Below are positions 1-64,000 of a DNA stretch of 64,000 bases, piece by piece (within the stretch, counting starts at the first letter, position 1; each line of letters starts with the position of its first letter). Below the pieces are notes generated by a model, which searched no databases, was not told the origin of the DNA, and saw only the letters and a list, made by a program, of their open reading frames with translations. The DNA is from Sphaerisporangium album (lineage in GTDB: Bacteria > Actinomycetota > Actinomycetes > Streptosporangiales > Streptosporangiaceae), in NCBI RefSeq assembly GCF_003323745.1, contig NZ_QOIL01000003.1, positions 526,232 to 590,231 of the forward strand, read 5' to 3'. A program made the translations under genes and the position numbers.

Positions 1-570
1 GAAGGTCTCGCACGACTTGCCCTTGTCCCACTGGCCGCCGCGTTCGAGCTGGAACTCCCGCTCGGAGACGTCGTTGGAGACGGCGTACCCGGCGACGCAG
101 GCGAGGGCCTCCTGGTGGGAGCCCAGGTAGCGGGCGGTCGCGCCGATGACGACGGCGAGCTCGACCTCCCAGTCGGTCTTCACGCTGCCGCGCGGGATCA
201 GCACCTCGTCGCCGGGGCCCACCACGGTGTTGGGGGCCTTCATGAAGATGATCGGCTCCGTGGGGAGGGCCGCGCCCGTCTCTTCGGCGTGGTCACGATA
301 GTTGAGGCCGATACATACGATCTTTCCCGGCCTGGCGATGGGCGGACCGATGCGCGATTCCGGGGTGCCGGTGATTCCGTCCCCGCCGAGGAGCGGCAAC
401 TCGTCCGACAGCAGGGCGTTCGCGATCCGTGCGGTCTGCCCCGAAGCGAAGAAGGCCCCGTCGAAGTCTGCTTCGTGGCCGAGCAGTCCTCGCAGGTCAC
501 GAGCTCGTCCGGCCTCGTCGAGGACGGCGGGGCGCTCTTCCCCGGGCGGTCCGACTCGCAGTAGCTTCAC
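1..570 (-). CDS. Fumarylacetoacetate hydrolase family protein, C-terminus cut off by window edge
   Basis: The reverse strand encodes 190 codons that run off the left edge, so the C-terminus is missing. The GTG start at 570 follows a GAGGGAG ribosome binding site. Residues include IVCIGLNYRDHAEE, then IIFMKAPNTVVGPGDEV, then KTDWEVELAVVIG, the usual order of the FAH fold (PF01557), with the metal-binding acidic residues in DWEVELAVV. Family members cleave or decarboxylate acylpyruvate-type diketo acids in catabolism of aromatic compounds, with Mg2+ or Mn2+. The exact substrate cannot be told from this fragment. It is transcribed divergently from the P450 gene across a 278-base gap. Confidence 0.9.
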   Translation of the reverse strand, partial: MKLLRVGPPGEERPAVLDEAGRARDLRGLLGHEADFDGAFFASGQTARIANALLSDELPLLGGDGITGTPESRIGPPIARPGKIVCIGLNYRDHAEETGAALPTEPIIFMKAPNTVVGPGDEVLIPRGSVKTDWEVELAVVIGATARYLGSHQEALACVAGYAVSNDVSEREFQLERGGQWDKGKSCETF

Positions 571-848
571 ACGTCTCCCTCGTAATCATCCGATGTCTTG
601 AGAGGAAAGACTACGCGGAGATAGGCCAGCGTCAAGAGTGCAGGTGGGGGCTGGGATCATTCGTCCGATGCCTATTTCATAACGAACGCCGCCCCCGGGA
701 TTCGCAAGGTGACGATCCGGATACGGTCCGCCATGCGCCGTGGTCGCGGCACCGGCATCGCGACGGCGGGTTGTACGCCCGTGTCCCCGCCATAGAACAC
801 GTTCTAGAATTCTCCGAGCAGCTGCCGATCGAGCCTCTGGGTGGTCAT
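571..848. promoter_or_regulatory. Divergent intergenic region between FAH gene and P450 gene
   Basis: No gene is seen in these 278 bases. They hold the ribosome binding site of the leftward gene and, near the right end, a candidate promoter (TTGTAC at 771-776, TAGAAC at 793-798, 16-base spacer) overlapped by the operator-like dyad described separately. An alternative -10, TAGAAT, lies at 805-810. Confidence 0.45.
793..806. promoter_or_regulatory. KstR-like operator before P450
   Basis: TAGAACACGTTCTA has perfect 6-base arms (TAGAAC/GTTCTA) around a 2-base centre and fits the TnnAACnnGTTnnA pattern of KstR, the TetR-type repressor of sterol catabolism in mycolic-acid actinobacteria. It overlaps both candidate -10 boxes of the P450 gene. 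That a KstR homologue binds here is inference; no such gene is in the window. Confidence 0.5.
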
Positions 849-2051
849 ATGGAAATCAACCTCGTCGACCAGGACCATTACGCCCGCGACGGCGCGCCGC
901 ACGAGCAGCTCAAGTGGCTGCGCGACAACGACCCGGTCTTCTGGCACGAGGGTGACGAGCAGCGCGGCTGGCCGGGGTTCTGGGCGATCACCAAGCACGA
1001 GGACGTCGTCCACGTCTCCCGCAACTCGGACCTCTTCTCCTCCGCCAAGAAGCTGGCGCTGTTCAACGAGGTCCCCGAGGAGCAGCTGGAGCTCCAGCGC
1101 CTGATGATGCTCAACCAGGACCCGCCGGAGCACACCCGCAGGCGGTCCCTGGTCAACCGCGGCTTCACGCCCCGGCAGATCAACGCCCTCGAAAGCCACA
1201 TCCGCGACATCTGCCACGGCCTCATCGACGAGGTCGCCGGGAAGGGCGCCATCGACTTCGTCACCGACGTCGCCGCGCCCCTCCCCCTGTACGTCATCTG
1301 CGAGCTGCTCGGCGCGCCCGTCGAGGACCGCGACAAGCTCTTCCAGTGGTCCAACCGCATGATCGGCGCCGAGGACCCGGACTACGCCGGCGCGCCCACC
1401 GACGGCGCCGACGCCGCGATGGAGGTCTACGCCTACGCCAACAAGCTCGCCGCCGAGCGCCGCGAGCAGCCGCGCCCCGACATCGTCACCAAGCTGCTCC
1501 AGCCCGACGAGAACGGCGAGACGCTCAGCGAGAGCGAGTTCGACCTGTTCGTCCTGCTCCTGGTCGTCGCGGGCAACGAGACGACGCGCAACGCGGCGTC
1601 CGGCGGCATGCTCACGCTCTTCGAGCACCCGGACCAGTGGGAGCGCCTCGTCCGCGACCACTCCCTCACCCGCACCGCCGCCGACGAGATCGTCCGCTGG
1701 GTCTCCCCCGTGAACCTGTTCCGCCGCACGGCCACCCGGGACACCGTCCTGCGCGGCAAGCACATCAAGGAAGGGGACAAGGTGGTCGTCTTCTACTCGT
1801 CGGCCAACCGCGACGAGGACGTCTTCGCGGCCCCCGCGTCCTTCGACATCGCCCGCGACCCCAACCCGCACATCGGCTTCGGCGGCGGCGGCGCCCACTT
1901 CTGCCTGGGCAACCACCTCGCCAAGCTCGAACTGCGCGTGCTGTTCGAGGTCGTCACCGAGCGCCTGCCCAACCTGCGCCAGACCGGCGAGGCGAAGCGG
2001 CTGCGCTCCAACTTCATCAACGGCATCAAGACGCTTCCCGTGGAGGTGTGA
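849..2051 (+). CDS. Cytochrome P450
   Basis: A 400-residue class I bacterial P450. The I-helix oxygen-activation motif AGNETT is at 241-246, the ExxR pair is Glu280/Arg283, and the haem loop FGGGGAHFCLG carries the thiolate Cys352. The length is normal for a soluble actinobacterial P450. The frame is open much further upstream, but ATG 849 is chosen because homology starts here (MEINLVDQDHYARDG) and the promoter lies just before; a weak GGGTGG precedes it. It would need a ferredoxin partner; a P450-type ferredoxin is encoded at 23060 behind a similar operator. Helical motifs resemble CYPs acting on steroids, terpenes or fatty acids, but the subfamily is not assigned. Confidence 0.95.
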   Translation: MEINLVDQDHYARDGAPHEQLKWLRDNDPVFWHEGDEQRGWPGFWAITKHEDVVHVSRNSDLFSSAKKLALFNEVPEEQLELQRLMMLNQDPPEHTRRRSLVNRGFTPRQINALESHIRDICHGLIDEVAGKGAIDFVTDVAAPLPLYVICELLGAPVEDRDKLFQWSNRMIGAEDPDYAGAPTDGADAAMEVYAYANKLAAERREQPRPDIVTKLLQPDENGETLSESEFDLFVLLLVVAGNETTRNAASGGMLTLFEHPDQWERLVRDHSLTRTAADEIVRWVSPVNLFRRTATRDTVLRGKHIKEGDKVVVFYSSANRDEDVFAAPASFDIARDPNPHIGFGGGGAHFCLGNHLAKLELRVLFEVVTERLPNLRQTGEAKRLRSNFINGIKTLPVEV

Positions 2052-2207
2052 CGGCCGTCACCGCCGTCGCCGGGCCCCTTGCGGAAGTCCGGCCGTACCG
2101 GGGTCCGGCAGGTTAGGGGCCCCGGCTACGGCCCGCGCGTCTGCCCGCGGGCGGGCGCCGCACCTTACGATGAGCGCGCCCGATCATCCGTACCCACGGA
2201 GGCGCAG

Positions 2208-2960
2208 ATGTCCCCCACGCTCACGGCCGGCGGCCCGCGCGGCGCGCGGATCGCCCACGGGCTCGCCGCGTCGTACGAAGAGCTGGCCTCCCTTCTGGAG
2301 GACCTCACCGGCGGCCAGTGGCGCGAGCCGACCCGCTGCGCGGGCTGGGAGGTGCGCGACGTCGCCGGGCACGTCACCGGACTCGCGTCCGACGTCGCAA
2401 GCGGCGCCGTCGGCAGCCGCACCGGCGACCAGCAGGCCGCCGACCTGCGCGAACTGTCCCCGCCCGCGATGGCGCAGAGCCTCAGGGGCTCGGCCGCCGC
2501 GATCGGGCGCTTCCTGGACGGGTTCGGCGAGGACACCTGGCGCGCGCCGAGCGGGATCGGCGCCGACACCTTCGAGCAGAGCTACCGGCGCCTGTGGAAC
2601 GACCTGTACGTCCACACCGACGACATCCGGACGGCCCTCGGCCTGCCGTCCGGCCGCGGTCCCGCGCTGGCCGCCAGCGTCGCGCACATGGAGGACCGGC
2701 TGAAGCGGGCCGGCTTCGGCCCCGCCCGCGTCCTCCTCCGCGCCCCCGACCCGACCACGGACGGCACCGCGGACGGGGCTGCGGACGGGGCTGCGGACGC
2801 CGTGCTGGAGCTCGTGTTCGGAGAGGCGGACGACGCGCCGGCGACGCCCCTCACCGACCCGCTGCGCTTCGTCCTCGTCGCCACCGGTCGCGTGGACCCG
2901 TCCGAGCTGGGCCTTCCGCCGGAGGTCAACATCTACCGGACGTACTCCGGACGCCCCTGA
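2208..2960 (+). CDS. Mycothiol-dependent maleylpyruvate isomerase family protein
   Basis: This 250-residue protein starts at ATG 2208 after GGAGG. The N-terminal half is a DinB-like four-helix bundle with CAGWEVRDVAGHVTG (metal-ligand His) and WNDLYVHTDDIRTALGL (second His with acidic neighbours), the pattern of the mycothiol maleylpyruvate isomerase N-domain. The C-terminal 90 residues are a small alpha/beta domain typical of the family, with a short TDGTADGAADGAAD low-complexity stretch encoded by an imperfect repeat. Family members are metal enzymes using mycothiol; most paralogues have no known substrate. It lies 156 bases downstream of the P450, apparently with its own promoter. Confidence 0.8.
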   Translation: MSPTLTAGGPRGARIAHGLAASYEELASLLEDLTGGQWREPTRCAGWEVRDVAGHVTGLASDVASGAVGSRTGDQQAADLRELSPPAMAQSLRGSAAAIGRFLDGFGEDTWRAPSGIGADTFEQSYRRLWNDLYVHTDDIRTALGLPSGRGPALAASVAHMEDRLKRAGFGPARVLLRAPDPTTDGTADGAADGAADAVLELVFGEADDAPATPLTDPLRFVLVATGRVDPSELGLPPEVNIYRTYSGRP

Positions 2961-3430
2961 CGCCGCCGACGCGGCGGGGCTACGCGACGAGATGTCCGGC
3001 CTTCGCCGAACGCCTCCGCCTCGCGGGCGCCTAGGGCGGTGACCACGAAGGCTCACCGGCTCGCCAGTGCGGTGACCGCACAGGTTCACCGGCTCGTCCG
3101 ATTCCTTCGCCGGTGTGGGTCTTCGTATCCGGCGCCGGTCGGCGAGAAGGGACGACGGTGATGTCGGCGCCTTCGTGCGGCGAGAACCCGGTGAACGTTC
3201 GTGCTCACAGCACCAGCTGTACCGGCGCCGTATCGACCCGTTCAGGGACCCTGTAGCGACCCTGTATCGACCGGGACCGGCCGCGGACTACTCCCGGGGA
3301 CGTACAGGAGGGGCGGGCCCGCGGTCCCGGTGGCGTAGGCGGTCGGCCTCTGCGAGGGGGACGCCCCGGGACGGCGATTGGGACACCATCCACGGTGACC
3401 ACCTAATGAAGCCTAGAAAAAGGGGGAACC
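2961..3430. other. Intergenic region with imperfect direct repeat, no gene seen
   Basis: These 470 bases carry no convincing coding sequence. A 27-base direct repeat, CGGTGACC...TCACCGGCTCG, occurs at 3037-3063 and 3070-3096 with 23 of 27 positions shared and a 33-base period. The last 30 bases contain an A/T-richer stretch and the AAAAAGGGGG ribosome binding site of the next gene. Confidence 0.5.
3037..3096. repeat. Imperfect 27-base tandem repeat
   Basis: Units 3037-3063 and 3070-3096 differ at four positions and are separated by six bases. Each unit also contains GGTGA and TCACC, so each could fold on itself. Function is unknown; a regulatory site pair is possible. Confidence 0.6.
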
Positions 3431-3871
3431 GTGCGCAGGGTCTACGCCGTCCTCGCCGGCCTGCTGTTGCTCGCCGTGATCGCGCAGTTCTACTTCGCGG
3501 CCGTCGGCGCGTTCGACAAGCCGCAGGAGGACGGCTCGTTCAGCCTCCACAGCCTCACCGGGATGATGGTGATCCCCGTGCTGTCACTGCTGGCCACCAT
3601 CGCCGCCGCCGTCGCGAAGGCCCCCGGCCGCCTGATCGGGATGACCATCCTGCCGCTCGGCCTGGTCATCGTGCAGGTGCTGATCATCGTGCTCGGCGAC
3701 GCGCTCAACGACAGCGCCGACAACACCACCACAGGAAGCCTGGTCATCCTGGGACTCCACGCCCTCAACGGCCTCGCCATCATGGGCGTGAGCGGCATGG
3801 TGTTCCGCCAGGCACGCCTGCTCGCGGCGAGCACGACGCCCGCCCCGGGCACCGCCGCACGCGTCGCATGA
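3431..3871 (+). CDS. DUF6220 family small membrane protein
   Basis: A 146-residue protein with four predicted membrane helices, about residues 5-27, 44-64, 70-92 and 104-125. It starts at GTG 3431 behind AAAAAGGGGG. The sequence LLLAVIAQFYFAAVGAFD and the HSLTGMM motif at the second helix match the DUF6220 pattern, in which conserved His residues sit near the membrane faces. No activity is established for the family. Its stop codon overlaps the start of the multicopper oxidase (ATGA at 3868-3871), so the two are translationally coupled and may act together at the membrane. Confidence 0.8.
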   Translation: MRRVYAVLAGLLLLAVIAQFYFAAVGAFDKPQEDGSFSLHSLTGMMVIPVLSLLATIAAAVAKAPGRLIGMTILPLGLVIVQVLIIVLGDALNDSADNTTTGSLVILGLHALNGLAIMGVSGMVFRQARLLAASTTPAPGTAARVA

Positions 3872-6006
3872 CGGTCGAGACGCTCCTCGTCCTCGACCTG
3901 CTCGCGGGGGTCGTGGCCACGGCGGGCTGGCTGGGCGCGGGCGCGACGGCGGCGGCACACCGCTCGCTCGTCGCCCTCCCCCTCGCCGCCCTGGCCCTGG
4001 CCGCGACCCTCGCCCGCTGCGCGCTGACGATCCCCCTCGCCGGTGCCGGCTGGTGGTTCGTCCAGGAGAAACTCAGCCTCACCCTGCCCCTGGCGCTCAT
4101 CGGTGCCCTGACTGGGGCCGTCCTCGCGGTCCCCCGCCTGCTCGCGGCCACCCGCCGCCGCACGGCAGCATCCGCCGACGCGTCCGGCGGTTCCGGCGCT
4201 CCGGGTGGTCCCGGCGACGCCGCCGAAGCACCCGGCCTCACCGACTCACGCGCCCCCGCGCGGGTCGTCGTGCCGCTCTTCGGCGCGGGGTACGCCGCGG
4301 CGGCGGGCCCTGTGGTCTCGCTCCTGATCGGTTATCCCATGACGCCGGGCGCGGCCCTGATCACGGTGGCCCTCACGGCGGCGGCGATCCTGGCGACCTG
4401 GCGCATGGTGGCCGGACGCCTGCCCTTGGCGCGCGTGACCGTGGCCACGGCCGTCGCCGTGGGCCTGGCCGGCACCGGGCTGGCGTTCGTCCCGGCCGAC
4501 GCGATCGACACCGGCGGCGGCCCCGCGAGCGCCCACTCCTCAGGCGCCACCATGCCGGAAATGTCGCCCAGCGCGATTTCCGGCGCACCATCTCATGCGA
4601 TGCCCGGCATGCCCTCCGGCACCGTGACGAGCGCGTCGTCCCACACGGCCCCCGACCAGCCCGTGACCGCGTTCCGTGGCCCCTCCACGCCCGAGCCGGG
4701 AGGGACGATTCGCCGGTACGCCCTGACCGCGCGCACGGCGACCGTCCGGCTCGCCTCGGGGCGTCAGGTCGAAGCGTGGACCTTCAACGGCACCGTGCCC
4801 GGCCCTCCGATCACCGCCACCCAGGGCGACCTCGTCGAGGTGAAGCTGCACAACGCCGACATCGCCTCGGGCGTGACCCTCCACTGGCACGGCTACGACG
4901 TCCCCGCCGGCGAGGACGGCGTGCCCGGCCTCACCCAGGAGGCCGTCATGCCCGGCCAGGAGTTCACGTACCGCTTCCGCGCCCTACAGGCCGGCACGTA
5001 CTGGTACCACACGCACGAGGTCTCCGACCTGGGCGTCCGCATGGGCCTGTACGGAACGCTGGTGGTGTCTCCGCGCCCCGCGTCCGGCGGCACCCCCGCC
5101 GAGACGACCGGCACCGGCACCGGCGAGACGTCCGGTACGCGCGCACGGAACGCCGTGGATCTCACCCTCCCGGCGCACACCTTCGCCGGTACGACCGCGC
5201 TCGGCGACCAGGACCGCCCGTTCACCCGGCAGGTCGCGCCCGGCAGCCCCGTACGCCTGCGGCTGGTCAACACCGACAACACGCCGCGCGGGTTCGCCCT
5301 CAGCGGCGCGGCGTTCCGGGTCGCGAGCATCGACGGCCGCGACCTGAACCGGCCGGGCGAGCTGAACCGGACGCGCCTGCGCCTCCCCGCCGGGGGACGC
5401 TACGACCTCGTCTTCCCCATGCCGCCCGGCCAAGCCGTCCTTCTCGTGGACGACCGCCCGGCCCTCACGCTCACGCCCGGTGGCCCGGCGCCGGCCGCTC
5501 CCGCCGAGAAGACCGCCGCCTGGCCGGAGTTCGACCCTCTGTCCTACGGCGGCCCGGCCCCGACGCCGTTCGGCGCGGATGACCGCTTCGACCGCCGGTT
5601 CACGATGGTCCTGGACCGGGGCCTCGCCTTCTCGAACGGCAGCCCGATGTACGCGCACACGGTCAACGGCCGCGCGTTCCCGTCCATCCCGACGCAGCTC
5701 GTCCGCAAGGGCGACCTCGTCCACATGACCGTGGTCAACAGGGGCCGCGACACGCACCCCTGGCACCTGCACGGCCACACGGTCCTGGTCCTGTCGCGCG
5801 ACGGGCGCGAACCGTCCGGCTCTCCCCTGTGGATGGACACGTTCGACGTCCAGCCCGGCCAGGTCTGGGAGGTCGCCTTCCGCGCCGACAATCCGGGCAT
5901 CTGGATGAACCACTGCCACAACCTCAGCCACGCGGACATGGGCATGGCCCTCCACCTCGACTACGACGGCGTGACGACCCCCTTCCACGGCGCACACGGC
6001 GGCTGA
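3868..6006 (+). CDS. Membrane-anchored multicopper oxidase
   Basis: A 712-residue protein starting at ATG 3868, overlapping the previous stop. Residues 1 to about 215 contain six or so hydrophobic helices with an Ala/Gly-rich loop, then a Met/His-rich linker (MPEMSP, SHAMPGMPSG) likely to bind copper. The rest is a cupredoxin oxidase: TLHWHGYD near 335, YWYHTHE near 377, HPWHLHGH near 629 and MNHCHNLSH near 681, the four copper-ligand motifs of type 1, 2 and 3 sites. Enzymes of this type oxidise Cu(I), phenols or other reductants with O2 outside the membrane. Fusion to an N-terminal multi-pass module is known in actinobacterial oxidases but is not the usual secreted form. Substrate unknown. 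Confidence 0.9.
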   Translation: MTVETLLVLDLLAGVVATAGWLGAGATAAAHRSLVALPLAALALAATLARCALTIPLAGAGWWFVQEKLSLTLPLALIGALTGAVLAVPRLLAATRRRTAASADASGGSGAPGGPGDAAEAPGLTDSRAPARVVVPLFGAGYAAAAGPVVSLLIGYPMTPGAALITVALTAAAILATWRMVAGRLPLARVTVATAVAVGLAGTGLAFVPADAIDTGGGPASAHSSGATMPEMSPSAISGAPSHAMPGMPSGTVTSASSHTAPDQPVTAFRGPSTPEPGGTIRRYALTARTATVRLASGRQVEAWTFNGTVPGPPITATQGDLVEVKLHNADIASGVTLHWHGYDVPAGEDGVPGLTQEAVMPGQEFTYRFRALQAGTYWYHTHEVSDLGVRMGLYGTLVVSPRPASGGTPAETTGTGTGETSGTRARNAVDLTLPAHTFAGTTALGDQDRPFTRQVAPGSPVRLRLVNTDNTPRGFALSGAAFRVASIDGRDLNRPGELNRTRLRLPAGGRYDLVFPMPPGQAVLLVDDRPALTLTPGGPAPAAPAEKTAAWPEFDPLSYGGPAPTPFGADDRFDRRFTMVLDRGLAFSNGSPMYAHTVNGRAFPSIPTQLVRKGDLVHMTVVNRGRDTHPWHLHGHTVLVLSRDGREPSGSPLWMDTFDVQPGQVWEVAFRADNPGIWMNHCHNLSHADMGMALHLDYDGVTTPFHGAHGG

Positions 6007-6041
6007 CCAGAGGCCAAGCGCCCGCGGACGGCCCGGGGCGG

Positions 6042-6081
6042 CCGCCCATCGCCGACCACGTGGCAGGCCGGCGACGGGCGG
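6042..6081. terminator. Hairpin between convergent genes
   Basis: The 13-base arms CCGCCCATCGCCG (6042-6054) and CGGCGACGGGCGG (6069-6081) pair with one exception that becomes a G-U pair in the leftward transcript. It sits between the oxidase stop and the leftward LLM-hemerythrin stop and could end both transcripts. No U-run follows. Confidence 0.5.
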
Positions 6082-6125
6082 ACGGCCGCGAAACTCATGG
6101 CCGGGGCGGCGATTCGCGGGAGCGG

Positions 6126-7805
6126 TCAGGAGAAGCCGAGGCGGGCCAGGGGTTCGACCAGTTCGCGTTCCTCGTAGGAGAGGTGGGACAGCAGGGCGTC
6201 GGTGAGGAGGTCCACGGCGGCCTGGAGGGACTTCAGGCCATCGGGCTCGGTCACCAGCGCGACCAGCGCCCGGTCGACGCCTTCGAGGACGTCGTGGATC
6301 ACGTGGTGTTCCCGCTCAAGCCGGTCGACCACCGGCGCGAGCTCGGGCATGGCATGGCGAAGGTGGGGGAAGACGCCGACGTCCTCCATGGTGTGGTGGG
6401 TGGTGACCACCCGGCAGTACTGCTGGCAGTAGACGCCGAGCGTCCAGTTGTTCTGCCGCATGGTCATCTCGTTGATCTGGGAGCGGGCCGTCCCGGGGTC
6501 CATCGTTCCGGCCGCCACCTGCTCGACGAGCCCGCGCAGCGTGCGCAGCTCCTCTCGGAGGTGGTCGTGCACGTCGATGAGGTGGCGGCCCGCGGCCTGC
6601 TCGTGCGCGGTGTAGCGGCGGTTCGGGTCGGGCGCGGGGCCGGTCGGGCGGGTCGTCTCGTCCCAGACCCGCACGTCGCTGAGCCGGGTGCCGTCGTCCG
6701 GGGTCGGCACGACCGCGAGCGCCGAGGTGGGGACGGCGGGCCGGACGCGGATGGCCGAGCTGGAGGAGGTGGACGAGGCGGTGGCCGGTGAGGCAGTGGC
6801 CGCCGAGGTCGCCTTCGGTGACGACGCGTCCGGCGAGGTCGCGGATACCACGGCCTGCTCCCGGTCATCGGCCGCGCTGCCCGGCCGTGGGTCGTCCGAC
6901 GGCGGCGGGTCGGTCCGCCCGGCCCGCTCGGTCGCGACCAGCTCCTGGACGGCGGGGGCTACCTCGGCCGCGAAGCGGCGGATCACGTCCGGGTCGTCGC
7001 CTATCAGGATGTAGCCGCTCATGCCCTGCGTGAGGGTGAGTTCGGCGAGCTGCTCGGCCCACACGTGCGCGGGCCCGTCGAGGAAGCCGGTCCCGCGGCC
7101 GTCGAACGTGCCGCTGACGTTGTACAGCCGCCGCACGTCGGAGGGCTGGCGCCCGGCCTCCAGCGCGGCCTCGTCGATCATCGCGTTCATCGCGGGCAGC
7201 TCGCCAGGCCCCGCGTACGGGCTGCTGGGCAGCCATCCGTCGGCGAGCCGTCCGGTCAGCGCGAGCATGCGCTTCTTGTACGAGCCCACCCAGATGCCCA
7301 CGTCGTGGGCCGGTGCGGGGCCGGGGTGGGCGCCCCATACGCGGTAGTGCGCGCCGTCCACGCGGACCGTCCCGCCGTCGGGCGACCATATCGCCCGGAT
7401 GATCTCGATGGCCTCTTCCAAGGCATCGACGGCCTGGGCCGAGGTGAGCCGCCGTCCGCCCATCGCGGCCACGCCATCCCAGAACGCCCCGGCGCCGAGG
7501 CCGAGCTCCACCCGCCCTCCGCTGAGGATGTCGAGGGTGGCGACGCTGCGGGCGAGCACGGCCGGGGGCCGCAGGGGCAGGTTGGCCACGTTCGGGGAGA
7601 CGCGCACGGTCGACGTAGCGGCGGCGATGACCGACAGCAGCGTCCAGGTGTCCAGGAACCGCGCCTGGTAGGGATGGTCCTGGACGGTCACCAGATCCAG
7701 GCCCACCTGCTCGGTCAGCCGAGCGAGCGCGACGACGCGATCGGCCTGGCCCGCGTCTGGGGTGATGAACGTTCCGAACAGCAGCTCGTGCCCGTAGTCG
7801 GCCAT
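6126..7805 (-). CDS. LLM-class F420/flavin oxidoreductase fused to hemerythrin domain
   Basis: A 559-residue two-domain protein. ATG 7805 is chosen over upstream codons because it follows GGGAAG and begins the luciferase-like fold. Residues 1 to about 300 are a TIM-barrel LLM oxidoreductase (LFGTFITPDAGQADR, RVELGLGAGAFWDG, HDVGIWVGSYKKRML). About 300-400 is a Ser/Ala/Thr-rich linker. About 410-559 is an HHE hemerythrin bundle with the di-iron ligands visible in DVHDHLREE, TTHHTMEDVGVFPHL, REHHVIHD and LLSHLSYEERELVEPL. LLM enzymes use F420H2 or FMNH2; hemerythrins bind O2 or NO or sense redox. The pairing suggests a redox or O2-linked reaction. Activity is not assigned. Confidence 0.9.
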   Translation of the reverse strand: MADYGHELLFGTFITPDAGQADRVVALARLTEQVGLDLVTVQDHPYQARFLDTWTLLSVIAAATSTVRVSPNVANLPLRPPAVLARSVATLDILSGGRVELGLGAGAFWDGVAAMGGRRLTSAQAVDALEEAIEIIRAIWSPDGGTVRVDGAHYRVWGAHPGPAPAHDVGIWVGSYKKRMLALTGRLADGWLPSSPYAGPGELPAMNAMIDEAALEAGRQPSDVRRLYNVSGTFDGRGTGFLDGPAHVWAEQLAELTLTQGMSGYILIGDDPDVIRRFAAEVAPAVQELVATERAGRTDPPPSDDPRPGSAADDREQAVVSATSPDASSPKATSAATASPATASSTSSSSAIRVRPAVPTSALAVVPTPDDGTRLSDVRVWDETTRPTGPAPDPNRRYTAHEQAAGRHLIDVHDHLREELRTLRGLVEQVAAGTMDPGTARSQINEMTMRQNNWTLGVYCQQYCRVVTTHHTMEDVGVFPHLRHAMPELAPVVDRLEREHHVIHDVLEGVDRALVALVTEPDGLKSLQAAVDLLTDALLSHLSYEERELVEPLARLGFS

Positions 7806-7848
7806 GTCGCTTCCCGTCGTCTCCGTCAAAGTAGTCGATGCACCGCAG

Positions 7849-7876
7849 ATGTTATGCCAAACAGAAGAGTTGTCAA
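7849..7876 (-). promoter_or_regulatory. Promoter for LLM-hemerythrin gene
   Basis: On the reverse strand TTGACA (7876-7871) and TAACAT (7854-7849) are separated by 16 bases, a good vegetative sigma-factor promoter. The direct repeat CAAACAGAAG occurs at 7858-7867 and 7874-7883, one copy in the spacer and one over the -35, and may be a regulator site. The leader would be about 37 bases. Confidence 0.6.
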
Positions 7877-7997
7877 ACAGAAGGTTTACCATCTCACCAA
7901 TCCCCCGACCGAACCCCGCGCAAGGCGAAGGTCCATAGTGGCCGGGGCTTCGCGTCGATACGCTTGGAGCCCGCGGTCGACGTGCATGGAGGAGCTC

Positions 7998-9686
7998 ATG
8001 GCGCCTGGCCCCCTGCAGCCGGGGGATCCCCCCGCGCTGGGCGCGTTCCGGCTCGTCGGGCGCCTCGGTGAGGGCGGGCAGGGGATCGTCTACGAGGGGC
8101 TGACCCCGGGCGGCGAGCGCGTGGCCGTCAAGGTCCTCAAGGGCGGCGCGGATCCGGACACCCGCCGCAGGCTGGCCAGGGAGTTGCAGTCGGCGCGCAG
8201 GGTGGCGCCCTTCTGCACGGCCCGCGTGCTGGCGGCCGACCTCGACCGGGCCGATCCGTACGTGGTCAGCGAGTTCGTCTCGGGCCCGTCCTTACAGGAG
8301 CGGGTGCGGGACGGCGGTCCGCTGCGGGACGGCGACCTCGACCGGCTGGCGATCGGCACGGCCTCCGCCCTCGCCGCCATCCACGGCGCCGGGGTCGTCC
8401 ACCGCGACTTCAAGCCGGCCAACGTGCTGCTCGGCCCGGACGGCCCGCGTGTGGTCGACTTCGGCATCGCCCAGCCGCTGGACGCGAGCACGGCCCCTTC
8501 GGCGCTGTCGGGCACCCCGCCGTACATGGCGCCCGAGCAGCTCAAGGGCGTGCACGGGTCCCCTGCGGCCGATGTGTTCGCCTGGGCCGCCACCATAGTC
8601 TTCGCCGCGACCGGCCGCGCGCCGTTCGGCAGCGACACGATCGCCGCCGTCTTCAACCGCATCCTCACCCAGGACCCCGACCTGGGCGGCGTCCCCGAGA
8701 GCCTGCGCGCGACGCTGGCCACCTGCCTCGCCAAGGATCCGCAGGCACGCCCGTCGGCGCGGTCGCTCCTGGTCCGCCTGGTCGACCCGGGAGCCGCCAC
8801 CGTCACCGTGCCCGAGGTCGGCCCGGTCCCGACCGCATACGTCCCCGCGGGCTGGGACGGCGCCGTTCCGGCCGGGCAGGTGACGGGTCCGCACGGCACC
8901 GGCCAGGCCGCGCATCACGTCCCGGGTCCGCCCGGTCCCGGCGTGGCCGGTCCGCACGGGCCCGGCGCGACCAGGGTGCTCCCGGCCGACCCCGGAGGCG
9001 CGACCACCGTCCGTGGCACCACAGTTCCCCAAGGAGCTGTCGGGACATATCCGGCGACGCCGTACCGCGAGCAGAGCACGCGAAGGGCCGGACGCGCCGT
9101 ACCGCTGACCGTCGCCGCCGTGGCCCTCGCGGCGGTCGCCACGGCGGGTGTGCTGTATGCGAACGGGACGATCGGCGGCTCGCCCGGAGGAAGCCAGGGG
9201 ACCGATCAGGCGGCATCCGGCGGGGCCACAGGCCAGGAAACGACGACGGCGTCGTCCTCGGCACCGGGCGCGACAGGGGAAGGGCAGGCGCCCGCTCAGG
9301 CGTCCGATCCGGCCAGCGCCTCGGAACCGGCGTCCGGGCCGACGTCGGCCGCGCCTCCCGTCCAGGGCGACGGCATTCCGGCGGCCTTCGCGGGGACCTG
9401 GGCGGGATGGATCGAGTCCCAGGACAACCGTAAGAACAAGATCAACCTGACCGTCACCCTGCAGGACGGACAGCGCACCGCCCAGTGGACGCACGACGCC
9501 TGCCGGCAGCAGGCCACGCTGACCCACACCACGAGCGCCACGGTGCTTCTGTTCACGGTGGAGCAGCAGGACCAGTGCTTCGGAGGGGACGTGACCCTCA
9601 CACTCAAGGATCCCGGGACCTTGGACTATGTGGGTCAGGAGGGCTTAGGAGGGGTGGAGTACCACGGAAGCCTCCGCCGCCCCTGA
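7998..9686 (+). CDS. Transmembrane serine/threonine protein kinase
   Basis: A 562-residue Hanks-type kinase. ATG 7998 is chosen because GGAGGAG ends six bases before it; an in-frame ATG at 7986 lies inside that site. The glycine loop LGEGGQGIVYEG is at 23-34, the ATP lysine is Lys45 in VAVKVLK, the catalytic loop is HRDFKPAN (Asp137), the metal loop is DFG (Asp154), and GTPPYMAPE ends the activation segment. A Pro/Gly-rich linker leads to one membrane helix at about 366-388, followed by an extracellular Ser/Ala/Thr-rich stalk and a roughly 100-residue domain (AAFAGTWAGWIES...) holding several Cys. It is the organisation of PknB-like receptor kinases, with an unrecognised sensor domain in place of PASTA repeats. 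Confidence 0.92.
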   Translation: MAPGPLQPGDPPALGAFRLVGRLGEGGQGIVYEGLTPGGERVAVKVLKGGADPDTRRRLARELQSARRVAPFCTARVLAADLDRADPYVVSEFVSGPSLQERVRDGGPLRDGDLDRLAIGTASALAAIHGAGVVHRDFKPANVLLGPDGPRVVDFGIAQPLDASTAPSALSGTPPYMAPEQLKGVHGSPAADVFAWAATIVFAATGRAPFGSDTIAAVFNRILTQDPDLGGVPESLRATLATCLAKDPQARPSARSLLVRLVDPGAATVTVPEVGPVPTAYVPAGWDGAVPAGQVTGPHGTGQAAHHVPGPPGPGVAGPHGPGATRVLPADPGGATTVRGTTVPQGAVGTYPATPYREQSTRRAGRAVPLTVAAVALAAVATAGVLYANGTIGGSPGGSQGTDQAASGGATGQETTTASSSAPGATGEGQAPAQASDPASASEPASGPTSAAPPVQGDGIPAAFAGTWAGWIESQDNRKNKINLTVTLQDGQRTAQWTHDACRQQATLTHTTSATVLLFTVEQQDQCFGGDVTLTLKDPGTLDYVGQEGLGGVEYHGSLRRP

Positions 9687-9750
9687 CCTTCAGCCGGTCC
9701 GCACCGCCCTGGGCGTTCCAGACCCGTCCGCGCCGCCCCGAGTGTTGGAG

Positions 9751-9795
9751 ACCGGTCCGCGCGGTCAGGACCGGTCCCGCGTTCGGAACCGGTCC
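9751..9795. repeat. Three ACCGGTCC palindromes at about 18-base spacing
   Basis: ACCGGTCC occurs at 9751-9758, 9770-9777 and 9788-9795 in the gap between the convergent kinase and lipoprotein genes. The spacing is 18 to 19 bases. Meaning unknown; it may merely be a G+C-rich repeat that folds after transcription. Confidence 0.4.
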
Positions 9796-9863
9796 GTCAT
9801 TTTCGCCGTTCAAGCCCCCGTCCGTGCCGTCCCTGATCGTTCAAGCGGCACGGAGTCGGCTTC

Positions 9864-10808
9864 TCAACCTGCGCGTACGATCTGGAACGAGTACGTCCCG
9901 GCCTTGGCCGCCGGTGACCTGACGACCAGCGCGTAGCGACCCGTGCCGCTCGCCAGGGGGATTTCGAACTCGTTGCCGCACAGCGGGTAAGGCTGACGGG
10001 CCTCGGCGACGCTCTTCTGGGCCGCGTCGAAGAGTTCCATCGCGATGTCGCCGCACTGTCCGCCGATGATCTTGATGGCGGTGGCGCCGTCCGCATCGAA
10101 CTCGAAGCGGTCGATCCGCCCGGGCGGGTCCAGCCGTCCCGCTCCGGCCGGGCTGCCCTCACCGATCTTCAGGCCGATCGCCGCGGGGAACGTGCGCACC
10201 TTCACGGTCGCGATCCGGAAGCTGTACGGCCCGACGACGTTCGTGCCGCCCCAGACCTCCAGCCGGTGCCCGCCCACCTTGGTCAGCTTGAACAGCGAGG
10301 TGCCGTAGCTGAGGCTGGCGGGCGCCGGCCCCAGCGGCTCGCCGTCCACCTCCGAGAACACCTGGAACTGGATGTCGGCGCCCTCCATATCGGTGACCCA
10401 GAACTCCCGGGCGTCGCCCAGGTCCAGGGTGAACTTGTCCTTCTGCCCGGCACGGGTGAGCTCGGACGAGACCGTGCTGCCGTCGACCAGGGTGCCGCCG
10501 GGCGCGACAGGGGCCGCGGCCTTGTCGGCGGTTCCACTTTCGACGGGTGTGCTCTCGGGCTGGACCGGCGTGCTTTCCGTCTGCGCGGGGGTGCTCTCGA
10601 CAGGCGTGCTCTCGCTCGGGACGGGAGTGCTCTCGACGGGGGCGGTCGTGGCGCCTCCGTTCACCTGCGCGGAAGGGGTGGCGTCACCACCCGAGCCTCC
10701 GACACCGGCGAGGCCGCACCCGGCGAGGGCGGCGAGCGCGAGGACGACGGCACCGTGCCGGACCGGTGCGAGAAGGCGCGATGCGGAGAAGTTCGTCATG
10801 CCCGTCAT
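9864..10808 (-). CDS. Predicted lipoprotein with Thr/Pro/Glu-rich linker
   Basis: A 314-residue protein not assigned to a family. An N-terminal hydrophobic helix ends in the lipobox LAGC (Cys31), so it should be anchored outside the membrane. Residues about 50-90 are a low-complexity linker of repeated ESTPV units. The rest reads as two beta-rich domains (KFTLDLGDAREFWVTDM, GRIDRFEFDADGATAIKIIG, GRYALVVRSPAAKAGTYSFQI), resembling bacterial pre-peptidase or jelly-roll modules. ATG 10808 or ATG 10799 could be the start; neither has a strong ribosome binding site. It is divergent from the mannosyltransferase-like gene. Function unknown. Confidence 0.75.
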   Translation of the reverse strand: MTGMTNFSASRLLAPVRHGAVVLALAALAGCGLAGVGGSGGDATPSAQVNGGATTAPVESTPVPSESTPVESTPAQTESTPVQPESTPVESGTADKAAAPVAPGGTLVDGSTVSSELTRAGQKDKFTLDLGDAREFWVTDMEGADIQFQVFSEVDGEPLGPAPASLSYGTSLFKLTKVGGHRLEVWGGTNVVGPYSFRIATVKVRTFPAAIGLKIGEGSPAGAGRLDPPGRIDRFEFDADGATAIKIIGGQCGDIAMELFDAAQKSVAEARQPYPLCGNEFEIPLASGTGRYALVVRSPAAKAGTYSFQIVRAG

Positions 10809-11123
10809 TCTTCGAGAACCCGCTTACAACGCGGTTGCCGCGCACTTTCCATTTCCGGCACAAATCCGCATCTTCCGGCGCAACTACGCAATATCGAGCT
10901 CCGGGTCACCTCGTCGGCATCCGTCCTCACGCGGACGGCGACGGTTCAGGCCCGCGAGCCGAGGAACACGCCGTCGCCGAACGGAACTCTGGGTTCTGAC
11001 GATCCCCTGACCAGGACTCTCCGGGAGAACCTGGCCCACGCCCGGGAAGAGGGTTCCGCGGGTAGATAGTGGATGTCCCGCGGCTACTTGCCATGATTTT
11101 CCGGGGTATATGAGTATTTGCCC
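10809..11123. other. Divergent intergenic region, no gene seen
   Basis: These 315 bases separate the lipoprotein and the mannosyltransferase-like genes. They are richer in A/T than the genes, as expected for two promoters. TTGCCA at 11088-11093 lies upstream of the rightward gene, but I see no clear -10 at proper spacing. No repeats of note. Confidence 0.4.
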
Positions 11124-12407
11124 GTGACCGAGCGCATGCCACCGGGCGCCGCCGAGGTCGTCACCGGCCAGGCGGCGACGGACGGGAGCCGGGCCGAGAC
11201 CATCGCGCCGCAGAACGGGTCCGGCGACCTGGACCGCACGCCCGGCGTTCCGGACGGCACTCCCGACGAAACTCCGCACGACGCGGACGTACGCCGCCGG
11301 GTGCCGAGGTTCGTCACCGATTTCGGCGACCGGCGGGCGCTGCTCATCTGGTTCGTGTCGCACGTCGGGTTCCTGATCTACACCTACCTGGCGGGGCCGG
11401 GGCGGACGACGGATCCGTTCCTCGACCGGCTGACACGATGGGACGCCGGGAACTTCATCGCCATCGCCGACTACGGCTACGACGGGCCGCCGGGCATGCA
11501 GGACAGCGGCAAGCTGCCCGCGTTCTTCCCCGGCATGGCGCTGCTGATCAGGATCCTACGGCCGGTCGTCCACGACGGGCGGCTGGCCACCGTCCTGATC
11601 TCCCTGGTGGCGAGCGCGGTCCTGGCGGTGGCGCTGTCGCGGCTGGCGGAGTCGTACCGGGAGGGCAGCGGCGGGTACGCCGTGGCCGCGCTGTTCCTCA
11701 GCCCGTTCGCCGCCTTCCTCTACACGGGGTACTCGGAGGCATTGTTCCTGGCGCTTGCGATCCCGGCGTGGGCGCTGGCCCGCAGGGGGCGGTGGGAGGA
11801 CGCCGCGCTCTGCGCCGCCCTGGCCGCCGGCGTCCGCATCTCCGGGCTGTTCCTGGCCTTCGGCATCCTGGTCATGTTCCTGGTGGCCGAGAACGGCGGC
11901 AGGGCGCCCGGCGCCCTGCGCAAGCTGCCCTGGCTGGCCCTCCCCGGCGTGCCGGTGCTGGCCTACGCGTTCTACCAGTGGACCCGCACCGGCGACTGGC
12001 TGGCGTACAACTCGGTGCAGGACCAGTACTGGGGACGGCACACCGTCTGGCCGTGGGAGGCGTTCCTCAACACCCTCGACATGTCCGACGACGTTCCCTC
12101 GCTGACCACGTCCTACTACGAGGAGATCATCGCCGCCGCCGTGCTGCTGGTCGTCACCATCTGCGTGGCGGTCCGCCGCCGCTGGCCCGAGCTGGCGTAC
12201 ATGACGCCGCAGGCGCTGTCGTTCCTGACCATGTCCAGCTTCTACATGTCGGTGGGACGCGCGTCGCTCACCTGGTTCCCGCTGTGGATCGCGCTCGGCG
12301 TCGCGGGCGTGCGGAGGCCATGGGTCTGGTACGTCAGCATGGCCGTGATGCTCCCGGTCATGGCGATCAACGTCGGAAATTTCACCACAGGCGCCTGGAT
12401 AGGCTGA
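11124..12407 (+). CDS. Mannosyltransferase-family integral membrane protein (PIG-V-like)
   Basis: About 427 residues with a charged cytoplasmic N-terminus of about 75 residues and some nine or ten membrane helices. The first periplasmic loop has LTRWDAGNFIAIADYGYDG, the acidic WD motif typical of GT-C glycosyltransferases of the GPI mannosyltransferase 2 type (PF04188). Such proteins use polyprenyl-phosphate sugars on the outer face of the membrane. GTG 11124 is taken as start; TTG 11118 and ATG 11136 are alternatives, and no ribosome binding site is seen, so the mRNA could be leaderless. The neighbouring gmd and glycosyltransferase genes support a glycan or glycolipid role. Confidence 0.8.
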   Translation: MTERMPPGAAEVVTGQAATDGSRAETIAPQNGSGDLDRTPGVPDGTPDETPHDADVRRRVPRFVTDFGDRRALLIWFVSHVGFLIYTYLAGPGRTTDPFLDRLTRWDAGNFIAIADYGYDGPPGMQDSGKLPAFFPGMALLIRILRPVVHDGRLATVLISLVASAVLAVALSRLAESYREGSGGYAVAALFLSPFAAFLYTGYSEALFLALAIPAWALARRGRWEDAALCAALAAGVRISGLFLAFGILVMFLVAENGGRAPGALRKLPWLALPGVPVLAYAFYQWTRTGDWLAYNSVQDQYWGRHTVWPWEAFLNTLDMSDDVPSLTTSYYEEIIAAAVLLVVTICVAVRRRWPELAYMTPQALSFLTMSSFYMSVGRASLTWFPLWIALGVAGVRRPWVWYVSMAVMLPVMAINVGNFTTGAWIG

Positions 12408-12426
12408 GCGAAGCCGCCGCCGGGAA

Positions 12427-13449
12427 CTACCAGGAGGAGTCCTGCTCCGGGTCGCTGCCCTCCGACAGGAGGCGGACGTCGGACTCGACCATCATCGCGA
12501 CGAGCTGCTCGAAGGACACCGACGGTTCCCAGCCGAGCTGGACGCGGGCCTTCTTCGGGTCGGCGCACAGCAGGTCCACCTCGGCGGGCCGGTGGAGGGC
12601 CTGGTCGACGACGACGTACCGCTCCCAGTCGAGGCCGGCCGCCTCGAAGGCGGCGACGACGAGCTCGCGGACCGACCGCGTCTCGCCGGTGCCGATCACG
12701 TAGTCCTCGGGCGCGGCGGCCTGGAGCATCAGGCGCATGGCCTGGACGTAGTCGCCGGCGTAGCCCCAGTCGCGGCGGGCCTCCAGGTTGCCGAGGCGCA
12801 GGTCGGAGGCGAGGCCGAGCTTGATGCGGGCGGCCCCGAGCGTGACCTTGCGGGTGACGAACTCGGCGCCGCGCCGGGGCGACTCGTGGTTGAAGAGGAT
12901 GCCGGAGACGGCGAACATGCCGTACGACTCGCGGTAGTTCTGGGTGAGGAAGTGCCCGTACGCCTTGGCCACACCGTACGGCGAGCGCGGGTGGAAGGGC
13001 GTGCGCTCGTTCTGCGGGGTCTCGCGGACCTGGCCGAACATCTCGGAGGACGACGCCTGGTAGAAGCGGATCTGCCCCGACCCGGGGCTGCGCGAGGAGG
13101 TGATGCCGGAGCAGACCCGGATGGCCTCCAGCATGCGCAGCACGCCCATGCCGGTGACCTCGGCGGTCAGCTCGGCCTGTTCCCAGGACATGGGGACGAA
13201 GGAGATGGCGCCCAGGTTGTAGACCTCGTCGGGCTGGACGCGTTCGACCGCGGAGATGAGCGAGCCCTGGTCGAGCAGGTCGCCGCGGACGAGCTCGACC
13301 TTCTGGAGCAGCCTGCGGACGCGGGCGACGCGCGGGTTGGCCTGGCCGCGGACGAGCCCCCAGACGTCGTACCCCCGGTCGAGCAGGTGCTCGGCGAGGT
13401 AGGAGCCGTCCTGCCCGGTGATGCCGGTGATCAGCGCACGCCTGGCCAA
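12427..13449 (-). CDS. gmd: GDP-mannose 4,6-dehydratase
   Basis: A 340-residue extended SDR. The NADP+ loop TGITGQDGSYLAEHLLDRGYD is at the N-terminus; YNLGAISFVPMSWEQ, the catalytic Thr/Ser-Glu region YQASSSEMFG, and the YGVAKAYGHFLTQNYRE Tyr-xxx-Lys motif follow. It converts GDP-D-mannose to GDP-4-keto-6-deoxy-mannose, precursor of GDP-rhamnose or GDP-fucose. The start is TTG at 13449: AAGGAGG lies five bases before it and no ATG or GTG fits, so this is a true TTG start. It is divergent from the glycosyltransferase operon, which probably uses the product. Confidence 0.93.
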   Translation of the reverse strand: MARRALITGITGQDGSYLAEHLLDRGYDVWGLVRGQANPRVARVRRLLQKVELVRGDLLDQGSLISAVERVQPDEVYNLGAISFVPMSWEQAELTAEVTGMGVLRMLEAIRVCSGITSSRSPGSGQIRFYQASSSEMFGQVRETPQNERTPFHPRSPYGVAKAYGHFLTQNYRESYGMFAVSGILFNHESPRRGAEFVTRKVTLGAARIKLGLASDLRLGNLEARRDWGYAGDYVQAMRLMLQAAAPEDYVIGTGETRSVRELVVAAFEAAGLDWERYVVVDQALHRPAEVDLLCADPKKARVQLGWEPSVSFEQLVAMMVESDVRLLSEGSDPEQDSSW

Positions 13450-13581
13450 CGGGTCCTCCTTGGTCTCCGGGCTAGGCGGCTTGGGTGGCTTCGCCCGAAC
13501 TATGAGCTGTAAGACGCGAATGTACCTCCCTGGCTCCCGGCAAGCGCCATGGGCCGTTCACGATCACGCGGCCGACCACCC

Positions 13582-13595
13582 TAGAACCGGTTCTA
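13582..13595. promoter_or_regulatory. Palindrome TAGAACCGGTTCTA, possible TetR-type operator
   Basis: This is a perfect 14-base palindrome and also fits TnnAACnnGTTnnA, like the sites before the P450 and PPOX genes. It lies between gmd and the glycosyltransferase, about 90 bases from the nearest candidate promoter. It may be chance; the context is not sterol catabolism. Confidence 0.35.
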
Positions 13596-13681
13596 CCGAG
13601 CGGCGCTCGGTCGGGGTGACCGCCCAGTTCGCAGTACATAGGGGCGGTTTGAGGCACAATTCCATGTTAAGGGTGCGTCAG

Positions 13682-13710
13682 TTACCAGATGGTAGGGTCG
13701 CGACTAAGAT
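13682..13710 (+). promoter_or_regulatory. Candidate promoter for glycosyltransferase operon
   Basis: TTACCA (13682-13687) and TAAGAT (13705-13710) are spaced by 17 bases. The 5' leader to GTG 13770 would be about 53 bases. Confidence 0.45.
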
Positions 13711-13769
13711 CGGCCTTCGCGGTACACGTTCCACACGGGTACCGAGCACCGCTCTCGAAAGGGGTGTCC

Positions 13770-15059
13770 GTGCAGGTTCCAGACGACGGGCGAGAGCACG
13801 AGGCGTCCGGTGAGGGCAGGCTGCGCGTCGCCCTGCTGTCGTACCGGAGCAAGCCCACCTGCGGCGGGCAGGGCGTCTACCTGCGCCACCTCAGCCGTGA
13901 GCTCGTCGCGCTCGGGCACCACGTCGAGGTCATCTCCGGCCCGCCCTACCCGGAGCTGGACGAGGGCGTCGTGCTGAACAAGCTGGAGAGCCTCGACCTC
14001 TACCGCGACGAGGACCCCTTCCGCACCCCCGCACTCGCCGAGTACCGCGACTGGATCGACGTCCTGGAAGTCGCCACGATGTGGACGGCCGGGTTCCCCG
14101 AGCCGCTGACGTTCAGCCTGCGCGCGCTGCGCGAGCTGAAGAAGCGCCAGGGCGACTTCGACGTGGTCCAGGACAACCAGACGCTGGGCTACGGCCTGCT
14201 CGGCATCCAGAAACTGCTCCCCGTCGTCGGGACGATCCACCACCCGATCAGCGTGGACCGCCGCATCGAGCTGAAGGCCGCGCCGTGGCGCAAGCAACTC
14301 TCGCTGCGCCGCTGGTACGGGTTCGTCCGCATGCAGAGCATCGTCGCGCCGCGGCTGAAGCCGATCCTCACGGTCAGCGAGTCCAGCCTCGCCGACATCC
14401 ACCGCGACTTCAACGTGCCGCAGAGCAGCATGCGGCTGATCCCGCTCGGCGTCGACACGCGGTACTTCCACCCGCGCCCGCACCTGCCCAAGCGCCCGGG
14501 GTCGATCGTGGCCGTCGCCAGCGCCGACTCGCCGATGAAGGGCGTCGCCACCCTGCTGCGCGCCGTGGCCAAGCTCGCCACCGAGCGCGACGTGAACCTG
14601 ACCGTCGTCAGCAAGCCAACGGCCGGCGGCCCCACCGAGAAGCTGGTCCAGGAGCTCGCGCTCGGGGACCGCGTCCGGTTCGTCCACGGCATCTCGGACG
14701 ACGAGCTGGGCGAGCTGATCGCCACCTCGGAGATCTCGGTCGTGCCGTCGCTGTACGAGGGCTTCTCGCTGCCCGCCGTCGAGCACATGGCGTGCGGGAC
14801 GCCGCTGGTCGCCAGCCGTACGGGCGCGTTGCCCGAGGTCGTCGGGGACGCGGCCGTCCAGGTGCCGCCGGGCGACCCCGAGGAACTGGCCGCGGCGCTG
14901 CTGCGGCTGCTCGACTCGCCCGCGGAGCGCGAGCGGGTGGGCAGGGCCGGCTACGACCGGGTGATGGAGCGCTACACCTGGCACGTCGTGGCCAAGCGCA
15001 CCGTCGAGGCCTACCGCGAGGCGATCGCGGCCCGCGAGATCGCGAAGGCGACGCGGTGA
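13770..15059 (+). CDS. Glycosyltransferase family 4
   Basis: A 429-residue GT-B enzyme. GTG 13770 follows GAAAGGGG by six bases; codons upstream in the frame lack a site. The N-terminal domain has YRSKPTCGGQGVYLRHLSREL, the acceptor-side glycine loop. The C-terminal domain has IVAVASADSPMKGVATLL and the nucleotide-sugar motif SLYEGFSLPAVEHMACGTPLV with the E-x7-E pair of GT4. It transfers a nucleotide-activated sugar, perhaps GDP-mannose or a GDP-6-deoxyhexose made by the adjacent gmd, to an unknown acceptor. It heads an operon with a methyltransferase and a barrel protein. Confidence 0.92.
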   Translation: MQVPDDGREHEASGEGRLRVALLSYRSKPTCGGQGVYLRHLSRELVALGHHVEVISGPPYPELDEGVVLNKLESLDLYRDEDPFRTPALAEYRDWIDVLEVATMWTAGFPEPLTFSLRALRELKKRQGDFDVVQDNQTLGYGLLGIQKLLPVVGTIHHPISVDRRIELKAAPWRKQLSLRRWYGFVRMQSIVAPRLKPILTVSESSLADIHRDFNVPQSSMRLIPLGVDTRYFHPRPHLPKRPGSIVAVASADSPMKGVATLLRAVAKLATERDVNLTVVSKPTAGGPTEKLVQELALGDRVRFVHGISDDELGELIATSEISVVPSLYEGFSLPAVEHMACGTPLVASRTGALPEVVGDAAVQVPPGDPEELAAALLRLLDSPAERERVGRAGYDRVMERYTWHVVAKRTVEAYREAIAAREIAKATR

Positions 15060-15120
15060 ACCCCCGCGCGGCGAACGTGCGGGGCGAAACGGTGACGAGA
15101 CGGTGAAAGGGGAGCGGTAG

Positions 15121-15834
15121 GTGCTGACCGTCGACTTCCGGCGGCTCCCGGTGGGGCCGGGCGTCCGCGTACTGGATCTCGGGTGCGGCGGTGGCCGTCA
15201 CGCCTTCGAGGTCCTGCGGCGCGGCGCGGACGTGGTCGCCTTCGACCAGGACGCGGACGAGCTGAAGAGCGTGGCGAGCATGTTCGCGGCCATGGAGACG
15301 GCCGGGGAGGCGCCGCCGGAGGCCACCGCCGAGACCGTGACCGGTGACGCGCTGGCCATGCCCTTCCCCGACGCGTCGTTCGACCGGGTGATCGCGGCCG
15401 AGGTGCTGGAGCACATCCCGGACGACATGGCGGCGATGCGCGAGATCCACCGGGTGCTGAAGCCGGGAGGGCTCGCGGCCGTCACCGTGCCGAGCTTCCT
15501 GCCCGAACGCATCTGCTGGGCGCTGTCGGAGGCATACCACACCGCTCCCGGTGGGCATGTGCGCATCTACACGCTCGCCGAGCTGACCGCCAAGCTGAAG
15601 GCGACGGGCCTGGTGGTCGGCCCGCACCACCACGCGCACGGGCTGCACTCCCCTTATTGGTGGATCAAGTGCGCGGTGGGCGTGAACGACGACGACCACC
15701 CGCTGGCCAAGGCGTACCACGAGCTGCTCGTCTGGGACATCATGAAACGTCCCGCCCTGACCCGGATCGCGGAGTCCGTGCTCAACCCTCTGATCGGGAA
15801 GAGCGTGGTCCTCTACGTCCGGAAGCCCGCTTGA
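15121..15834 (+). CDS. Class I SAM-dependent methyltransferase
   Basis: A 237-residue protein starting at GTG 15121 behind GGGGAG. Motif I is VLDLGCGGGRHAFEVL near 19-34, followed by VVAFDQDADEL (acidic ribose contact), DASFDRVIAAEVLEHI and HRVLKPGGLAAVTVP, the Methyltransf_11 pattern. The C-terminal half (GHVRIYTLAELTAKL, HSPYWWIKC) resembles methyltransferases found beside glycosyltransferases. It lies 61 bases downstream of the GT4 gene and overlaps the next gene by four bases, so it probably modifies the same glycan or lipid. Confidence 0.88.
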   Translation: MLTVDFRRLPVGPGVRVLDLGCGGGRHAFEVLRRGADVVAFDQDADELKSVASMFAAMETAGEAPPEATAETVTGDALAMPFPDASFDRVIAAEVLEHIPDDMAAMREIHRVLKPGGLAAVTVPSFLPERICWALSEAYHTAPGGHVRIYTLAELTAKLKATGLVVGPHHHAHGLHSPYWWIKCAVGVNDDDHPLAKAYHELLVWDIMKRPALTRIAESVLNPLIGKSVVLYVRKPA

Positions 15835-16922
15835 CCGCGGGCCGGGACCGGGGCGCGGTGCCGGCCGTCCCCGGAGTCTTCACGGCGGAGCAGGTCGTCG
15901 CCACCGCGCGCAGCATCGCGGCCGTCCAGGAGCCCGACGGCGGCGTCCCGTGGCCGGAGGGGCACGTCGACGCGTGGAACCACGTCGAGTGCCTGATGGC
16001 GATGACGGTGGCGGGCCTCAACGCCGAGGCCAGGAAGGGGTACGACTGGCTGGCGCGCACCCAGCGGCCCGACGGCTCGTGGCCGGCGAAGATGGTGCGC
16101 GGCGAGGCCGCCGAGGCGAACGGCGAGAGCAACCACGCCGCGTACGTCGCGGTGGGCGTGTGGCACGACCTGCTGGTCACGGGGGACGAGGACTTCACCC
16201 GCGCCATGTGGCCGGTGGTCAGGAGGGCGCTGGACTTCGTCGTCGACCTGCAGACCGCGCGCGGCGAGATCATCTGGGAACGCTCGCCCTCGGGCTTGCC
16301 GGCGGCGTACGCGCTGCTGACGGGGTGCTCGTCCATCTACCAGGGGCTGCGGTGCGGCGTGCTGCTCGGCGAGCACCTGGGCGACCCGCACCCGGACTGG
16401 GAGCTGGCCGCCGACCGGCTCGGGCACGTGCTGGCCGCGCACCCGGAGGCGTTCGCCGACAAGAGCCGGTTCTCGATGGACTGGTACTACCCGATCCTGG
16501 GCGGCGCGGTGCGCGGCGCGGCGGCGCGGGAGCGGCTCGACCGGCAGTGGGAGACGTTCGTCGAGCCGGGCCTCGGCGTGCGCTGTGTGTCGGACCAGCC
16601 GTGGGTGACGGGCGCGGAGTCCTGCGAGCTTGCCATGGCGCTGGACGCCACCGGCGACCGGGAGCGCGCGCTGACCGTCTTCGCCGACATGCAGCACATG
16701 CGCCACGAGAACGGGTCGTACTGGACCGGCTGGCAGTTCGTGAACAAGGCGTGGTTCCCCAACGAGCAGTCGGCGTACACGGCGGCGGCCGTGATCCTGG
16801 CCGCCGACGCGCTGTCGGACACGACGCCGGGCTCGGACCTGTTCCGCCAGGCGGGGCGGTACGCGATCCCCGTCGTGGACCCCGGCTCCTGCGGCTGTTC
16901 GCGGGCGTCGAGCCGCACCTGA
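15831..16922 (+). CDS. Prenyltransferase/squalene-oxidase-repeat-like (alpha/alpha) barrel protein
   Basis: About 363 residues. The most likely start is TTG 15831, overlapping the previous stop (TTGA) and preceded by GGAAG; GTG 15858 is an alternative. Repeated motifs AAVQEPDGGVPWPEG and ARTQRPDGSWPAK are QW-like repeats of terpene cyclase and prenyltransferase barrels, and NHAAYVAVGVWHDLL and GAESCELAMAL fit alpha/alpha toroid glycosidases. The DxDD cyclase motif is not seen, so terpene cyclisation is unlikely. A glycan-processing or binding role fits the gmd-GT4-methyltransferase context. Automated naming as prenyltransferase would be weakly based. Confidence 0.7.
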   Translation: MTAGRDRGAVPAVPGVFTAEQVVATARSIAAVQEPDGGVPWPEGHVDAWNHVECLMAMTVAGLNAEARKGYDWLARTQRPDGSWPAKMVRGEAAEANGESNHAAYVAVGVWHDLLVTGDEDFTRAMWPVVRRALDFVVDLQTARGEIIWERSPSGLPAAYALLTGCSSIYQGLRCGVLLGEHLGDPHPDWELAADRLGHVLAAHPEAFADKSRFSMDWYYPILGGAVRGAAARERLDRQWETFVEPGLGVRCVSDQPWVTGAESCELAMALDATGDRERALTVFADMQHMRHENGSYWTGWQFVNKAWFPNEQSAYTAAAVILAADALSDTTPGSDLFRQAGRYAIPVVDPGSCGCSRASSRT

Positions 16923-16947
16923 GCGCCACGGCTTGGGAATATACGTT

Positions 16948-16977
16948 TTGACTTATATAAGCGGGAAGCTGTAGAAA
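16948..16977 (+). promoter_or_regulatory. Promoter and AT-rich dyad before ArsR gene
   Basis: TTGACT (16948-16953) and TAGAAA (16972-16977) are 18 bases apart. The palindrome TTATATAA at 16953-16960 with ATATA a few bases upstream forms an AT-rich dyad in otherwise G+C-rich DNA and is the natural place for an ArsR-type autorepressor. With this promoter, transcription would begin at or near GTG 16984. Confidence 0.5.
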
Positions 16978-16983
16978 ACAAGG

Positions 16984-17346
16984 GTGCATGCGTTCGATGT
17001 GCTCGGCGACCCGGTGCGGCGCAGGATTCTCGAAGTGCTCGCCGACGGCGAGAAGACCTCCGGCGCCGTCTGCGCGGTCATCCAGGAGGAGTTCAGGATC
17101 TCGCAGCCGGCCGTCTCGCAGCATCTCAAGGTGCTGCGGGACAACGGCTTCGCGACCGTACGCCCGGACGGGGTCCGCCGCCTCTACGCGGTGAACTCCG
17201 AGCCGCTGCGCGACATCGACGCCTGGCTTGACCGTTTCCGGCGCTTCTGGGCCCCGAAGCTCGACGCGCTGGGAACGGAACTGGCCCGCGGCAAGCGCGA
17301 ACGCCGGCTGCGCGGTCACGGCGAAGACCCCGAACCAGAGGAATGA
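16984..17346 (+). CDS. ArsR-family winged-helix regulator
   Basis: A 120-residue regulator starting at GTG 16984, possibly leaderless. It opens AFDVLGDPVRRRILEVLADGEK and has the recognition helix QPAVSQHLKVLRDNGFATV and wing RPDGVRRLYAVN. No metal-binding Cys cluster is present, so it belongs to the metal-independent group that commonly pairs with SRPBCC proteins. The C-terminus is charged (KRERRLRG). Three bases separate it from the SRPBCC gene, with which it forms an operon. Confidence 0.9.
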   Translation: MHAFDVLGDPVRRRILEVLADGEKTSGAVCAVIQEEFRISQPAVSQHLKVLRDNGFATVRPDGVRRLYAVNSEPLRDIDAWLDRFRRFWAPKLDALGTELARGKRERRLRGHGEDPEPEE

Positions 17347-17349
17347 ACG

Positions 17350-18000
17350 ATGGAAGTCAGCGAGCAGATCAACGCCGTCCAGCGCCACGTCGGCACCCGC
17401 ACGCTCGAAGCGGGTGAGGCGCGCGTCATGACCGTCAGCCAGGTCTACGCCACCACGGTGGAAGACCTGTGGGACGCCTGCACGAGCGCCGAGCGCATCC
17501 CGCGCTGGTTCCTGCCCGTCTCCGGCGACCTGCGCCTCGGCGGGCGCTACCAGCTCGAGGGCAACGCGGGCGGCACCATCGAGCGGTGCGACCCGCCGAA
17601 GAGCTTCGCCGCCACCTGGGAGTACGGCGGCGGGATGAGCTGGATCGAGGTGACCGTCTCCCCCGAGGGCGACGGCACGCGGTTCGAGCTCCAGCACATC
17701 GTGCCCGCGGCCGACGTGGACGAGCACTGGGACACGTTCGGGCCGGGCGCGGTCGGCATCGGCTGGGACATGGGGCTCCTGGGCCTGGCCTCCCACCTCG
17801 GCTCCGGCGAGGGCGTCACGCCCGAGGGCGCCGCCGCGTGGATGGCCTCCGACGAGGGCAGACTGTTCGTGACGCTGAGCAGCGCAGGCTGGCGCGACGC
17901 CGACATCGCCGGCGGCCAGGACGAGGCGACGGCCACCGCCGCCGCCGAGCGCGTCGCGGCCGCGTACACCGCTCCCCCTGAGGCGGCGCCCGAAGCCTGA
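17350..18000 (+). CDS. SRPBCC (AHSA1-like) domain protein
   Basis: A 216-residue protein with the START/Bet-v1-like fold: VYATTVEDLWDACTSAERIPRWFLPV, GGRYQLEGNAGGTIERCDPP and GTRFELQHIVPA are typical of the AHSA1 branch. The C-terminal 70 residues extend beyond the usual domain (GVTPEGAAAWMASDEG). Such proteins bind hydrophobic ligands; with an ArsR partner they form a common actinobacterial gene pair of unknown signal. It is translated directly after the regulator. Confidence 0.87.
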   Translation: MEVSEQINAVQRHVGTRTLEAGEARVMTVSQVYATTVEDLWDACTSAERIPRWFLPVSGDLRLGGRYQLEGNAGGTIERCDPPKSFAATWEYGGGMSWIEVTVSPEGDGTRFELQHIVPAADVDEHWDTFGPGAVGIGWDMGLLGLASHLGSGEGVTPEGAAAWMASDEGRLFVTLSSAGWRDADIAGGQDEATATAAAERVAAAYTAPPEAAPEA

Positions 18001-18061
18001 GGGCTCCCGCTTCCCCGGCGCACGCGGCGCGGATCAGCGCCTGGGCGGGCCCGGCGGTCGA

Positions 18062-18742
18062 TCAGGTGACGTCGGCGTCGTGCACGAGCAGCGCGATCTG
18101 AACCCGGTTGTTCAGCGCGAGCTTGGTCAGCACCCGCGAGACATGCGCCATGACGGTCGGCACGGTCATGCGCAGCTCGGCCCCGATCTCGGCGTTCGAG
18201 CACCCCCGGCCGAGGGCCATCGCCACCTCCCGCTCCCGGCCGGTGAGCAGGCCCAGCCGAGACCGCGCATGGTCGCGCCGGGAGGCGGCCGCGGGATCGG
18301 CGACGTGCTGGATCAACTGCCGGGTGACCGACGGCGAGAGCATGGCCTCGCCGGCCGCCACCGTGCGTATCGCCCGCATGATGTCGCGCGGCGGAGTGTC
18401 CTTGAGGAGGAAGCCGCTGGCCCCGGCCCGCAGGGCGCGCAGCACATGGTCGTCGGCGTCGAACGTCGTCAGGACGATCACATGCGGCGGCCTCGCCCGG
18501 GACCGCAACCGCTCGGTCGCGACCAGCCCGTCCACCCGCGGCATCCGGATGTCCATGAGGACGACGTCCGGCCAGTGGGCGTCGGCCAGCGCGTCCGCCT
18601 CGGCGCCGTCCCCGGCCTCGGCGACCACCTCGATGTCGGGCGCGGCGGCCAGCAGCATCACCAGGCCCGCCCGGACCAGCGGGTCGTCGTCCACGATGGC
18701 CAGCCGGATCGGCGCCGGGCCTTCACCCTCGCCGGTCAGCAC
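18062..18742 (-). CDS. NarL/FixJ-family response regulator
   Basis: A 226-residue regulator. GTG 18742 is chosen because GGAG precedes it and the receiver domain begins soon after (IRLAIVDDDPLVRAGL). The phosphorylation site is Asp64 in VVLMDIRMP; the conserved Lys is in GFLLKDTPP. The C-terminal LuxR helix-turn-helix is LTGREREVAMALGRGCSNAEIG. It is 88 bases downstream of the sensor kinase gene in the same direction. The divergent ABC transporter at 20215 is the likely target. Confidence 0.92.
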   Translation of the reverse strand: MLTGEGEGPAPIRLAIVDDDPLVRAGLVMLLAAAPDIEVVAEAGDGAEADALADAHWPDVVLMDIRMPRVDGLVATERLRSRARPPHVIVLTTFDADDHVLRALRAGASGFLLKDTPPRDIMRAIRTVAAGEAMLSPSVTRQLIQHVADPAAASRRDHARSRLGLLTGREREVAMALGRGCSNAEIGAELRMTVPTVMAHVSRVLTKLALNNRVQIALLVHDADVT

Positions 18743-18830
18743 GGCGGCTCCGTCCGCCTGATCGGCATGGCCGTACGGAAACAAGACCGGGGCCGGCGGG
18801 CGCGGACACGGGAGCGACGCTGGGCGCGGC

Positions 18831-20051
18831 TCAGGCGGGCCACGGCATCCACGCCTCGAGCCGGAAGCCGCGGCCGTCAGGTTCGGCCCCGTGGTGCAGG
18901 CGGCCGCCCGCGAGCGTAACGCGCTCGCGCAGGCCGACGAGCCCCATGCCCGCGCCGGGCACCCCCTCCGGCGGGGGCGTGATCGGGAGCGGGTTGGTGA
19001 CGCGCACGCGCAGCCCCTCGCCGCGGGCGCCGTCCACGAGCACGTCGACCGCCGCGCCGGGCGCGTGCTTGCGCGCGTTCGTGAGCCCCTCCTGCACGAG
19101 CCGGTACGCCGTACGGCCGACGGCGGACGGCAGCCCGTCCGCAGCGCCGGCCGGGCACGCGTACGCGACCCGGGTGCCGGCCGCGCGGGCGCTTTCCACC
19201 AGTTCCGGCACGTCGGGCAGGCCGGGTTGCGGGCGCTCGGGCGGCCCGGAGACGCCCACGCGCAGAACCCCGATCACCGCGCGCAGTTCCTGCAGCGCGT
19301 CGTGCGCGTTGGCGCGGATCACCCCCGCCGCGGTCGCCACCTCCTCCCGCCGCGCGTCCATGCGCACCTCCAGTGCCCCCGCGTGCAGACTGACCAGGGA
19401 CAGGCGGTGGGCGAGGACATCGTGCATCTCCCGCGCGATGCGCGTCCGCTCCGTCAGCCGCGCCTGCTCGACACGCAGGTGCTGCTCGGCCTCCAGGCGG
19501 GCCGCGCGCTCGCGCAGGGAGGCGACCAGCTGACGCTGCGCCCGGGCGAACATCCCCCACCCCACCGCGGCCGCCAAGATCCCCCCACGCACCGCGAAGT
19601 CCACCCAGACCGGGAACTTCGGGTCATCCTGGAGCATGAAGTAGACGGTGACCATGGCGACGTTCGTGACGGCGAGCACCAGCGCGACCAGGGCGCGGCG
19701 GTGCACGGCGACCGTGAACACCGCGACGGCGAGCGCCGCCGTCGTCATCGCCGAGACCGCACCGACGAGCGTGAGCGCCACGGCCAGCCCCAGCGGCCAC
19801 CGGTGGCGCCACCACAGGCTCAGGCAGCACAGCGTGCCCATCGCGGCGTCGACCTGCCATGTCGGGGTCGGCGAGGGATCCGCGGACGCGTCCCCGACCC
19901 GCAGCAACAGCGTCCCGAAGGCAAAGGACAGCACGACGCATGTCACGTCGCCCGCTCGCGCCGCGCATCCGTCCCGGCCGAGCGTCGGCACAGACTCGGG
20001 GGGCGGATCGATCCGGGCGTCCGGTAGGGCGGGACCGGCCTGGCTGGACAT
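18831..20051 (-). CDS. DesK/NarX-type sensor histidine kinase
   Basis: A 406-residue membrane kinase. About five hydrophobic helices occupy residues 33-170. A short coiled region leads to the HisKA_3 phospho-acceptor His210 in RIAREMHDVLAHRLSLV. The HATPase_c domain has the N box QEGLTNARKHAPGA and the G box GAGMGLVGLRERV. Input is probably sensed within the membrane, as there is no large outside domain. It forms a two-component system with the response regulator downstream and is divergent from an ABC exporter, a usual arrangement for stress or antibiotic-responsive transport. Confidence 0.92.
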   Translation of the reverse strand: MSSQAGPALPDARIDPPPESVPTLGRDGCAARAGDVTCVVLSFAFGTLLLRVGDASADPSPTPTWQVDAAMGTLCCLSLWWRHRWPLGLAVALTLVGAVSAMTTAALAVAVFTVAVHRRALVALVLAVTNVAMVTVYFMLQDDPKFPVWVDFAVRGGILAAAVGWGMFARAQRQLVASLRERAARLEAEQHLRVEQARLTERTRIAREMHDVLAHRLSLVSLHAGALEVRMDARREEVATAAGVIRANAHDALQELRAVIGVLRVGVSGPPERPQPGLPDVPELVESARAAGTRVAYACPAGAADGLPSAVGRTAYRLVQEGLTNARKHAPGAAVDVLVDGARGEGLRVRVTNPLPITPPPEGVPGAGMGLVGLRERVTLAGGRLHHGAEPDGRGFRLEAWMPWPA

Positions 20052-20214
20052 GATCTCAGGGTACGTGCCGCGCCCTGTGACGGGCAGCGCCCGAAGTCAC
20101 GCCCGGTGCCGACCAAAGTCGGGGGTGGCCGGGCGCCCGGCCTCTCCCTTCGGCCCGGAACCGGCTGACCGGGGAACGATGCCCCGGGGACGGTCCAGCG
20201 CGCAGCCTGGTCGC

Positions 20215-20940
20215 ATGATCGAGGTCAACCATCTGTCCAAGCGGTACGGCGACCAGATCGCCGTGGACGCCGTGTCGTTCCGATGCGAGCCGGGGACGAT
20301 CACCGGATTCCTCGGGCCCAACGGCGCCGGCAAATCCACTACTTTGCGCATGATCTGCGGGCTGACCCCGCCGACGTCCGGCGAGGCCCTCGTCTGCGGT
20401 GTGCCCTACCGGTCCCTGCCCGTACCCGGCCGCCGGGTCGGTGTCCTGCTCGACGCCTCCGCCCAGCACGCCGGGCGGACCGGCCGCGAGGTGCTCGCCC
20501 TGTCGGCCCAGGTGCTGGGCGTCGCCGGCGCCCGTGTCGAGGAGCTGCTCGACCTCGTCGGGCTGGCCGGCCCGGCCGCGCGCAAGCGGGTCCGCGGGTT
20601 CTCGCTCGGTATGCGCCAGCGTCTCGGCATCGCGCACGCGCTGCTCGGCGAGCCCGAGGTGCTGATCCTCGACGAGCCGGCCAACGGCCTGGACCCGGAG
20701 GGCATCCGGTGGATGCGCCACCTGCTGCGCGAGCACGCCGCCCGAGGCGGGACCGTCCTGCTGTCCTCCCACCTGCTGCACGAGATCGAGCGGACCGCGG
20801 ACCGGCTCGTCGTGATCGCCGGCGGGCGTGTCGTGGGCCGGGGCGGCCGGGACGAGATCCTGGCGGGCGGCGGCGACCTGGAGGAGGAGTTCCTGCGCCT
20901 CACCGGGCGGCGGCACGTCATCGAGGAGGTCGAGCAGTGA
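20215..20940 (+). CDS. ABC transporter ATP-binding protein
   Basis: A 241-residue ATPase with Walker A GPNGAGKST, signature FSLGMRQRLG, Walker B VLILDEP and the switch His in LLSSHLLHE. The signature is the FSLGM variant usual in DrrA-like and bacitracin-type exporters. ATG 20215 begins MIEVNHLSKRYG; no good ribosome binding site precedes it, so the mRNA may be leaderless. It overlaps the permease gene by four bases (GTGA). Confidence 0.92.
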   Translation: MIEVNHLSKRYGDQIAVDAVSFRCEPGTITGFLGPNGAGKSTTLRMICGLTPPTSGEALVCGVPYRSLPVPGRRVGVLLDASAQHAGRTGREVLALSAQVLGVAGARVEELLDLVGLAGPAARKRVRGFSLGMRQRLGIAHALLGEPEVLILDEPANGLDPEGIRWMRHLLREHAARGGTVLLSSHLLHEIERTADRLVVIAGGRVVGRGGRDEILAGGGDLEEEFLRLTGRRHVIEEVEQ

Positions 20941-21719
20941 GCGGCACCGCGTCAATTGGAGCCGATCGCCCCGCGCGCCGGCCCGCCACCGGGCCTTCGC
21001 CGATGCGCCTGACCCTCGTCGAACTCCGCAAGGCGGCCGACACGCGGGCCGGATTCCGGCTGATCGTCGCGGTCGCCGTCCTCACGCTCGCCGTCGTCGC
21101 GGCGCGGCTCGCCTTCGGAGAGGCCAGGACGCTGGGGTCGCTGGCCGGGGACGCGCAGTTGCCGGCCTCGGTGCTGCTGCCCGTGCTCGGCGTGCTGTCG
21201 GTGACGAGCGAGTGGTCGCAGCGAACGGCGCTGAGCACGTTCATCCTCGTCCCCGCCCGAGGCCGGGTCGTCGCGGCGAAGATCCTCGCCGCGTGCCTGC
21301 TCGCCACGGGCGCGACGGCGGTCGGCCTGGCGACGGGGGTCGCGGGGTTCGCGGTCGGCGGGATCCTGGACCGGACGACCGGCGGATGGGACCTGTCCGG
21401 CGCCGTCGTCGCCCAACTCTTGCTGGTCGACTGCGTGACCATGCTGTGCGGCACGGCGTTCGGCCTGCTGCTCCTGAACTCGGCCCCGGCGATCGTGACC
21501 TTCTACGCGCTTCCCATCGCGTGGACCCTCGCCGCTGGGCTCCTGCCCGGGCTTGACACGGCGGCCCAGTGGCTCGATATCGGACGGGCACGCGTCCCTC
21601 TGGCCGAGCCGGGCGTCACCGGGCAGGAGTGGGCGAGGTTCGTCACCTCGTGCCTGCTCTGGGTGGCCCTGCCGGCCGCCCTGGGGTTGCTGCGCATACA
21701 CCGTACGGAGATCAGCTGA
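20937..21719 (+). CDS. ABC transporter permease
   Basis: A 260-residue protein starting at GTG 20937, coupled to the ATPase. It has about six membrane helices, and a cytoplasmic N-terminus with MRLTLVELRKAADTRAGF, the coupling segment typical of ABC-2 type exporters. SEWSQRTALSTFILVPARGRVVAAK is the conserved second cytoplasmic region. Substrate unknown; context with a two-component system suggests export of a toxic compound or lipid. Confidence 0.88.
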   Translation: MSGTASIGADRPARRPATGPSPMRLTLVELRKAADTRAGFRLIVAVAVLTLAVVAARLAFGEARTLGSLAGDAQLPASVLLPVLGVLSVTSEWSQRTALSTFILVPARGRVVAAKILAACLLATGATAVGLATGVAGFAVGGILDRTTGGWDLSGAVVAQLLLVDCVTMLCGTAFGLLLLNSAPAIVTFYALPIAWTLAAGLLPGLDTAAQWLDIGRARVPLAEPGVTGQEWARFVTSCLLWVALPAALGLLRIHRTEIS

Positions 21720-21750
21720 GCATCGAGGACTCGTCGGGTCGGTGGTCGGG

Positions 21751-22392
21751 TCAGGGGGTGGCGATGCGTTCGAGGACTCTCAGGGAGCCTTCGGTTCTCG
21801 TCTCCTTGTACTGGCCGGTGGCGAGGGCGCGCTGGAAGACGCGGTACGGGGCCTGGCCGCCGGTCTTGGGATCGGGGTAGACGTCGTGGAAGACGAGGGC
21901 GCCGCCCGGGATGACGTGGTGGGCCCAGCCCTCGTAGTCCTTGGTGACGGGGTCCTCGGAGTGGCCGCCGTCGATGAACAGCATCGCGAGCGGCGTGTGC
22001 CAGTAGCGGGCGACGGTCTCCGAGCTGCCGACGATGGCGATCACCTGGTCTTCCAGCCCGGCCGACGCGATGGCGGTGCGGAAGAACGGCAAGGAGTCCA
22101 TCTTGCCGAAGCGCGGGTCCATGAGAGAGGGGTCGTGGTGGGCCCAGCCGGGCTGGATCTCCTCCGAGCCACGGTGGTGGTCGACGGTGAAGAGGACCGT
22201 GCCGGTCTCGCGGGCGGCGGCCCCGAGGTAGATCGCGGACTTCCCGCAGTAGGTGCCGATCTCGCAGATCGGACCGAGCGGGCCGTACACGCACGCGGTC
22301 TGGAAGAGCGCCAGCCCTTCGTTCCCGGGCATGAAGCCCTTGGCACGCTCGGCCGCGTGACGCAGGTCCGCCGGGAAGGACATGTCAGTCAT
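21751..22392 (-). CDS. Class I SAM-dependent methyltransferase (Methyltransf_24 type)
   Basis: A 213-residue protein starting at ATG 22392 after AAGGGA. ICEIGTYCGKSAIYLGAAA is the SAM-binding loop, VLFTVDHHRGSEE follows, and AMLFIDGGHSEDPVTKDYEGW with GGALVFHDVYPD is the DGxH signature shared with cephalosporin hydroxylase and rhamnosyl O-methyltransferase-like enzymes. Metal-dependent O-methyl transfer is likely; the acceptor is unknown. It is divergent from the PPOX operon. Confidence 0.85.
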   Translation of the reverse strand: MTDMSFPADLRHAAERAKGFMPGNEGLALFQTACVYGPLGPICEIGTYCGKSAIYLGAAARETGTVLFTVDHHRGSEEIQPGWAHHDPSLMDPRFGKMDSLPFFRTAIASAGLEDQVIAIVGSSETVARYWHTPLAMLFIDGGHSEDPVTKDYEGWAHHVIPGGALVFHDVYPDPKTGGQAPYRVFQRALATGQYKETRTEGSLRVLERIATP

Positions 22393-22483
22393 GATTTTTC
22401 CCTTGTGTACGGCAACGCTGCTGCACCCTATCTACAACGCGCGAACGCCCCGATGCGTGCCCCCACCCTTGATCCAAAGGGTC

Positions 22484-22498
22484 TGGAACAATATTCCA
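22484..22498. promoter_or_regulatory. Inverted repeat TGGAA-N5-TTCCA
   Basis: TGGAACAATATTCCA has 5-base arms and lies between the divergent methyltransferase and PPOX genes, 20 bases upstream of the KstR-like site. It could be a second regulator site. Confidence 0.35.
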
Positions 22499-22518
22499 AA
22501 CCTTCTTGCCGCCCCTGG

Positions 22519-22532
22519 TGGAACATGTTCTA
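22519..22532. promoter_or_regulatory. KstR-like operator over PPOX promoter
   Basis: TGGAACATGTTCTA fits TnnAACnnGTTnnA. Its end overlaps TACTTT (22531-22536), the likely -10, from which transcription would begin at GTG 22542, making the PPOX mRNA leaderless. A repressor bound here would block the promoter directly. It resembles the site before the P450 gene. Confidence 0.5.
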
Positions 22533-22541
22533 CTTTGCTGC

Positions 22542-23018
22542 GTGAACCAGCGCGCGCGCATCGCGATGTCGGAGGACGAGGTGACGGCCTTCCTCGCCGA
22601 GTCTCGCAAGCTCCAGCTGGGCACGATCAACCCCGACGGAACCCCCCACCTGGTGACGATGTTCTACGGCCTCCTCGACGGCCGCATCGCCTTCTGGACG
22701 TACGCCAAGGCCCAGAAACGGCTCAACATCGAACGCGACCCCCGCGTGAGCTGCCTGGTCGAGGTCGGCGACGACTACTTCGGCCTGCGCGGCGTGCTGG
22801 TGTACGGCACCGCGCGGCTGATGGACGAGCGTGAGGCCGTCCTGTCGGTGGGGATGACCGTCACCCGGCGCATGACCGGCCTGGCCGAGGACGAGGTCAC
22901 GGAGGACATCCGCGCGTACGTCGAGCACACGGGCCGCAAGCGCGTCGCCTACGTCGTCGAGCCCGGGCGCGTGGTCTCCTGGGATCATCGTAAGCTCGCC
23001 ACCGGCGCGACGGCCTAG
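22542..23018 (+). CDS. PPOX-class (F420/FMN split-barrel) oxidoreductase
   Basis: A 158-residue split-barrel protein. GTG 22542 is taken as start with a leaderless mRNA; ATG 22566 has no ribosome binding site. The segments LQLGTINPDGTPHLVTMFYGL, FWTYAKAQKRLNIERDPRVS and YGTARLM match the PPOX family that in actinobacteria uses F420H2 or FMN. VVSWDHRKL near the end is common in the F420-dependent branch. It heads an operon with a ferredoxin (42 bases downstream) and an alcohol dehydrogenase. Confidence 0.88.
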   Translation: MNQRARIAMSEDEVTAFLAESRKLQLGTINPDGTPHLVTMFYGLLDGRIAFWTYAKAQKRLNIERDPRVSCLVEVGDDYFGLRGVLVYGTARLMDEREAVLSVGMTVTRRMTGLAEDEVTEDIRAYVEHTGRKRVAYVVEPGRVVSWDHRKLATGATA

Positions 23019-23059
23019 ACCCGCGCCGACAGCGCAGAACCACCGCGAGGAGGGCTCCG

Positions 23060-23254
23060 ATGAAGATCAAGGTGAACTACGACGTCTGCGAGGCCAACGC
23101 CGTCTGCATGGGCCTGGCCCCGGACGTCTTCGAGGTGGACGACGAGGACAACCTGCACGTCCTGCTCCCCGAGCCGCCGCCCGAGGCGCTCGACCGCGTC
23201 CGCCACGCCATCCGTTCCTGCCCCAAGGCCGCGCTCTCCCTGCAAGGAGAGTGA
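23060..23254 (+). CDS. P450-type ferredoxin with CxxNxxC cluster motif
   Basis: A 64-residue ferredoxin starting at ATG 23060 behind GGAGG. Ligands lie in VCEANAVCMGLAPDVF and near the end in SCPKAAL. The usual fourth ligand position between the first two Cys is Asn (CEANAVC), as in 3Fe-4S or atypical ferredoxins that feed P450s. It could serve the P450 at 849, which lies behind a similar operator, or the PPOX or dehydrogenase of this operon. Confidence 0.92.
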   Translation: MKIKVNYDVCEANAVCMGLAPDVFEVDDEDNLHVLLPEPPPEALDRVRHAIRSCPKAALSLQGE

Positions 23255-23319
23255 GCCGCTTTCAATAGCCCCGAGGACCGCACCAAAGGACCGCACCCAA
23301 GGACAAGGAGGTCTGCCCG

Positions 23320-24405
23320 ATGCGAGCCGCCCTGCTGCACGCCGTCGGCGACGACAAGCTCGACATCCGCGACGACGTCACCCTCACCCCCGTGGGCCCG
23401 TCGGACGTCCGCGTGAAGATCAAGGCGACCGGCGTCTGCCACTCCGACCTGTCGGTGATGTCGGGCGTGCTGCCCATGCCGTTGCCGGTGGTGCCGGGGC
23501 ACGAGGGCGCGGGCGAGGTGGTGGAGGTCGGCGACCACGTCACCACGGTGAAGCCGGGCGACCACGTGATCGTGAACTGGACGCCCGCGTGCGACGCGTG
23601 CCCGAGCTGCTCCGCCGGCCAGCCGTACCTGTGCACGACCTACCTGGTGCAGAGCTTCTCGCTGGCCCGGTTCCGGTTCGGCGGCGACACCCCGGCGTTC
23701 GGCATGACCGGCTGCGGCACCTGGGCCGAGGAGATCGTGGTGCCCTGGCAGGGGGCGATCAAGGTCGACTCCGACGTGCCGTTCGAGGTCGCGGCGCTGA
23801 TCGGCTGCGGCATCACGACCGGCGTCGGGGCGGTGATCAACACGGCGAAGGTCAGGCCCGGCACCACCGTGGCGGTGATCGGCTGCGGCGGGGTGGGGCT
23901 GTCGGTGATCCAGGGCGCGCGGGTGTCGGGGGCCACGAAGATCCTCGCGGTCGACCCGCTGACGTCCAAGCAGGAGCTGGCCAGGAAGGTCGGCGCCACC
24001 GACGCCTGCGCTCCGGACCAGCTCACGGAGGCGATCGGCGCGCTGACGGGCGGCCGGGGGTTCGACTACGGGTTCGAGGTCGTCGGCAGGTCCGCGACCA
24101 TCATGTCCGCCTGGCAGGCGACCCGGCGCGGCGGCGACGTGATCGTGGTGGGCGCCGGGGCGATGGACGACATGGTGCCGCTGTCGGCGTTCAACCTGCT
24201 CTTCGAGGGCAAGAACCTGCTCAGCTCGCTGTACGGCGGCAGCGACGTCCGGCGTGACTTCCCGTTCCTGGCGAACCTGTGGAAGGCGGGGAAGCTCGAC
24301 CTGGAGAGCATGATCAGCTCGCGCATCCGGCTCGCCGACCTCAACGACGCCGTCGCGGCCCTGCGGGGCGGCGAGGTGCTGCGGCAGGTCGTCCTCTTCG
24401 ACTGA
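23320..24405 (+). CDS. Zinc-dependent alcohol dehydrogenase (class III-like)
   Basis: A 361-residue medium-chain dehydrogenase starting at ATG 23320 behind AAGGAGG. Catalytic zinc ligands are in GVCHSDLS and PGHEGAGEV; the structural zinc site is CDACPSCSAGQPYLC. The NAD loop is VIGCGGVGLSVIQGA followed by an acidic residue in ILAVDPL, pointing to NAD(H). Family relatives include NDMA-dependent and mycobacterial AdhD-like enzymes that oxidise alcohols to aldehydes. As last gene of the PPOX-ferredoxin operon it may oxidise the product of P450 hydroxylation. Confidence 0.9.
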   Translation: MRAALLHAVGDDKLDIRDDVTLTPVGPSDVRVKIKATGVCHSDLSVMSGVLPMPLPVVPGHEGAGEVVEVGDHVTTVKPGDHVIVNWTPACDACPSCSAGQPYLCTTYLVQSFSLARFRFGGDTPAFGMTGCGTWAEEIVVPWQGAIKVDSDVPFEVAALIGCGITTGVGAVINTAKVRPGTTVAVIGCGGVGLSVIQGARVSGATKILAVDPLTSKQELARKVGATDACAPDQLTEAIGALTGGRGFDYGFEVVGRSATIMSAWQATRRGGDVIVVGAGAMDDMVPLSAFNLLFEGKNLLSSLYGGSDVRRDFPFLANLWKAGKLDLESMISSRIRLADLNDAVAALRGGEVLRQVVLFD

Positions 24406-24432
24406 GCCTTCCATGAGCCCGCACAGGCGTGC

Positions 24433-24466
24433 GGCTCCCCGGGCCGGTGGTGCGGCCCGGGGAGCC
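24433..24466. terminator. Strong hairpin between convergent genes
   Basis: A 14-base perfect stem, GGCTCCCCGGGCCG with its complement, encloses a 6-base loop (24447-24452). It lies between the alcohol dehydrogenase stop and the leftward isomerase stop and probably ends both transcripts. Confidence 0.7.
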
Positions 24467-24497
24467 CGCGGTCACGCTGGGGAGGACCCCCGGGGAG

Positions 24498-25505
24498 TCA
24501 CTCCGAGGAGAACGCGGCGTCGAACGCGGCGGTCGGCGGCGTGATCTTGTTGAGGCCCCTGACGAAGCTCAGGGCCTCGGGCGCGCCGTCGAGCCGGTCC
24601 ATGCCGGCGTCCTCCCACTCGATCGAGATGGGGCCCTCGTAGCCGATGGAGTTGAGGGCACGGAAGCAGTCCTCCCAGGGCACGTCGCCCCGGCCGGTGG
24701 AGACGAAGTCCCAGCCGCGGCGCAGGTCGGCCCAGGCCAGGTGCGACGACAGCCGGCCCTTGCGGCCGTCGCCGGTGCGGACCTTGGCGTCCTTGCAGTC
24801 CACGTGGTAGATGCGGTCGGCGAAGTCGAGGATGAACCCGACCGGGTCGAGCTCCTGCCACACCATGTGGGACGGGTCCCAGTTCAGGCCGAACGCGGGA
24901 CGGTGGCCGATGGCCTCCAGCGTGCGCACCGTGGTGTGGTAGTCGTAGGCGATCTCGCTCGGGTGCACCTCGTGGGCGAAGCGCACGCCGACCTCGTCGT
25001 ACACGTCGAGGATCGGGTTCCACCGGTCGGCGAAGTCCTGGTAGCCGGCGTCGATCATCGCCGGGGAGACCGGCGGGAACATCGCGACGGTCTTCCAGAT
25101 GGACGACCCGGTGAAGCCGACCACCGTGTCGACGCCGAGCTTGGCGGCCGCGCGGGCGGTGTCCTTCATCTCCTCGGCGGCGGCCCGGCGGACCTCCTCG
25201 GGGTCGCCCGAGCCCCAGATGCGGGCCGGCAGGATGCCCTTGTGCCGCTCGTCGATGGGGCTGTCGCAGACCGCCTGCCCGACGAGGTGGTTGGAGATCG
25301 TCCAGACCTTCAGCCCGTGCTTCTCCAGGACCTCCAGCTTGCGCGGGATGTAGGAGTCGTCCGCCAGGGCCTTGTCGACCTCGAAGTGGTCACCCCAGCA
25401 GGCGATCTCCAGGCCGTCGTAGCCCCACTCGCCGGCCAGGCGGCACACCTCTTCGAACGGCAGGTCGGCCCACTGGCCGGTGAACAGCGTGATCGGTCGC
25501 GTCAT
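24498..25505 (-). CDS. Sugar phosphate isomerase/epimerase-like TIM barrel protein
   Basis: A 335-residue AP_endonuc_2-type barrel. ATG 25505 follows AGGAGAGGGG. Metal-site residues are visible in [28 protein letters not shown] and ISIEWEDAG, the Glu-Asp-His-Glu pattern of xylose-isomerase-like barrels. Members include inosose dehydratase, inosose isomerase and 3-keto-sugar epimerases. It is the last gene of the sugar operon. With a Gfo/Idh/MocA dehydrogenase upstream, a cyclitol or 3-keto-glycoside pathway is plausible. The specific reaction is not assigned. Confidence 0.85.
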
Positions 25506-25598
25506 GACCCCTCTCCTTCTCTGCTCTCTACTTCTCTGCGTGTCGTCTGCATGGCCACATCCGCGTGGCCAAGTCTGCGTGGCCGGGCTCACATGGGA

Positions 25599-25641
25599 GA
25601 TCCGGGCGGGCGGCCCGCGCCGTGGGCCGCCCGCCCGGATC
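25599..25641 (-). terminator. 18-base perfect hairpin between operon genes
   Basis: Arms GATCCGGGCGGGCGGCCC (25599-25616) and its exact complement (25624-25641) enclose a 7-base loop. It lies 13 bases past the stop of the Gfo/Idh/MocA gene and before the isomerase gene in the same direction, so it may be a partial terminator or mRNA-stabilising element that changes operon stoichiometry. Confidence 0.6.
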
Positions 25642-25653
25642 GGTCGGTGCGGG

Positions 25654-26838
25654 TCACTGGGGGACGGGCGTCCAGCGGCTCTCGTTCGCCGCGCTCTGCT
25701 CGACCGCGCTGAGGACCTGCTGCACGCGCAGCCCGTCGGCGAACGACGGCTCGGGGTCGGTGCCGTTGCCGATCGCCTCCAGGAAGTCCTTCACCTCGTG
25801 GCTGAAGGTGTGCTCGTACCCGAGCCCGTGCCCCGGCGGCCACCACGCCCCCGCGTACGGGTGCCCCGACTCGGTGACGTAGATGCGCCGGAACCCGGCC
25901 TCCTCGGCGGGCAGGGTGTGGTCGTGGAACCACAGCTCGTTCATGGCCTCGAAGTCGAACGACAGGCTGCCGAGCGAGCCGTTGACCTCGATGCGCATGG
26001 CGTTCTTGCGGCCGGTGGCGAAGCGGGTCGCCTCGAAGGACGCGAGGCCGCCGCCGGAGAGCCGGCCGATGAACACCGCCGCGTCGTCCACGGTGACGGT
26101 GCCCGTGTCGCCCGCCTCGCCGGCGCCGGCGGCCAGCCCCGCGGACTCCTCGGCCAGGGGCCGCTCGCCGATGAACGTCGCGGTGAGGGCGGACACGCCG
26201 GTCAGCTTCTGGCCGGTGACGAACTGGGCGGTGTCGACGATGTGCGAGCCGATGTCGCCGAGCGCGCCGGAGCCGGCCTTGTCGCGCTGGAGCCGCCAGA
26301 CCAGGGGGAACTCGGGGTCGACGATCCAGTCCTGCAGGTACTGCGCGCGCACGTGCCGGATCTCGCCCAGGCGGCCCTCGGCCACGAACCGCCGCGCGAG
26401 CGCGACCGCGGGGACGCGCCGGTAGTTGAACGCGACCATGCTGCGCACGCCGCGCTCGGCGGCGCGCTCGGCCGCCGCCGCCATGGCCTCGGCCTCGGCG
26501 ACGGTGTTGGCCAGCGGCTTCTCGCACAGGACGTGCTTGCCCGCCTCCAGGGCGGCGATGGCGATCTCGGCGTGAGAGTCACCGGGCGTGCACACGTCGA
26601 CGATGTCGACGTCGTCCCGCTTGATCAGTTCCTTCCAGTCGTTCTCGACCGCGGCCCAGCCGAGCTGGGCCGCGGCGGCGGCGGTGCGGTCCTCGGACCT
26701 GCCGGACAGCACCGCCATGACCGGCGCGACCGGCAGGTCGAAGAACGCGCCGACGCTGCGCCACGCCTGGGAGTGCACGCGCCCCATGAACGCGTACCCG
26801 ACCATGCCGACCCCGAGCGCCGGCCTGTTGTCACTCAC
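25654..26838 (-). CDS. Gfo/Idh/MocA-family oxidoreductase
   Basis: A 394-residue NAD(P)-dependent dehydrogenase starting at GTG 26838 behind GGGGG. The Rossmann start is [48 protein letters not shown] carries the catalytic Lys of the EKP motif; [19 protein letters not shown] carries the His/Asp active-site pair. Relatives oxidise inositol, glucose or similar polyols. Fifteen bases separate it from the binding-protein gene, within the sugar operon. Confidence 0.92.
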
Positions 26839-26853
26839 GTAAAACCCCCGAGA

Positions 26854-27912
26854 CTAGGATTCGAAGCCGAGCGGCAGGTACTTGGCCGCGTTCTCCTTGG
26901 TGATGGTCTCCGACGCCAGCGTGATCGACTGCGGCACCTGCTGCTCGACCAGGTCGCTGAGACCCTTGCCCTGGGCGATGAGCCGGGCGAGCTTGATCGC
27001 CGAGCCGGCCATCGTCGGGCTGTAGGTCACGGTGGCCTTCAGCACGCCGCTGTCGGCCTGGATGTCGCGCATCGCGTTCGCCGAGCCGGCGCCGCCGACC
27101 ATGAAGAACTCGCTGCGGTTGGCCTCCTTGATGGCCGCGAGCACGCCGATGCCCTGGTCGTCGTCGTGGTTCCAGATGGCGTCGATCTTCTTGTGCGCCT
27201 GGAGCAGGTTGCTCGCCACCTGGGTGCCGGACTCGACGGTGAACTTCGCGTCCTGCTGCGCGGTGACGCTGAAGCCGTAGGTCTTCAGCGCGTCGGCGAA
27301 GCCCTTGCTGCGGTCCTGGGTGAGCGGCAGGGTCGCGATGCCCTGGATCTCCAGGATCACCGGGTTGGAGACGCCCTTGTCCTTCAGCGTCTTGCCGATG
27401 TAGTTGCCCGCGGCCACGCCCATACCGTAGTTGTCGCCGCCGACCCACGTCCGGTAGGACAGCTTGTCGGGGAAGACGCGGTCGAGGTTGATCACCGGGA
27501 TGCCGGCGTCCATCGCCTTGCGGGCGACCTGGTTGAGCTGCTCACCGTCGTTGGGCAGGATCACCAGGGCGTTGACCTTGGCCGCGATCAGCGACTCCAC
27601 GGCCGTGATCTGCTGGTTGATGTCGTTGGTCGGCTCGACCGGCTTGAACTCGACATCGCTGTACTGCTTGGCCTGGTCGGCGGCGTTCTTGGCGATGGCG
27701 GCGATCCAGCCGTGGTCGGCGGCCGGGGCGGAGAAGCCGATGACGACCTTGGTGCCCGGCTCGTCGTTACCCGTGCCGGCGGAGGCCGCCTGCGGGGCGG
27801 CCGTGGTGGGGGCTGCGGCGGGCTCGTTGCTCGTGCAGGCGCTCACGAGGGCCCCTGCGCCGACGACGGCTCCGCTGACGAGGAATCCTCGCCTGCCGAC
27901 GCGCTTTTCCAT
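26854..27912 (-). CDS. Sugar ABC transporter substrate-binding lipoprotein
   Basis: A 352-residue Peripla_BP_4 (ribose-binding type) protein. ATG 27912 follows AGAAGGAG. The signal carries twin arginines (GRRGFLVSG) and a lipobox VSAC (Cys26), so it is a Tat-dependent or Sec lipoprotein. VVIGFSAPAADHGWIAAIAKNAADQ, VNALVILPNDGEQLN and IWNHDDDQGIGVLAAI are typical ligand-pocket segments. It delivers a monosaccharide or cyclitol to the permease encoded upstream. Confidence 0.92.
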   Translation of the reverse strand: MEKRVGRRGFLVSGAVVGAGALVSACTSNEPAAAPTTAAPQAASAGTGNDEPGTKVVIGFSAPAADHGWIAAIAKNAADQAKQYSDVEFKPVEPTNDINQQITAVESLIAAKVNALVILPNDGEQLNQVARKAMDAGIPVINLDRVFPDKLSYRTWVGGDNYGMGVAAGNYIGKTLKDKGVSNPVILEIQGIATLPLTQDRSKGFADALKTYGFSVTAQQDAKFTVESGTQVASNLLQAHKKIDAIWNHDDDQGIGVLAAIKEANRSEFFMVGGAGSANAMRDIQADSGVLKATVTYSPTMAGSAIKLARLIAQGKGLSDLVEQQVPQSITLASETITKENAAKYLPLGFES

Positions 27913-28027
27913 TGAAATATCTCCTTCTGTGGGGTTACCGGGCCTCGCCACGGGTGGATCCGGTTTATTCAGGTGATCAGGGCTTGCGGACGTGGGCGGA
28001 TCCGCGTGTTCCGCGGGTTTCCGTGAG

Positions 28028-28057
28028 GGTTCGCCGTTCTTGCGGGCACGGCGAACC
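28028..28057 (-). terminator. Intercistronic hairpin in sugar operon
   Basis: GGTTCGCCG (28028-28036) and CGGCGAACC (28049-28057) form a perfect 9-base stem with a 12-base loop in the 198-base gap between permease and binding-protein genes. There is no U-run; it may act as an attenuator or protect the downstream mRNA. Confidence 0.4.
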
Positions 28058-28110
28058 GGCCGCGGGTCCCCGGGTGGTCGGCCCCGGGACGCGGATCCCG
28101 CCCGCGCGCC

Positions 28111-29163
28111 CTAGGTTCGCGATTCCAGGCTTCTGCGCTGCAGGAGGACGGCGATCACGATGATCAGCCCCTTGGCGATGAGCTGGTCACTGGTGTTGAG
28201 GCCGTTGAGGATGAACAGGTCGGTGATGACCGTGAAGATCAGAAGCCCGAGGATCGAGCCGATGATGGTTCCCCGGCCACCGGTGAGGAGGGTGCCCCCG
28301 ATGATCACGGCGGCGATCGCGTCCAGTTCGTACAGATCGCCGTGGGTGCTGGAGCCCGTGGTGGTGCGGGCCATGATGAGGACGGCGGCGATGCCGCAGC
28401 AGAGGCCGGACAGCGCGTACAGCAGCAGGGTGTGGCGCCGTACGTTGATGCCGGCGAGCCGGGCGGCCTCAGGGTTGCCGCCGACCGCGTAGGTGCGACG
28501 TCCGAAGGTCGTGCGGTTGAGCACGATCCATCCGACGATCACCACGAGCGCGAAGATGTAGACCAGCAGCGGCAGGCCGAAGACCCGCGTGGTCGACAGT
28601 TCCACGATCGCGTTGTTGTCCGGCCGGACCAGCTGGGTCCTGCGGTCGGACATGCGCTGGGCGAGGCCCCGGGCTGCGACGAGCATCGCCAGGGTGGCGA
28701 TGAACGGCACCATGCGCCCGTAGGAGATGAGGAAGCCGTTGACGAGCCCGGCGCCCGTGCCGACCACGATGGCGCAGATGACCATCACGACCGGCCCGTA
28801 GGACTGGGTGGCCAGCGTGGTCGCCCACACCGAGGCCAGGGCCATGATGGCGCCCACCGACAGGTCGATGCCGCCGCCGATGATGACGAAGGTGGCGCCG
28901 ACCGTGATGACGCCGATCGTCGCGGCCAGGGCCAGGATGTTGACGAGGTTGGACGAGGTGGCGAAGGTGTCGGGCACGGTGACCAGGCCGACGATGGCCA
29001 GCAGCACCAGCGCCACGACGAGGCCGAGGTGGCGGGCCTGGCCCACCCTGCTCATCACGCCCGGCCCGCGGGCGGCACCCGCCTGGCCTTCGGTGCGTGC
29101 GTGCTGGTCGGCCGGTGGGGGCGTGCTCGAGGTGCCGCCGCCCGAGGCGCGTGCGTTCGTCAC
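28111..29163 (-). CDS. Sugar ABC transporter permease (RbsC/BPD_transp_2 family)
   Basis: A 350-residue permease with about ten membrane helices after a 40-residue polar N-terminus. GTG 29163 overlaps the ATPase stop by four bases. The conserved loop GGGIDLSVGAIMALASV and the coupling segment NPEAARLAGINVRRHTLLLYALSG match RbsC. It forms the channel for the sugar bound by the lipoprotein encoded downstream. Confidence 0.92.
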   Translation of the reverse strand: MTNARASGGGTSSTPPPADQHARTEGQAGAARGPGVMSRVGQARHLGLVVALVLLAIVGLVTVPDTFATSSNLVNILALAATIGVITVGATFVIIGGGIDLSVGAIMALASVWATTLATQSYGPVVMVICAIVVGTGAGLVNGFLISYGRMVPFIATLAMLVAARGLAQRMSDRRTQLVRPDNNAIVELSTTRVFGLPLLVYIFALVVIVGWIVLNRTTFGRRTYAVGGNPEAARLAGINVRRHTLLLYALSGLCCGIAAVLIMARTTTGSSTHGDLYELDAIAAVIIGGTLLTGGRGTIIGSILGLLIFTVITDLFILNGLNTSDQLIAKGLIIVIAVLLQRRSLESRT

Positions 29164-30668
29164 AGCGCGCTCCCTTCCATGATCATGTCTAGTACGCGTG
29201 GTTCGTCGAGTTCGCGGGCGTCGGACTCGTGGATGACCTTGCCCTCGCGGAGCACCAGCACCCGGTCGGCCAGCCCGAGCACCTCGGGGACCTCACTGGA
29301 CACCAGCAGCACGCCCACGCCCTCGTCCGCCAGACGCCGGATCACGGCGTACAGCTCGGCCCGGGCGCCGACGTCGACGCCCCGGGTCGGCTCGTCCAGG
29401 AGGAGCAGTTTGCGCCCCTCTACGAGCCATCGGGCGAAAACGGCCTTCTGCTGGTTGCCGCCCGAGAGGGTTCTGACCGGTTTGTGCGGGTCGCCCGGCC
29501 GGATGTCGAGCGCCTGGACCAGCCGTGCGGCCTCGGCGCTCTCGTCCTTGCGGTCGACCCAGCCCAACTTGGCGTACTTGGTGAGACCGGCGATCGTGAT
29601 GTTGCGCGCGACGGTCTCGTTCATCAGCAGGGCCTGGGACTTGCGCTCCTCGGGAGCCAGGCCCATGCCCATCTGGACGGCTTTGGACGTGCTGCCCGCG
29701 GGCACGCGGTCCCCTTCGAGCACGACCGTGCCCGTGGACGCGCGGCGCGCGCCGTAGATGGTCTCGACGATCTCCGACCGTCCCGAGCCGACCAGGCCGG
29801 CCAGGCCGACGATCTCGCCCTGCCTGATGGTGAGCGAGACGTCGGCGAAGCGGCCGGGCAGCGTGAGGTTCTCGACCTTCAGCACCTCGGGCTTGCCGTC
29901 GTGGGACCCGGGCTCCGGGCGCGGCGGGAAGACGTACTCGACGTCCCTGCCGGTCATCAGCGAGACGATGGAGGAGGTCGAGGTGTCGCGGGCGGGCAGG
30001 CCGACGGCGGCCGTCCTGCCGTCCTTGAGCACGGTGACGCGGTCGCCGATCTCGCGGATCTCCTCCAGCCGGTGGGAGATGTACACGACGGCGACGCCCT
30101 GCGCGGTCAGCTCTCTGATCACGCGGAACAGGTTCGCGACCTCGTCGTGCGCGAGGGCGGCCGACGGCTCGTCCATGACGATCAGCTTCGCCTCGTGGGA
30201 CAGCGCGCGGGCCATACTAACGATTTGCTTCCCGGCGGCGGACAGGCGCCCGACCTCCGTGCCGGGACGCATCTCGCCGTGCCCGAGCCGGCCGAGCAGC
30301 TCGGCGGCGGCCTTGTTCATCTCGCCCCGGCGGGTGAAGCCGAACGCGGCCTGCTCGTGCCCGAGGAAGACGTTCTCGGCCACCGACAGCCCGTCCACCA
30401 GGTCGAGCTCCTGGTAGATGGTCGAGATGCCGGACTTGATGGCCGCGATCGGCCCGGCGAAGCGGACCGGCTCGCCGCCGAACGTCACGGTGCCCTCGTC
30501 GGGCTGGTGGGCGCCCGCGAGGATTTTGATCAACGTGGACTTGCCCGCGCCGTTCTGACCGAGCAGGCAGTGCACCTCGCCGGCGCGGACGTCGAGGTCC
30601 ACGCCGTCGAGGGCGCGTACGCCGGGAAACTGTTTGACGATCCCGCGCATGACCAGCAGGTCGCTCAC
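29160..30668 (-). CDS. Sugar ABC transporter ATPase (RbsA/MglA type, two domains)
   Basis: A 502-residue tandem ATPase. GTG 30668 follows GGAGG. Domain 1 has Walker A GQNGAGKST and Walker B VMDEPS, with a degenerate signature (LSAAGKQIVSMARALS). Domain 2 has the degenerate Walker A GLVGSGRSE, a proper signature LSGGNQQKAVFARWL and Walker B LLLDEPTRG. This asymmetry is normal in carbohydrate importers of the CUT2 class. It is co-transcribed with the permease and binding protein. Confidence 0.94.
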   Translation of the reverse strand: MSDLLVMRGIVKQFPGVRALDGVDLDVRAGEVHCLLGQNGAGKSTLIKILAGAHQPDEGTVTFGGEPVRFAGPIAAIKSGISTIYQELDLVDGLSVAENVFLGHEQAAFGFTRRGEMNKAAAELLGRLGHGEMRPGTEVGRLSAAGKQIVSMARALSHEAKLIVMDEPSAALAHDEVANLFRVIRELTAQGVAVVYISHRLEEIREIGDRVTVLKDGRTAAVGLPARDTSTSSIVSLMTGRDVEYVFPPRPEPGSHDGKPEVLKVENLTLPGRFADVSLTIRQGEIVGLAGLVGSGRSEIVETIYGARRASTGTVVLEGDRVPAGSTSKAVQMGMGLAPEERKSQALLMNETVARNITIAGLTKYAKLGWVDRKDESAEAARLVQALDIRPGDPHKPVRTLSGGNQQKAVFARWLVEGRKLLLLDEPTRGVDVGARAELYAVIRRLADEGVGVLLVSSEVPEVLGLADRVLVLREGKVIHESDARELDEPRVLDMIMEGSAL

Positions 30669-30814
30669 AGGGCCTCCGGAAGGGGGTCGCATGGGGATGG
30701 GGCTGAGGAGATCGGGTGGTTCGGAAGATCCGTGGACGGTCGGCTGAGGAGTCCGCCGTGCGAGCGGATCTTCGTTCCGGGGACGGTCAGGGTTTCCGGA
30801 GCCGCGGGCGGGGG

Positions 30815-31996
30815 CTACGAGGCGGAGAAGACGTGGTCGGTGATGAGCCGGGCGCCGCCGATCACACCGGCGGTGTCCCCCAGCTCGGAAAGGACGATGG
30901 GCAGGTTGCCGGTGGCCAGGGGCAGCGACCGGCGGTAGACGACACTCCTGATCTCCGCGAGGAGCACGTGGCCCAGGCGGGCCACCCCTCCCGCGATGAT
31001 CATGAGACCGGGGTTGAAGAAGCTGACCAGGCCCGCGAGGACCTGCCCCGCCTGGCGCCCGCCGTCGCGGATCAGCCGGATCGCGGCCGGGTCCCCGAGC
31101 GCGGCGGCCTCGGCGACGTCCTCGGCGCTGAGGTGCCCGACCTGGGCGAGCCGCTCGGACAGGTACGGCGAGCGGGGGGCGATCCTGACGGCCTCCCGGG
31201 CGAGGGCGGCGCCACCGAAGTAGGCCTCCAGACAGCCGGAGTTGCCGCAGGTGCAGGTCGGCCCCTGGTCGTCGACCCGCATGTGGCCGATGTCGCCCGC
31301 GCTTCCCGACACGCCCCGGTAGATCTTGCCGTCCACCACGATGCCGCAGCCGATGCCGGTGCCGATCTTGATGAGCAGGAAGTCGTCCACCTGGCGCGCC
31401 AGGCCGGCGTGGAGCTCTCCCATGGCCATGAGGTTGACGTCGTTGTCCACCACGGCGGGACAGCCGAGCTCCTGGCTGATCGCCTCCTTCACCGGATACC
31501 GGTCCCAGCCGGGCATGATCGGCGGGGCCACGGGAACGCCCTCGCGGAAGCTGACCGGGCCGGGCACGCCGATCCCCGCTCCGTGAAGCTGGGAGAACAG
31601 GCCCTGCTCGCGCAGCTTTCCGACCAGATCCACCGCACGGTCGAGCACCACGACCGGTCCCTCGCGCACGTCGCACGGCTCACTGAGGTGGCCGAGGATC
31701 TCCAGTTCGCCGTTGGTGACGGCGACGTCCACCGAGGTGGCGCCGATGTCGATGCCGACGAACCGCATGTGCGGCGACAGCCGGACCATCCCGGACCGCC
31801 TGCCTCCACGGGAGGCGGCCAGCCCGGCCTGCTCGACCAGCCCCATCTCGATGAGACGGTCGAGCTCGAGGTTCAGCTTGGAACGCGACAGCTCGATGTC
31901 GTCACCGAGCTCCGCGCGGGAACGGCCACCGTCGCGCAGGAGACGCAGCAGCGCCGCCTGGTGGACGTTCTCTGGCCGTACGGGGATGCGTTTCAC
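30815..31996 (-). CDS. ROK-family transcriptional regulator
   Basis: A 393-residue repressor. GTG 31996 follows GGAGGCC. Residues about 5-70 form a winged helix (NVHQAALLRLLRDGGRSRAELG); the sugar-kinase-like fold follows with FVGIDIGATSVDVAV. The ROK zinc motif CTCGNSGCLE is present. It is the first gene of the sugar operon and in the same direction, so it probably autoregulates and represses the transporter until its sugar appears. The kinase Asp region (GIGVPGPV, VVDNDVNLMAMGE) is retained, but a regulator role is favoured by the DNA-binding domain. Confidence 0.92.
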   Translation of the reverse strand: MKRIPVRPENVHQAALLRLLRDGGRSRAELGDDIELSRSKLNLELDRLIEMGLVEQAGLAASRGGRRSGMVRLSPHMRFVGIDIGATSVDVAVTNGELEILGHLSEPCDVREGPVVVLDRAVDLVGKLREQGLFSQLHGAGIGVPGPVSFREGVPVAPPIMPGWDRYPVKEAISQELGCPAVVDNDVNLMAMGELHAGLARQVDDFLLIKIGTGIGCGIVVDGKIYRGVSGSAGDIGHMRVDDQGPTCTCGNSGCLEAYFGGAALAREAVRIAPRSPYLSERLAQVGHLSAEDVAEAAALGDPAAIRLIRDGGRQAGQVLAGLVSFFNPGLMIIAGGVARLGHVLLAEIRSVVYRRSLPLATGNLPIVLSELGDTAGVIGGARLITDHVFSAS

Positions 31997-32027
31997 ATGG
32001 CCTCCGGTATCGGAGTGATGTGAGGCA

Positions 32028-32043
32028 GAAGTTAGTTCACTTC
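32028..32043. promoter_or_regulatory. Candidate ROK operator and promoter
   Basis: GAAGT-TAGTTC-ACTTC is an inverted repeat with 5-base arms 32 bases upstream of the ROK start. On the reverse strand a TAACTT -10 overlaps it, with TTCACG 18 bases upstream. It is the natural operator for autoregulation; binding is inferred only from position. Confidence 0.4.
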
Positions 32044-32095
32044 CGCTACCCGCGTGAAGCCCTTTTTGGTGACGATTCAGAACTTTTGTTGTTAT

Positions 32096-32121
32096 CGGCG
32101 AAAGCTGGGGGGCTTTCGCCG
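32096..32121 (-). terminator. Hairpin after SDR gene
   Basis: CGGCGAAAGC and GCTTTCGCCG form a perfect 10-base stem around TGGGGG, directly after the SDR stop codon. It separates SDR transcription from the ROK operon. Confidence 0.6.
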
Positions 32122-33018
32122 TCAGAGCATCGCCTTCAGCGACGCGCCCGCCTGCTCCCCCAGCGTGGTCGGCCGGAGGTACGGCTGCTCGGCCAGGATG
32201 GCCTCCCAATTGTCGCGGATGGCCTCGGCGGTGAGGTCGTCGGCCCGCCAGCCCGGCCCCTCGGCCACGAACACGCGGGCGACGCGCCCGGCGCCCACGC
32301 TGAACACCTCGCCGCTGGTCTCGCAGCTCTCGTGCGCCAGGAAGACGACCAGCGGGCTGACCTTCTCGGGGCCGAACCTCTGCTCGAACTCGGCGGGCAG
32401 CAGCGTCTCGGTCATCCGCGTCCAGGCGATCGGCGCGATGGCGTTGGCCTTGATGCCCGCGCGGGCGCCCTCGATGCCGAGCGTCTTGGTCAGGCCGACC
32501 AGGCCCATCTTGGCGGTGGAGTAGTTGGCCTGGCCGAAGTTGCCGAACAGGCCCGCGGGCGAGGAGGTGTTCACGATGCGCCCGTAGCCCTGCTCCTTCA
32601 TGTGCGGGAACGCGGCGCGGCTGACCAGGAACGAGCCCCGGACGTGCACAGCGAGCACGGCGTCGAACTCCTCGACCGTCATCTTGCCGAACGACCGGTC
32701 GCGCAGGATGCCGGCGTTGTTGACCACGATGTCCACCCGGCCGAAGGCGTCCAGGGCGGCCCTGACGACGGCCTCGGCCCCCTCCGGCGTCGCGATGTCG
32801 TCGGCGCCGGCGACCGCCTCGCCGCCGTCCTTGGCGATCAGCTCGGCCACCTCGGCGGCGGGACCTGCCGAGGCGCCGCTGCCGTCCAGCGCCCCGCCGA
32901 GGTCGTTCACGACGACCTTGGCGCCGCGCGCGGCGAGCATGAGCGCGTGCGAGCGGCCGAGACCGTGCCCGGCGCCGGTGACGATCGCGACCTTCCCGTC
33001 GAACCTCAGTTCGGACAT
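32122..33018 (-). CDS. MFE-2-type short-chain dehydrogenase (3-hydroxyacyl-CoA dehydrogenase-like)
   Basis: A 298-residue SDR starting at ATG 33018. The cofactor loop is TGAGHGLGRSHAL; VVVNDLGGALDG gives the acidic NAD-specific turn; NNAGILRDRSF, the Ser in NTSSPAGLFGNFGQ and YSTAK (Tyr166, Lys170) form the active site. The sequence run NDLGG, ILRDRSF and FGNFGQANYS is characteristic of the dehydrogenase domain of peroxisomal multifunctional enzyme 2 (HSD17B4). It probably acts on acyl-CoA or steroid side-chain intermediates in beta-oxidation. It is divergent from the DapB-like gene, which is often found in lipid or steroid loci. Confidence 0.88.
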   Translation of the reverse strand: MSELRFDGKVAIVTGAGHGLGRSHALMLAARGAKVVVNDLGGALDGSGASAGPAAEVAELIAKDGGEAVAGADDIATPEGAEAVVRAALDAFGRVDIVVNNAGILRDRSFGKMTVEEFDAVLAVHVRGSFLVSRAAFPHMKEQGYGRIVNTSSPAGLFGNFGQANYSTAKMGLVGLTKTLGIEGARAGIKANAIAPIAWTRMTETLLPAEFEQRFGPEKVSPLVVFLAHESCETSGEVFSVGAGRVARVFVAEGPGWRADDLTAEAIRDNWEAILAEQPYLRPTTLGEQAGASLKAML

Positions 33019-33283
33019 GCCGCCCACCCTTCGAGGAGTGCTCCGGAGCACTCCGCCGAGCACCCCAGGAGAACAAGCTTCTGGCCAGCACACGATAACC
33101 CGCGCCCACCCGCCCCACCCAGCGCCCTCGCCCCGCCTTCCACCAGGAGTGGCCTCGCGTCACGTAGCGGATAGTGATCGGGCAGGTCGAATTCTGCTAT
33201 AGTTTCTGCCCCCGCAGGTGCCTTGGGTCAATGTGGCCCCTCTTCCCATGGCCCCGTCCGCAACCCCCCTGGCTGGAGGCCTC
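33019..33283. promoter_or_regulatory. Divergent intergenic region between SDR and DapB-like genes
   Basis: A good -10 hexamer TATAGT lies at 33198-33203 for the rightward gene, without a clear -35. GGAGG precedes ATG 33284. No KstR-like site is seen here. Confidence 0.4.
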
Positions 33284-34342
33284 ATGCCCGTACAGCCGCC
33301 CCTGCGCGTGATCCAGTGGGCCACCGGCGCCGTCGGCAGTTACGCGCTGCAGAGCGTGATCGCGCGGCCGGAGTTCCGGCTCGCCGGCGTGCTCGTCTAC
33401 GACCCGGACAAGGTCGGCCTGGACGCCGGGCCGCTCGTGGGCATGCCCGACACCGGCGTCCTGTGCAGCGACGACTTCGACGAGGTGCTCACCACCGAGG
33501 CCGACTGCGTGCTGCACATGCCGCTGCCCGCCGCGTACTTCGGCGGCGACTACGCGGCCGACCTGGAGACGGTCTGCGCCATCCTCGCCTCGGGCAAGAA
33601 CGTCATCACCACCACGGGCTTCATCTACCCGCAGGTGTACGGCCCCGGCGTCGTCGAGCGGCTGGAGACCGCCTGCGAGGCGGGCGGCACCTCGGTGTAC
33701 GGCACCGGCATCAACCCCGGCTTCATGAGCGACCTGTTACCGCTCGCGCTGAGCGGCCTGTCCACCCGCCTCGACCACATCTACGTCCGCGAGTGCTCCG
33801 ACTTCGTCGGCCACCCGTCCCGGCAGATCGTGATGGACCTGATCGGCTTCGGCCGCGCGCCGAAGGACTACGCGGTGGCCGTGCGGCCGTTCCGCAACGT
33901 GCAGCGGGCGCTGTTCTCCGAGAGCGTCCAGCTCGTCGCGGGCGCGCTCGGCGTCCGGCTGGACGAGGTCGAGGAGACCGACGAGTACGAGCTGGCGGCC
34001 GAGGAGTTCGAGATCACCGCCGGCCTGGTGCTGCCCGGCACGGTGTGCGCGTCGCGGTGGATCTTCTCCGGGCTCGTGCGGGGGCGCCCGTTCATGACCG
34101 TCGAGTGCGTGTACAAGGCCGACGCCGCCAAGGTGCGCCGCTGGCCCGACCCGGGCTTCGCCATCCACATCGAGGGCCGCCCCGCCATGATGATCAAGAT
34201 CGACGAGGTCACGCACGGGCTCGCCGGGGCGGCCGCGCACGCCGTCAACTCCATCGCGGCGGTCTGCGCGGCGCCGCCGGGCATCCGCACGCTGCTCGAC
34301 CTGCCGCTCATCACGGGACGGGGCACCACCAGGCTGGCCTGA
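33284..34342 (+). CDS. DapB-like NAD(P)H-dependent dehydrogenase
   Basis: A 352-residue protein starting at ATG 33284 after GGAGG. It opens with LRVIQWATGAVGSYALQSVIARPEF, a Rossmann loop, then VLVYDPDKVGLDAGPLVGMPDTGV and GTGINPGFMSDLLPLALSG. This set matches the family annotated as dihydrodipicolinate reductase-like or amine-dehydrogenase-like proteins, common in mycobacterial lipid-degradation loci. It lacks the DapB catalytic histidine pair region and is not a lysine-biosynthesis enzyme. Reaction unknown; a role beside the acyl-CoA-type SDR is inferred from position. Confidence 0.82.
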   Translation: MPVQPPLRVIQWATGAVGSYALQSVIARPEFRLAGVLVYDPDKVGLDAGPLVGMPDTGVLCSDDFDEVLTTEADCVLHMPLPAAYFGGDYAADLETVCAILASGKNVITTTGFIYPQVYGPGVVERLETACEAGGTSVYGTGINPGFMSDLLPLALSGLSTRLDHIYVRECSDFVGHPSRQIVMDLIGFGRAPKDYAVAVRPFRNVQRALFSESVQLVAGALGVRLDEVEETDEYELAAEEFEITAGLVLPGTVCASRWIFSGLVRGRPFMTVECVYKADAAKVRRWPDPGFAIHIEGRPAMMIKIDEVTHGLAGAAAHAVNSIAAVCAAPPGIRTLLDLPLITGRGTTRLA

Positions 34343-34393
34343 TCCGCGCCGGCGTCTCGGCGAAGGCCTCCCGGACGAGCGCGGACGCGGTGG

Positions 34394-34975
34394 TCACCGC
34401 AGGTGCGCGACGATGCGCGCCACCCGCGCCCTCTCGGCGGCGGCGATCGTCCGCGCCAGGGCCACGGTGGCGCGGTCCTTCCCCTCGTCCCGGGCCTTCT
34501 CGGCCAGGCGCGCGCCGTAGTCGGTGTGCCGGGCCAGGGCCGTCAGCCAGAGCCGGTCGAACTCGGCGCCCGCCTTCCCCGTGAGCAGCAGGATCTGCGC
34601 GGGAGACGGCATGCCCGGCATCTGGTGGTCCGGCGGGTTCCGCGCGTCGGGCACGGTGAACCGCCACGCCCGCAGGGAGGCCGCCATCGCGTCGATGCGG
34701 GGCGTCTCGTCCGCGGTGATCCGCGCGGCCATGTCCTTCACGAACGGGTCCCGCGCCCGCCCGCCGACGATTCCGGCCAGGGTGAGCGACTGCCGGTAGT
34801 GGAGGATCATCTCCCGGCAGAAGAGCACGTCGGTCAGGTTCCACGGGACGTCCGGCGCGTCGTAGGTGGCGGCGACGATGACCGCGCCGCCGGAGGCCGG
34901 GGCGCACCCGGCGAGGACGGGCACCGCCAGCGCCAGTCCGCCCACGAGAACACCGGCGACACGGAGCCCGCGCAT
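34394..34975 (-). CDS. DUF305-family lipoprotein
   Basis: A 193-residue lipoprotein with lipobox LAGC (Cys24). DVLFCREMILHYRQSLTLAGIV resembles the DUF305 start, where FxxxMIxHHxxAIxMA is usual; here the second His is Tyr. A second helical repeat, PAQILLLTGKAGAEFDRLWLTALARHTDYGARLAE, completes the ferritin-like bundle. DQMPGM-type Met/His residues (HQMPGMPSP) suggest metal, perhaps copper, binding. ATG 34975 follows AAGGTGG. The role is unknown. Confidence 0.75.
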   Translation of the reverse strand: MRGLRVAGVLVGGLALAVPVLAGCAPASGGAVIVAATYDAPDVPWNLTDVLFCREMILHYRQSLTLAGIVGGRARDPFVKDMAARITADETPRIDAMAASLRAWRFTVPDARNPPDHQMPGMPSPAQILLLTGKAGAEFDRLWLTALARHTDYGARLAEKARDEGKDRATVALARTIAAAERARVARIVAHLR

Positions 34976-35090
34976 GTGCTGCCACCTTCTTCCCTGCTCG
35001 CCGGCTTCCCGGCTTCCCCGCGACCGCGCCGCGCGCCGCGTACGGCACGGAGGCTTCCGCGCCCACCGTGAGGTACGCGACACCGGCGCG

Positions 35091-35130
35091 CGGCGTTCAG
35101 CCGGGAAGGGCGGCGTTCGGCCGGGATGGC
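35091..35130. repeat. Tandem 20-base repeat
   Basis: CGGCGTTCAGCCGGGAAGGG and CGGCGTTCGGCCGGGATGGC lie head to tail (35091-35110, 35111-35130) and share 17 of 20 bases, in the 173-base gap between flavin reductase and DUF305 genes. Meaning unknown. Confidence 0.4.
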
Positions 35131-35148
35131 AGGAGAAGGGGTGAACGG

Positions 35149-35655
35149 TCAGGAATGCGGCGTGAAGCGGCCGAACCGGCCCTGGTGGTAGATGAGGGGA
35201 CGGCCGGGCGAGCCGATCCGCGTGCCGGTCACCAGACCCACGACCAGGATGTGGTCGCCGATCTCGGCCGTGCTGTGGGGCTCGCAGACCAGGTGCGCGG
35301 ACACGCCGTCGAGCAGCGGCACCCCGCGCGGCCCCGGCGTCCAGGTGGTCGGCGCGGCGAACCGGTCGACGTTCCTGCGGGCGAAGCGGGACGCGAGGTC
35401 GGCCTGGTCGCTGGCGAGGACGTTCACGGCGAAGCCGTCGGCCTGCCGCAGCCAGGGCCAGGTGGTCGAGGACTGGTCGACGTAGAAGGAGACGAGCGGC
35501 GGGTTGAGGCTGACGGAGGAGAAGGAGGTCGCGGTCAGGCCGACCGGCACGCCGTCGGTCCACGCGGTCACCACGACGACCCCGGCCGCGTGCACGGCCA
35601 GCGCCTCACGGAACCGCTGGTTGTCGACGGCCGCCTCGGCCAGCGTGTCGGTCAT
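35149..35655 (-). CDS. Flavin reductase family protein (HpaC/NAD(P)H:FMN reductase-like)
   Basis: A 168-residue split-barrel flavin reductase. It shows FREALAVHAAGVVVVTAWTDG, TATSFSSVSLNPPLVSFYVD and GDHILVVGLV, the flavin-binding motifs of the two-component monooxygenase reductases. Its ATG overlaps the stop of the FMN reductase gene (ATGA, 35655-35652). It supplies reduced flavin to a monooxygenase not seen here. Behind a cysteine-type leader peptide, a role in organosulfur use is likely. Confidence 0.88.
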   Translation of the reverse strand: MTDTLAEAAVDNQRFREALAVHAAGVVVVTAWTDGVPVGLTATSFSSVSLNPPLVSFYVDQSSTTWPWLRQADGFAVNVLASDQADLASRFARRNVDRFAAPTTWTPGPRGVPLLDGVSAHLVCEPHSTAEIGDHILVVGLVTGTRIGSPGRPLIYHQGRFGRFTPHS

Positions 35656-36167
35656 ACGGTCACGCCTTCCGTCAGCGCGATCTGAGGCGCCACCCGGTCC
35701 GCCCACCGGCCCAGCACCTCCTCGGGAGCGGCGATGTCCGATTCGAGCAGGGCCAGCCCGGGGGTCGGCACGGCCGCGCCGAGCTCGACCAGCAGCGGCC
35801 GCAGGTGCGTCTCGACAGCCAGGGAGTGCTTGGGGTCGCCCATGACCAGGATCGGCAGCGCCGTCACCCCCGCCAGCGCCTCGGGCTTCAGCCGGTCGAG
35901 GAAGACCTTCAGCAGCCCGGTGTAGGTCGCCTTGTAGGTGGGGCTCGCCACCAGCAGCACCTTCGCGGCGACGACGCGCTCCAGCGCCTCGCGCACCTCG
36001 GCCGGGGGTTGCGGGTCGAGCAGTCTCGGGGCCAGTCCGGCCAGGTCGATCACGTCACGCTCGCCCACGTATCCGAGCCGCCCGGCGACCAGCTCGGCCG
36101 CGTGCTCCGCGACCGTCCGCGTCCGCGACCCCTCCCGGGGATTGCCCACCAACGTCACGAAACTCAT
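35652..36167 (-). CDS. NADPH-dependent FMN reductase (SsuE/MsuE-like)
   Basis: A 171-residue flavodoxin-fold reductase starting MSFVTLVGNPREGSRTRTV. LLVASPTYKATYTGLLKVFLDR is the SsuE-type loop, and PILVMGDPKHSLAVETHLRPLL follows. ATG 36167 is preferred on homology; in-frame ATG 36185 follows GGGAG and could add six residues. SsuE-type enzymes feed FMNH2 to alkanesulfonate monooxygenases to release sulfite. The upstream leaderless Cys-containing leader peptide supports regulation by sulfur supply. Confidence 0.85.
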   Translation of the reverse strand: MSFVTLVGNPREGSRTRTVAEHAAELVAGRLGYVGERDVIDLAGLAPRLLDPQPPAEVREALERVVAAKVLLVASPTYKATYTGLLKVFLDRLKPEALAGVTALPILVMGDPKHSLAVETHLRPLLVELGAAVPTPGLALLESDIAAPEEVLGRWADRVAPQIALTEGVTV

Positions 36168-36250
36168 CTGTCGCTCACCACTCATCTTCTCCCGGTTCCC
36201 GCGACGGCACCGGCCACTCCGGGACGGTGCGGTGTGCTCAGAGCCCTTGT

Positions 36251-36331
36251 TCAGCGCGCGCGGCGACACTGGGCGCCGGCGACGTGGCCGAGATCCACGT
36301 GGAGACGCCGGGTCAGGGGCTGCTGGCTCAT
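36251..36331 (-). CDS. Cysteine-type leader peptide upstream of flavin reductase operon
   Basis: A 26-codon reading frame beginning at ATG 36331, exactly where transcription should start from the promoter at 36339-36367. The peptide contains LTRRLHVDL (residues 6-14) and Cys22-Arg23, matching the RRxHVDLxR...CR signature of actinobacterial leader peptides that precede sulfur-assimilation operons. Translation stalling at Cys22 when cysteine is scarce would alter the downstream RNA. Between its stop (36251) and the reductase start, CACCG/CGGTG and CCGGT/ACCGG could form alternative pairings near the ribosome binding site. The mechanism is inferred from known relatives. Confidence 0.78.
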   Translation of the reverse strand: MSQQPLTRRLHVDLGHVAGAQCRRAR

Positions 36332-36338
36332 GTTCGAG

Positions 36339-36367
36339 AACCTACGTAGACCAAACCGTAATGTCAA
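36339..36367 (-). promoter_or_regulatory. Strong promoter for leader peptide and flavin reductases
   Basis: Reverse strand TTGACA (36367-36362) and TAGGTT (36344-36339) with a 17-base spacer. Seven bases after the -10 lies ATG 36331, so the transcript begins leaderless with the leader peptide. This is among the best sigma-70-like promoters in the window. Confidence 0.75.
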
Positions 36368-36394
36368 TATTCCCTACTTGTATTCCATGAAATA

Positions 36395-37513
36395 TCATGC
36401 GGCCGGAAACCACAGGTCCGGCTCGCCCGGCACCCGGCGCAGACGACCCCGCCCCTCCAGGTAGACCAGGTGCGCGAGGGTCTCGTTCGTCGCCGCCCTG
36501 CGCATGAACGGCGGGATCGTCTCCCATGGCCGCGACCAGGTCAGGCCGGTGGTCACGTCCCAGCAGGCGATGCCGCCCGCCGCGCCCAGCACGGCCGCCT
36601 CGATCTCCGCCAGCCGCCTGCCGTGGTGCGCCATCACGTCCTCGACCCGCTCGGCCAGCTCCAGGAAGCGGTACTCGTGCGCGGGCAGCACCTCGTCCAC
36701 CTCGAAGTACCGGACGGCGGCCAGCGCGTCCAGGTAGTCGGCCAGCGGATCCGGGGCGGACTGCGGGTGCACCGCCACGATCGGGGTGATCCGCGCCAGC
36801 ACGTGGTCGCCCGAGAACAGCACCCGCCGCGAGGGCGACAGGAAGCACAGGTGGCCCGGCGAGTGGCCCGGCGTCCACACGGCCCGCAGGTCCCAGCCGG
36901 GCAGGTCCAGGTCGGCGCCGTCCTCGATCAGCCGGTCGGGCGGGGCCATCGACACGTAGTGCCGGATCATCATGGAGGCCCCGCTCAGCTCCTCCACGGT
37001 GAGCGGCGGCACGCCCGAGCGGGCCAGCATCACGCGCTCGCGGGAGACCAGCTCGTCGACCCGCGCGTCGTCGTACCGGCCGCTCAGCAGGCGCGCGTCG
37101 GCGGGGTGCAGGCCGATCCAGGCTCCCGAGTCCTCCCGGACGCGGCCCGCGAGCCCGTAGTGGTCGGGGTGGATGTGCGTCACCAGCACCGCGCGCACGT
37201 CGCCCATCTCGTACCCGGCGACCTTCAGCCCGGCGGCGAGCGCGTCGTACGCCTCGTCGGTGTTCCAGCCGGCGTCGATGATCGCGACGCCGTCCGGCAG
37301 CTCCAGCGCGTAGACCAGGACGTACCTGAGCGGGTTGATCGGGATCGGCACCGGGATCGACCACAGGCCGGGGCGCACCCGCTCGACGGCGGGGGTGGCG
37401 CCGCTCTGCCAGGCGTCCCGCTGCTCCTCGCTGGCCGGCGTCACCCTTCTCTTCTGCGCCTGCGGGGGCCTTCGGCCGCCCGGATCCGCGTCACCGGCCA
37501 CCTGATCGCGCAT
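36395..37513 (-). CDS. MBL-fold metallo-hydrolase
   Basis: A 372-residue metallo-beta-lactamase-fold enzyme. ATG 37513 follows AGAAGGAG; GTG 37444 is less well placed. The di-zinc motif THIHPDHYG (HxHxDH), TPGHSPGHL and SGDHVL are all present, and a winged C-terminal domain ends in NETLAHLVYLEGRGRLRR, typical of the LACTB2/glyoxalase II-like branch. Substrates in this branch are thioesters or other hydrolysable metabolites; not assigned here. Confidence 0.9.
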   Translation of the reverse strand: MRDQVAGDADPGGRRPPQAQKRRVTPASEEQRDAWQSGATPAVERVRPGLWSIPVPIPINPLRYVLVYALELPDGVAIIDAGWNTDEAYDALAAGLKVAGYEMGDVRAVLVTHIHPDHYGLAGRVREDSGAWIGLHPADARLLSGRYDDARVDELVSRERVMLARSGVPPLTVEELSGASMMIRHYVSMAPPDRLIEDGADLDLPGWDLRAVWTPGHSPGHLCFLSPSRRVLFSGDHVLARITPIVAVHPQSAPDPLADYLDALAAVRYFEVDEVLPAHEYRFLELAERVEDVMAHHGRRLAEIEAAVLGAAGGIACWDVTTGLTWSRPWETIPPFMRRAATNETLAHLVYLEGRGRLRRVPGEPDLWFPAA

Positions 37514-37580
37514 CCCCGGCTCCTTCTTCCCTTGACGGCCTCCGTCGTAGTCGATTGTGCACCGGTCACCGAATGTTGTT

Positions 37581-38876
37581 CTACTCGGGGTGTGCTCCGG
37601 ACGACGGCACCCGCACGTAGAGGAGGGCCGAGGCCAGCACGAGGACGGCGACGACCGCCCACCCCGCGCCGACGCCCGCCCGCGAGGCCAGGAAGCCGAT
37701 GCCGAGCATGGCGGTCGTCCCCCCGAACTGGAGCTGGAGCGAGTCCACCGACATCAGCGTCGCGCGGTGGGCAGAGGCCACGCGCCGGTGCATCATCTCG
37801 TTCCGCACCAGCTCGGGCACCGCTCCGGCCGCGAACAGCAGCACGTACGCGGCCATCGTGGCCGCGACGCCCGCCGCCCCGGTCAGCGTGGCCGAGGCCG
37901 CCAGGCCGCCGAGCGCGCAGGCCCCCGCCGCCGTCCCGGCGATCGCCGCCGGGACCGGACCCCGCAGCAGGCGCACCACCCCGGGCGCGATCCAGGACCC
38001 GACGGCGCTGGCGCCGAAGCCCGCCGCCGCCACCAGCCCGTAGAGGAAGCTCGCCGGCTCCAGGTCCCCGGTCAGCTCGGCCAGCCGGCCGGGCGTGAGC
38101 ACCTCGACGGAGCTGAGCGCGATCCCCAGCGTGAAGGCCACGAACAGCAACCGGCGCAGCCCGCGGTCGGCGACGCCGAGCCGCAGCCCGGCCGCCATGG
38201 TCACGGGAACGTCCCGCAGCACCGAGCGCAGCGAGGGACGGCGGTGCGGCGGCTCGGGCATCGCGACCAGCACGACCACGAAGAGCACGACCGCCGACGC
38301 CGACGCCGCGACCATCGGCGCCACCAGCCCCCAGGGGACGACCAAGGGCAGCACCCCGCCGACCAGCGTGCCGGCGCACAGGGACGCGCCGCTCATGGCG
38401 CTTCCCCTGGCCAGGCCGGGCTTCAGATCGGCATCCGGCCCCTCGGCGGCGTGCAGGGTGTCCACGTACCACGCCTGGGGCGGCCCGCTGGACAGGGCGC
38501 GGGCGATCCCCTTGAGCACGGAGGCCGCCACGAACGGCCAGAACGACCCCGCGACGGCCAGCAGCCCCATGCCCGCCATCATGAACAGCGCCGCGGCGGC
38601 GAGCACCACGCGGCGTCCCAGGACGTCCGCCAGCCCGCCCGTGGGCAGCTCCAGCACGATGACGGTCACCGAGTAGCAGGACATCACCACGCCGATCTCG
38701 GCGAGGCCGAGGCCGCGCGAGGACATCAGCAGGACCATCGCCGAGATCATCAGCCCCGGCGGGAGCCAGGTCAGGGCGCTGATCAGCCCGTACCGCCGTA
38801 ACGCGGCCCCGGGTGAGAGCGGGTGGTACGGACGGGCGAGGTCGTCCGGACCGGTGACGCGGAGCGGGCCGGTCAT
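37581..38876 (-). CDS. MFS transporter
   Basis: A 431-residue protein with about 12 membrane helices. The cytoplasmic loop LPTGGLADVLGRRVVLAAAA between helices 2 and 3 is the MFS A motif (GxLaDrxGrr). Its ATG overlaps the stop of the regulator gene by four bases (38876-38873), so it is co-translated with it. Drug or metabolite efflux under the ArsR-like regulator is the likely role. Confidence 0.9.
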   Translation of the reverse strand: MTGPLRVTGPDDLARPYHPLSPGAALRRYGLISALTWLPPGLMISAMVLLMSSRGLGLAEIGVVMSCYSVTVIVLELPTGGLADVLGRRVVLAAAALFMMAGMGLLAVAGSFWPFVAASVLKGIARALSSGPPQAWYVDTLHAAEGPDADLKPGLARGSAMSGASLCAGTLVGGVLPLVVPWGLVAPMVAASASAVVLFVVVLVAMPEPPHRRPSLRSVLRDVPVTMAAGLRLGVADRGLRRLLFVAFTLGIALSSVEVLTPGRLAELTGDLEPASFLYGLVAAAGFGASAVGSWIAPGVVRLLRGPVPAAIAGTAAGACALGGLAASATLTGAAGVAATMAAYVLLFAAGAVPELVRNEMMHRRVASAHRATLMSVDSLQLQFGGTTAMLGIGFLASRAGVGAGWAVVAVLVLASALLYVRVPSSGAHPE

Positions 38877-39451
38877 GCGATGTACCCCCTCGTGGGGAAG
38901 GCCGCCAGGTGGATGGACACGCGCTCGGCGTCCGGATCGCCCTCGTCCTCGGCCTCCATCTCACGGACCAGCGCCGTGACCCGCTCGTACAGGCGGGTGA
39001 GGGAGGCGGGGGTGAGGCGCGCGATGTCGTCCGACATGCCGGCCGCCTCCATCCACGCGGGCCCCCACGACTCGCGGTCGCGCTCGAACCGCCCGCGGTC
39101 GCGGGCGAGCACCTCGAACTGCCGGTCGCGCATGAATCCCGTGGCCTCGCGGCCCTCGGGGGTGTCGCCCAGCTCCAGCTCGCTCCACGCCGTGTAGCGG
39201 TGGACGGACCGCCAGCGGCGCTCGCGCGCGTCGCGCTGCTCGGGGTCCTGCTCGACGAAGCCGTACTTGGCGAGCTGGCGCAGGTGGTAGCTGGTCGAGC
39301 CCGAGCTCTCCCCGAACCGGACGGCCAGCTCGGTGGCGGTCGCCGGGCCTTCGAGGCGCAGCGCGCCGAGCAGCCGTACGCGCAGCGGGTGGGCCACCGC
39401 CTTCAGCGTCCGCGGATCGCCGACCCGGTACACGCCCGTTGGTTCGCTCAT
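38873..39451 (-). CDS. ArsR/HTH_20-type transcriptional regulator
   Basis: A 192-residue winged-helix regulator. It opens with RVGDPRTLKAVAHPLRVRLLGALR; SSGSTSYHLRQLAKYGFVEQ is the recognition helix. The C-terminal 100 residues form a helical domain (GFMRDRQFEVLARDRGRFER) often seen in regulators of MFS transporters. No metal ligands stand out. ATG 39451 coincides with the predicted transcription start, so its mRNA is leaderless. It likely represses itself and the coupled MFS gene through the dyads just upstream. Confidence 0.88.
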   Translation of the reverse strand: MSEPTGVYRVGDPRTLKAVAHPLRVRLLGALRLEGPATATELAVRFGESSGSTSYHLRQLAKYGFVEQDPEQRDARERRWRSVHRYTAWSELELGDTPEGREATGFMRDRQFEVLARDRGRFERDRESWGPAWMEAAGMSDDIARLTPASLTRLYERVTALVREMEAEDEGDPDAERVSIHLAAFPTRGYIA

Positions 39452-39458
39452 GTCGCCA

Positions 39459-39489
39459 AAGGTAACTTTGCAAAGCAACCTTTGCAAAC
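39459..39489 (-). promoter_or_regulatory. Leaderless promoter with twin CTTTGCAAAG dyads
   Basis: On the reverse strand TTGCAA (39487-39482) and TACCTT (39464-39459) are 17 bases apart and the start codon follows seven bases after the -10. The palindrome CTTTGCAAAG lies in the spacer (39466-39475) and a near copy CTTTGCAAAC (39480-39489) covers the -35; centres are 14 bases apart. These are probably the binding sites of the ArsR-like protein. Confidence 0.65.
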
Positions 39490-39663
39490 ATCTCTTTGGG
39501 ACCGTCCCGGTGAAAGTTTCAGGGCGCCCGGCCGTTCCCGGAGCGCGTGGACGCGGAACCCACCCGCACGGACCGGCCCGGTCGGCGGCGAGCGCCGCAC
39601 GCGGCGGCGCGCGCGTGATTGACGCCTGGGACCGGCGTTGGAAACCATGCGGGAACCGCGCTC

Positions 39664-39677
39664 TGGGAACGCTCCCA
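39664..39677. promoter_or_regulatory. CebR/CelR-like operator
   Basis: TGGGAACGCTCCCA differs by one base from TGGGAGCGCTCCCA, the 14-base operator of the LacI-type cellobiose repressors CebR (Streptomyces) and CelR (Thermobifida). It lies 90 bases upstream of a GH9 cellulase gene, the expected position. No cebR gene is in the window. Confidence 0.7.
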
Positions 39678-39766
39678 CCAACCCGGCCCCCGTGCGCGGC
39701 GCCCGCGTCCCCGGCTCCTCCACGGCGCCCCTTGTCCACCCGCCCCATGACCTTCAGGGAAACCGC

Positions 39767-42343
39767 GTGACCAGACCATCCCGGCGGTGGGCGAGATCCC
39801 TCGCCGTCACCGCGGCGGCCGCCCTGGCCGCATCCGCAATCTCCCTCACCGCCCACGCGGCCGACGAGGGCCCCGAGCAGATCGTCAACGGCACGTTCGA
39901 CACCGGCAGCGACCCCTGGTGGCACACCCAGGGCATCGCCTTCGACACCACCGGCGGGCGGCTGTGCGCCGACATCCCCGGCGGCACGGTCAACCCGTGG
40001 GACGTGATCATCGGCCAGAACGACATCCCGCTGGTCAAGGACGAGACGTACGCCTTCCGGTTCTTCTCCTCCTCCGACCCGGCGAAGGTCGGCAGGGCGC
40101 TCGTCCAGCTCCCCGTCGACCCGTACACGGCCTACGTGACGGCCAACCCCGAGCTCGTCCCCGGCGGCGCCACCTACTCGTACACGTTCACCTCGCCGGT
40201 CGACCTGCCCAACGCCCAGGTGGTGTTCCAGCTCGGCGGCAGCGCGACCCCGTGGCGGTTCTGCATGGACGACGTCTCGCTCAAGGGCGGGGCCGAACGC
40301 GACACCTACAAGCCCGACACCGGCCCACGGGTGCGCGTGAACCAGGTCGCCTACCTGCCGAAGGGCCCGAAGAACGCGACCGTCGTCACCGACGCCACCA
40401 CGCCCCTGCCGTGGCAGCTCAAGAACGGGGGCGGCCAGGTGGTGGCCTCGGGGAGCACCACCCCCCGCGGCGTGGACGCCAGCTCCGGGCAGAACGTCCA
40501 CTCGATCGACTTCGGGACGTACGCGGTGGCCGGGACCGGTTACACGCTCACGGCGGACGGCGAGACCAGCAGGCCGTTCGACATCGGCGCCGCCGCCTAC
40601 GAGCGCCTGCGCGCGGACGCGCTGAAGTTCTACTACACCCAGCGCAGCGGCATCGCCATCCGCGACGACCTGCGCCCCGGCTACGCGAGGCCCGCCGGCC
40701 ACGCCGGGGTCGCGCCCAACCGGGGCGACACGAGCGTCCCCTGCCAGCCGGGGGTCTGCGACTACACCCTCGACGTCTCCGGCGGCTGGTACGACGCCGG
40801 CGACCACGGCAAGTACGTCGTCAACGGCGGCATCTCGGTCGCCCAGCTCATGAGCGAGTTCGAGCGCACCAAGAACGCCGCGACCACCGTGCCGCTCGGC
40901 GACGGCGCGCTCGCGCTGCCCGAGAGCGGCAACGGCGTCCCCGACATCCTCGACGAGGCCCGCTGGGAGCAGGAGTTCCTGCTCAGGATGCAGGTGCCCG
41001 CGGGCAAGCCGTACGCGGGCATGGCGCACCACAAGATCCACGACGAGAACTGGACGGGGCTGCCGCTGCTGCCCCACCTGGACGCCCAGAAGCGCGAGCT
41101 GCACCCCGTGTCCACCGCGGCCACCCTGAACCTCGCCGCCACCGCCGCCCAGGCCGCCCGCCTGTTCGCGCCGTACGACCCGGCGTTCGCCGCCAGGAAC
41201 CTCACCGCCGCCCGCGCGGCGTGGGCCGCCGCCAAGGCCAACCCCGCCAGGCTCGCCTCCCCCTCCGACGGCACCGGCGGCGGCGCCTACGACGACGCGG
41301 ACGTGAGCGACGAGTTCTACTGGGCCGCCGCCGAGCTCTACATCACCACGGGCGAGAACGAGTTCAAGAACTACGTGCTCGCCTCGCCGCAGCACACGGC
41401 CGACATCTGGGGGCCGCGCGGCTTCGACTGGGGCCACGTCGCCCAGCTCGGCCGCATCGACCTCGCGACCGTGCCCAACGCGCTGCCCGGCCGCGACCAG
41501 GTGCGCGCGTCGGTGGTCCAGGGAGCCGACCGGTACCTCGCGACGCTCACCGCGCACCCGTACGGCGTCCCGTACGACCCGCCGACCTACGACTGGGGCT
41601 CCAACAACCTGGTGCTGAACAACATGGTCGTCATGGCCGCCGCCTACGACATCACCGGCACGCTCAAGTACCGCGACGGCGTGCTCCAGGGCATCGACTA
41701 CATCTTCGGCCGCAACGCGCTCAACCAGTCGTACGTGACCGGGTACGGCGAGGTGGCCTCCCACAACCAGCACAGCCGGTGGTACTCCCACCAGCTCGAC
41801 CCCGCCCTGCCGAACCCGCCCGCGGGCACGCTCGCCGGCGGGCCGAACTCCGGCCTCCAGGACCCGCTGGCCGCCGACAAGCTGCGGGGCTGCAAGCCGC
41901 AGTTCTGCTACATCGACGACATCAACTCCTGGGCGACCAACGAGCTGACGATCAACTGGAACTCGCCGCTGGCGTGGGTCTCGGCCTTCGTCGCCGGCCA
42001 GGGCGACGGCGCCGTGAAGGCCCCCGGCGCCTGTCAGGTGACCTACACCACGCACGGGCAGTGGCCGGGCGGGTTCACCACGCAGGTCACGGTCAAGAAC
42101 ACCGGCACGTCGGCGATCAAGGGCTGGGCCCTGAAGTGGTCCTTCCTCGGCGGCCAGAAGGTGACCGGGTTCTGGAGCACCGACCTGGCCCAGAGCGGCG
42201 CGACCGTCACCGCGCGCGACCTCGGCTGGAACAAGGAGATCAAGCCGGGCCGTTCGGTGACGTTCGGCTTCAACGGCGACGGCGCGCCCGGCGCCAACCC
42301 GGCGCCCGATCTGTTCACGCTCAACGGCGCCGCCTGCGCCTGA
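39767..42343 (+). CDS. Secreted glycoside hydrolase family 9 cellulase with CBM2
   Basis: An 858-residue modular enzyme from GTG 39767. A signal peptide ends near residue 31 (LTAHA). Next come a CBM4/9-like beta-sandwich (about 35-175), an Ig-like CelD_N domain (about 185-275, [17 protein letters not shown]), the GH9 barrel (about 285-745) and a C-terminal cellulose-binding CBM2 (about 762-858, [19 protein letters not shown]). The GH9 nucleophile motif [12 protein letters not shown] holds Asp343/Asp346, [11 protein letters not shown] gives the active-site His, and the general acid is Glu726 in [10 protein letters not shown]. It hydrolyses beta-1,4-glucan outside the cell, endo or processive. 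A CebR/CelR-like box precedes it. Confidence 0.95.
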
Positions 42344-42352
42344 GCCCGTTCG

Positions 42353-42388
42353 CGGGCCGCCGCCGCCCCTCCGCGCGGCGGCGGCCCG
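42353..42388 (+). terminator. Terminator after GH9 gene
   Basis: CGGGCCGCCGCCG (42353-42365) and its exact complement (42376-42388) form a 13-base stem with a 10-base loop nine bases past the stop. No U-run follows, as is common in this kind of genome. Confidence 0.65.
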
Positions 42389-42449
42389 TCCTCCCCCCTG
42401 GCCGAGACGCCCGCGCGGGACCGTCGCCGGCGGCCGTTAAGGTAGGCGC

Positions 42450-43115
42450 ATGATCGAGGCCATCTGGGTGGACGAGGCGGTCACCGAGCTGCGCCCGGAC
42501 TTCCGGGTGCTCGCCGTCGGCGCGTACGGCCTGCGGGGCGGCCCCTCCGACGACCGCTCCCGCGCGTGGCTCGCCGAGGCGGCGGAGGCGGCCGTGCCGC
42601 CGTCGCACGAGAACATCGCCGCCTGGCAGGACGCCTACCGGTCGTTCGGGGCCAAGCCGCAGCGCACGCGCCCGTCCGTGGACGCGCTGGTGCGCCGCGT
42701 GCCGCCCCCGGAGATCAACCTCGTCGTGGACGCGTACAACGCGGTCAGCGTCCGGCACGTCCTGCCCATCGGCGGCGAGGATCTCGCCCATTACGAGGGC
42801 ACGGCCAGGCTGGTCCGCGCGACCGGCGACGAGCCGTTCGACGCCATGGACAAGGGCGAGATCGTCGTCGACCACCCCGAGATCGGCGAGGTCGTGTGGC
42901 GGGACGACCGCGGGGTCACCTGCCGCAGGTGGAACTGGCGGCAGTGCGTGCGCACCCGTCTCACCGAGACCACGACCGACGCGCTGTTCCTGCTGGAGCG
43001 GCTCGCGCCGATGTCGATGGACGAGCTGTCGGCCGCCGGGGACGAGCTGATCGCCCGTCTGCGCGAGATCACCCCCGGCGTGCGCGTCGAATCCCGTCTG
43101 GTGGGTCCCGTCTAG
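42450..43115 (+). CDS. B3/B4 domain protein (phenylalanyl-tRNA synthetase beta-like)
   Basis: A 221-residue stand-alone B3/B4 domain. It shows ENIAAWQDAYRSFGAKPQRTRPSVDALVRRV, then INLVVDAYNAVSVRHVLPIGGEDLAHYEG, the pattern of the PheT editing domain and its free-standing homologues, which may clear mischarged tRNA. ARLVRATGDEPFDAM and EVVWRDDRGVTCRRWNWRQ complete the fold. It starts at ATG 42450. Role inferred from family. Confidence 0.88.
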   Translation: MIEAIWVDEAVTELRPDFRVLAVGAYGLRGGPSDDRSRAWLAEAAEAAVPPSHENIAAWQDAYRSFGAKPQRTRPSVDALVRRVPPPEINLVVDAYNAVSVRHVLPIGGEDLAHYEGTARLVRATGDEPFDAMDKGEIVVDHPEIGEVVWRDDRGVTCRRWNWRQCVRTRLTETTTDALFLLERLAPMSMDELSAAGDELIARLREITPGVRVESRLVGPV

Positions 43116-43429
43116 ACCGGCGTGGCCCCCACGGTGAGACGCCGCGTATCATGGGATGAGACGAGGCGGGCCCTCGCGCCCCCCGCCCGCCCGTGATCGC
43201 GGCGCCGTCGGCCGGGCCCCTGGCGACGGCGTGACCGGAACCGCACCTCCGAGGTGAGCATGACCTCACCCCCCGGACGGACTACCCGGGCGTGACCAGT
43301 TTGAACGGTCCTGGGATGATCGGGCCGTGAGCCCGCCCGAGAGCGCACACGCCACCTATTTGGGCGAGTAGCCTTGGACAGGTTCCTCATTTCAACAACG
43401 CCGATCTGCGGAAGAGGGCGATTTCCGCC
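43116..43429. other. Upstream region of kgd, no gene seen
   Basis: The 314 bases between the B3/B4 gene and kgd carry no convincing coding sequence. TTGAAC at 43301 and a somewhat A/T-richer end suggest a promoter, but no well-spaced hexamer pair is clear. AGAGGG lies 11 bases or more before GTG 43430. Confidence 0.35.
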
Positions 43430-46400
43430 GTGTCGTCTGAGTCGTCACGGACAAACCCACTGGCCAACTTCGGTCAGAACGAGTGGCTTGTCGACGAGCT
43501 GTATCAGAAGTACCTCCAGGACCCGGAGTCAGTGGACCGTGCCTGGTGGAACTTCTTCGCTGACTACAACCCCGATTCCGGTACGAGCCGCGTCCCGGTG
43601 CCGGGTGGTGTCAACGGCGAGACGGCCGAGGCCGCTCCTCCGTCCACCGCCACGGCCGCACCGGCACGTGAGACCGCACCGGCCAAGGCCGCCCCCAAGG
43701 CGCCAAAGACGACGACTCCGGCACCTCCCCCGCAGTCCGAGCAGGCCCCGAAGGCCAAGCCCGCCGCCGTCGCGGTCCAGGCCGAGGCCGAGGAAGTGCG
43801 CCTGCGCGGCGCCGCGGCCCGCACGGCCGCCAACATGGACCTCAGCCTCTCGGTCCCGACGGCCACCAGCGTGCGCGCCGTCCCGGCCAAGCTGCTGATC
43901 GACAACCGCATCGTCATCAACAACCACCTGTCCCGCGGCCGCGGCGGCAAGGTGTCGTTCACTCACCTCATCGGCTACGCGATCGTCAAGGCGCTCGCGA
44001 CGATGCCCGAGATGAACCACGCCTACGCCGAGGTCGACGGCAAGCCGACGCTGGTCAAGCCGGCCCACGTCGGCCTGGGCCTGGCCATCGACGTGCAGAA
44101 GAGCGACGGCACCCGCCAGCTCCTCGTGCCCTCGATCAAGAACGCCGAGACGCTCGACTTCCGCCAGTTCTGGATGGCGTACGAAGAGATCGTCCGCAAG
44201 GCCAGGGCCGGCAAGCTGGGCGTCGACGACTTCGCGGGCACCACGATCAGCCTGACCAACCCCGGCACGATCGGCACGGTCCACTCCGTCCCGCGTCTCA
44301 TGCCGGGCCAGGGCACGATCATCGGCGTCGGCGCGATGGAGTACCCCGCCGAGTACCAGGGCGCCTCCCCCGAGACGCTCAACCGGCTCGCGGTCAGCAA
44401 GGTCATGACGCTGACCAGCACGTACGACCACCGCATCATCCAGGGCGCCCAGTCCGGCGAGTTCCTGCGCAACATCCACAGGCTCCTGCTCGGCGAGGAC
44501 GGCTTCTACGACGAGGTCTTCCAGTCGCTGCGCATCCCGTACGAGCCCGTGCGCTGGGTCGCCGACATCTCGGCCAGCCACGACGACGACGTCGCCAAGT
44601 CGGCCCGCGTCATCGAGCTGATCCACGCCTACCGCGTGCGCGGCCACCTCATGGCCGACACCGACCCGCTGGAGTACAACCAGCGCAAGCACCCCGACCT
44701 GGACATCAAGTCGCACGGCCTGACGCTGTGGGACCTGGAGCGCGAGTTCGCGACCGGCGGCTTCGGCGGCAAGCCGCTGATGAAGCTGCGCGACATCCTC
44801 GGCGTCCTGCGCGACTCGTACTGCCGCACGGTCGGCATCGAGTACATGCACATCCAGAACCCCGAGGAGCGCGCCTGGATCCAGGCGCGGGTCGAGAAGC
44901 CGCACGCCAAGCCCAGCCGCGAGGAGCAGCTCAACATCCTGCGCCGGCTGAACACCTCCGAGGCGTTCGAGACGTTCCTGCAGACCAAGTACGTCGGGCA
45001 GAAGCGCTTCTCGCTGGAGGGCGGCGAGTCGCTGATCCCGCTGCTCGACTCGGTGATCTCCGCCGCGGCCGACGAGCACCTCGACGAGGTCGTGATCGGC
45101 ATGGCCCACCGCGGCCGGCTGAACGTCCTCGCCAACATCGTCGGCAAGTCCTATGCCCAGGTGTTCGGCGAGTTCGAGGGCAACCTCGACCCGCGCAGCG
45201 CCCACGGCTCGGGCGACGTGAAGTACCACCTCGGCGCGTCCGGCGACTTCACGGCCCCCAACGGCAACAAGATCGCGGCCTCGGTCGTCGCCAACCCCTC
45301 CCACCTGGAGGCGGTCGACCCGGTCCTGGAGGGCGTGGTCCGCGCCAAGCAGGACCTTCTGGAGCGCGGCGAGGAGGGCTTCACCGTCCTGCCCGTGCTG
45401 GTGCACGGCGACGCGGCCTTCGCCGGCCAGGGCGTGGTGGCCGAGACGCTGCACCTGTCGCAGCTGCGCGGCTACCGCACCGGCGGCACCGTCCACGTCG
45501 TGGTCAACAACCAGGTCGGCTTCACCACCTCGCCCGCCTCGTCGCGGTCCAGCGTGTACGCCACCGACGTCGCACGCATGATCCAGGCGCCGATCTTCCA
45601 CGTCAACGGCGACGACCCCGAGGCCGTCGTCCGCGTGGGCCGGCTGGCGTACGAGTACCGCCAGACGTTCCGCAAGGACATCGTCATCGACCTGATCTGC
45701 TACCGCCGCCGCGGCCACAACGAGACCGACAACCCGAGCTTCACGCAGCCGCTGATGTACGACCTGATCGACGCCAAGCGGTCGATCCGCAAGCTGTACA
45801 CCGAGGCGCTGATCGGCCGGGGCGACATCACGGTGGAGGAGGCCGAGCAGGCCCTGCGCGACTACCAGGAGCAGCTGGAGCGCGCCTTCACCGAGACGCG
45901 CGAGGCCGGCAAGCGGCCCCTGGAGCCGGGCGCGGTCGTCAAGCCCGCCCCGGGCGAGGTCGTCCCGTGGTCGCACGACGACACCCCGACGGGCATCTCC
46001 GAAGAGGTGATCAAGCGGGTCGTCGAGACGCAGCTCACGCTGCCCGAGGGCTTCACCGTCCACCCGCGCCTGGCCCCGCTGCTCCAGCGCCGCGGCCAGA
46101 TGGTCACCGAGGACGCGATCGACTGGGCGATGGGCGAGGCCCTGGCCTTCGGCTCGCTGCTGATCGACGGCCACCCGGTCCGCCTCGTCGGGCAGGACTC
46201 GCGCCGCGGGACGTTCGGCCAGCGGCACGCCGTGCTGGTCAACCGCGTCACCGGCGAGGAGCACACCCCGCTCAAGGCGTTCAACGAGGGCACCACGAAG
46301 TTCTACGTCTACGACTCCCTGCTGTCGGAGTTCGCGGCGATGGGCTTCGAGTACGGCTACAGCGTCGTGCGGCCGGACGCCCTGGTGGCGTGGGAGGCGC

Positions 46401-47146
46401 AGTTCGGCGACTTCGCCAACGGCGCCCAGTCGATCATCGACGAGTTCATCTCGTCGGGCGAGCAGAAGTGGGGCCAGCGCTCCTCGGTCGTGCTGCTGCT
46501 GCCGCACGGCTACGAGGGCCAGGGCCCGGACCACTCCTCGGCCCGCATCGAGCGGTTCCTGCAGATGTGCGCGCTGGACAACATGACCGTCGTGCAGCCG
46601 ACCACCCCGGCGAACTACTTCCACCTGCTGCGCTGGCAGGTGCTGTCGAACCGCCACCGTCCGCTGGTCGTCTTCACGCCGAAGTCGCTGCTGCGGCTCC
46701 GGGCGGCGGCGTCGGCGACGACGGAGTTCACCTCGGGCGCGTTCCGGCCGGTCATCGGCGACTCCACGGTCGACCCCTCGGACGTGCGGCGCGTGGTGCT
46801 GTGCTCGGGCCGGGTGTACTACGACCTGGCGGCGGCCCGCGACAAGCAGGGACGCAGGGACGTCGCGGTCGTCCGGCTGGAGCGGCTCTACCCGTTCCCC
46901 GCCGAGGAGCTGCGGGCCGAGCTGTCGCGCTACAGCCTGGACACCGAGCTGGTGTGGGCGCAGGACGAGCCGGTCAACATGGGCCCGTGGCCGTACCTCA
47001 CGCTCAAGCTCACCGAGGACCGCGACCTGCTCGGGGGCCGGGGGCTGCGGCGGGTCTCGCGTGCGGCCAACTCGTCCCCGGCGGTGGGCTCGCACGCCGC
47101 GCACGACGCCGAGATCGAGCACATCGTCGCCGAGAGCCTGGGCTAG
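43430..47146 (+). CDS. kgd: Multifunctional 2-oxoglutarate decarboxylase/dehydrogenase
   Basis: A 1238-residue fused TCA-cycle enzyme. The N-terminal [24 protein letters not shown] segment is the E1 leader; residues about 45-110 are a Pro/Ala linker; about 115-340 form an E2-like succinyltransferase core with [15 protein letters not shown]; about 380-1238 form the ThDP-dependent E1 core with [27 protein letters not shown], and [16 protein letters not shown] after the ThDP-Mg site. The protein lacks a lipoyl domain. It makes succinyl-CoA with E2p and Lpd, or succinic semialdehyde, or condenses with glyoxylate. GTG 43430 is the start. A housekeeping gene. Confidence 0.97.
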
Positions 47147-47195
47147 TGGCCATGGGCCCCGCACGGGCCCGGCCACCGGCGGTTTCACCTGGAAT

Positions 47196-47231
47196 GGAAG
47201 TCCCCCGCAGGCGGTTCTGTGGGGGACTTCC
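47196..47231 (+). terminator. Terminator after kgd
   Basis: GGAAGTCCCCC (47196-47206) pairs with GGGGGACTTCC (47221-47231); three more pairs including one G-U extend the stem over an 8-base loop. It lies 50 bases after the kgd stop and just before the DUF6104 gene. Confidence 0.65.
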
Positions 47232-47261
47232 CCTTATGTCCGGTCATGTCCTGGAGATGCG

Positions 47262-47438
47262 ATGTACTTCACCGACAGGGGTATCGAAGAGCTGGTCGAG
47301 CGGCGCGGCGAGGAGGAGGTCGGCATCGGCTGGCTGGCCGAGCGGCTGCGCGAGTTCGTCGACCTGAACCCCGAGTTCGAGACCCCGGTCGAGCGCCTGG
47401 CCACGTGGCTGGCCCGCCTCGACGACGAGGACGACTGA
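47262..47438 (+). CDS. DUF6104 small protein
   Basis: A 58-residue acidic protein starting at ATG 47262 after GGAG. The sequence MYFTDRGIEELVERRG and VGIGWLAERLREFVDLNPEFETP match the DUF6104 family that follows kgd in many actinobacteria. It is predicted helical, without membrane segments. The terminator upstream implies either read-through or its own promoter. Function unknown; link to 2-oxoglutarate metabolism is suggested only by neighbourhood. Confidence 0.85.
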   Translation: MYFTDRGIEELVERRGEEEVGIGWLAERLREFVDLNPEFETPVERLATWLARLDDEDD

Positions 47439-47480
47439 CGGCTTCCTCCCGGCGGCGCATGGCCGGCCCTGTGACGCGTA

Positions 47481-47521
47481 ACGCGATACATCTTGAGATT
47501 GCCGCCTACGCGATATATCGT
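47481..47521 (+). promoter_or_regulatory. Promoter with repeated ACGCGATA(C/T)ATC operator
   Basis: ACGCGATACATC (47481-47492) and ACGCGATATATC (47508-47519) are direct repeats 27 bases apart; the second is inside the palindrome CGATATATCG. TTGAGA (47493-47498) and TATCGT (47516-47521), 17 bases apart, form a promoter between and over them. PadR regulators bind such AT-centred dyads, so the coupled PadR protein is the likely repressor. Confidence 0.6.
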
Positions 47522-47568
47522 GTCTGTGGAACCCAGCCGTGGAACACCGTCGAAGGGCGAGACCGGCC

Positions 47569-48363
47569 ATGCCCACATGGAGCATCGACAAGCCAGAGCA
47601 ACTGACGTTCGGCGCCGTGAGCGCGCTGAACGTCCGCATCGTCGCGGGTCGCCTGGCCGTGCTGGCCAGCGACGGTCCGCCCAGCCTGGAGGTCAGCAGC
47701 ATCGACACTCCCCCGCTGCTGGTCGAGCACGACGAGGACGGCCGCCTGACCGTGGCCTACAAGGACCTGACCTGGGACGGCATCCTCGGATGGCTGCGCC
47801 CCGGCCGCCGCGACACCACGCTGACACTGACCGTCCCGAAGGACTGCCCGGTCCAGGCGGGCGTGATCTCCGCCTCCGCCGTGGTGGCCGGGTTCGAGAA
47901 CCGCACCAACGTGAAAAGCGTCTCCGGCGAGATCGTCCTCGACGGGGTGAGCGGCGAGATCGAGGCAGAGACCGTCTCCGGGGCCGTCGAGAGTCGCGGC
48001 CTGGCCGGCGACCTCTCGTTCACGAGCGTCGCCGGCGAGCTGACCGTCGCGGCGGGCGTCCCCCGGCGCCTGCGCGCCAACACGGTGTCAGGCCGCATCA
48101 CGGCCGACCTCGAACTGCCCCCCACCGGCCACGTGACGCTGCACAGCGTGTCGGGCGCCATCGTCGTCCGCCTGCCCCACGTGGTCGACGGCGACGTGAC
48201 GCTGCGCTCGACGTCCGGCCGCCTGCACAGCTCGTTCCCCGGCCTCGGCGCCTCCAGCCGCCCCGGGATCAAATCGGTGTCCGGCCGGCTCGGCGGGGGC
48301 ATGGCCTCGCTGTCGGCCACCACGGTGTCCGCCGATGTGACGCTTCTGAGGAGAGACCAGTGA
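47569..48363 (+). CDS. DUF4097 beta-strand repeat protein
   Basis: A 264-residue protein of repeated beta strands without a signal peptide or membrane helix. The sequence has about six degenerate repeats of SVSGEIxxDxVSGxIEAETVSG type, which wind into a beta-helix-like solenoid (DUF4097/adhesin-like). ATG 47569 is chosen with GAAGGGCGAG upstream; GTG 47539 is possible. Its stop overlaps the PadR start (GTGA). Members are often paired with PadR or LiaI-like envelope-stress genes; function unknown. Confidence 0.85.
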   Translation: MPTWSIDKPEQLTFGAVSALNVRIVAGRLAVLASDGPPSLEVSSIDTPPLLVEHDEDGRLTVAYKDLTWDGILGWLRPGRRDTTLTLTVPKDCPVQAGVISASAVVAGFENRTNVKSVSGEIVLDGVSGEIEAETVSGAVESRGLAGDLSFTSVAGELTVAAGVPRRLRANTVSGRITADLELPPTGHVTLHSVSGAIVVRLPHVVDGDVTLRSTSGRLHSSFPGLGASSRPGIKSVSGRLGGGMASLSATTVSADVTLLRRDQ

Positions 48364-49115
48364 GTCCCGTTTTCGCCCATGGACGCCTCCGGCTCTACCT
48401 GCTCAAACTGCTGGAGGAGAGCCCGCGGCACGGCTACGAGGTCATCCGCCTCCTGCAGGACCGCTTCCTCGGCGTGTACTCCCCCTCGCCCGGCACCATC
48501 TACCCCCGGCTCGCCCGGCTGGAGGAGGAGGGCCTGGTCACCCACGAGGTCGTCGAGGGCAAGAAGGTCTTCACGATCACCGACAAGGGGCGCGCCGAGC
48601 TGGAGGCCCGCATGGACGAGCTCGCCGAGCTCGAACAGGAGATCTCCGAGTCGGTCCGCGACATCGCCCGCGAGGTCAAGGAGGACGTGCGCGACACCGT
48701 CCGCTCCCTGCGCGACGAGCTGACCCAGATGGCGCGGGAGGTCCGCCAGGGCTCCCGCGAGGACGAGCGCCAGGCCAAGGACGACCTGCGCTCGGCCCGG
48801 GAGGACTACCGGCGGGCGTGGCGCGAGCAGAAGCGCGCGTGGCAGGAGCAGAAGCAGGAGTTCGCGCGCCAGAAGCAGTCCTGGAAGGAGGAGTCCCAGC
48901 GCTGGAAGCAGGACTGGCTGCGCGGCCTCTGGGGCGACACCTGGCAGGGCCGCGGCTCGCGCGACCACGACGCCGAGCTCGGGCAGATGCTCGCCGAGTT
49001 CGTGGAGGAGATCCGCGGCGCGGCGGCGGCGTCCTCGGTGACCGAGGAGGCGCTGGCCACGGCCCAGGACGCGCTGTACGAGGCCGCCACCCGCATCCGG
49101 TCCGCACTCCGATGA
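48360..49115 (+). CDS. PadR-family regulator with long coiled-coil C-terminus
   Basis: A 251-residue regulator beginning at GTG 48360. Residues 1-80 form the PadR winged helix (LYLLKLLEESPRHGYEVIRLLQ, GTIYPRLARLEEEGLV, GKKVFTITDKGRAEL). Residues about 85-205 are a very long charged coiled coil, rich in Glu/Arg/Gln and Trp (RRAWREQKRAWQEQKQEF), much longer than the usual PadR dimerisation helix; a further helix closes the protein. It is coupled to the DUF4097 gene and likely controls the operon through the 47481-47521 sites. Confidence 0.9.
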   Translation: MSPVFAHGRLRLYLLKLLEESPRHGYEVIRLLQDRFLGVYSPSPGTIYPRLARLEEEGLVTHEVVEGKKVFTITDKGRAELEARMDELAELEQEISESVRDIAREVKEDVRDTVRSLRDELTQMAREVRQGSREDERQAKDDLRSAREDYRRAWREQKRAWQEQKQEFARQKQSWKEESQRWKQDWLRGLWGDTWQGRGSRDHDAELGQMLAEFVEEIRGAAAASSVTEEALATAQDALYEAATRIRSALR

Positions 49116-49399
49116 TGATCTTCTACGGGTTCCGCCCGCCGCTGCTGCGAACGGGCCCGCGTCCCCTGGACGCGCCGCTCGCCGTCCCGGCGGAACCCTT
49201 CCCCCTTCAGGCGGCGCCGATGGACGGGCTCCCCGTCCTCACGGCCTCCGCCGTGATCTCCATCGAGCCCTCCGCCGTGGTCTCCCCGGTGGTCTCCGCC
49301 GTGGCCGGCGCCTCTGCCGGACCGGCCGATCCCCCGCCCGCGGCGGCCGGTCCGCCGTCCCCCCGGCGCGCGCGGACGCTTCGCCGACTGGCCGCCTGA
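49112..49399 (+). CDS. Small hypothetical Pro/Ala-rich protein
   Basis: A 95-codon frame whose ATG overlaps the PadR stop (ATGA). The product is Pro/Ala/Val-rich with a basic end (SPRRARTLRRLAA). No family is recognised, and composition is what a chance frame in G+C-rich DNA may give; the overlap is the only support. Confidence 0.35.
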   Translation: MMIFYGFRPPLLRTGPRPLDAPLAVPAEPFPLQAAPMDGLPVLTASAVISIEPSAVVSPVVSAVAGASAGPADPPPAAAGPPSPRRARTLRRLAA

Positions 49400-49560
49400 C
49401 CGTTCGCGATCATTCGGTGTCGATACGGTGAAAAGCAGGTCCGAGGCCCCGGCGTCCCATTACGGTGGGTGACCGGTGAAGGTTCGTCGGCACCACCATG
49501 GAGAGGAACCCGACCCCACAAGTCGGTACCGGCATGCCCGGCGACCGGTTATTCATATTC

Positions 49561-49610
49561 GGCTTCCGGACGGCACGACCGGACGAGCTTCGGCGCGCCG
49601 TCCGGAAGCC
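49561..49610. terminator. 14-base perfect inverted repeat
   Basis: GGCTTCCGGACGGC (49561-49574) and GCCGTCCGGAAGCC (49597-49610) are exact complements around a 22-base loop. Position between convergent genes suggests a two-way terminator. Confidence 0.5.
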
Positions 49611-49653
49611 ACCCTCACCAGGCCGAACGCCTCGGCCGTCAAGAACTCGCGAG

Positions 49654-49761
49654 GCCGATCGCCCCCGGCCCGCCGAACCGCGCTTCGCCGATCGCCCCCC
49701 GGCCCGCGGAGCCCGCTTCGCCGATCGCGTACCGCCCTGCCGAACCCGCTTCGCCGATGGC
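49654..49761. repeat. 33-base tandem repeat, three units and a partial
   Basis: Units starting GCCGATCGC lie at 49654, 49687 and 49720, with a partial unit at 49753. A period of 33 bases equals 11 codons, so any frame would encode an 11-residue repeat (FADRPPARGAR-like on the forward strand, IGEAGSAGR-like on the reverse). It ends just after the oxidoreductase stop. Whether it is translated is unclear. Confidence 0.65.
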
Positions 49762-49768
49762 GGCCCGG

Positions 49769-50740
49769 TCAGGATGCCGAACCGGTGAAGACGATCTTCC
49801 CGAAGACCTCGCCCTCCTCCAGCGCCGCGAACCCCTCCCGAGCCCCCGTCAGCGGCAGCACACGGTCCACGACCGGCCGTACGCCCGTCTGCTCCATGAA
49901 CCTGGCGACCCGCCCGAGCTGCTCCTTCGTCCCCATGGTGGACCCGACCACCGAAAGCTGGAGGAAGAACACACGCTGCAGATCGGCCGGGGGCACCGCC
50001 CCGCTGGTCGCACCGGAGACGACGATCCGGCCGCCGGGACGCAGCGACTTCAGTGAGTGCTCCCACGTGGCCTGGCCCACGGTCTCCATCACCGCGTCCA
50101 CCCGCTCGGGCAGGCGAGCCCCGGTGGCGAACGCCTGGTCCGCGCCGAGCTCCAGCGCCCTGGCCCTTTTCTCCTCCGAGCGGCTCGTCACCCAGACGCG
50201 GTAACCGCCCGCCCGGCCGAGCGCGATCAGCGCGGTGGCGACCCCGCCGCCCGCGCCCTGGACCAGCACGGTGGACCCCGGCTCCAGGCCGGCCTTCTCG
50301 AACAGCATGCGGTAGGCGGTCAGCCACGCCGTGGGCAGGCACGCGGCCTCCTCGAACGACAGCGCGGCCGGCTTCGGCACGAGGTTGCCGCGCGGCACCG
50401 CCACCCTGTCCGCGAACGTGCCGTCATGGACCTCTGACAGCAGCGAGCGCTTCGGGTCCAGGGTCTCGTCCCCGTGGACGGGCGTTCCGATCACCGAGTG
50501 GACGATGACGTCGTTGCCGTCCTCGTCGACCCCGGCGGCGTCGCAGCCGAGCACGATGGGCAGGCGGTCCTGGCGGATGCCGACGCCCTTCAGCGTCCAC
50601 AGGTCGTGGTGGTTGAGCGCGGCGGCCCTCACGGTCACCGTGGTCCACCCGTCGGGGACCACCGGCTCGGGATGCTCACCGAGGGCGAGCCCGGCGAGAG
50701 GGTTGTCGGGGTCGGTGGCTGTGCACGTTACGGCGAACAT
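49769..50740 (-). CDS. Zinc-type quinone oxidoreductase (MDR family)
   Basis: A 323-residue medium-chain reductase of the quinone oxidoreductase branch, starting at ATG 50740. ALNHHDLWTLKGVG, LPIVLGCDAAGV and the NADPH loop VLVQGAGGGVATALIALGRAGG are present. Zinc ligands of alcohol dehydrogenases are missing, as is normal for this branch. It reduces quinones or enones with NADPH; specific substrate unknown. It stands alone. Confidence 0.9.
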   Translation of the reverse strand: MFAVTCTATDPDNPLAGLALGEHPEPVVPDGWTTVTVRAAALNHHDLWTLKGVGIRQDRLPIVLGCDAAGVDEDGNDVIVHSVIGTPVHGDETLDPKRSLLSEVHDGTFADRVAVPRGNLVPKPAALSFEEAACLPTAWLTAYRMLFEKAGLEPGSTVLVQGAGGGVATALIALGRAGGYRVWVTSRSEEKRARALELGADQAFATGARLPERVDAVMETVGQATWEHSLKSLRPGGRIVVSGATSGAVPPADLQRVFFLQLSVVGSTMGTKEQLGRVARFMEQTGVRPVVDRVLPLTGAREGFAALEEGEVFGKIVFTGSAS

Positions 50741-51301
50741 GGCGGAACCCTATCCCCCGCGGTCCCCGCGATCCCGGGCCGCCTCCCACGCTTCGCCCGC
50801 GTCGCGGGACTTTCGCGTTCGCGGCCCGCGGCGTACGTCCCGGGGCGGCAAAGCGCGTAGATCACCGCGAATTAGCTAATAACGGCCATTACTCATAACG
50901 ACCCCATTTCCCTTGATCATCTACGTCGGCGGCGGTTGCCGGAGCAAGGCCGCGACCGCCGCCAAAGAATGACACAGCGGCACGCCGACACGCCGTCCGA
51001 GAAAAATTTCCCGGGCCGCTACCGGATTCGCTGGACACCTTCGCGCCGATCTTCGCGGGCACGTTTTCCTCGGCACAACAGGGCTTCCTGCCTGCGCCGA
51101 CGCCCGGAGCTCCGCCCGACTTATCATGAAAAATGGCCGCGTAGTGACCTTCTGTTTTTTGCAATTAAGTCGCCGCTCACGCGAATCTCCCGCATGTCGG
51201 ACAACGGTATTGAGGTCGACCGTGAGTAGGGTCGGTCATGCAGGTGCGCCAGCATCGAGGTGCTCCTTTACTTTGAACTGCAAAAAGAAAAGGACCGCTT
51301 T
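50741..51301. other. Long A/T-richer intergenic region
   Basis: These 561 bases are clearly richer in A/T than the genes around. No coding sequence is convincing. A 9-base stem GGCGGCGGT/ACCGCCGCC (50928-50936, 50955-50963) is present. No known riboswitch consensus was recognised. The last 30 bases contain AAAAAG and AAAGGA before ATG 51302. It may hold a complex promoter or a small RNA. Confidence 0.4.
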
Positions 51302-52312
51302 ATGAAAGACGTCGGTCACTCACGGTCTCTCCAACGTAATGTCGGTCGTTCATGGCTGACGGCAGCTCTCACGGGCGCTCTCGCGATCGGCGTGCTCGCC
51401 GCCACTCCCGGCAGCGCGTACGCGATCCAAGCGCCGCAAGGCGCGAAGGCAGCGTCCCTGCTTCCGTCCGGCCCCGTGAAGACGGGCTTCGTCGTCACCG
51501 TCCGCCGGCAGATCGCGACCACCACCGCTCTGACCTCGTCCCAGAACCCGACCAAGGTCGGACACTCCGTCACCTTCACCGCCACGGTGCGGGCGACCGG
51601 CAGCAACATCATTCCCACGGGCACCATCGTCTTCCGTGACGGCTCCCGGGAACTCGGGAGCGCCGCGCTCGAAGGGACGGGCCAGGCGACCTACTCGACC
51701 TCCAGCCTGGACGAGGCCTCTCACAACATCACCGCCTTCTACCAGGGCAACGCCTCGTTCGACCCCAGCACGTCGCCCGTGCTGATCCAGAAGATCGAGG
51801 CCGAGAAGAAGGACGACGACAAGAAGAAGGACGAGGAGAAGAAGAAGAAGAAGGAGAAGGAGGAGCAGGACAAGAAGGAGAAGGACGACAACTGGAAGGA
51901 CGACGACGAGGAAGAGGATGACGACCCCGGCGTCATCCGCCACCACGATCACGACGACCTCGATCATCTGTGCCGCCACTTCCGGCACGACAACTTCGAC
52001 GAGGACGACGAGTCCGGCAGCTCCCGCCACCACCGCCGCGAGCGGTCGGACAGGCTCCGCAGGCTCTGCGCGCAGTGGCACCGGGAGAACAGGCACGTCA
52101 CCCTGGTCGACAAGGGCATCCGTCGTCACGTCGAGGGCTACTACGACCATGGCGGCGGCCACCGGTCGCACTGGGACAGCCATCACCACCGCCACGGCTG
52201 GGTGCCCGGGCACCGCCACGAGTACCACGAGCACTACAAGCCGCACAAGAAGTTCCACCACAAGAAGCACCACTACGTGAAGCCGGTGCACCACTTCGCC
52301 GTCACCGGTTGA
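51302..52312 (+). CDS. Secreted Ig-like protein with Lys/Asp and His-rich tails
   Basis: A 336-residue secreted protein. ATG 51302 follows AAGGA. A signal peptide with a long basic start ends near residue 41 (PGSAYA). Residues about 70-165 form one Big_3_5 Ig-like repeat (TTALTSSQNPTKVGHSVTFTATV...TGTIVFRDG...ASHNITAFYQGN). About 165-205 is almost pure Lys/Glu/Asp, passing from basic to acidic (DDDEEEDDDPG). The last 130 residues are extremely His-rich with Asp, Arg and Tyr, and two Cys. Such a tail could bind Zn, Ni, Cu or phosphate polymers at the cell surface. No known whole-length family. Confidence 0.82.
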   Translation: MKDVGHSRSLQRNVGRSWLTAALTGALAIGVLAATPGSAYAIQAPQGAKAASLLPSGPVKTGFVVTVRRQIATTTALTSSQNPTKVGHSVTFTATVRATGSNIIPTGTIVFRDGSRELGSAALEGTGQATYSTSSLDEASHNITAFYQGNASFDPSTSPVLIQKIEAEKKDDDKKKDEEKKKKKEKEEQDKKEKDDNWKDDDEEEDDDPGVIRHHDHDDLDHLCRHFRHDNFDEDDESGSSRHHRRERSDRLRRLCAQWHRENRHVTLVDKGIRRHVEGYYDHGGGHRSHWDSHHHRHGWVPGHRHEYHEHYKPHKKFHHKKHHYVKPVHHFAVTG

Positions 52313-52335
52313 TCGACCGCTCCGATGGTCCTTCC

Positions 52336-52364
52336 AGGGCCCGCCCGACCCACGGGCGGGCCCT
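52336..52364 (+). terminator. Terminator after Ig-like/His-rich gene
   Basis: AGGGCCCGCCCG (52336-52347) and CGGGCGGGCCCT (52353-52364) form a perfect 12-base stem with a 5-base loop, 24 bases past the stop codon. Confidence 0.75.
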
Positions 52365-52460
52365 CAGCCCACCAACCCCCACAAGGAACAAGCCGCCGCC
52401 CACATACCGGAACCGCCGCCGAACAACCGCATCCAGGAGCCAGAACTTCCCGGGGGTCCC

Positions 52461-53303
52461 ATGTCCGTTCGCCGTCGATCCGCGCGCACCACCATCGTGC
52501 TCATCGCCGTGGTCACCGCCGCACTCGCGGGCCTCGCCCTGCTGGTGTTCCTCACCAACAGGAAGGTCGACCGAGAACTGGCCAGGCCCGCGGCCCCGCC
52601 CGGCCCGCCCGTCGCCCCGGTCAAGCTGACCGCCAAGCAACGCGCCGCCCTCCCCGCCTCGACGACGTGGACGAAGATCCCCAAGGCACAGCCCGACCCG
52701 CAACCGTTCGCCGCCGGCGACGGCCTCCTCGTCCACCCGGAGAAGGCCAAGGTCGTGTACGCCGAACCCGGCGGCCCGCCGATCGGCGTACTGCCCACGA
52801 CCCAGCTGAACGACCCCACCTGGCTGCCGGTGATCGAGACCCGCCCCGACTGGATGCGGGTGCTGCTTCCGAGCAAGCCCAACGGCTCCACAGGCTGGAT
52901 CCACACCGGCGACGGCAAGATGAAGCAGACCCGCAGCCCGTACCAGGTCCACATCAACCTGACCTCACGCCGGCTCACCCTGCTCAAGGACGGCCAGGAG
53001 ACCGGTTCCTGGCCGGTGGCCATCGGCACCAAGGAGACCCCGACCCCGGTCGGCCGCACCTTCCTGCTCGCCGCGCTGTCCCCGTCCGACGTCGACTACA
53101 GCCCGGTGATCCTCCCGCTGGGCATGCACTCCGAGAAACTGGAGACCTACGACGGCGGCCCCGGCACCATCGGCATCCACGGCTGGCCCGACAAAGACGT
53201 CTTCGGCAAGGCCGTAAGCCACGGCTGCATCCGCGTCCCGAAAGCGGGCCTCGACGCCGTGGCCAAAATCCCCCTGGGCAGCCTGATCGTCATCACCAAT
53301 TGA
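52461..53303 (+). CDS. L,D-transpeptidase (YkuD domain) with membrane anchor
   Basis: A 280-residue protein starting at ATG 52461. One membrane helix at about 11-32 anchors it outside. Residues about 50-150 are an SH3-like spacer (GLLVHPEKAKVVYAEPGGPPIGVLP). The YkuD catalytic domain covers about 155-280, with HINLTSRRLTLLKDGQ, GTKETPTPVGRTFL, IGIHGWP and the active-site motif SHGCIRV (Cys256). It forms 3-3 crosslinks in peptidoglycan or attaches proteins to it. The secreted His-rich protein encoded just upstream could be a client; this is inference. Confidence 0.92.
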   Translation: MSVRRRSARTTIVLIAVVTAALAGLALLVFLTNRKVDRELARPAAPPGPPVAPVKLTAKQRAALPASTTWTKIPKAQPDPQPFAAGDGLLVHPEKAKVVYAEPGGPPIGVLPTTQLNDPTWLPVIETRPDWMRVLLPSKPNGSTGWIHTGDGKMKQTRSPYQVHINLTSRRLTLLKDGQETGSWPVAIGTKETPTPVGRTFLLAALSPSDVDYSPVILPLGMHSEKLETYDGGPGTIGIHGWPDKDVFGKAVSHGCIRVPKAGLDAVAKIPLGSLIVITN

Positions 53304-53496
53304 CCGGTCGACCATCGTGACGACCGAGCCGCCCCACTCCGCTCCGTCGGCCCCCGCCATCCACTCCCGCCACCGAAGCGACCCACTCGAACGGCGCGAC
53401 GCGGCGGGAAGCGGAACGGCGGCAACGGCGCCTCCTACTGCGGCCCACCGGCCCACCAGACAGACGGGACACAAGCCGCACCGTGTCGCCCCACAC

Positions 53497-54408
53497 TCAC
53501 CCTGTCGCGACGGCACGGCGATAGGCACCAGGAGTCACGCCGAAATACCGGGTGAACCACCGCGTGAGGTGGCTCTGGTCGGTGAAGCCCGTCTCCACCG
53601 CCACCTCCACCAGCGGACGTCCCTGGACGAGCAGCCGCTGGGCCGCGCGCAGGCGAAGCTGCCGCTGATAGTCGCTTGGCGCCATGCCGTACACCGCCTG
53701 AAACGACCGATAGACGGCGAACCGGCTACGCCCGGCGGCCGCCGCCAGATCACTCGCGGAAACGCCCTGGTCATCGGTGTCATGCAACAGCTCCCGCACG
53801 ACACGCGCCGTCCCCACATCGGCTCCACCGCGCCCGGAAAGCCCCGCGCCCGAACGCCCGTCCGCCACATCCAGAACACCCGACATCCGCGGGGTTCCGG
53901 CCGGCGCGACATCCGGCCACGACTCCCCGACCCGCGCACGGGCCCGCCCGGCCATGGCCGTCACCACGCCGTCCAGCAGCTCGTCCCTGCGCAGCGCCGA
54001 AGCGGGACCGTCCACCAGCGCCTGATGCAACAACCGAAGCTTCCCCGCCAACCCCCCACGACCGCTCACCACCGGCTCGGTGAACAACGGAAGCCCGACC
54101 CGGCGTCCCGCCGCCTCCGCCAGAACATCGGCGACCAACCCGGGGCCGATGTGCACCATGCGATAAGTGAACCCCAACTCATCCGTGGCATGCCCGTCAT
54201 GCGGATCGTCCGGATTGAACACCATCACCATGCCGGCCGTACTCGTATGCGCCGCCCTCCGGCACGTGAAGCTCTGCGCGCCTTCCTCGGTGAACCCGAA
54301 CGAGTACGTCTCATGACTGTGCCGGTGATAGACGTGCCGCTCGAAGTGCGCGTGCATGGCCTCCAACGGCCGCTCCGGCGACCGCCAGTACCGAGCCCAG
54401 TCCCCCAT
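53497..54408 (-). CDS. AraC-family transcriptional regulator
   Basis: A 303-residue regulator beginning at ATG 54408 after GGGGG. The N-terminal cupin sensor has HFERHVYHRHSHETYSFGFTEEGAQSFTCRR and VFNPDDPHDGHATDE. The C-terminal double HTH has SDLAAAAGRSRFAVYRSFQAVYG and VAVETGFTDQSHLTRWFTRYFGVTPGAYRR. It is divergent from the DUF2000 gene, a frequent pairing, and probably controls it. Confidence 0.93.
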   Translation of the reverse strand: MGDWARYWRSPERPLEAMHAHFERHVYHRHSHETYSFGFTEEGAQSFTCRRAAHTSTAGMVMVFNPDDPHDGHATDELGFTYRMVHIGPGLVADVLAEAAGRRVGLPLFTEPVVSGRGGLAGKLRLLHQALVDGPASALRRDELLDGVVTAMAGRARARVGESWPDVAPAGTPRMSGVLDVADGRSGAGLSGRGGADVGTARVVRELLHDTDDQGVSASDLAAAAGRSRFAVYRSFQAVYGMAPSDYQRQLRLRAAQRLLVQGRPLVEVAVETGFTDQSHLTRWFTRYFGVTPGAYRRAVATG

Positions 54409-54564
54409 CCCCCAATTCTGCTCCGGTCTCCGGCCTGCCCGGCACCACCGACCTCCGGCCAAGCCCACGACACCGCCGCGACTCCTCCCTGCCGCCCCCT
54501 GGACGACCCGGCCCCCGCACAGGCGTACAAGACGAGCACCACCCGACCCGAGCACTGTGATCTC

Positions 54565-54975
54565 ATGCGTTTCGACACGAAGATCGGCATCGTCGTCCGG
54601 GAGGACCTGGCCGTCTGGCAGAAGCTCAACGTGACCGCCTTCCTGGCCAGCGCCGTCGCCGCAGCGGCTCAGGACGCGATCGGCGAGCCCTACGCCGACG
54701 CCGACGGCAACACCTACCTCGCGATGCTCGGCCAGCCCGTCCTCATCTACGCCGCCGACACCGAGGCCCTCACCCGCACCCACGCCTGGGCCCTGAGCCG
54801 AGGCCTCCCCACAGCGGTCTACATCGAGGACATGTTCAAAACCGGCCACGACGAAGCCAACCGCGCCACCGTCCAAGCCCACACCACCGAAACCCTCCCC
54901 CTCGTAGGCCTGGCCGTCCACGGCCCCAAAAACGCCATAGACAAAACCCTCAAGGGCCTCTCCCTCCACCCTTGA
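54565..54975 (+). CDS. DUF2000 family protein
   Basis: A 136-residue protein starting at ATG 54565. It begins FDTKIGIVVREDLAVWQKLNVTAFLASA and has YLAMLGQPVLIYAAD and DMFKTGHDEANRATV, the DUF2000 pattern, which has a peptidyl-tRNA hydrolase II-like fold but without demonstrated hydrolase function. Divergent from the AraC regulator. Confidence 0.88.
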   Translation: MRFDTKIGIVVREDLAVWQKLNVTAFLASAVAAAAQDAIGEPYADADGNTYLAMLGQPVLIYAADTEALTRTHAWALSRGLPTAVYIEDMFKTGHDEANRATVQAHTTETLPLVGLAVHGPKNAIDKTLKGLSLHP

Positions 54976-55195
54976 CACGTAGGCCTCACACCGACGACAC
55001 AACCGCCGCCGCGCGGAAAGCCTCCTCGGTGGGGACCGCTGGTCTACGGAAGAATGCGAAAAGGCCGACCAAGCCGGATCGGCGGACTCAGTCGCCCGAG
55101 AACCAGGTAGCGGACCAGCGGAGGCGGGCGTGGACTTCGCGTCGATCATCGAGAGCAACCGGGATCCTGTTCGCCCCGCTATGGCGCGCAGGGGC

Positions 55196-56056
55196 CTAGA
55201 AATTGAAGACCGCTCCTGTGTACGCCGTCAGTTCGCAGTGGTTGCCGAAGGTGCGCTCGAACCACATGTGGTTGCCGTCCCATAGGCCGGAGGCGGAGAC
55301 GGTGATGGGGTCGTATTGCTTTGCGCAGCCGGTGTCGCGTGAGGGTTTGAGGTCGGTGATGTCGCCTGAGACCGGGTCGAGAAGGCGGCAGGCTTCGGAG
55401 GCGCGGGCGTGCGTGCCGCCGAGGGGGCCGCACTGGAGGAAGGCGATCCGGTCGGCGGGGGTGACGGACTCGCCTCGGGCGATCGTCAGCAGGAGCGCTC
55501 GGCTGACGCCCTTGCCCTGGGCCGAGGTGGTGGAGTCGGGTGGCGGTCCGCCGGGGAATGGGTGGAACGCCGACGCGGACGGGAGCGCCCCTTTCCCCGG
55601 TGGGGCCGGCAGCGCCATAGGGCCGTCCGGCGCGGGTCGTCTCTGTGGGGTGTCGCCGACGGACGTGCCATCCGGCGCGGTCCCGGCGGACCCATCCGGC
55701 TGGGCGCCGGCAGATCCGTCACGCGGGCCTCCGCCGGATCCATACCGTGGACCTCCATCAGATTCATACCGTGGACCTCCACCGGATCCATATCGTGGGC
55801 CTCGGGCAGGCCCATCCCATGGGACTCCAGGTCCGTGCCACTCGGCGCCGGATCCGTCCCATGGGGTGCCGAGAGCCGCGTCCGGCGGGGTTCCGGGGGA
55901 TATGGCGTCTGGCGCGGCGCCGGCGGATGGTGGGGCCGAGGGGAAGAGGGCGCCAACGGCGCCGAAGGTCACGGTCGCCACGGCCGCCAGGCTGAGGGTC
56001 GCCACGGCGCCCGTGACGACGAACGTGCGGGTCAGGCCACGGTGCGGACGTCTCAT
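55196..56056 (-). CDS. Secreted subtilisin-inhibitor (SSI) family protein with repeat linker
   Basis: A 286-residue secreted protein. An N-terminal hydrophobic helix (about 10-38) serves as signal or anchor. Residues about 60-160 are a Gly/Asp/Pro/Tyr-rich linker with an 8-residue repeat (GPRYGSGG). Residues about 183-286 match Streptomyces subtilisin inhibitor: LLLTIARGESVTPADRIAFLQC, then CRLLDPVSGDI, then the reactive loop GCAKQYDPITV, WFERTFGNHCELTAYTGAVFNF. By alignment with SSI (C-P-M-V-Y-D-P), P1 is Lys246 and P1' is Gln247, so trypsin-type proteases should be inhibited. Four Cys in the right places support the two SSI disulfides. It is divergent from a cluster of trypsin-fold proteases. 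The 130-residue linker is not found in classical SSI. Confidence 0.9.
   Translation of the reverse strand: MRRPHRGLTRTFVVTGAVATLSLAAVATVTFGAVGALFPSAPPSAGAAPDAISPGTPPDAALGTPWDGSGAEWHGPGVPWDGPARGPRYGSGGGPRYESDGGPRYGSGGGPRDGSAGAQPDGSAGTAPDGTSVGDTPQRRPAPDGPMALPAPPGKGALPSASAFHPFPGGPPPDSTTSAQGKGVSRALLLTIARGESVTPADRIAFLQCGPLGGTHARASEACRLLDPVSGDITDLKPSRDTGCAKQYDPITVSASGLWDGNHMWFERTFGNHCELTAYTGAVFNF
55704..55799. repeat. 24-base tandem repeat inside SSI-like gene
   Basis: Units at 55728-55751, 55752-55775 and 55776-55799 (CCTCCxxCxGATxCATAxCGTGG), with a more diverged unit before 55728, encode the 8-residue GPRYGSGG-like repeat of the linker. Confidence 0.75.
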
Positions 56057-56322
56057 CAGAATCCCCTATCCAGCAGGACGTCGAGCCGTCGCCGCCCCCC
56101 TCGTGTGTGTGCTTGCCGATCTCGCGCCGACCCCTGCTCGATGAGCAAGATTCGACGTACCAGGTATCTCTCCGGTTCCCGCACTTTTATAACAACCACA
56201 TAACGGACATCCGCATTTGTCCGGTTTCGCCACAGTTGCCAAGATCGCCGGAGTACGGTCGATGAGTCTCTTTACGTACGCATGGGACCTTCCCGGGCAT
56301 CCCATGACATAGAAGGAGCTCA
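56057..56322. promoter_or_regulatory. Divergent region between SSI-like gene and protease copy 1
   Basis: This 266-base gap is shared by inhibitor and protease 1, giving room for common regulation. It is A/T-rich near 56185-56230. Just before the protease ribosome binding site (GAAGGAG) a hairpin CATGGGA/TCCCATG (56281-56287, 56300-56306) is present. No Crp-type box is seen here. Confidence 0.5.
56281..56306 (+). ncRNA. 5'-leader hairpin of protease copy 1
   Basis: CATGGGA and TCCCATG pair perfectly over a 12-base loop that includes CCCGGG. It ends five bases before the GAAGGAG site, the same place as the hairpins of copies 3 to 5, though the sequence differs. Confidence 0.5.
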
Positions 56323-57828
56323 ATGAACACCCGAGCAAGGCGCCTGATCCTCCCTCTCGGTGGTGCCCTCATCGCCACCGGCATGATCGGCGCGACCCTC
56401 ACCACCGCGGCGACGGCACAGGCCAAGCCGTCCCCGGTGAAGTCCGGCTCGCTGGCGAACGGGACCGACGCGAAGGCCATCGCGGGGTCCTGGACCGCCG
56501 GCAAGCTGAAGTCCGCGAAGTCCTACCTCGAGGACTCCTCGCTCTCCGGCAAGATGAAGGCGAGCACGCGCAAGGCCTCCGCCGACGGCAAGGCCGGTTC
56601 GATCGCCCCCCAGGGCGCCGGCGGCAAGACCGCGGGCTCGTCGAAGAACGTCAACCTGCCCACCAACGTGGGCAAGGTGTTCTTCCAGGTCGACGGCAAG
56701 CCGTACTGGTGCTCCGGCACCTCGATCCAGTCGAAGTACCACAACCTGGTCGCCACCGCGGGCCACTGCGTCTACGACACCGACAAGAACAAGTACGTCG
56801 ACAACTTCGTCTTCATCCCCGGTTACTACCAGGGCAAGGCGCCGTGGGGCATCTACGTCGGCGCCAAGGTCAACCTCCACGACGACTTCTCCGTCTACGA
56901 GGACTACGACTACGACTACGCCTTCGTCAACGTCTACAACGGCGTGAAGCAGACCGGTGAGAAGATCGTCGACAAGACCACCTACGACGCCTACAAGGGT
57001 CCGAAGTGGGCGAAGGACGAGGAGATCTCCAAGGAGGAGTACCAGAAGAAGTACGACGAGAAGGGCGGTGAGACCGCCGACGCGTGGTCGAAGAGCACCG
57101 GCACCGAGATCGTCATGCCGTGGGGCACCAAGGGCGGCAAGAAGGTCCTCAAGGAGGTCAGCAAGGAGGACTTCGACAAGGCTCCGGCCTGGAACTCCAA
57201 GGTCAACTACTCCAAGGCGCCGGCCAAGACCTCCACGGAGATCGTCGACGAGGTCACGTACAACAAGTACACCGGCCCCGGCTACAAGAAGATCGTCGAC
57301 TCGGCGTACACCATCACCCACTACTTCGTGAAGTACTGGGTGCAGGAGTCGACGTCGGTCAAGTACTACAAGACCGTCTTCCACATCAGGACCTTCCAGG
57401 ACGCGGGCCGTCTCGGCGACAACGTCGGCGGTCAGGGCTTCACGTGGAACCGGAGCACGAAGTCGAAGTACTTCAGCTTCGGCTACCCCACCTCCGCCCA
57501 CCTCGACGGTGACAAGGTCTACACCGGCGAGACGATGAAGTGGTGCTACGGCCAGGCGGGCGCCGCTCCGGCCGTCGCGAAGTACAAGGCGGAAGAGCAG
57601 CTGGCCATCAAGTGCGCCTTCACGCCCGGTGCGACCGGCGGCCCCTGGCTGATCCAGTACTCCAACGCCAAGCGGACCGGTTACGTCAACGGCGTCGTGA
57701 GCCTGACTCTCGACACCGACGGCAACAAGCGGTACGACCGGATCACGACGCCGTACTTCAACAGCGACACGTACGGCATCTACAAGTACGCGGCCAACCT
57801 GTGGACCGGGAAGCTTACGACGAGCTGA
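56323..57828 (+). CDS. Secreted trypsin-like (S1/V8 fold) protease paralogue 1, Thr at serine position
   Basis: A 501-residue secreted protein, ATG 56323. A signal peptide ends near residue 34 (ATAQA). A propeptide-like segment with SWTAGKLKSAKSY precedes VGKVFFQVDGKPYWCSGTSIQS. The catalytic His148 is in VATAGHCVYD and the Asp is in DYDYAFVNVYN (Asp198). Where GxSGGP is expected the protein has GATGGP, so the nucleophile is Thr438 (codon ACC). Between Asp and this site lies an insertion of about 150 residues with two repeats (VDKTTYDAYKGP, VDEVTYNKYTGPG). Cys pairs around His148 and before Thr438 are kept. It may be inactive, a binding protein, or a Thr protease. Confidence 0.88.
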   Translation: MNTRARRLILPLGGALIATGMIGATLTTAATAQAKPSPVKSGSLANGTDAKAIAGSWTAGKLKSAKSYLEDSSLSGKMKASTRKASADGKAGSIAPQGAGGKTAGSSKNVNLPTNVGKVFFQVDGKPYWCSGTSIQSKYHNLVATAGHCVYDTDKNKYVDNFVFIPGYYQGKAPWGIYVGAKVNLHDDFSVYEDYDYDYAFVNVYNGVKQTGEKIVDKTTYDAYKGPKWAKDEEISKEEYQKKYDEKGGETADAWSKSTGTEIVMPWGTKGGKKVLKEVSKEDFDKAPAWNSKVNYSKAPAKTSTEIVDEVTYNKYTGPGYKKIVDSAYTITHYFVKYWVQESTSVKYYKTVFHIRTFQDAGRLGDNVGGQGFTWNRSTKSKYFSFGYPTSAHLDGDKVYTGETMKWCYGQAGAAPAVAKYKAEEQLAIKCAFTPGATGGPWLIQYSNAKRTGYVNGVVSLTLDTDGNKRYDRITTPYFNSDTYGIYKYAANLWTGKLTTS

Positions 57829-57843
57829 CGCGAGCCACGGCAA

Positions 57844-57878
57844 GGTAGGGGGCCCGGGTCCGTATCGGGCCCCCTACC
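57844..57878 (+). terminator. Terminator after protease copy 1
   Basis: GGTAGGGGGCCCG (57844-57856) pairs perfectly with CGGGCCCCCTACC (57866-57878) over a 9-base loop, 15 bases past the stop. Confidence 0.75.
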
Positions 57879-58019
57879 GGCCCCTCCGCCGCGGTGATCG
57901 TGGGACGTCCGATAACGAAGTGAACCCAGGTCGGCCAAGTACCGTGCCGAAAAGTAGTTGATCTGGAAAAATCGCCCTTCACCGTTGTCTGCACACTTCT
58001 GACCCCCGGAAGGTACGAA

Positions 58020-59213
58020 ATGCCACCCCGAGCGAAGCGGATCGCGCTCACTCTCACCGGCGCGCTCGCGTCCGCGTGCGTGGTGATGTCCGCCGGCGCG
58101 GGGCCTGTCGAGGCGCGGGCCTCAAGCCAGACGGCGCCCGCCGGCATCACGTCCGTCCCCCTGGCGCAGAGTGAGGCGGACACACAGAAGGTCGTCGACT
58201 GGTGGACGCCGGACCGGCTCAAGCACGCCAACAGCTACATCCCCAGGACGGCCGCGGCGAGCACCGGCGCGGCGAGCCCGGAGGCCACCGGAACCGCGAG
58301 CGCCGCCGCGACACCGGCCGCGGCGGGGGCCACCAGCGCTCTGACCTCGACGGGTGGCACGACGACCGCCCTGGAGGGCTCGGCTCCCCCGAAGACGGCG
58401 GCGCAGGTCGCCCACTCCAGGAACGTGAACCTCCCGCCGACCGTGGGCAAGGTGTTCTTCCGCAACGGTGACGCCGAGTACTGGTGCTCGGCCTCGTCGG
58501 TGCACTCCAAGTACGGCAACGTCGTCGCCACCGCGGGCCACTGCGCCTACGACGTCAAGAGAGAGAAGCCCGTCGACTACTGGGTGTTCATCCCCTCGTA
58601 CTCCGACGGGGCGACGCCGTACGGCATCTACGTCGGGCACACACTGCACCTCAACGAGAAGTACGCGGCCACGGGCGACTTCGACTACGACTACGCCTTC
58701 GTCACCGTCCACAACGGCTACCGCTGGGACGTCGACAGGGACGCCAACGGGCGGATCAAGAAGGACCCCAAGGGGCAGCCGGCCTACAAGATCGTGGACA
58801 CCGGCCGGCTCGAGAGCCGCGTCGGCGGGCAGGGCTTCGCCTGGAACCGTGGGTTCACCGTCGCGGCGTACGCGTTCGGCTACCCGGCCGGCCAGCAACC
58901 CAACGGGACTCGGCCCTACACCGGCCGGACGATGGAGTCGTGCGCGACGAAGGCCACCAGCAAGATAGCCACGCAGAAGTGGGAGCTGGACCAGGGCGTC
59001 CTGTTCAAGGGGTGCGCGTTCACGGCCGGGGCCAGCGGAGGCCCGTGGCTGATCAAGTACGACAACGCGCGGCGCATCGGCTACCTCAACGGCGTGACCA
59101 GCCTGACCTACAACCTGGACGGCGACGGCCGCAACGACGCGATCTCGTCTCCGCTCTTCAACACGGCGACGTACCTCGTCTACTCCTACGCTGCGCGGCA
59201 GAAGACCGACTGA
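58020..59213 (+). CDS. Secreted trypsin-like protease paralogue 2
   Basis: A 397-residue secreted protease starting at ATG 58020 behind GGAAGG. After a signal peptide (to about residue 34) comes WWTPDRLKHANSY, an Ala/Thr/Ser-rich linker of about 50 residues, then VGKVFFRNGDAEYWCSASSVHS. The triad is complete: His174 in VATAGHCAYD, Asp in DYDYAFVTVHN, Ser339 in GASGGPWL. The insertion between Asp and Ser is short (about 35 residues). It is the most diverged member and has neither the shared Crp box nor the covarying hairpin. Confidence 0.92.
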   Translation: MPPRAKRIALTLTGALASACVVMSAGAGPVEARASSQTAPAGITSVPLAQSEADTQKVVDWWTPDRLKHANSYIPRTAAASTGAASPEATGTASAAATPAAAGATSALTSTGGTTTALEGSAPPKTAAQVAHSRNVNLPPTVGKVFFRNGDAEYWCSASSVHSKYGNVVATAGHCAYDVKREKPVDYWVFIPSYSDGATPYGIYVGHTLHLNEKYAATGDFDYDYAFVTVHNGYRWDVDRDANGRIKKDPKGQPAYKIVDTGRLESRVGGQGFAWNRGFTVAAYAFGYPAGQQPNGTRPYTGRTMESCATKATSKIATQKWELDQGVLFKGCAFTAGASGGPWLIKYDNARRIGYLNGVTSLTYNLDGDGRNDAISSPLFNTATYLVYSYAARQKTD

Positions 59214-59229
59214 CCGCGCGGATCCCTCT

Positions 59230-59269
59230 ACGAGAGAAGGCCCGGCATGACGCCCGGGCCTTCTCTCGT
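59230..59269 (+). terminator. Terminator after protease copy 2
   Basis: A perfect 16-base stem, ACGAGAGAAGGCCCGG (59230-59245) with CCGGGCCTTCTCTCGT (59254-59269), encloses an 8-base loop, 17 bases past the stop. Confidence 0.8.
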
Positions 59270-59423
59270 CTCGGCCCGAGCAGGTACGGCACGTCATCGC
59301 GCGACGCCGTTTCAGGGTCAACCGGAACATCGATTTCGGAACTTCCAGAGTGGGTCCCGAATCAGAGTGATCGCGGCTCCACCAGGGAGGGGGCGACCGA
59401 TGCCTCAGGTTCCCTGAACGGGG

Positions 59424-59439
59424 TGTGATTTACGTCACA
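59424..59439. promoter_or_regulatory. Crp-type box upstream of protease copy 3
   Basis: TGTGATTTACGTCACA fits TGTGA-N6-TCACA exactly, the consensus of cAMP receptor proteins (Crp/GlxR). It lies 216 bases upstream of the -10. Confidence 0.7.
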
Positions 59440-59632
59440 CCGGAAGTTCGTGACCCTCTGTGACAGTCAACCCCGTACAACGTATTCAGATCGCGGGAAT
59501 CCCACCGAGGGCGTGACTGGCCTGAGCAATCGCCCGAAAGGCGCGTCGAGTTGACTGCGCGCGTCCACCGACGGACGCGATCACGAAAAGGACACGGGCG
59601 AGACGCCGCCTTACCAGATGTTCGCCGGCACA

Positions 59633-59660
59633 TTGCGCGGCCGCTTCGCGCCGCTATCTT
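59633..59660 (+). promoter_or_regulatory. Promoter of protease copy 3
   Basis: TTGCGC (59633-59638) and TATCTT (59655-59660), 16 bases apart, occur with the same spacing before copy 4. The leader would be about 63 bases. Confidence 0.6.
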
Positions 59661-59685
59661 CCTCCTTATCCCTTTCCTGACGTAT

Positions 59686-59704
59686 GGGACGCAGGATGCG
59701 TTCC
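59686..59704 (+). ncRNA. Conserved 5'-leader hairpin, protease copy 3
   Basis: GGGACGC-AGGAT-GCGTTCC forms a 7-pair stem with a G-U, placed 14 bases before AAGGAG. Stem changes relative to copies 4 and 5 preserve pairing. Confidence 0.6.
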
Positions 59705-59729
59705 ACGTCCAGACCAAGGAGTTCCCCCC

Positions 59730-60914
59730 GTGAACACCCGTGTGAAGCGTCTCGTTCTGCCGCTGGGTGGCGCCGTCGCCGCCACCACCATGATCGGCGC
59801 GACCCTGGCCGGCACGGCCGGCGCCACCACCGCTCCGGCCAAGAAGCTGGTCACCATGGCTTCGGCCTCCCAGGCGCAGAAGATCAGCGAGTACTGGACC
59901 GCCAACGGTGGCGCCAAGTTCAAGGCCGCCACGCAGTACACCAACAACAGCGAGACCTCCGGCAAGATCAAGCTGGGTGGCGGCGACGCGGCCCCCGACG
60001 GCAAGGCCGGTGTGGTTCCCCCGATCGGTGGCGAGCCGAAGGTCACCGCCAAGGTGAAGAACATCAACCTGCCGAAGACCATCGGCAAGGTGTTCTTCGT
60101 GGCGGACGGCAACCTGTACTGGTGCTCCGCGTCGTCCATCCAGAGCAAGTACCACAACCTGGTCGCCACCGCCGGGCACTGCGTGTTCGACGAGAGCATC
60201 ACCAACGGCGCGCTCGACTACTGGGTCTTCGTCCCGGGCTACTACCAGGGCAAGGCTCCTTGGGGCGTGTACGTCGGTAAGGCCGCCTACACCCACTACG
60301 ACTTCGCGGTGTACGAGGACTTCGACAGCGACTACGCCTTCGTCACGGTCTACAACGGCCTCACCTTCGGCGGCGTGAAGCAGGTCGACAAGGCCACCTA
60401 CGACAAGTGGCAGAGCCTGAAGTACACCAAGGGCGAGAACTACTACGTCGTGCTGTTCAAGGACGCGGGTCGTCTCGGCGACAACGTGGGTGGCCAGGGC
60501 TTCACCTGGAACCAGAAGCCGGGCCAGCCGGTCTACATCTTCGGCTACCCCGCGTCGGCGCACCCCGACGGTGACAAGCCGTTCACCGGTGTCACGCCGA
60601 AGTGGTGCTACGGCAAGACCTTCGCCGCCGCCCCGGCCGCCGCGTTCAAGGCGGAGGCCCAGATCGGCCTGAAGTGCTCCATGACCGCCGGCTCCTCCGG
60701 TGCGCCGTGGATCCTGAAGTACAGCAACACCAAGCGCCTCGGCTACATCAACGGTGTCAGCAGCCTCATCGGCGACGCCGACGGCAACGGCCGGATCGAC
60801 TTCAGCACCTCGCCGTACTTCGACAGCGAGACCTACGCGATCTACAAGTCGGCCGCCAACCTCTGGTCCGGCTCGCTGGTCACCTCCGACGGTGACCTCG
60901 TCAAGAAGGCCTGA
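59730..60914 (+). CDS. Secreted trypsin-like protease paralogue 3 (GSSGAP variant)
   Basis: A 394-residue secreted protein starting at GTG 59730 behind AAGGAG. The signal peptide ends near residue 30 (GTAGA). YWTANGGAKFKAATQY, the 50-residue propeptide and VGKVFFVADGNLYWCSASSIQS follow. His150 is in VATAGHCVFD, Asp in DSDYAFVTVYN, Ser323 in GSSGAPWI; the second Gly of the usual SGGP is Ala. The Asp-to-Ser insertion is short (GGVKQVDKATYDKWQSLKY), as if the long version of copies 1 and 4 had been cut down. Over the first 200 residues it is very close to copies 4 and 5. Confidence 0.92.
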   Translation: MNTRVKRLVLPLGGAVAATTMIGATLAGTAGATTAPAKKLVTMASASQAQKISEYWTANGGAKFKAATQYTNNSETSGKIKLGGGDAAPDGKAGVVPPIGGEPKVTAKVKNINLPKTIGKVFFVADGNLYWCSASSIQSKYHNLVATAGHCVFDESITNGALDYWVFVPGYYQGKAPWGVYVGKAAYTHYDFAVYEDFDSDYAFVTVYNGLTFGGVKQVDKATYDKWQSLKYTKGENYYVVLFKDAGRLGDNVGGQGFTWNQKPGQPVYIFGYPASAHPDGDKPFTGVTPKWCYGKTFAAAPAAAFKAEAQIGLKCSMTAGSSGAPWILKYSNTKRLGYINGVSSLIGDADGNGRIDFSTSPYFDSETYAIYKSAANLWSGSLVTSDGDLVKKA

Positions 60915-60970
60915 GGGTCGGCGAGCCGGAGTCCCCGGACTCCGGTGAGCCGAACGTCGTAAAGGGACTG

Positions 60971-61002
60971 AAAGGGGCCCGGCATTCGTGCCGGGCCCCT
61001 TT
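60971..61002 (+). terminator. Intrinsic terminator after protease copy 3
   Basis: AAAGGGGCCCGGCA-TTCG-TGCCGGGCCCCTTT is a perfect 14-base stem closed by a UUCG tetraloop. A smaller hairpin (CCGGAGTCC/GGACTCCGG) comes before it, 60928-60947 region. Confidence 0.9.
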
Positions 61003-61151
61003 CTCATGCAAGGAAGGGAAACGGCCGCACGGGCTCACGGCGCACAGGAGCATCGCTTCCGGCCTCTTCGAAGCGGACGATCGGGCACTCGCGACGGCTC
61101 GAACCCGCCCCCGGGACGGTACTTCACCGCTCCCCGGTTCCCCTCAGGCCG

Positions 61152-61167
61152 AGTGATTTACGTCACA
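61152..61167. promoter_or_regulatory. Crp-type box upstream of protease copy 4
   Basis: AGTGATTTACGTCACA has one mismatch to TGTGA-N6-TCACA and shares the N6 with the copy-3 site. It lies 215 bases upstream of the -10. Confidence 0.6.
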
Positions 61168-61359
61168 GTGAGTTCGGTGACGCTTCGTGACAGTCAACCC
61201 CGTACAACGTATCCAAATCCGGTGGACGACACCCATGACGCCATCCATCTGGGTAAAGCGTGAGAAGTCCGTGAGAGTTGACTGTGAGCGTCCACGAGTG
61301 GCGAACATCACGAGAAGGTCTCGGACGAAACGGCGGCTGACCAGATCCCAGCAGACGCA

Positions 61360-61387
61360 TTGCGCAACCGGTAGGCCCCGATATCTT
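61360..61387 (+). promoter_or_regulatory. Promoter of protease copy 4
   Basis: TTGCGC (61360-61365) and TATCTT (61382-61387) are 16 bases apart, as before copy 3, though the spacer sequences differ, which supports their being functional. Confidence 0.6.
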
Positions 61388-61412
61388 CCTGGCTATCCCT
61401 TTCCTGACGCAT

Positions 61413-61430
61413 GGAGCGCTGGAGCGCTCC
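61413..61430 (+). ncRNA. Conserved 5'-leader hairpin, protease copy 4
   Basis: GGAGCGC-TGGA-GCGCTCC forms seven Watson-Crick pairs with a 4-base loop, in the same position as in copies 3 and 5. Confidence 0.6.
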
Positions 61431-61451
61431 ACGCCAGACCAAGGAGTCCCC

Positions 61452-62998
61452 TTGAACACCGCAGTCAAGCGTCTGGCTCTGCCGCTGGGTGGCGCCATCG
61501 CCGCCACCAGCATGATCGGCGCCACTCTGGTCGGCACGGCCGCCGCCACCACCGCTCCGGCGAAGAAGCTGGTCTCGCTGGCCTCCGCCTCCGAGGCGCA
61601 GAAGATCGGTAAGTTCTGGACCGCCAACGGTGGTGCCAACCTGAAGGCCGCCACGCAGTTCACCGACAACGCGCAGCAGTCGGGCAAGGTCAAGCTGGGT
61701 GGCGGCGACGCGGCCCCCGACGGCAAGGCCGGCGTGGTTCCCCCGATCGGTGGCGAGCCGAAGAGCACCGCCAAGGTGAAGAACATCAACCTGCCGAAGA
61801 CCATCGGCAAGGTCTTCTTCACGATCGGCGACAAGGAGTACTGGTGCTCCGCGTCCTCGATCCAGAGCAAGTACCACAACCTGGTCGCCACCGCCGGGCA
61901 CTGCGTGTTCGACGAGAGCATCACCAACGGCGCGCTCGACAACTGGGTCTTCGTCCCCGGCTACTACCAGGGCAAGGCTCCCTGGGGCGTGTACGTCGGT
62001 AAGGCCGCCTACACCCACTACGACTTCGCGGTGTACGAGGACTTCGACAGCGACTACGCCTTCGTCACGGTCTACAACGGCTACGTCTACGCCGGCGCCA
62101 AGCAGGTCTCCAAGGAGACCTACGACAAGTGGCAGGGCAGCAAGTCCGCCAAGGACGTCGAGATCAGCAAGGAAGAGTACGACGCGGCGCTGAAGGCCCA
62201 CAACGGCCAGCAGAGCTCCGACGGCTGGACCAAGCCGATCCCGGGTGCTCCCGAGGTCGTCGTCCCCTGGGGCACCGACGGCGCCGTCGTGGCGACCAAG
62301 GAAGTCACCAAGGACGCCTACGACGCCGCTCCGGCCGCCGACGCCAAGGTGAACTTCCACAAGTCGAACGCGAAGAAGGTCACCGAGGAGATCGTCGACA
62401 AGGCGACCTACGACGCCTACACCGGTCCGGGTGCGAAGAGCGAGCGCGACGGCGCTTACATCATCACCCACTACTACGTGGACTACGCGACCAAGGCGCA
62501 GGTCGAGTACTACAAGACCGTCTACTACGTCGTCTACTACAAGGACGCGGGTCGTCTCGGCGACAACGTGGGTGGTCAGGGCTTCACCTGGAACCAGAAG
62601 ATCGGCCAGCCGGTCTACGCGTTCGGGTACCCGGCCTCCGCGCACCCCGACGGTGACAAGCCGTTCACCGGTGTCACGCCGAAGTGGTGCTACGGCAAGA
62701 CCTTCGCCGCCGCCCCGCGGCCGCCGCGTTCAAGGCCGAGGCCCAGATCGGCCTCAAGTGCTCCATGACCGCCGGCTCCTCCGGTGGCCCCTGGATCCTG
62801 AAGTACAGCAACACCAAGCGCCTCGGCTACATCAACGGTGTCACCAGCCTCATCGGCGACGCCGACAGCAACGGCCGGATCGACTTCAGCACCTCGGCCT
62901 ACTTCGACAGCGAGACCTACGCGATCTACAAGGCCGCCGCCAACCTCTGGTCCGGCAAGATCGTCGCCGCCGACGGTGACTTCGTCACCAAGGCCTGA
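61452..62998 (+). pseudogene. Trypsin-like protease paralogue 4, frameshifted
   Basis: TTG 61452 behind AAGGAG begins a protein that would have about 514 residues. His150 (VATAGHCVFD), Asp (DSDYAFVTVYN) and a Ser in GSSGGP are all encoded, and there is a long Asp-Ser insertion like copy 1 (VSKETYDKWQGS, VDKATYDAYTGPG, HYYVDYATKAQVEYYKT). At about 62716-62720 the sequence reads CCCCGCGGCC where copy 3 has CCCCGGCC: two extra bases shift the frame, so translation ends at 62768 before the serine. The remaining 3' part continues in the new frame to 62998 with normal coding features. Either a sequencing or assembly error or a very recent inactivation. Confidence 0.85.
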
Positions 62999-63057
62999 AA
63001 CATTCGGTGAGCCGGAGCTCCGCGCTCCGGTGAGCCGAGGGCTGTAAAGGGACTGAG

Positions 63058-63087
63058 ACAGGGCCCGGCATTCGTGCCGGGCCCTGT
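63058..63087 (+). terminator. Intrinsic terminator after protease copy 4
   Basis: ACAGGGCCCGGCA-TTCG-TGCCGGGCCCTGT is a perfect 13-base stem with UUCG loop, followed by TTT. It is preceded by a smaller hairpin CCGGAGC/GCTCCGG (63012-63030). The pair duplicates the arrangement after copy 3. Confidence 0.9.
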
Positions 63088-63246
63088 TTTCGTGTCCGGA
63101 CAGGGATACCCGGCGAGCGGGCGGGAGTTTGCGCGTGCCGCATCCGGCCTGACGCGCACGCCCTAAATCAGCAAATTTCCAGGGGTTCCGGGCATCCGCA
63201 AGCGCCTTAGACGTAACGGGTGACCGGGACGGCTCCCTCGGGGTGA

Positions 63247-63262
63247 TGTGATGTGCGTCACA
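63247..63262. promoter_or_regulatory. Crp-type box upstream of protease copy 5
   Basis: TGTGATGTGCGTCACA is an exact TGTGA-N6-TCACA site with a different N6 from copies 3 and 4, 205 bases upstream of TATCTT. Confidence 0.7.
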
Positions 63263-63497
63263 CCGCCGCCGTCACCGTAGGCAATCGCCCGCACACGCCA
63301 CATTTGTCACACCAGTCACGAGCACTGACTGATCTGCGTTGACGATCAAATACGCCGCGAGGACGCCGAACCTTAGAGGACCCTTAGAAAGGTCACGGAA
63401 CGGTCACGCGACTCCGAAGATCAAAATTTCCCCGGATTCCGGTTTCCGAGGCCAAGATCTTCTCTGTATCTTCCTGGCTATCCCTTTACTGACGCAT

Positions 63498-63516
63498 GGA
63501 GCGCAGGATGCGTTCC
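63498..63516 (+). ncRNA. Conserved 5'-leader hairpin, protease copy 5
   Basis: GGAGCGC-AGGAT-GCGTTCC gives seven pairs including one G-U; intermediate between the stems of copies 3 and 4. Confidence 0.6.
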
Positions 63517-63539
63517 ACGTCCAGACCAAGGAGTTCCCT

Positions 63540-64000
63540 GTGAACACCCGTGTGAAGCGTCTCGTTCTGCCGCTGGGTGGCGCCATCGCCGCCACCAGCA
63601 TGATCGGCGCGACCCTGGTCGGCACGGCCAGCGCCACCACCGCCCCGGCGAAGAAGCTGGTCTCGCTGGCCTCCGCCTCCGAGGCGCAGAAGATCGGTAA
63701 GTTCTGGACCGCCAACGGTGGTGCCAACCTGAAGGCCGCCACGCAGTTCACCGACAGCGCGCAGCAGTCGGGCAAGGTCAAGCTCGGTGGCGGCGACGCG
63801 GCCCCCGACGGCAAGGCCGGCGTGGTTCCCCCGATCGGTGGCGAGCCGAAGAGCACCGCCAAGGTGAAGAACATCAACCTGCCGAAGACCATCGGCAAGG
63901 TCTTCTTCACGATCGGCGACAAGGAGTACTGGTGCTCCGCGTCCTCGATCCAGAGCAAGTACCACAACCTGGTCGCCACCGCCGGGCACTGCGTGTTCGA
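63540..64000 (+). CDS. Trypsin-like protease paralogue 5, cut by window edge
   Basis: GTG 63540 follows AAGGAG. The 153 visible codons hold the signal peptide, propeptide (FWTANGGANLKAATQF) and the domain start to His150 in VATAGHC. They are nearly identical to copy 4: differences include Ala-to-Ser near residue 31 and Asn-to-Ser in the TDNAQQ region, while the first 15 codons match copy 3 better. Asp and Ser are beyond the window, so activity cannot be judged. Confidence 0.9.
   Translation, partial: MNTRVKRLVLPLGGAIAATSMIGATLVGTASATTAPAKKLVSLASASEAQKIGKFWTANGGANLKAATQFTDSAQQSGKVKLGGGDAAPDGKAGVVPPIGGEPKSTAKVKNINLPKTIGKVFFTIGDKEYWCSASSIQSKYHNLVATAGHCVF

Follow-up and report, generated by a model that had tools for sequence, protein, structure and literature searches.

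The trypsin-fold gene array of Streptosporangiaceae described here may well encode a set of extracellular recognition proteins, in which the intact copies beside an SSI-family inhibitor gene form a small, inhibitor-restrained cutting module; we regard the chances of this reading as even. Recognition proteins, and not just digestive enzymes, are the likely products because the catalytic serine is missing from more than half of the compared copies and because inserts of the type borne by many copies have been swapped among genes that are otherwise nearly identical. What is new here is an interdomain insert that is confidently folded in prediction and is replaced as a cassette. A search of literature listings found no description of this array, and the words protease, peptidase, trypsin and subtilisin do not occur in the main text of PMC5431353.

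The window (the whole 64,000-nucleotide stretch of Sphaerisporangium album DNA that was analysed) holds copies p1 to p5 head to tail on the + strand, and their products are predicted to be secreted. Copy p1 (56323..57828, 501 aa) bears an insert (56944..57405, +, residues 208-361), which lies in the linker that follows Asp102 and is predicted to be ordered and rich in beta structure. The long insert is absent from p2 (58020..59213, 397 aa), and alignment of p3 (59730..60914, 394 aa) with p4 shows that most of it is missing from p3. Copy p4 (61452..62998) carries a 154-aa insert of the p1 type (62082..62543, +), and this assembly shows a break in its frame near 62.7 kb, reflecting either a pseudogene or an assembly error. 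Only the 5' part of p5 (63540..64000) is present because contig C23 stops at window position 64000. The end of contig C31 (L025) carries the tail of p5 together with p6 and p7, and we infer that the two contigs are physically joined. Extending the array rightward and counting copies, as the original prediction had suggested, thus gives at least seven, and copy number does vary among arrays. Sphaerisporangium fuscum (L030) has a seven-copy array in the same order on a single contig, although the retrieved sequence includes its first copy only in part.

The gene divergent from p1 (55196..56056, - strand, 286 aa) belongs to the Streptomyces subtilisin inhibitor/Sti family. It scores 81.8 bits against the Pfam SSI profile (PF00720; E 3.5e-23), above the curated cut-off of 23.9, and its alignment with 2tld, the closest solved chain, shows four conserved Cys, a reactive loop with an exposed P1, and Lys-Gln at P1-P1'. 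The SSI domain (residues 187-272) is preceded by a long Gly/Pro/Asp-rich linker, partly encoded by a 24-nt tandem repeat (55725..55829, - strand). This extra repeat-bearing N-terminal linker, which the original prediction had pointed out, and the linkage to a multi-copy (pseudo)protease array set the gene apart from the rest of the family.

Models of a Thr and an Asp copy (pLDDT 87 and 85) predict a double beta-barrel trypsin fold. On p1, p2, p3 and the p4 piece, Pfam PF00089/PF13365 reached at best 24.7 bits, below the 27.6 cut-off, and NCBIfam assigned no family to these four proteins. The best PDB matches of the models are 3wy8 and 3cp7, followed by glutamyl endopeptidase/Esp and trypsin-like chains. 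These two, the protease Anisep of Arthrobacter nicotinovorans and the alkaline serine protease AL20, also rank first among solved structures in sequence similarity (E 7.6e-33 and 6.9e-32); they share the fold (TM to target 0.86-0.89) and a GxSGGPW nucleophile loop, but their chains of 216-219 residues have no interdomain insert. Neither enzyme is known to have an array or a linked SSI. The row of related protease-like genes beside a divergent SSI is real, with both the SSI profile and the trypsin fold supported.

His-Asp-Ser is intact in p2, p3 and p6, while the serine is replaced by Thr in p1 (His-Asp-Thr, GATGGPW) and by Ala in p7; p4 is frame-broken and p5 incomplete. Six residues before the nucleophile, at what we take to be Asp189 of the S1 pocket, p1 to p7 have Ala or Ser and never Asp, so that trypsin specificity is not expected of the window proteases. 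The P1 Lys had been thought to suit trypsin-like targets. The Lys itself holds in the 2tld alignment, but a simple trypsin/P1-Lys pairing fails because Asp189 is absent from all seven copies. Nor is Lys a general feature: P1, read by eye, is Met in 26 of 39 linked SSIs and Lys in 5.

Loss of the catalytic serine was assessed across 372 distinct copies from this genome and 77 named loci of related genera. Ser195 is absent from 198 copies (53%), with Asp in 103 and Leu in 75, and is kept in 174, the full His-Asp-Ser being found in 172. Thus, proteolysis cannot cover all of the array, although the Ser195 copies mean that some of it may be plain proteases. His57 and Asp102 are retained in 101 of the 103 Asp195 copies; in the Leu195 class both are often lost as well. 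An intact triad is present in 53/53 arrays, and its distribution follows a gradient: SSI-adjacent copies are nearly always intact (first array position Ser in 37/39 and Thr in 2/39; copy left of the SSI Ser in 26/27) and distal copies rarely so. Within Sphaerisporangium, copy 1 has Thr in all 4 loci that show it, and the last copy has Ala in 5 of the 7 loci that show the array end. In the Asp and Leu sets tested (two Herbidospora sets only for Leu), dN/dS is 0.14-0.45 for short-insert copies and for cores; whole insert-bearing Asp copies have 0.71-0.79. A replaced nucleophile, a fold kept in prediction (for a Thr and an Asp copy) and purifying selection in these sets are the hallmarks of pseudoproteases of the MamO type.

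Many copies carry an interdomain insert of 145-190 residues, which in the p1 model is ordered (pLDDT 86-97 per 10-residue block). Its exchange was followed mainly in S. canum, S. minutum, S. sandarakinum, S. pseudovulgare and S. subroseum, relatives outside the window's genus Sphaerisporangium. Over ~10 kb, S. canum (L095) and S. minutum (L100) have a median DNA identity of 97% outside the inserts (51/58 alignment windows at ≥90%) and of 62% (minimum 51%) in windows covering the copy-1 and copy-4 inserts. For S. sandarakinum (L048) and S. pseudovulgare (L103), the values are 98% outside (52/58 windows at ≥90%) and 65% in the inserts. Overall, loci at a median of 97-98% identity fall to about 50-65% across inserts; smaller dips outside them are seen as well, with three windows at ≤85% in the former pair and two in the latter. 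The converse is observed for L095 and L103, where the copy-1 insert has a median of 89% and the remainder of the loci 81%. A Nonomuraea pair (L035/L038) is less clean: against a background of 93%, two deep blocks coincide with the inserts of copies 3 and 4, and the copy-5 insert is half-diverged and followed by a divergent stretch.

Protein comparisons point the same way. For 35 of 70 insert-bearing copies, the best insert match is not the best core match, and the insert scores less than half the bits against the latter. In a set of 25 database proteins resembling copy 1, inserts are either 22-30% or 67-91% identical, with none between, wherever the cores of a pair share ≥90% identity. The sole within-species evidence is one pair of entries labelled S. 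subroseum, whose cores agree at 97% and inserts at 23%. Misassembly is argued against by another S. canum entry, which is 99% identical across 92% of the query. The loci show sharp divergence blocks inside near-identical flanks, with types common to several lineages, which is the pattern of a recombinational cassette system. Sphaerisporangium inserts are of one type only, and no swap was seen within the genus. A size-limited search with the insert returned 27 matches, all of them 499-519-aa members of the same family. Same-length alignable inserts have pN/pS of 0.5-0.9, that is, not above 1, so that it is the cassette polymorphism, and not codon substitution, that suggests diversification. Positive selection on the inserts is not claimed: three Nonomuraea sets gave an alignment-wide dN/dS of 1.25-1.63, but these values were driven by the alignment of unlike insert types. 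Co-switching of SSI and insert was rejected: SSIs are 91-92% identical in two locus pairs with unlike copy-1 inserts and merely 48-51% identical in three pairs with a common type, so that SSI similarity is independent of insert type in these five pairs. An inhibitor co-evolving with the variable part, as first envisaged, is therefore not borne out.

RNA folding predicts hairpins on the + strand 3' of p1 (57844..57878), p2 (59230..59269), p3 (60970..61003) and p4 (63054..63093), all GC-rich and strong (-32.4 to -33.4 kcal/mol, z -3.3 to -6.5). The proposal of a terminator after each copy agrees with these hairpins, but a U-tract terminator scan of the window did not list them; that scan was uninformative, as was a sigma-70 promoter scan. 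CRP-like palindromes (TGTGA-N6-TCACA) lie on the + strand upstream of p3 (59424..59439), p4 (61152..61167, one mismatch at an outer base) and p5 (63247..63262). The consensus was taken from an excerpt of PMC10033298 on CRP/GlxR regulons of actinobacteria, and the predicted distal-copy operators fit both GTG(N)6GNCAC and the palindrome above. Predicted sites are enriched upstream of copies, 171 of 249 falling in 10% of bases, and lie mainly before distal copies (0/39 at position 1, 25/27 at position 4); they precede 63/73 Leu and 55/103 Asp copies. Immunity-like partner genes between copies were considered and rejected: the gaps of the two Nonomuraea loci read have no shared partner, L037 holding a transposase-like gene and L046 a YD-repeat gene and other ORFs.

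Among arrays of at least three copies with the SSI slot visible, a divergent SSI occupies the same place in 39/53, and 14, including 12 of 17 from Nonomuraea, have no linked SSI. Of 32 single-SSI array genomes that could be checked, 26 have the linked gene as their sole SSI. With one genome scanned per species, an SSI is present in 113/113 array genomes versus 121/136 array-less ones. Linkage of SSI and array is thus conserved, as had been predicted, though not universal. The distribution named beforehand as counting against the pairing, SSI without array in most relatives, is seen in about half (121 of the family's 234 genomes with an SSI). The array occurs in 24 of the family's 62 genera; class-wide, it was found in 14/296 genomes, all Streptosporangiaceae.

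These features could also belong to a developmental protease cascade, in which intact copies would recycle mycelium before sporulation, the SSI would check them like Streptomyces Sti, and Ser-less copies would act as regulators or decoys that titrate the SSI or activate intact copies. The position of the SSI directly 5' of most arrays, often as the only SSI of the genome, its presence in every array genome and the intact copies flanking it all fit such a cascade. Excerpts of PMC4255298 and PMC4794232 are also consistent with it: the former places Sti-like inhibitors that curb an extracellular protease cascade in Streptosporangineae, and the latter describes MamO, a trypsin-like pseudoprotease with Thr for Ser, as activating a partner protease. 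We nevertheless consider it rather unlikely, as 14 of 53 arrays have no linked SSI, SSI sequence does not track insert type, the Lys P1 meets no Asp189 in the window, and a decoy role leaves the swappable inserts unexplained.

Birth-and-death of redundant protease genes, with non-Ser copies and insert variation as short-lived decay products of duplication, would explain the variable copy number, the broken p4, the resemblance of p3 to a p4-like gene with an insert deletion, the frequent loss of His57 and Asp102 among Leu copies, and the two interrupted Nonomuraea arrays. For the Asp class it is largely contradicted by the retained His57 and Asp102; the low dN/dS of short-insert copies and cores (Leu again from two Herbidospora sets), the recurrent Thr and Ala at the two ends of Sphaerisporangium arrays and the CRP-like sites before Leu and Asp copies also make it highly improbable. 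Genera carrying the array form sporangia or spores, and the copies might instead be structural proteins of a sporangial or spore-surface matrix built on a protease fold, their inserts being assembly domains whose types match only within a strain. Restriction to one family, the hairpin after each of p1 to p4 and the copies' having no anchor motif visible by eye agree with this, but intact triads kept in every array and the absence of the array from most genera of that family render it improbable.

Returning to recognition proteins, the conserved trypsin-fold domain would be a constant scaffold and the interdomain insert the binding part. Evolving partners, or partners of changing frequency, such as phage, predators, competitors or kin, would maintain several insert types, and recombination within the conserved arms would swap the cassettes. 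Distal, mostly Ser-less copies may be turned on via cAMP-CRP, and intact copies, restrained by the SSI, may mature or trim family members. We tentatively propose, in this form, a mostly non-catalytic scaffold with a variable 145-190-residue cassette that passes between strains, species and genera as well as between array positions, its discrete types under balancing selection; in the largest Ser-less class, the conserved His57-Asp102-Asp195 site may have a chemistry of its own. A comparable extracellular protein locus with discrete types is the SlpA S-layer of Clostridioides difficile, in which cassette types determine phage binding (PMC8809339); SlpA is, however, an unrelated protein whose cassette comprises five genes and whose layer coats the cell, unlike the internal domain in several paralogues seen here. 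MamO, in the part of PMC4794232 describing it, resembles Sphaerisporangium copy 1 in having a trypsin fold, Thr for Ser and a retained His-Asp, but is an HtrA-related magnetosome protein of tested function with no variable insert.

The comparison provides ~100 naturally occurring Ser-to-Asp versions of a textbook enzyme in which the other two triad residues are kept. If the proposed reading is right, many Streptosporangiaceae genes annotated as 'trypsin-like serine peptidase' would not encode peptidases, the array would be a tractable example of cross-species cassette polymorphism in proteins that antibiotic-producing genera are predicted to export, and these bacteria would use the protease fold to display interchangeable recognition modules, beside inhibitor-controlled true proteases.

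Array copies in S. album, numbered p1 to p7 outward from the SSI (Streptomyces subtilisin inhibitor family) gene, were located through the window's open reading frames and by comparison of the copies. Both the SSI gene (55196–56056, minus strand) and the head-to-tail protease-like genes p1–p5 of the original prediction were recovered, and the suggested rightward count, run in the rest of the genome, added two copies beyond p5. Contig C23 ends with the window, within p5, and the end of contig C31 holds a 136-codon p5 tail followed by whole p6 and p7; S. album thus carries at least seven copies. The array halves on C23 and C31 are probably physically joined; in S. fuscum a single contig bears seven copies, ordered as here (the first cut by the fetched stretch). 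At the DNA level p3 is 90% identical to p4 and lacks most of the insert, and the 5' ends of p4 and p5 are 90–100% identical, beginning just ahead of the start codon. p4 is frame-broken near 62.7 kb, close to the contig-end repeat, which in this draft assembly fits a pseudogene and an assembly error alike. Next to the SSI gene lie an apparent AraC-type regulator gene (53497–55158, assigned by eye) and an overlapping opposite-strand reading frame (53317–54975). A predicted secreted protein (51260–52312) has an Ig-like repeat segment, a long acidic/lysine stretch and a His-rich tail, and by eye looks metal-binding. Elsewhere in the genome are three more SSI genes and, on contig C12 (L026:6977–9355), two distant tandem paralogues (36–40% identity) with intact triads; the SSI search of the genome gave no match on that contig.

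Array proteins match Pfam trypsin models only below cut-off. Searched against solved structures, a 61-copy profile matched 3wy8 (E 7.6e-33) and 3cp7 (E 6.9e-32), which were also the best fold matches (TM 0.86–0.89 to target) of the predicted models of p1 (pLDDT 87) and of a Planomonospora venezuelensis copy (locus L041) with Asp at residue 195 (pLDDT 85). Signal-like N termini, judged by eye, suggest that the copies are secreted. Residue 195, the nucleophile column, is Ser in p2, p3, p6, the p4 3' piece and the p5 tail, Thr in p1 and Ala in p7. Across Sphaerisporangium, copy 1 has Thr in all four loci showing it, and the last copy has Ala in five of the seven loci showing the array end (Ser in L031 and L097). 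Six residues before this column, at what we take to be the position of trypsin's Asp189, p1–p7 have Ala or Ser. The pocket therefore gives no ground for the match between a P1 Lys inhibitor and trypsin-like targets put forward in the original prediction.

Genome scanning yielded 77 named loci (best 80 of 111 stretches encoding a relative). Together with L005, L025 and L026 of S. album, they supplied 394 reading-frame pieces for an alignment; 372 copies remained once the frame-broken p4 piece, three identical pieces and 18 fragments lacking some triad column had been removed. Residue 195 is Ser in 174, Asp in 103, Leu in 75, Ala in 7, Asn in 4 and Thr, Gly and Ile in 3 each, the copies being non-independent samples (close species, several loci per genome) and the column uncertain in a few rows with odd loops. 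His57 and Asp102 are both present in 172/174 Ser, 101/103 Asp, 7/7 Ala and 3/3 Thr copies, and in just 22 of the 75 Leu copies. Leu195 copies of Herbidospora and Microtetraspora (L066, L068, L069, L071, L082 and similar) have inserts of ~60–100 residues, and His57 and Asp102 are often lost there too. On a tree made without the triad columns, parsimony requires at least 10 changes between Ser and non-Ser. Mature-region dN/dS is 0.14–0.51 in short-insert Ser, Asp and Leu copies and 0.71–0.79 in two insert-bearing Asp sets, and 0.24–0.45 for the cores alone of insert-bearing copies. By these ratios, array copies are being maintained as genes, the Asp class most clearly so.

Excluding 9 loci with one or two copies and 15 not showing the slot beside copy 1 left 53 arrays. 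At least one full triad is present in all 53, and at least one non-Ser copy in 44. SSI lies directly 5' of copy 1, on the opposite strand, in 39; the 14 arrays without linked SSI are from Nonomuraea (12), Streptosporangium (1) and Sinosporangium (1). Between copies 2 and 3, one Nonomuraea array has a gene for a 957-residue YD-repeat (RHS-like) protein (L046:12312–15185), and another is split by a transposase-like gene (L037:11315–12391). Among 249 genomes of the family, SSI is found in 234 and the array family in 113 (threshold E 1e-40). The anticipated co-occurrence held from the side of the array, as all 113 array genomes have SSI, but not from that of SSI, as 121 of the 234 SSI genomes have no array. 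In the 32 single-SSI array genomes with both places among the matches listed, the sole SSI is linked in 26 and unlinked in 6. P1 of the 39 linked inhibitors, read by eye, is Met in 26, Lys in 5, Leu in 3, Glu in 2 and Ala, Thr and Arg in one each. SSI is a conserved but dispensable neighbor of the array. Class-wide, the array was found in 14 of 296 genomes, each from Streptosporangiaceae.

In the 39 SSI-linked loci, position 1 is Ser in 37 and Thr in 2, and position 2 is Ser in 33 and Asp in 6; Ser then falls to 11/39 at position 3, 5/28 at position 4 and 1/20 at position 5. The copy on the other side of SSI (left copy) has Ser in 26/27. Along this family-specific array, active sites pass from intact to substituted. 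The window contains four GTGA-N6-TCAC palindromes (0.94 expected window-wide), three of them upstream of p3, p4 and p5. In L005, L025 and L027–L103, 171 of 249 such sites lie within 400 bases upstream of a copy, stretches that make up 10% of the bases (p 9e-109; overlapping loci entered twice, start codons picked by a length rule). Their consensus, TGTGAT(C/T)T(G/A)CGTCACA, agrees with that for Crp in Streptomyces coelicolor, GTG(N)6GNCAC in the available text of PMC10033298. CRP-like sites precede 0/39 position-1 and 0/27 left copies, 17/39 at position 2, 22/39 at position 3 and 25/27 at position 4; with the published Crp pattern alone the split is weaker (12/78 at positions 1–2 versus 50/108 beyond). 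By class, they precede 63/73 Leu, 55/103 Asp, 35/170 Ser, 1/7 Ala and 0/3 Thr copies. Distal copies carry separate candidate operators, and because the sites split by position and class, control seems to differ between the SSI-proximal proteases and the distal copies, most of which lack Ser. A CRP of the cAMP-receptor type may act on the array through these operators.

An insert of ~145–190 residues, between the Asp102 strand and the second barrel, is present in 86 copies, namely p1, p4 and 84 others in which all triad columns are complete. In the p1 model it is predicted to be ordered (pLDDT 86–97 per 10-residue block) and comprises strand-helix units and a last strand of 35 residues. Inserts are richer than cores in Lys and Tyr (21.6% versus 15.4%) and in a short repeated motif, defined after viewing the inserts (2.1 versus 0.34 per 100 residues). 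An insert-only search, with candidates limited by length, returned 27 proteins, all of 499–519 residues, the named ones from Sphaerisporangium, Nonomuraea and relatives, or Streptosporangium.

In alignable inserts pN/pS is 0.5–0.9, versus 0.2–0.5 in cores; inserts change faster, with ratios not above 1. Automatic cutting separated insert from core in 70 of the 86 copies, the p4 piece among them. For 35 of the 70, the best insert match differs from the best core match, and the latter gives less than half the insert bits; in seven of these the nucleophile-loop signature, which is only a rough guide, places the match at a different array position, though one of the seven (L041/L050) may be the same position. 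S. canum and S. minutum have a median DNA identity of 97% outside inserts, SSI included (51/58 windows at ≥90%), versus 62% in the copy 1 and 4 inserts (minimum 51%). The corresponding medians for S. sandarakinum and S. pseudovulgare are 98% (52/58 windows at ≥90%) and 65%; a few further windows outside inserts in these two pairs fall to 73–85%. Nonomuraea loci L035 and L038 show deep blocks at the copy 3 and 4 inserts against a 93% background, with more scattered divergence. The swaps are in relatives of the window's genus; no swap of insert type was seen in Sphaerisporangium itself. Of 31 copy-1-like database proteins, 25 could be cut, and pairs with cores at ≥90% have insert identities solely of 22–30% or 67–91%; two entries named S. 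subroseum are 97% identical in the core and 23% in the insert. Another S. canum database entry is 99% identical across 92% of the query. A discrete module has been replaced here, rather than having drifted. Conversely, the copy-1 inserts of S. canum and S. pseudovulgare share a median of 89% DNA identity (86% in protein), versus 81% for the rest of the loci, and despite this common insert their SSIs are 51% identical. The swappable inserts are independent of SSI type.

Judged by the text available from each source, three known systems come nearest: MamO, in which a trypsin fold with Thr in place of Ser has been put to new use (PMC4794232), Sti, for SSI-type restraint of an extracellular cascade (PMC4255298), and SlpA, whose cassette types govern phage binding, for the insert types (PMC8809339). 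A literature search, with sources available in part, found no report of this array. As far as we know, none of the three precedents brings these features together. In the array, SSI would restrain the intact protease copies, the insert would be the recognition part, and balancing selection may act on the inserts.
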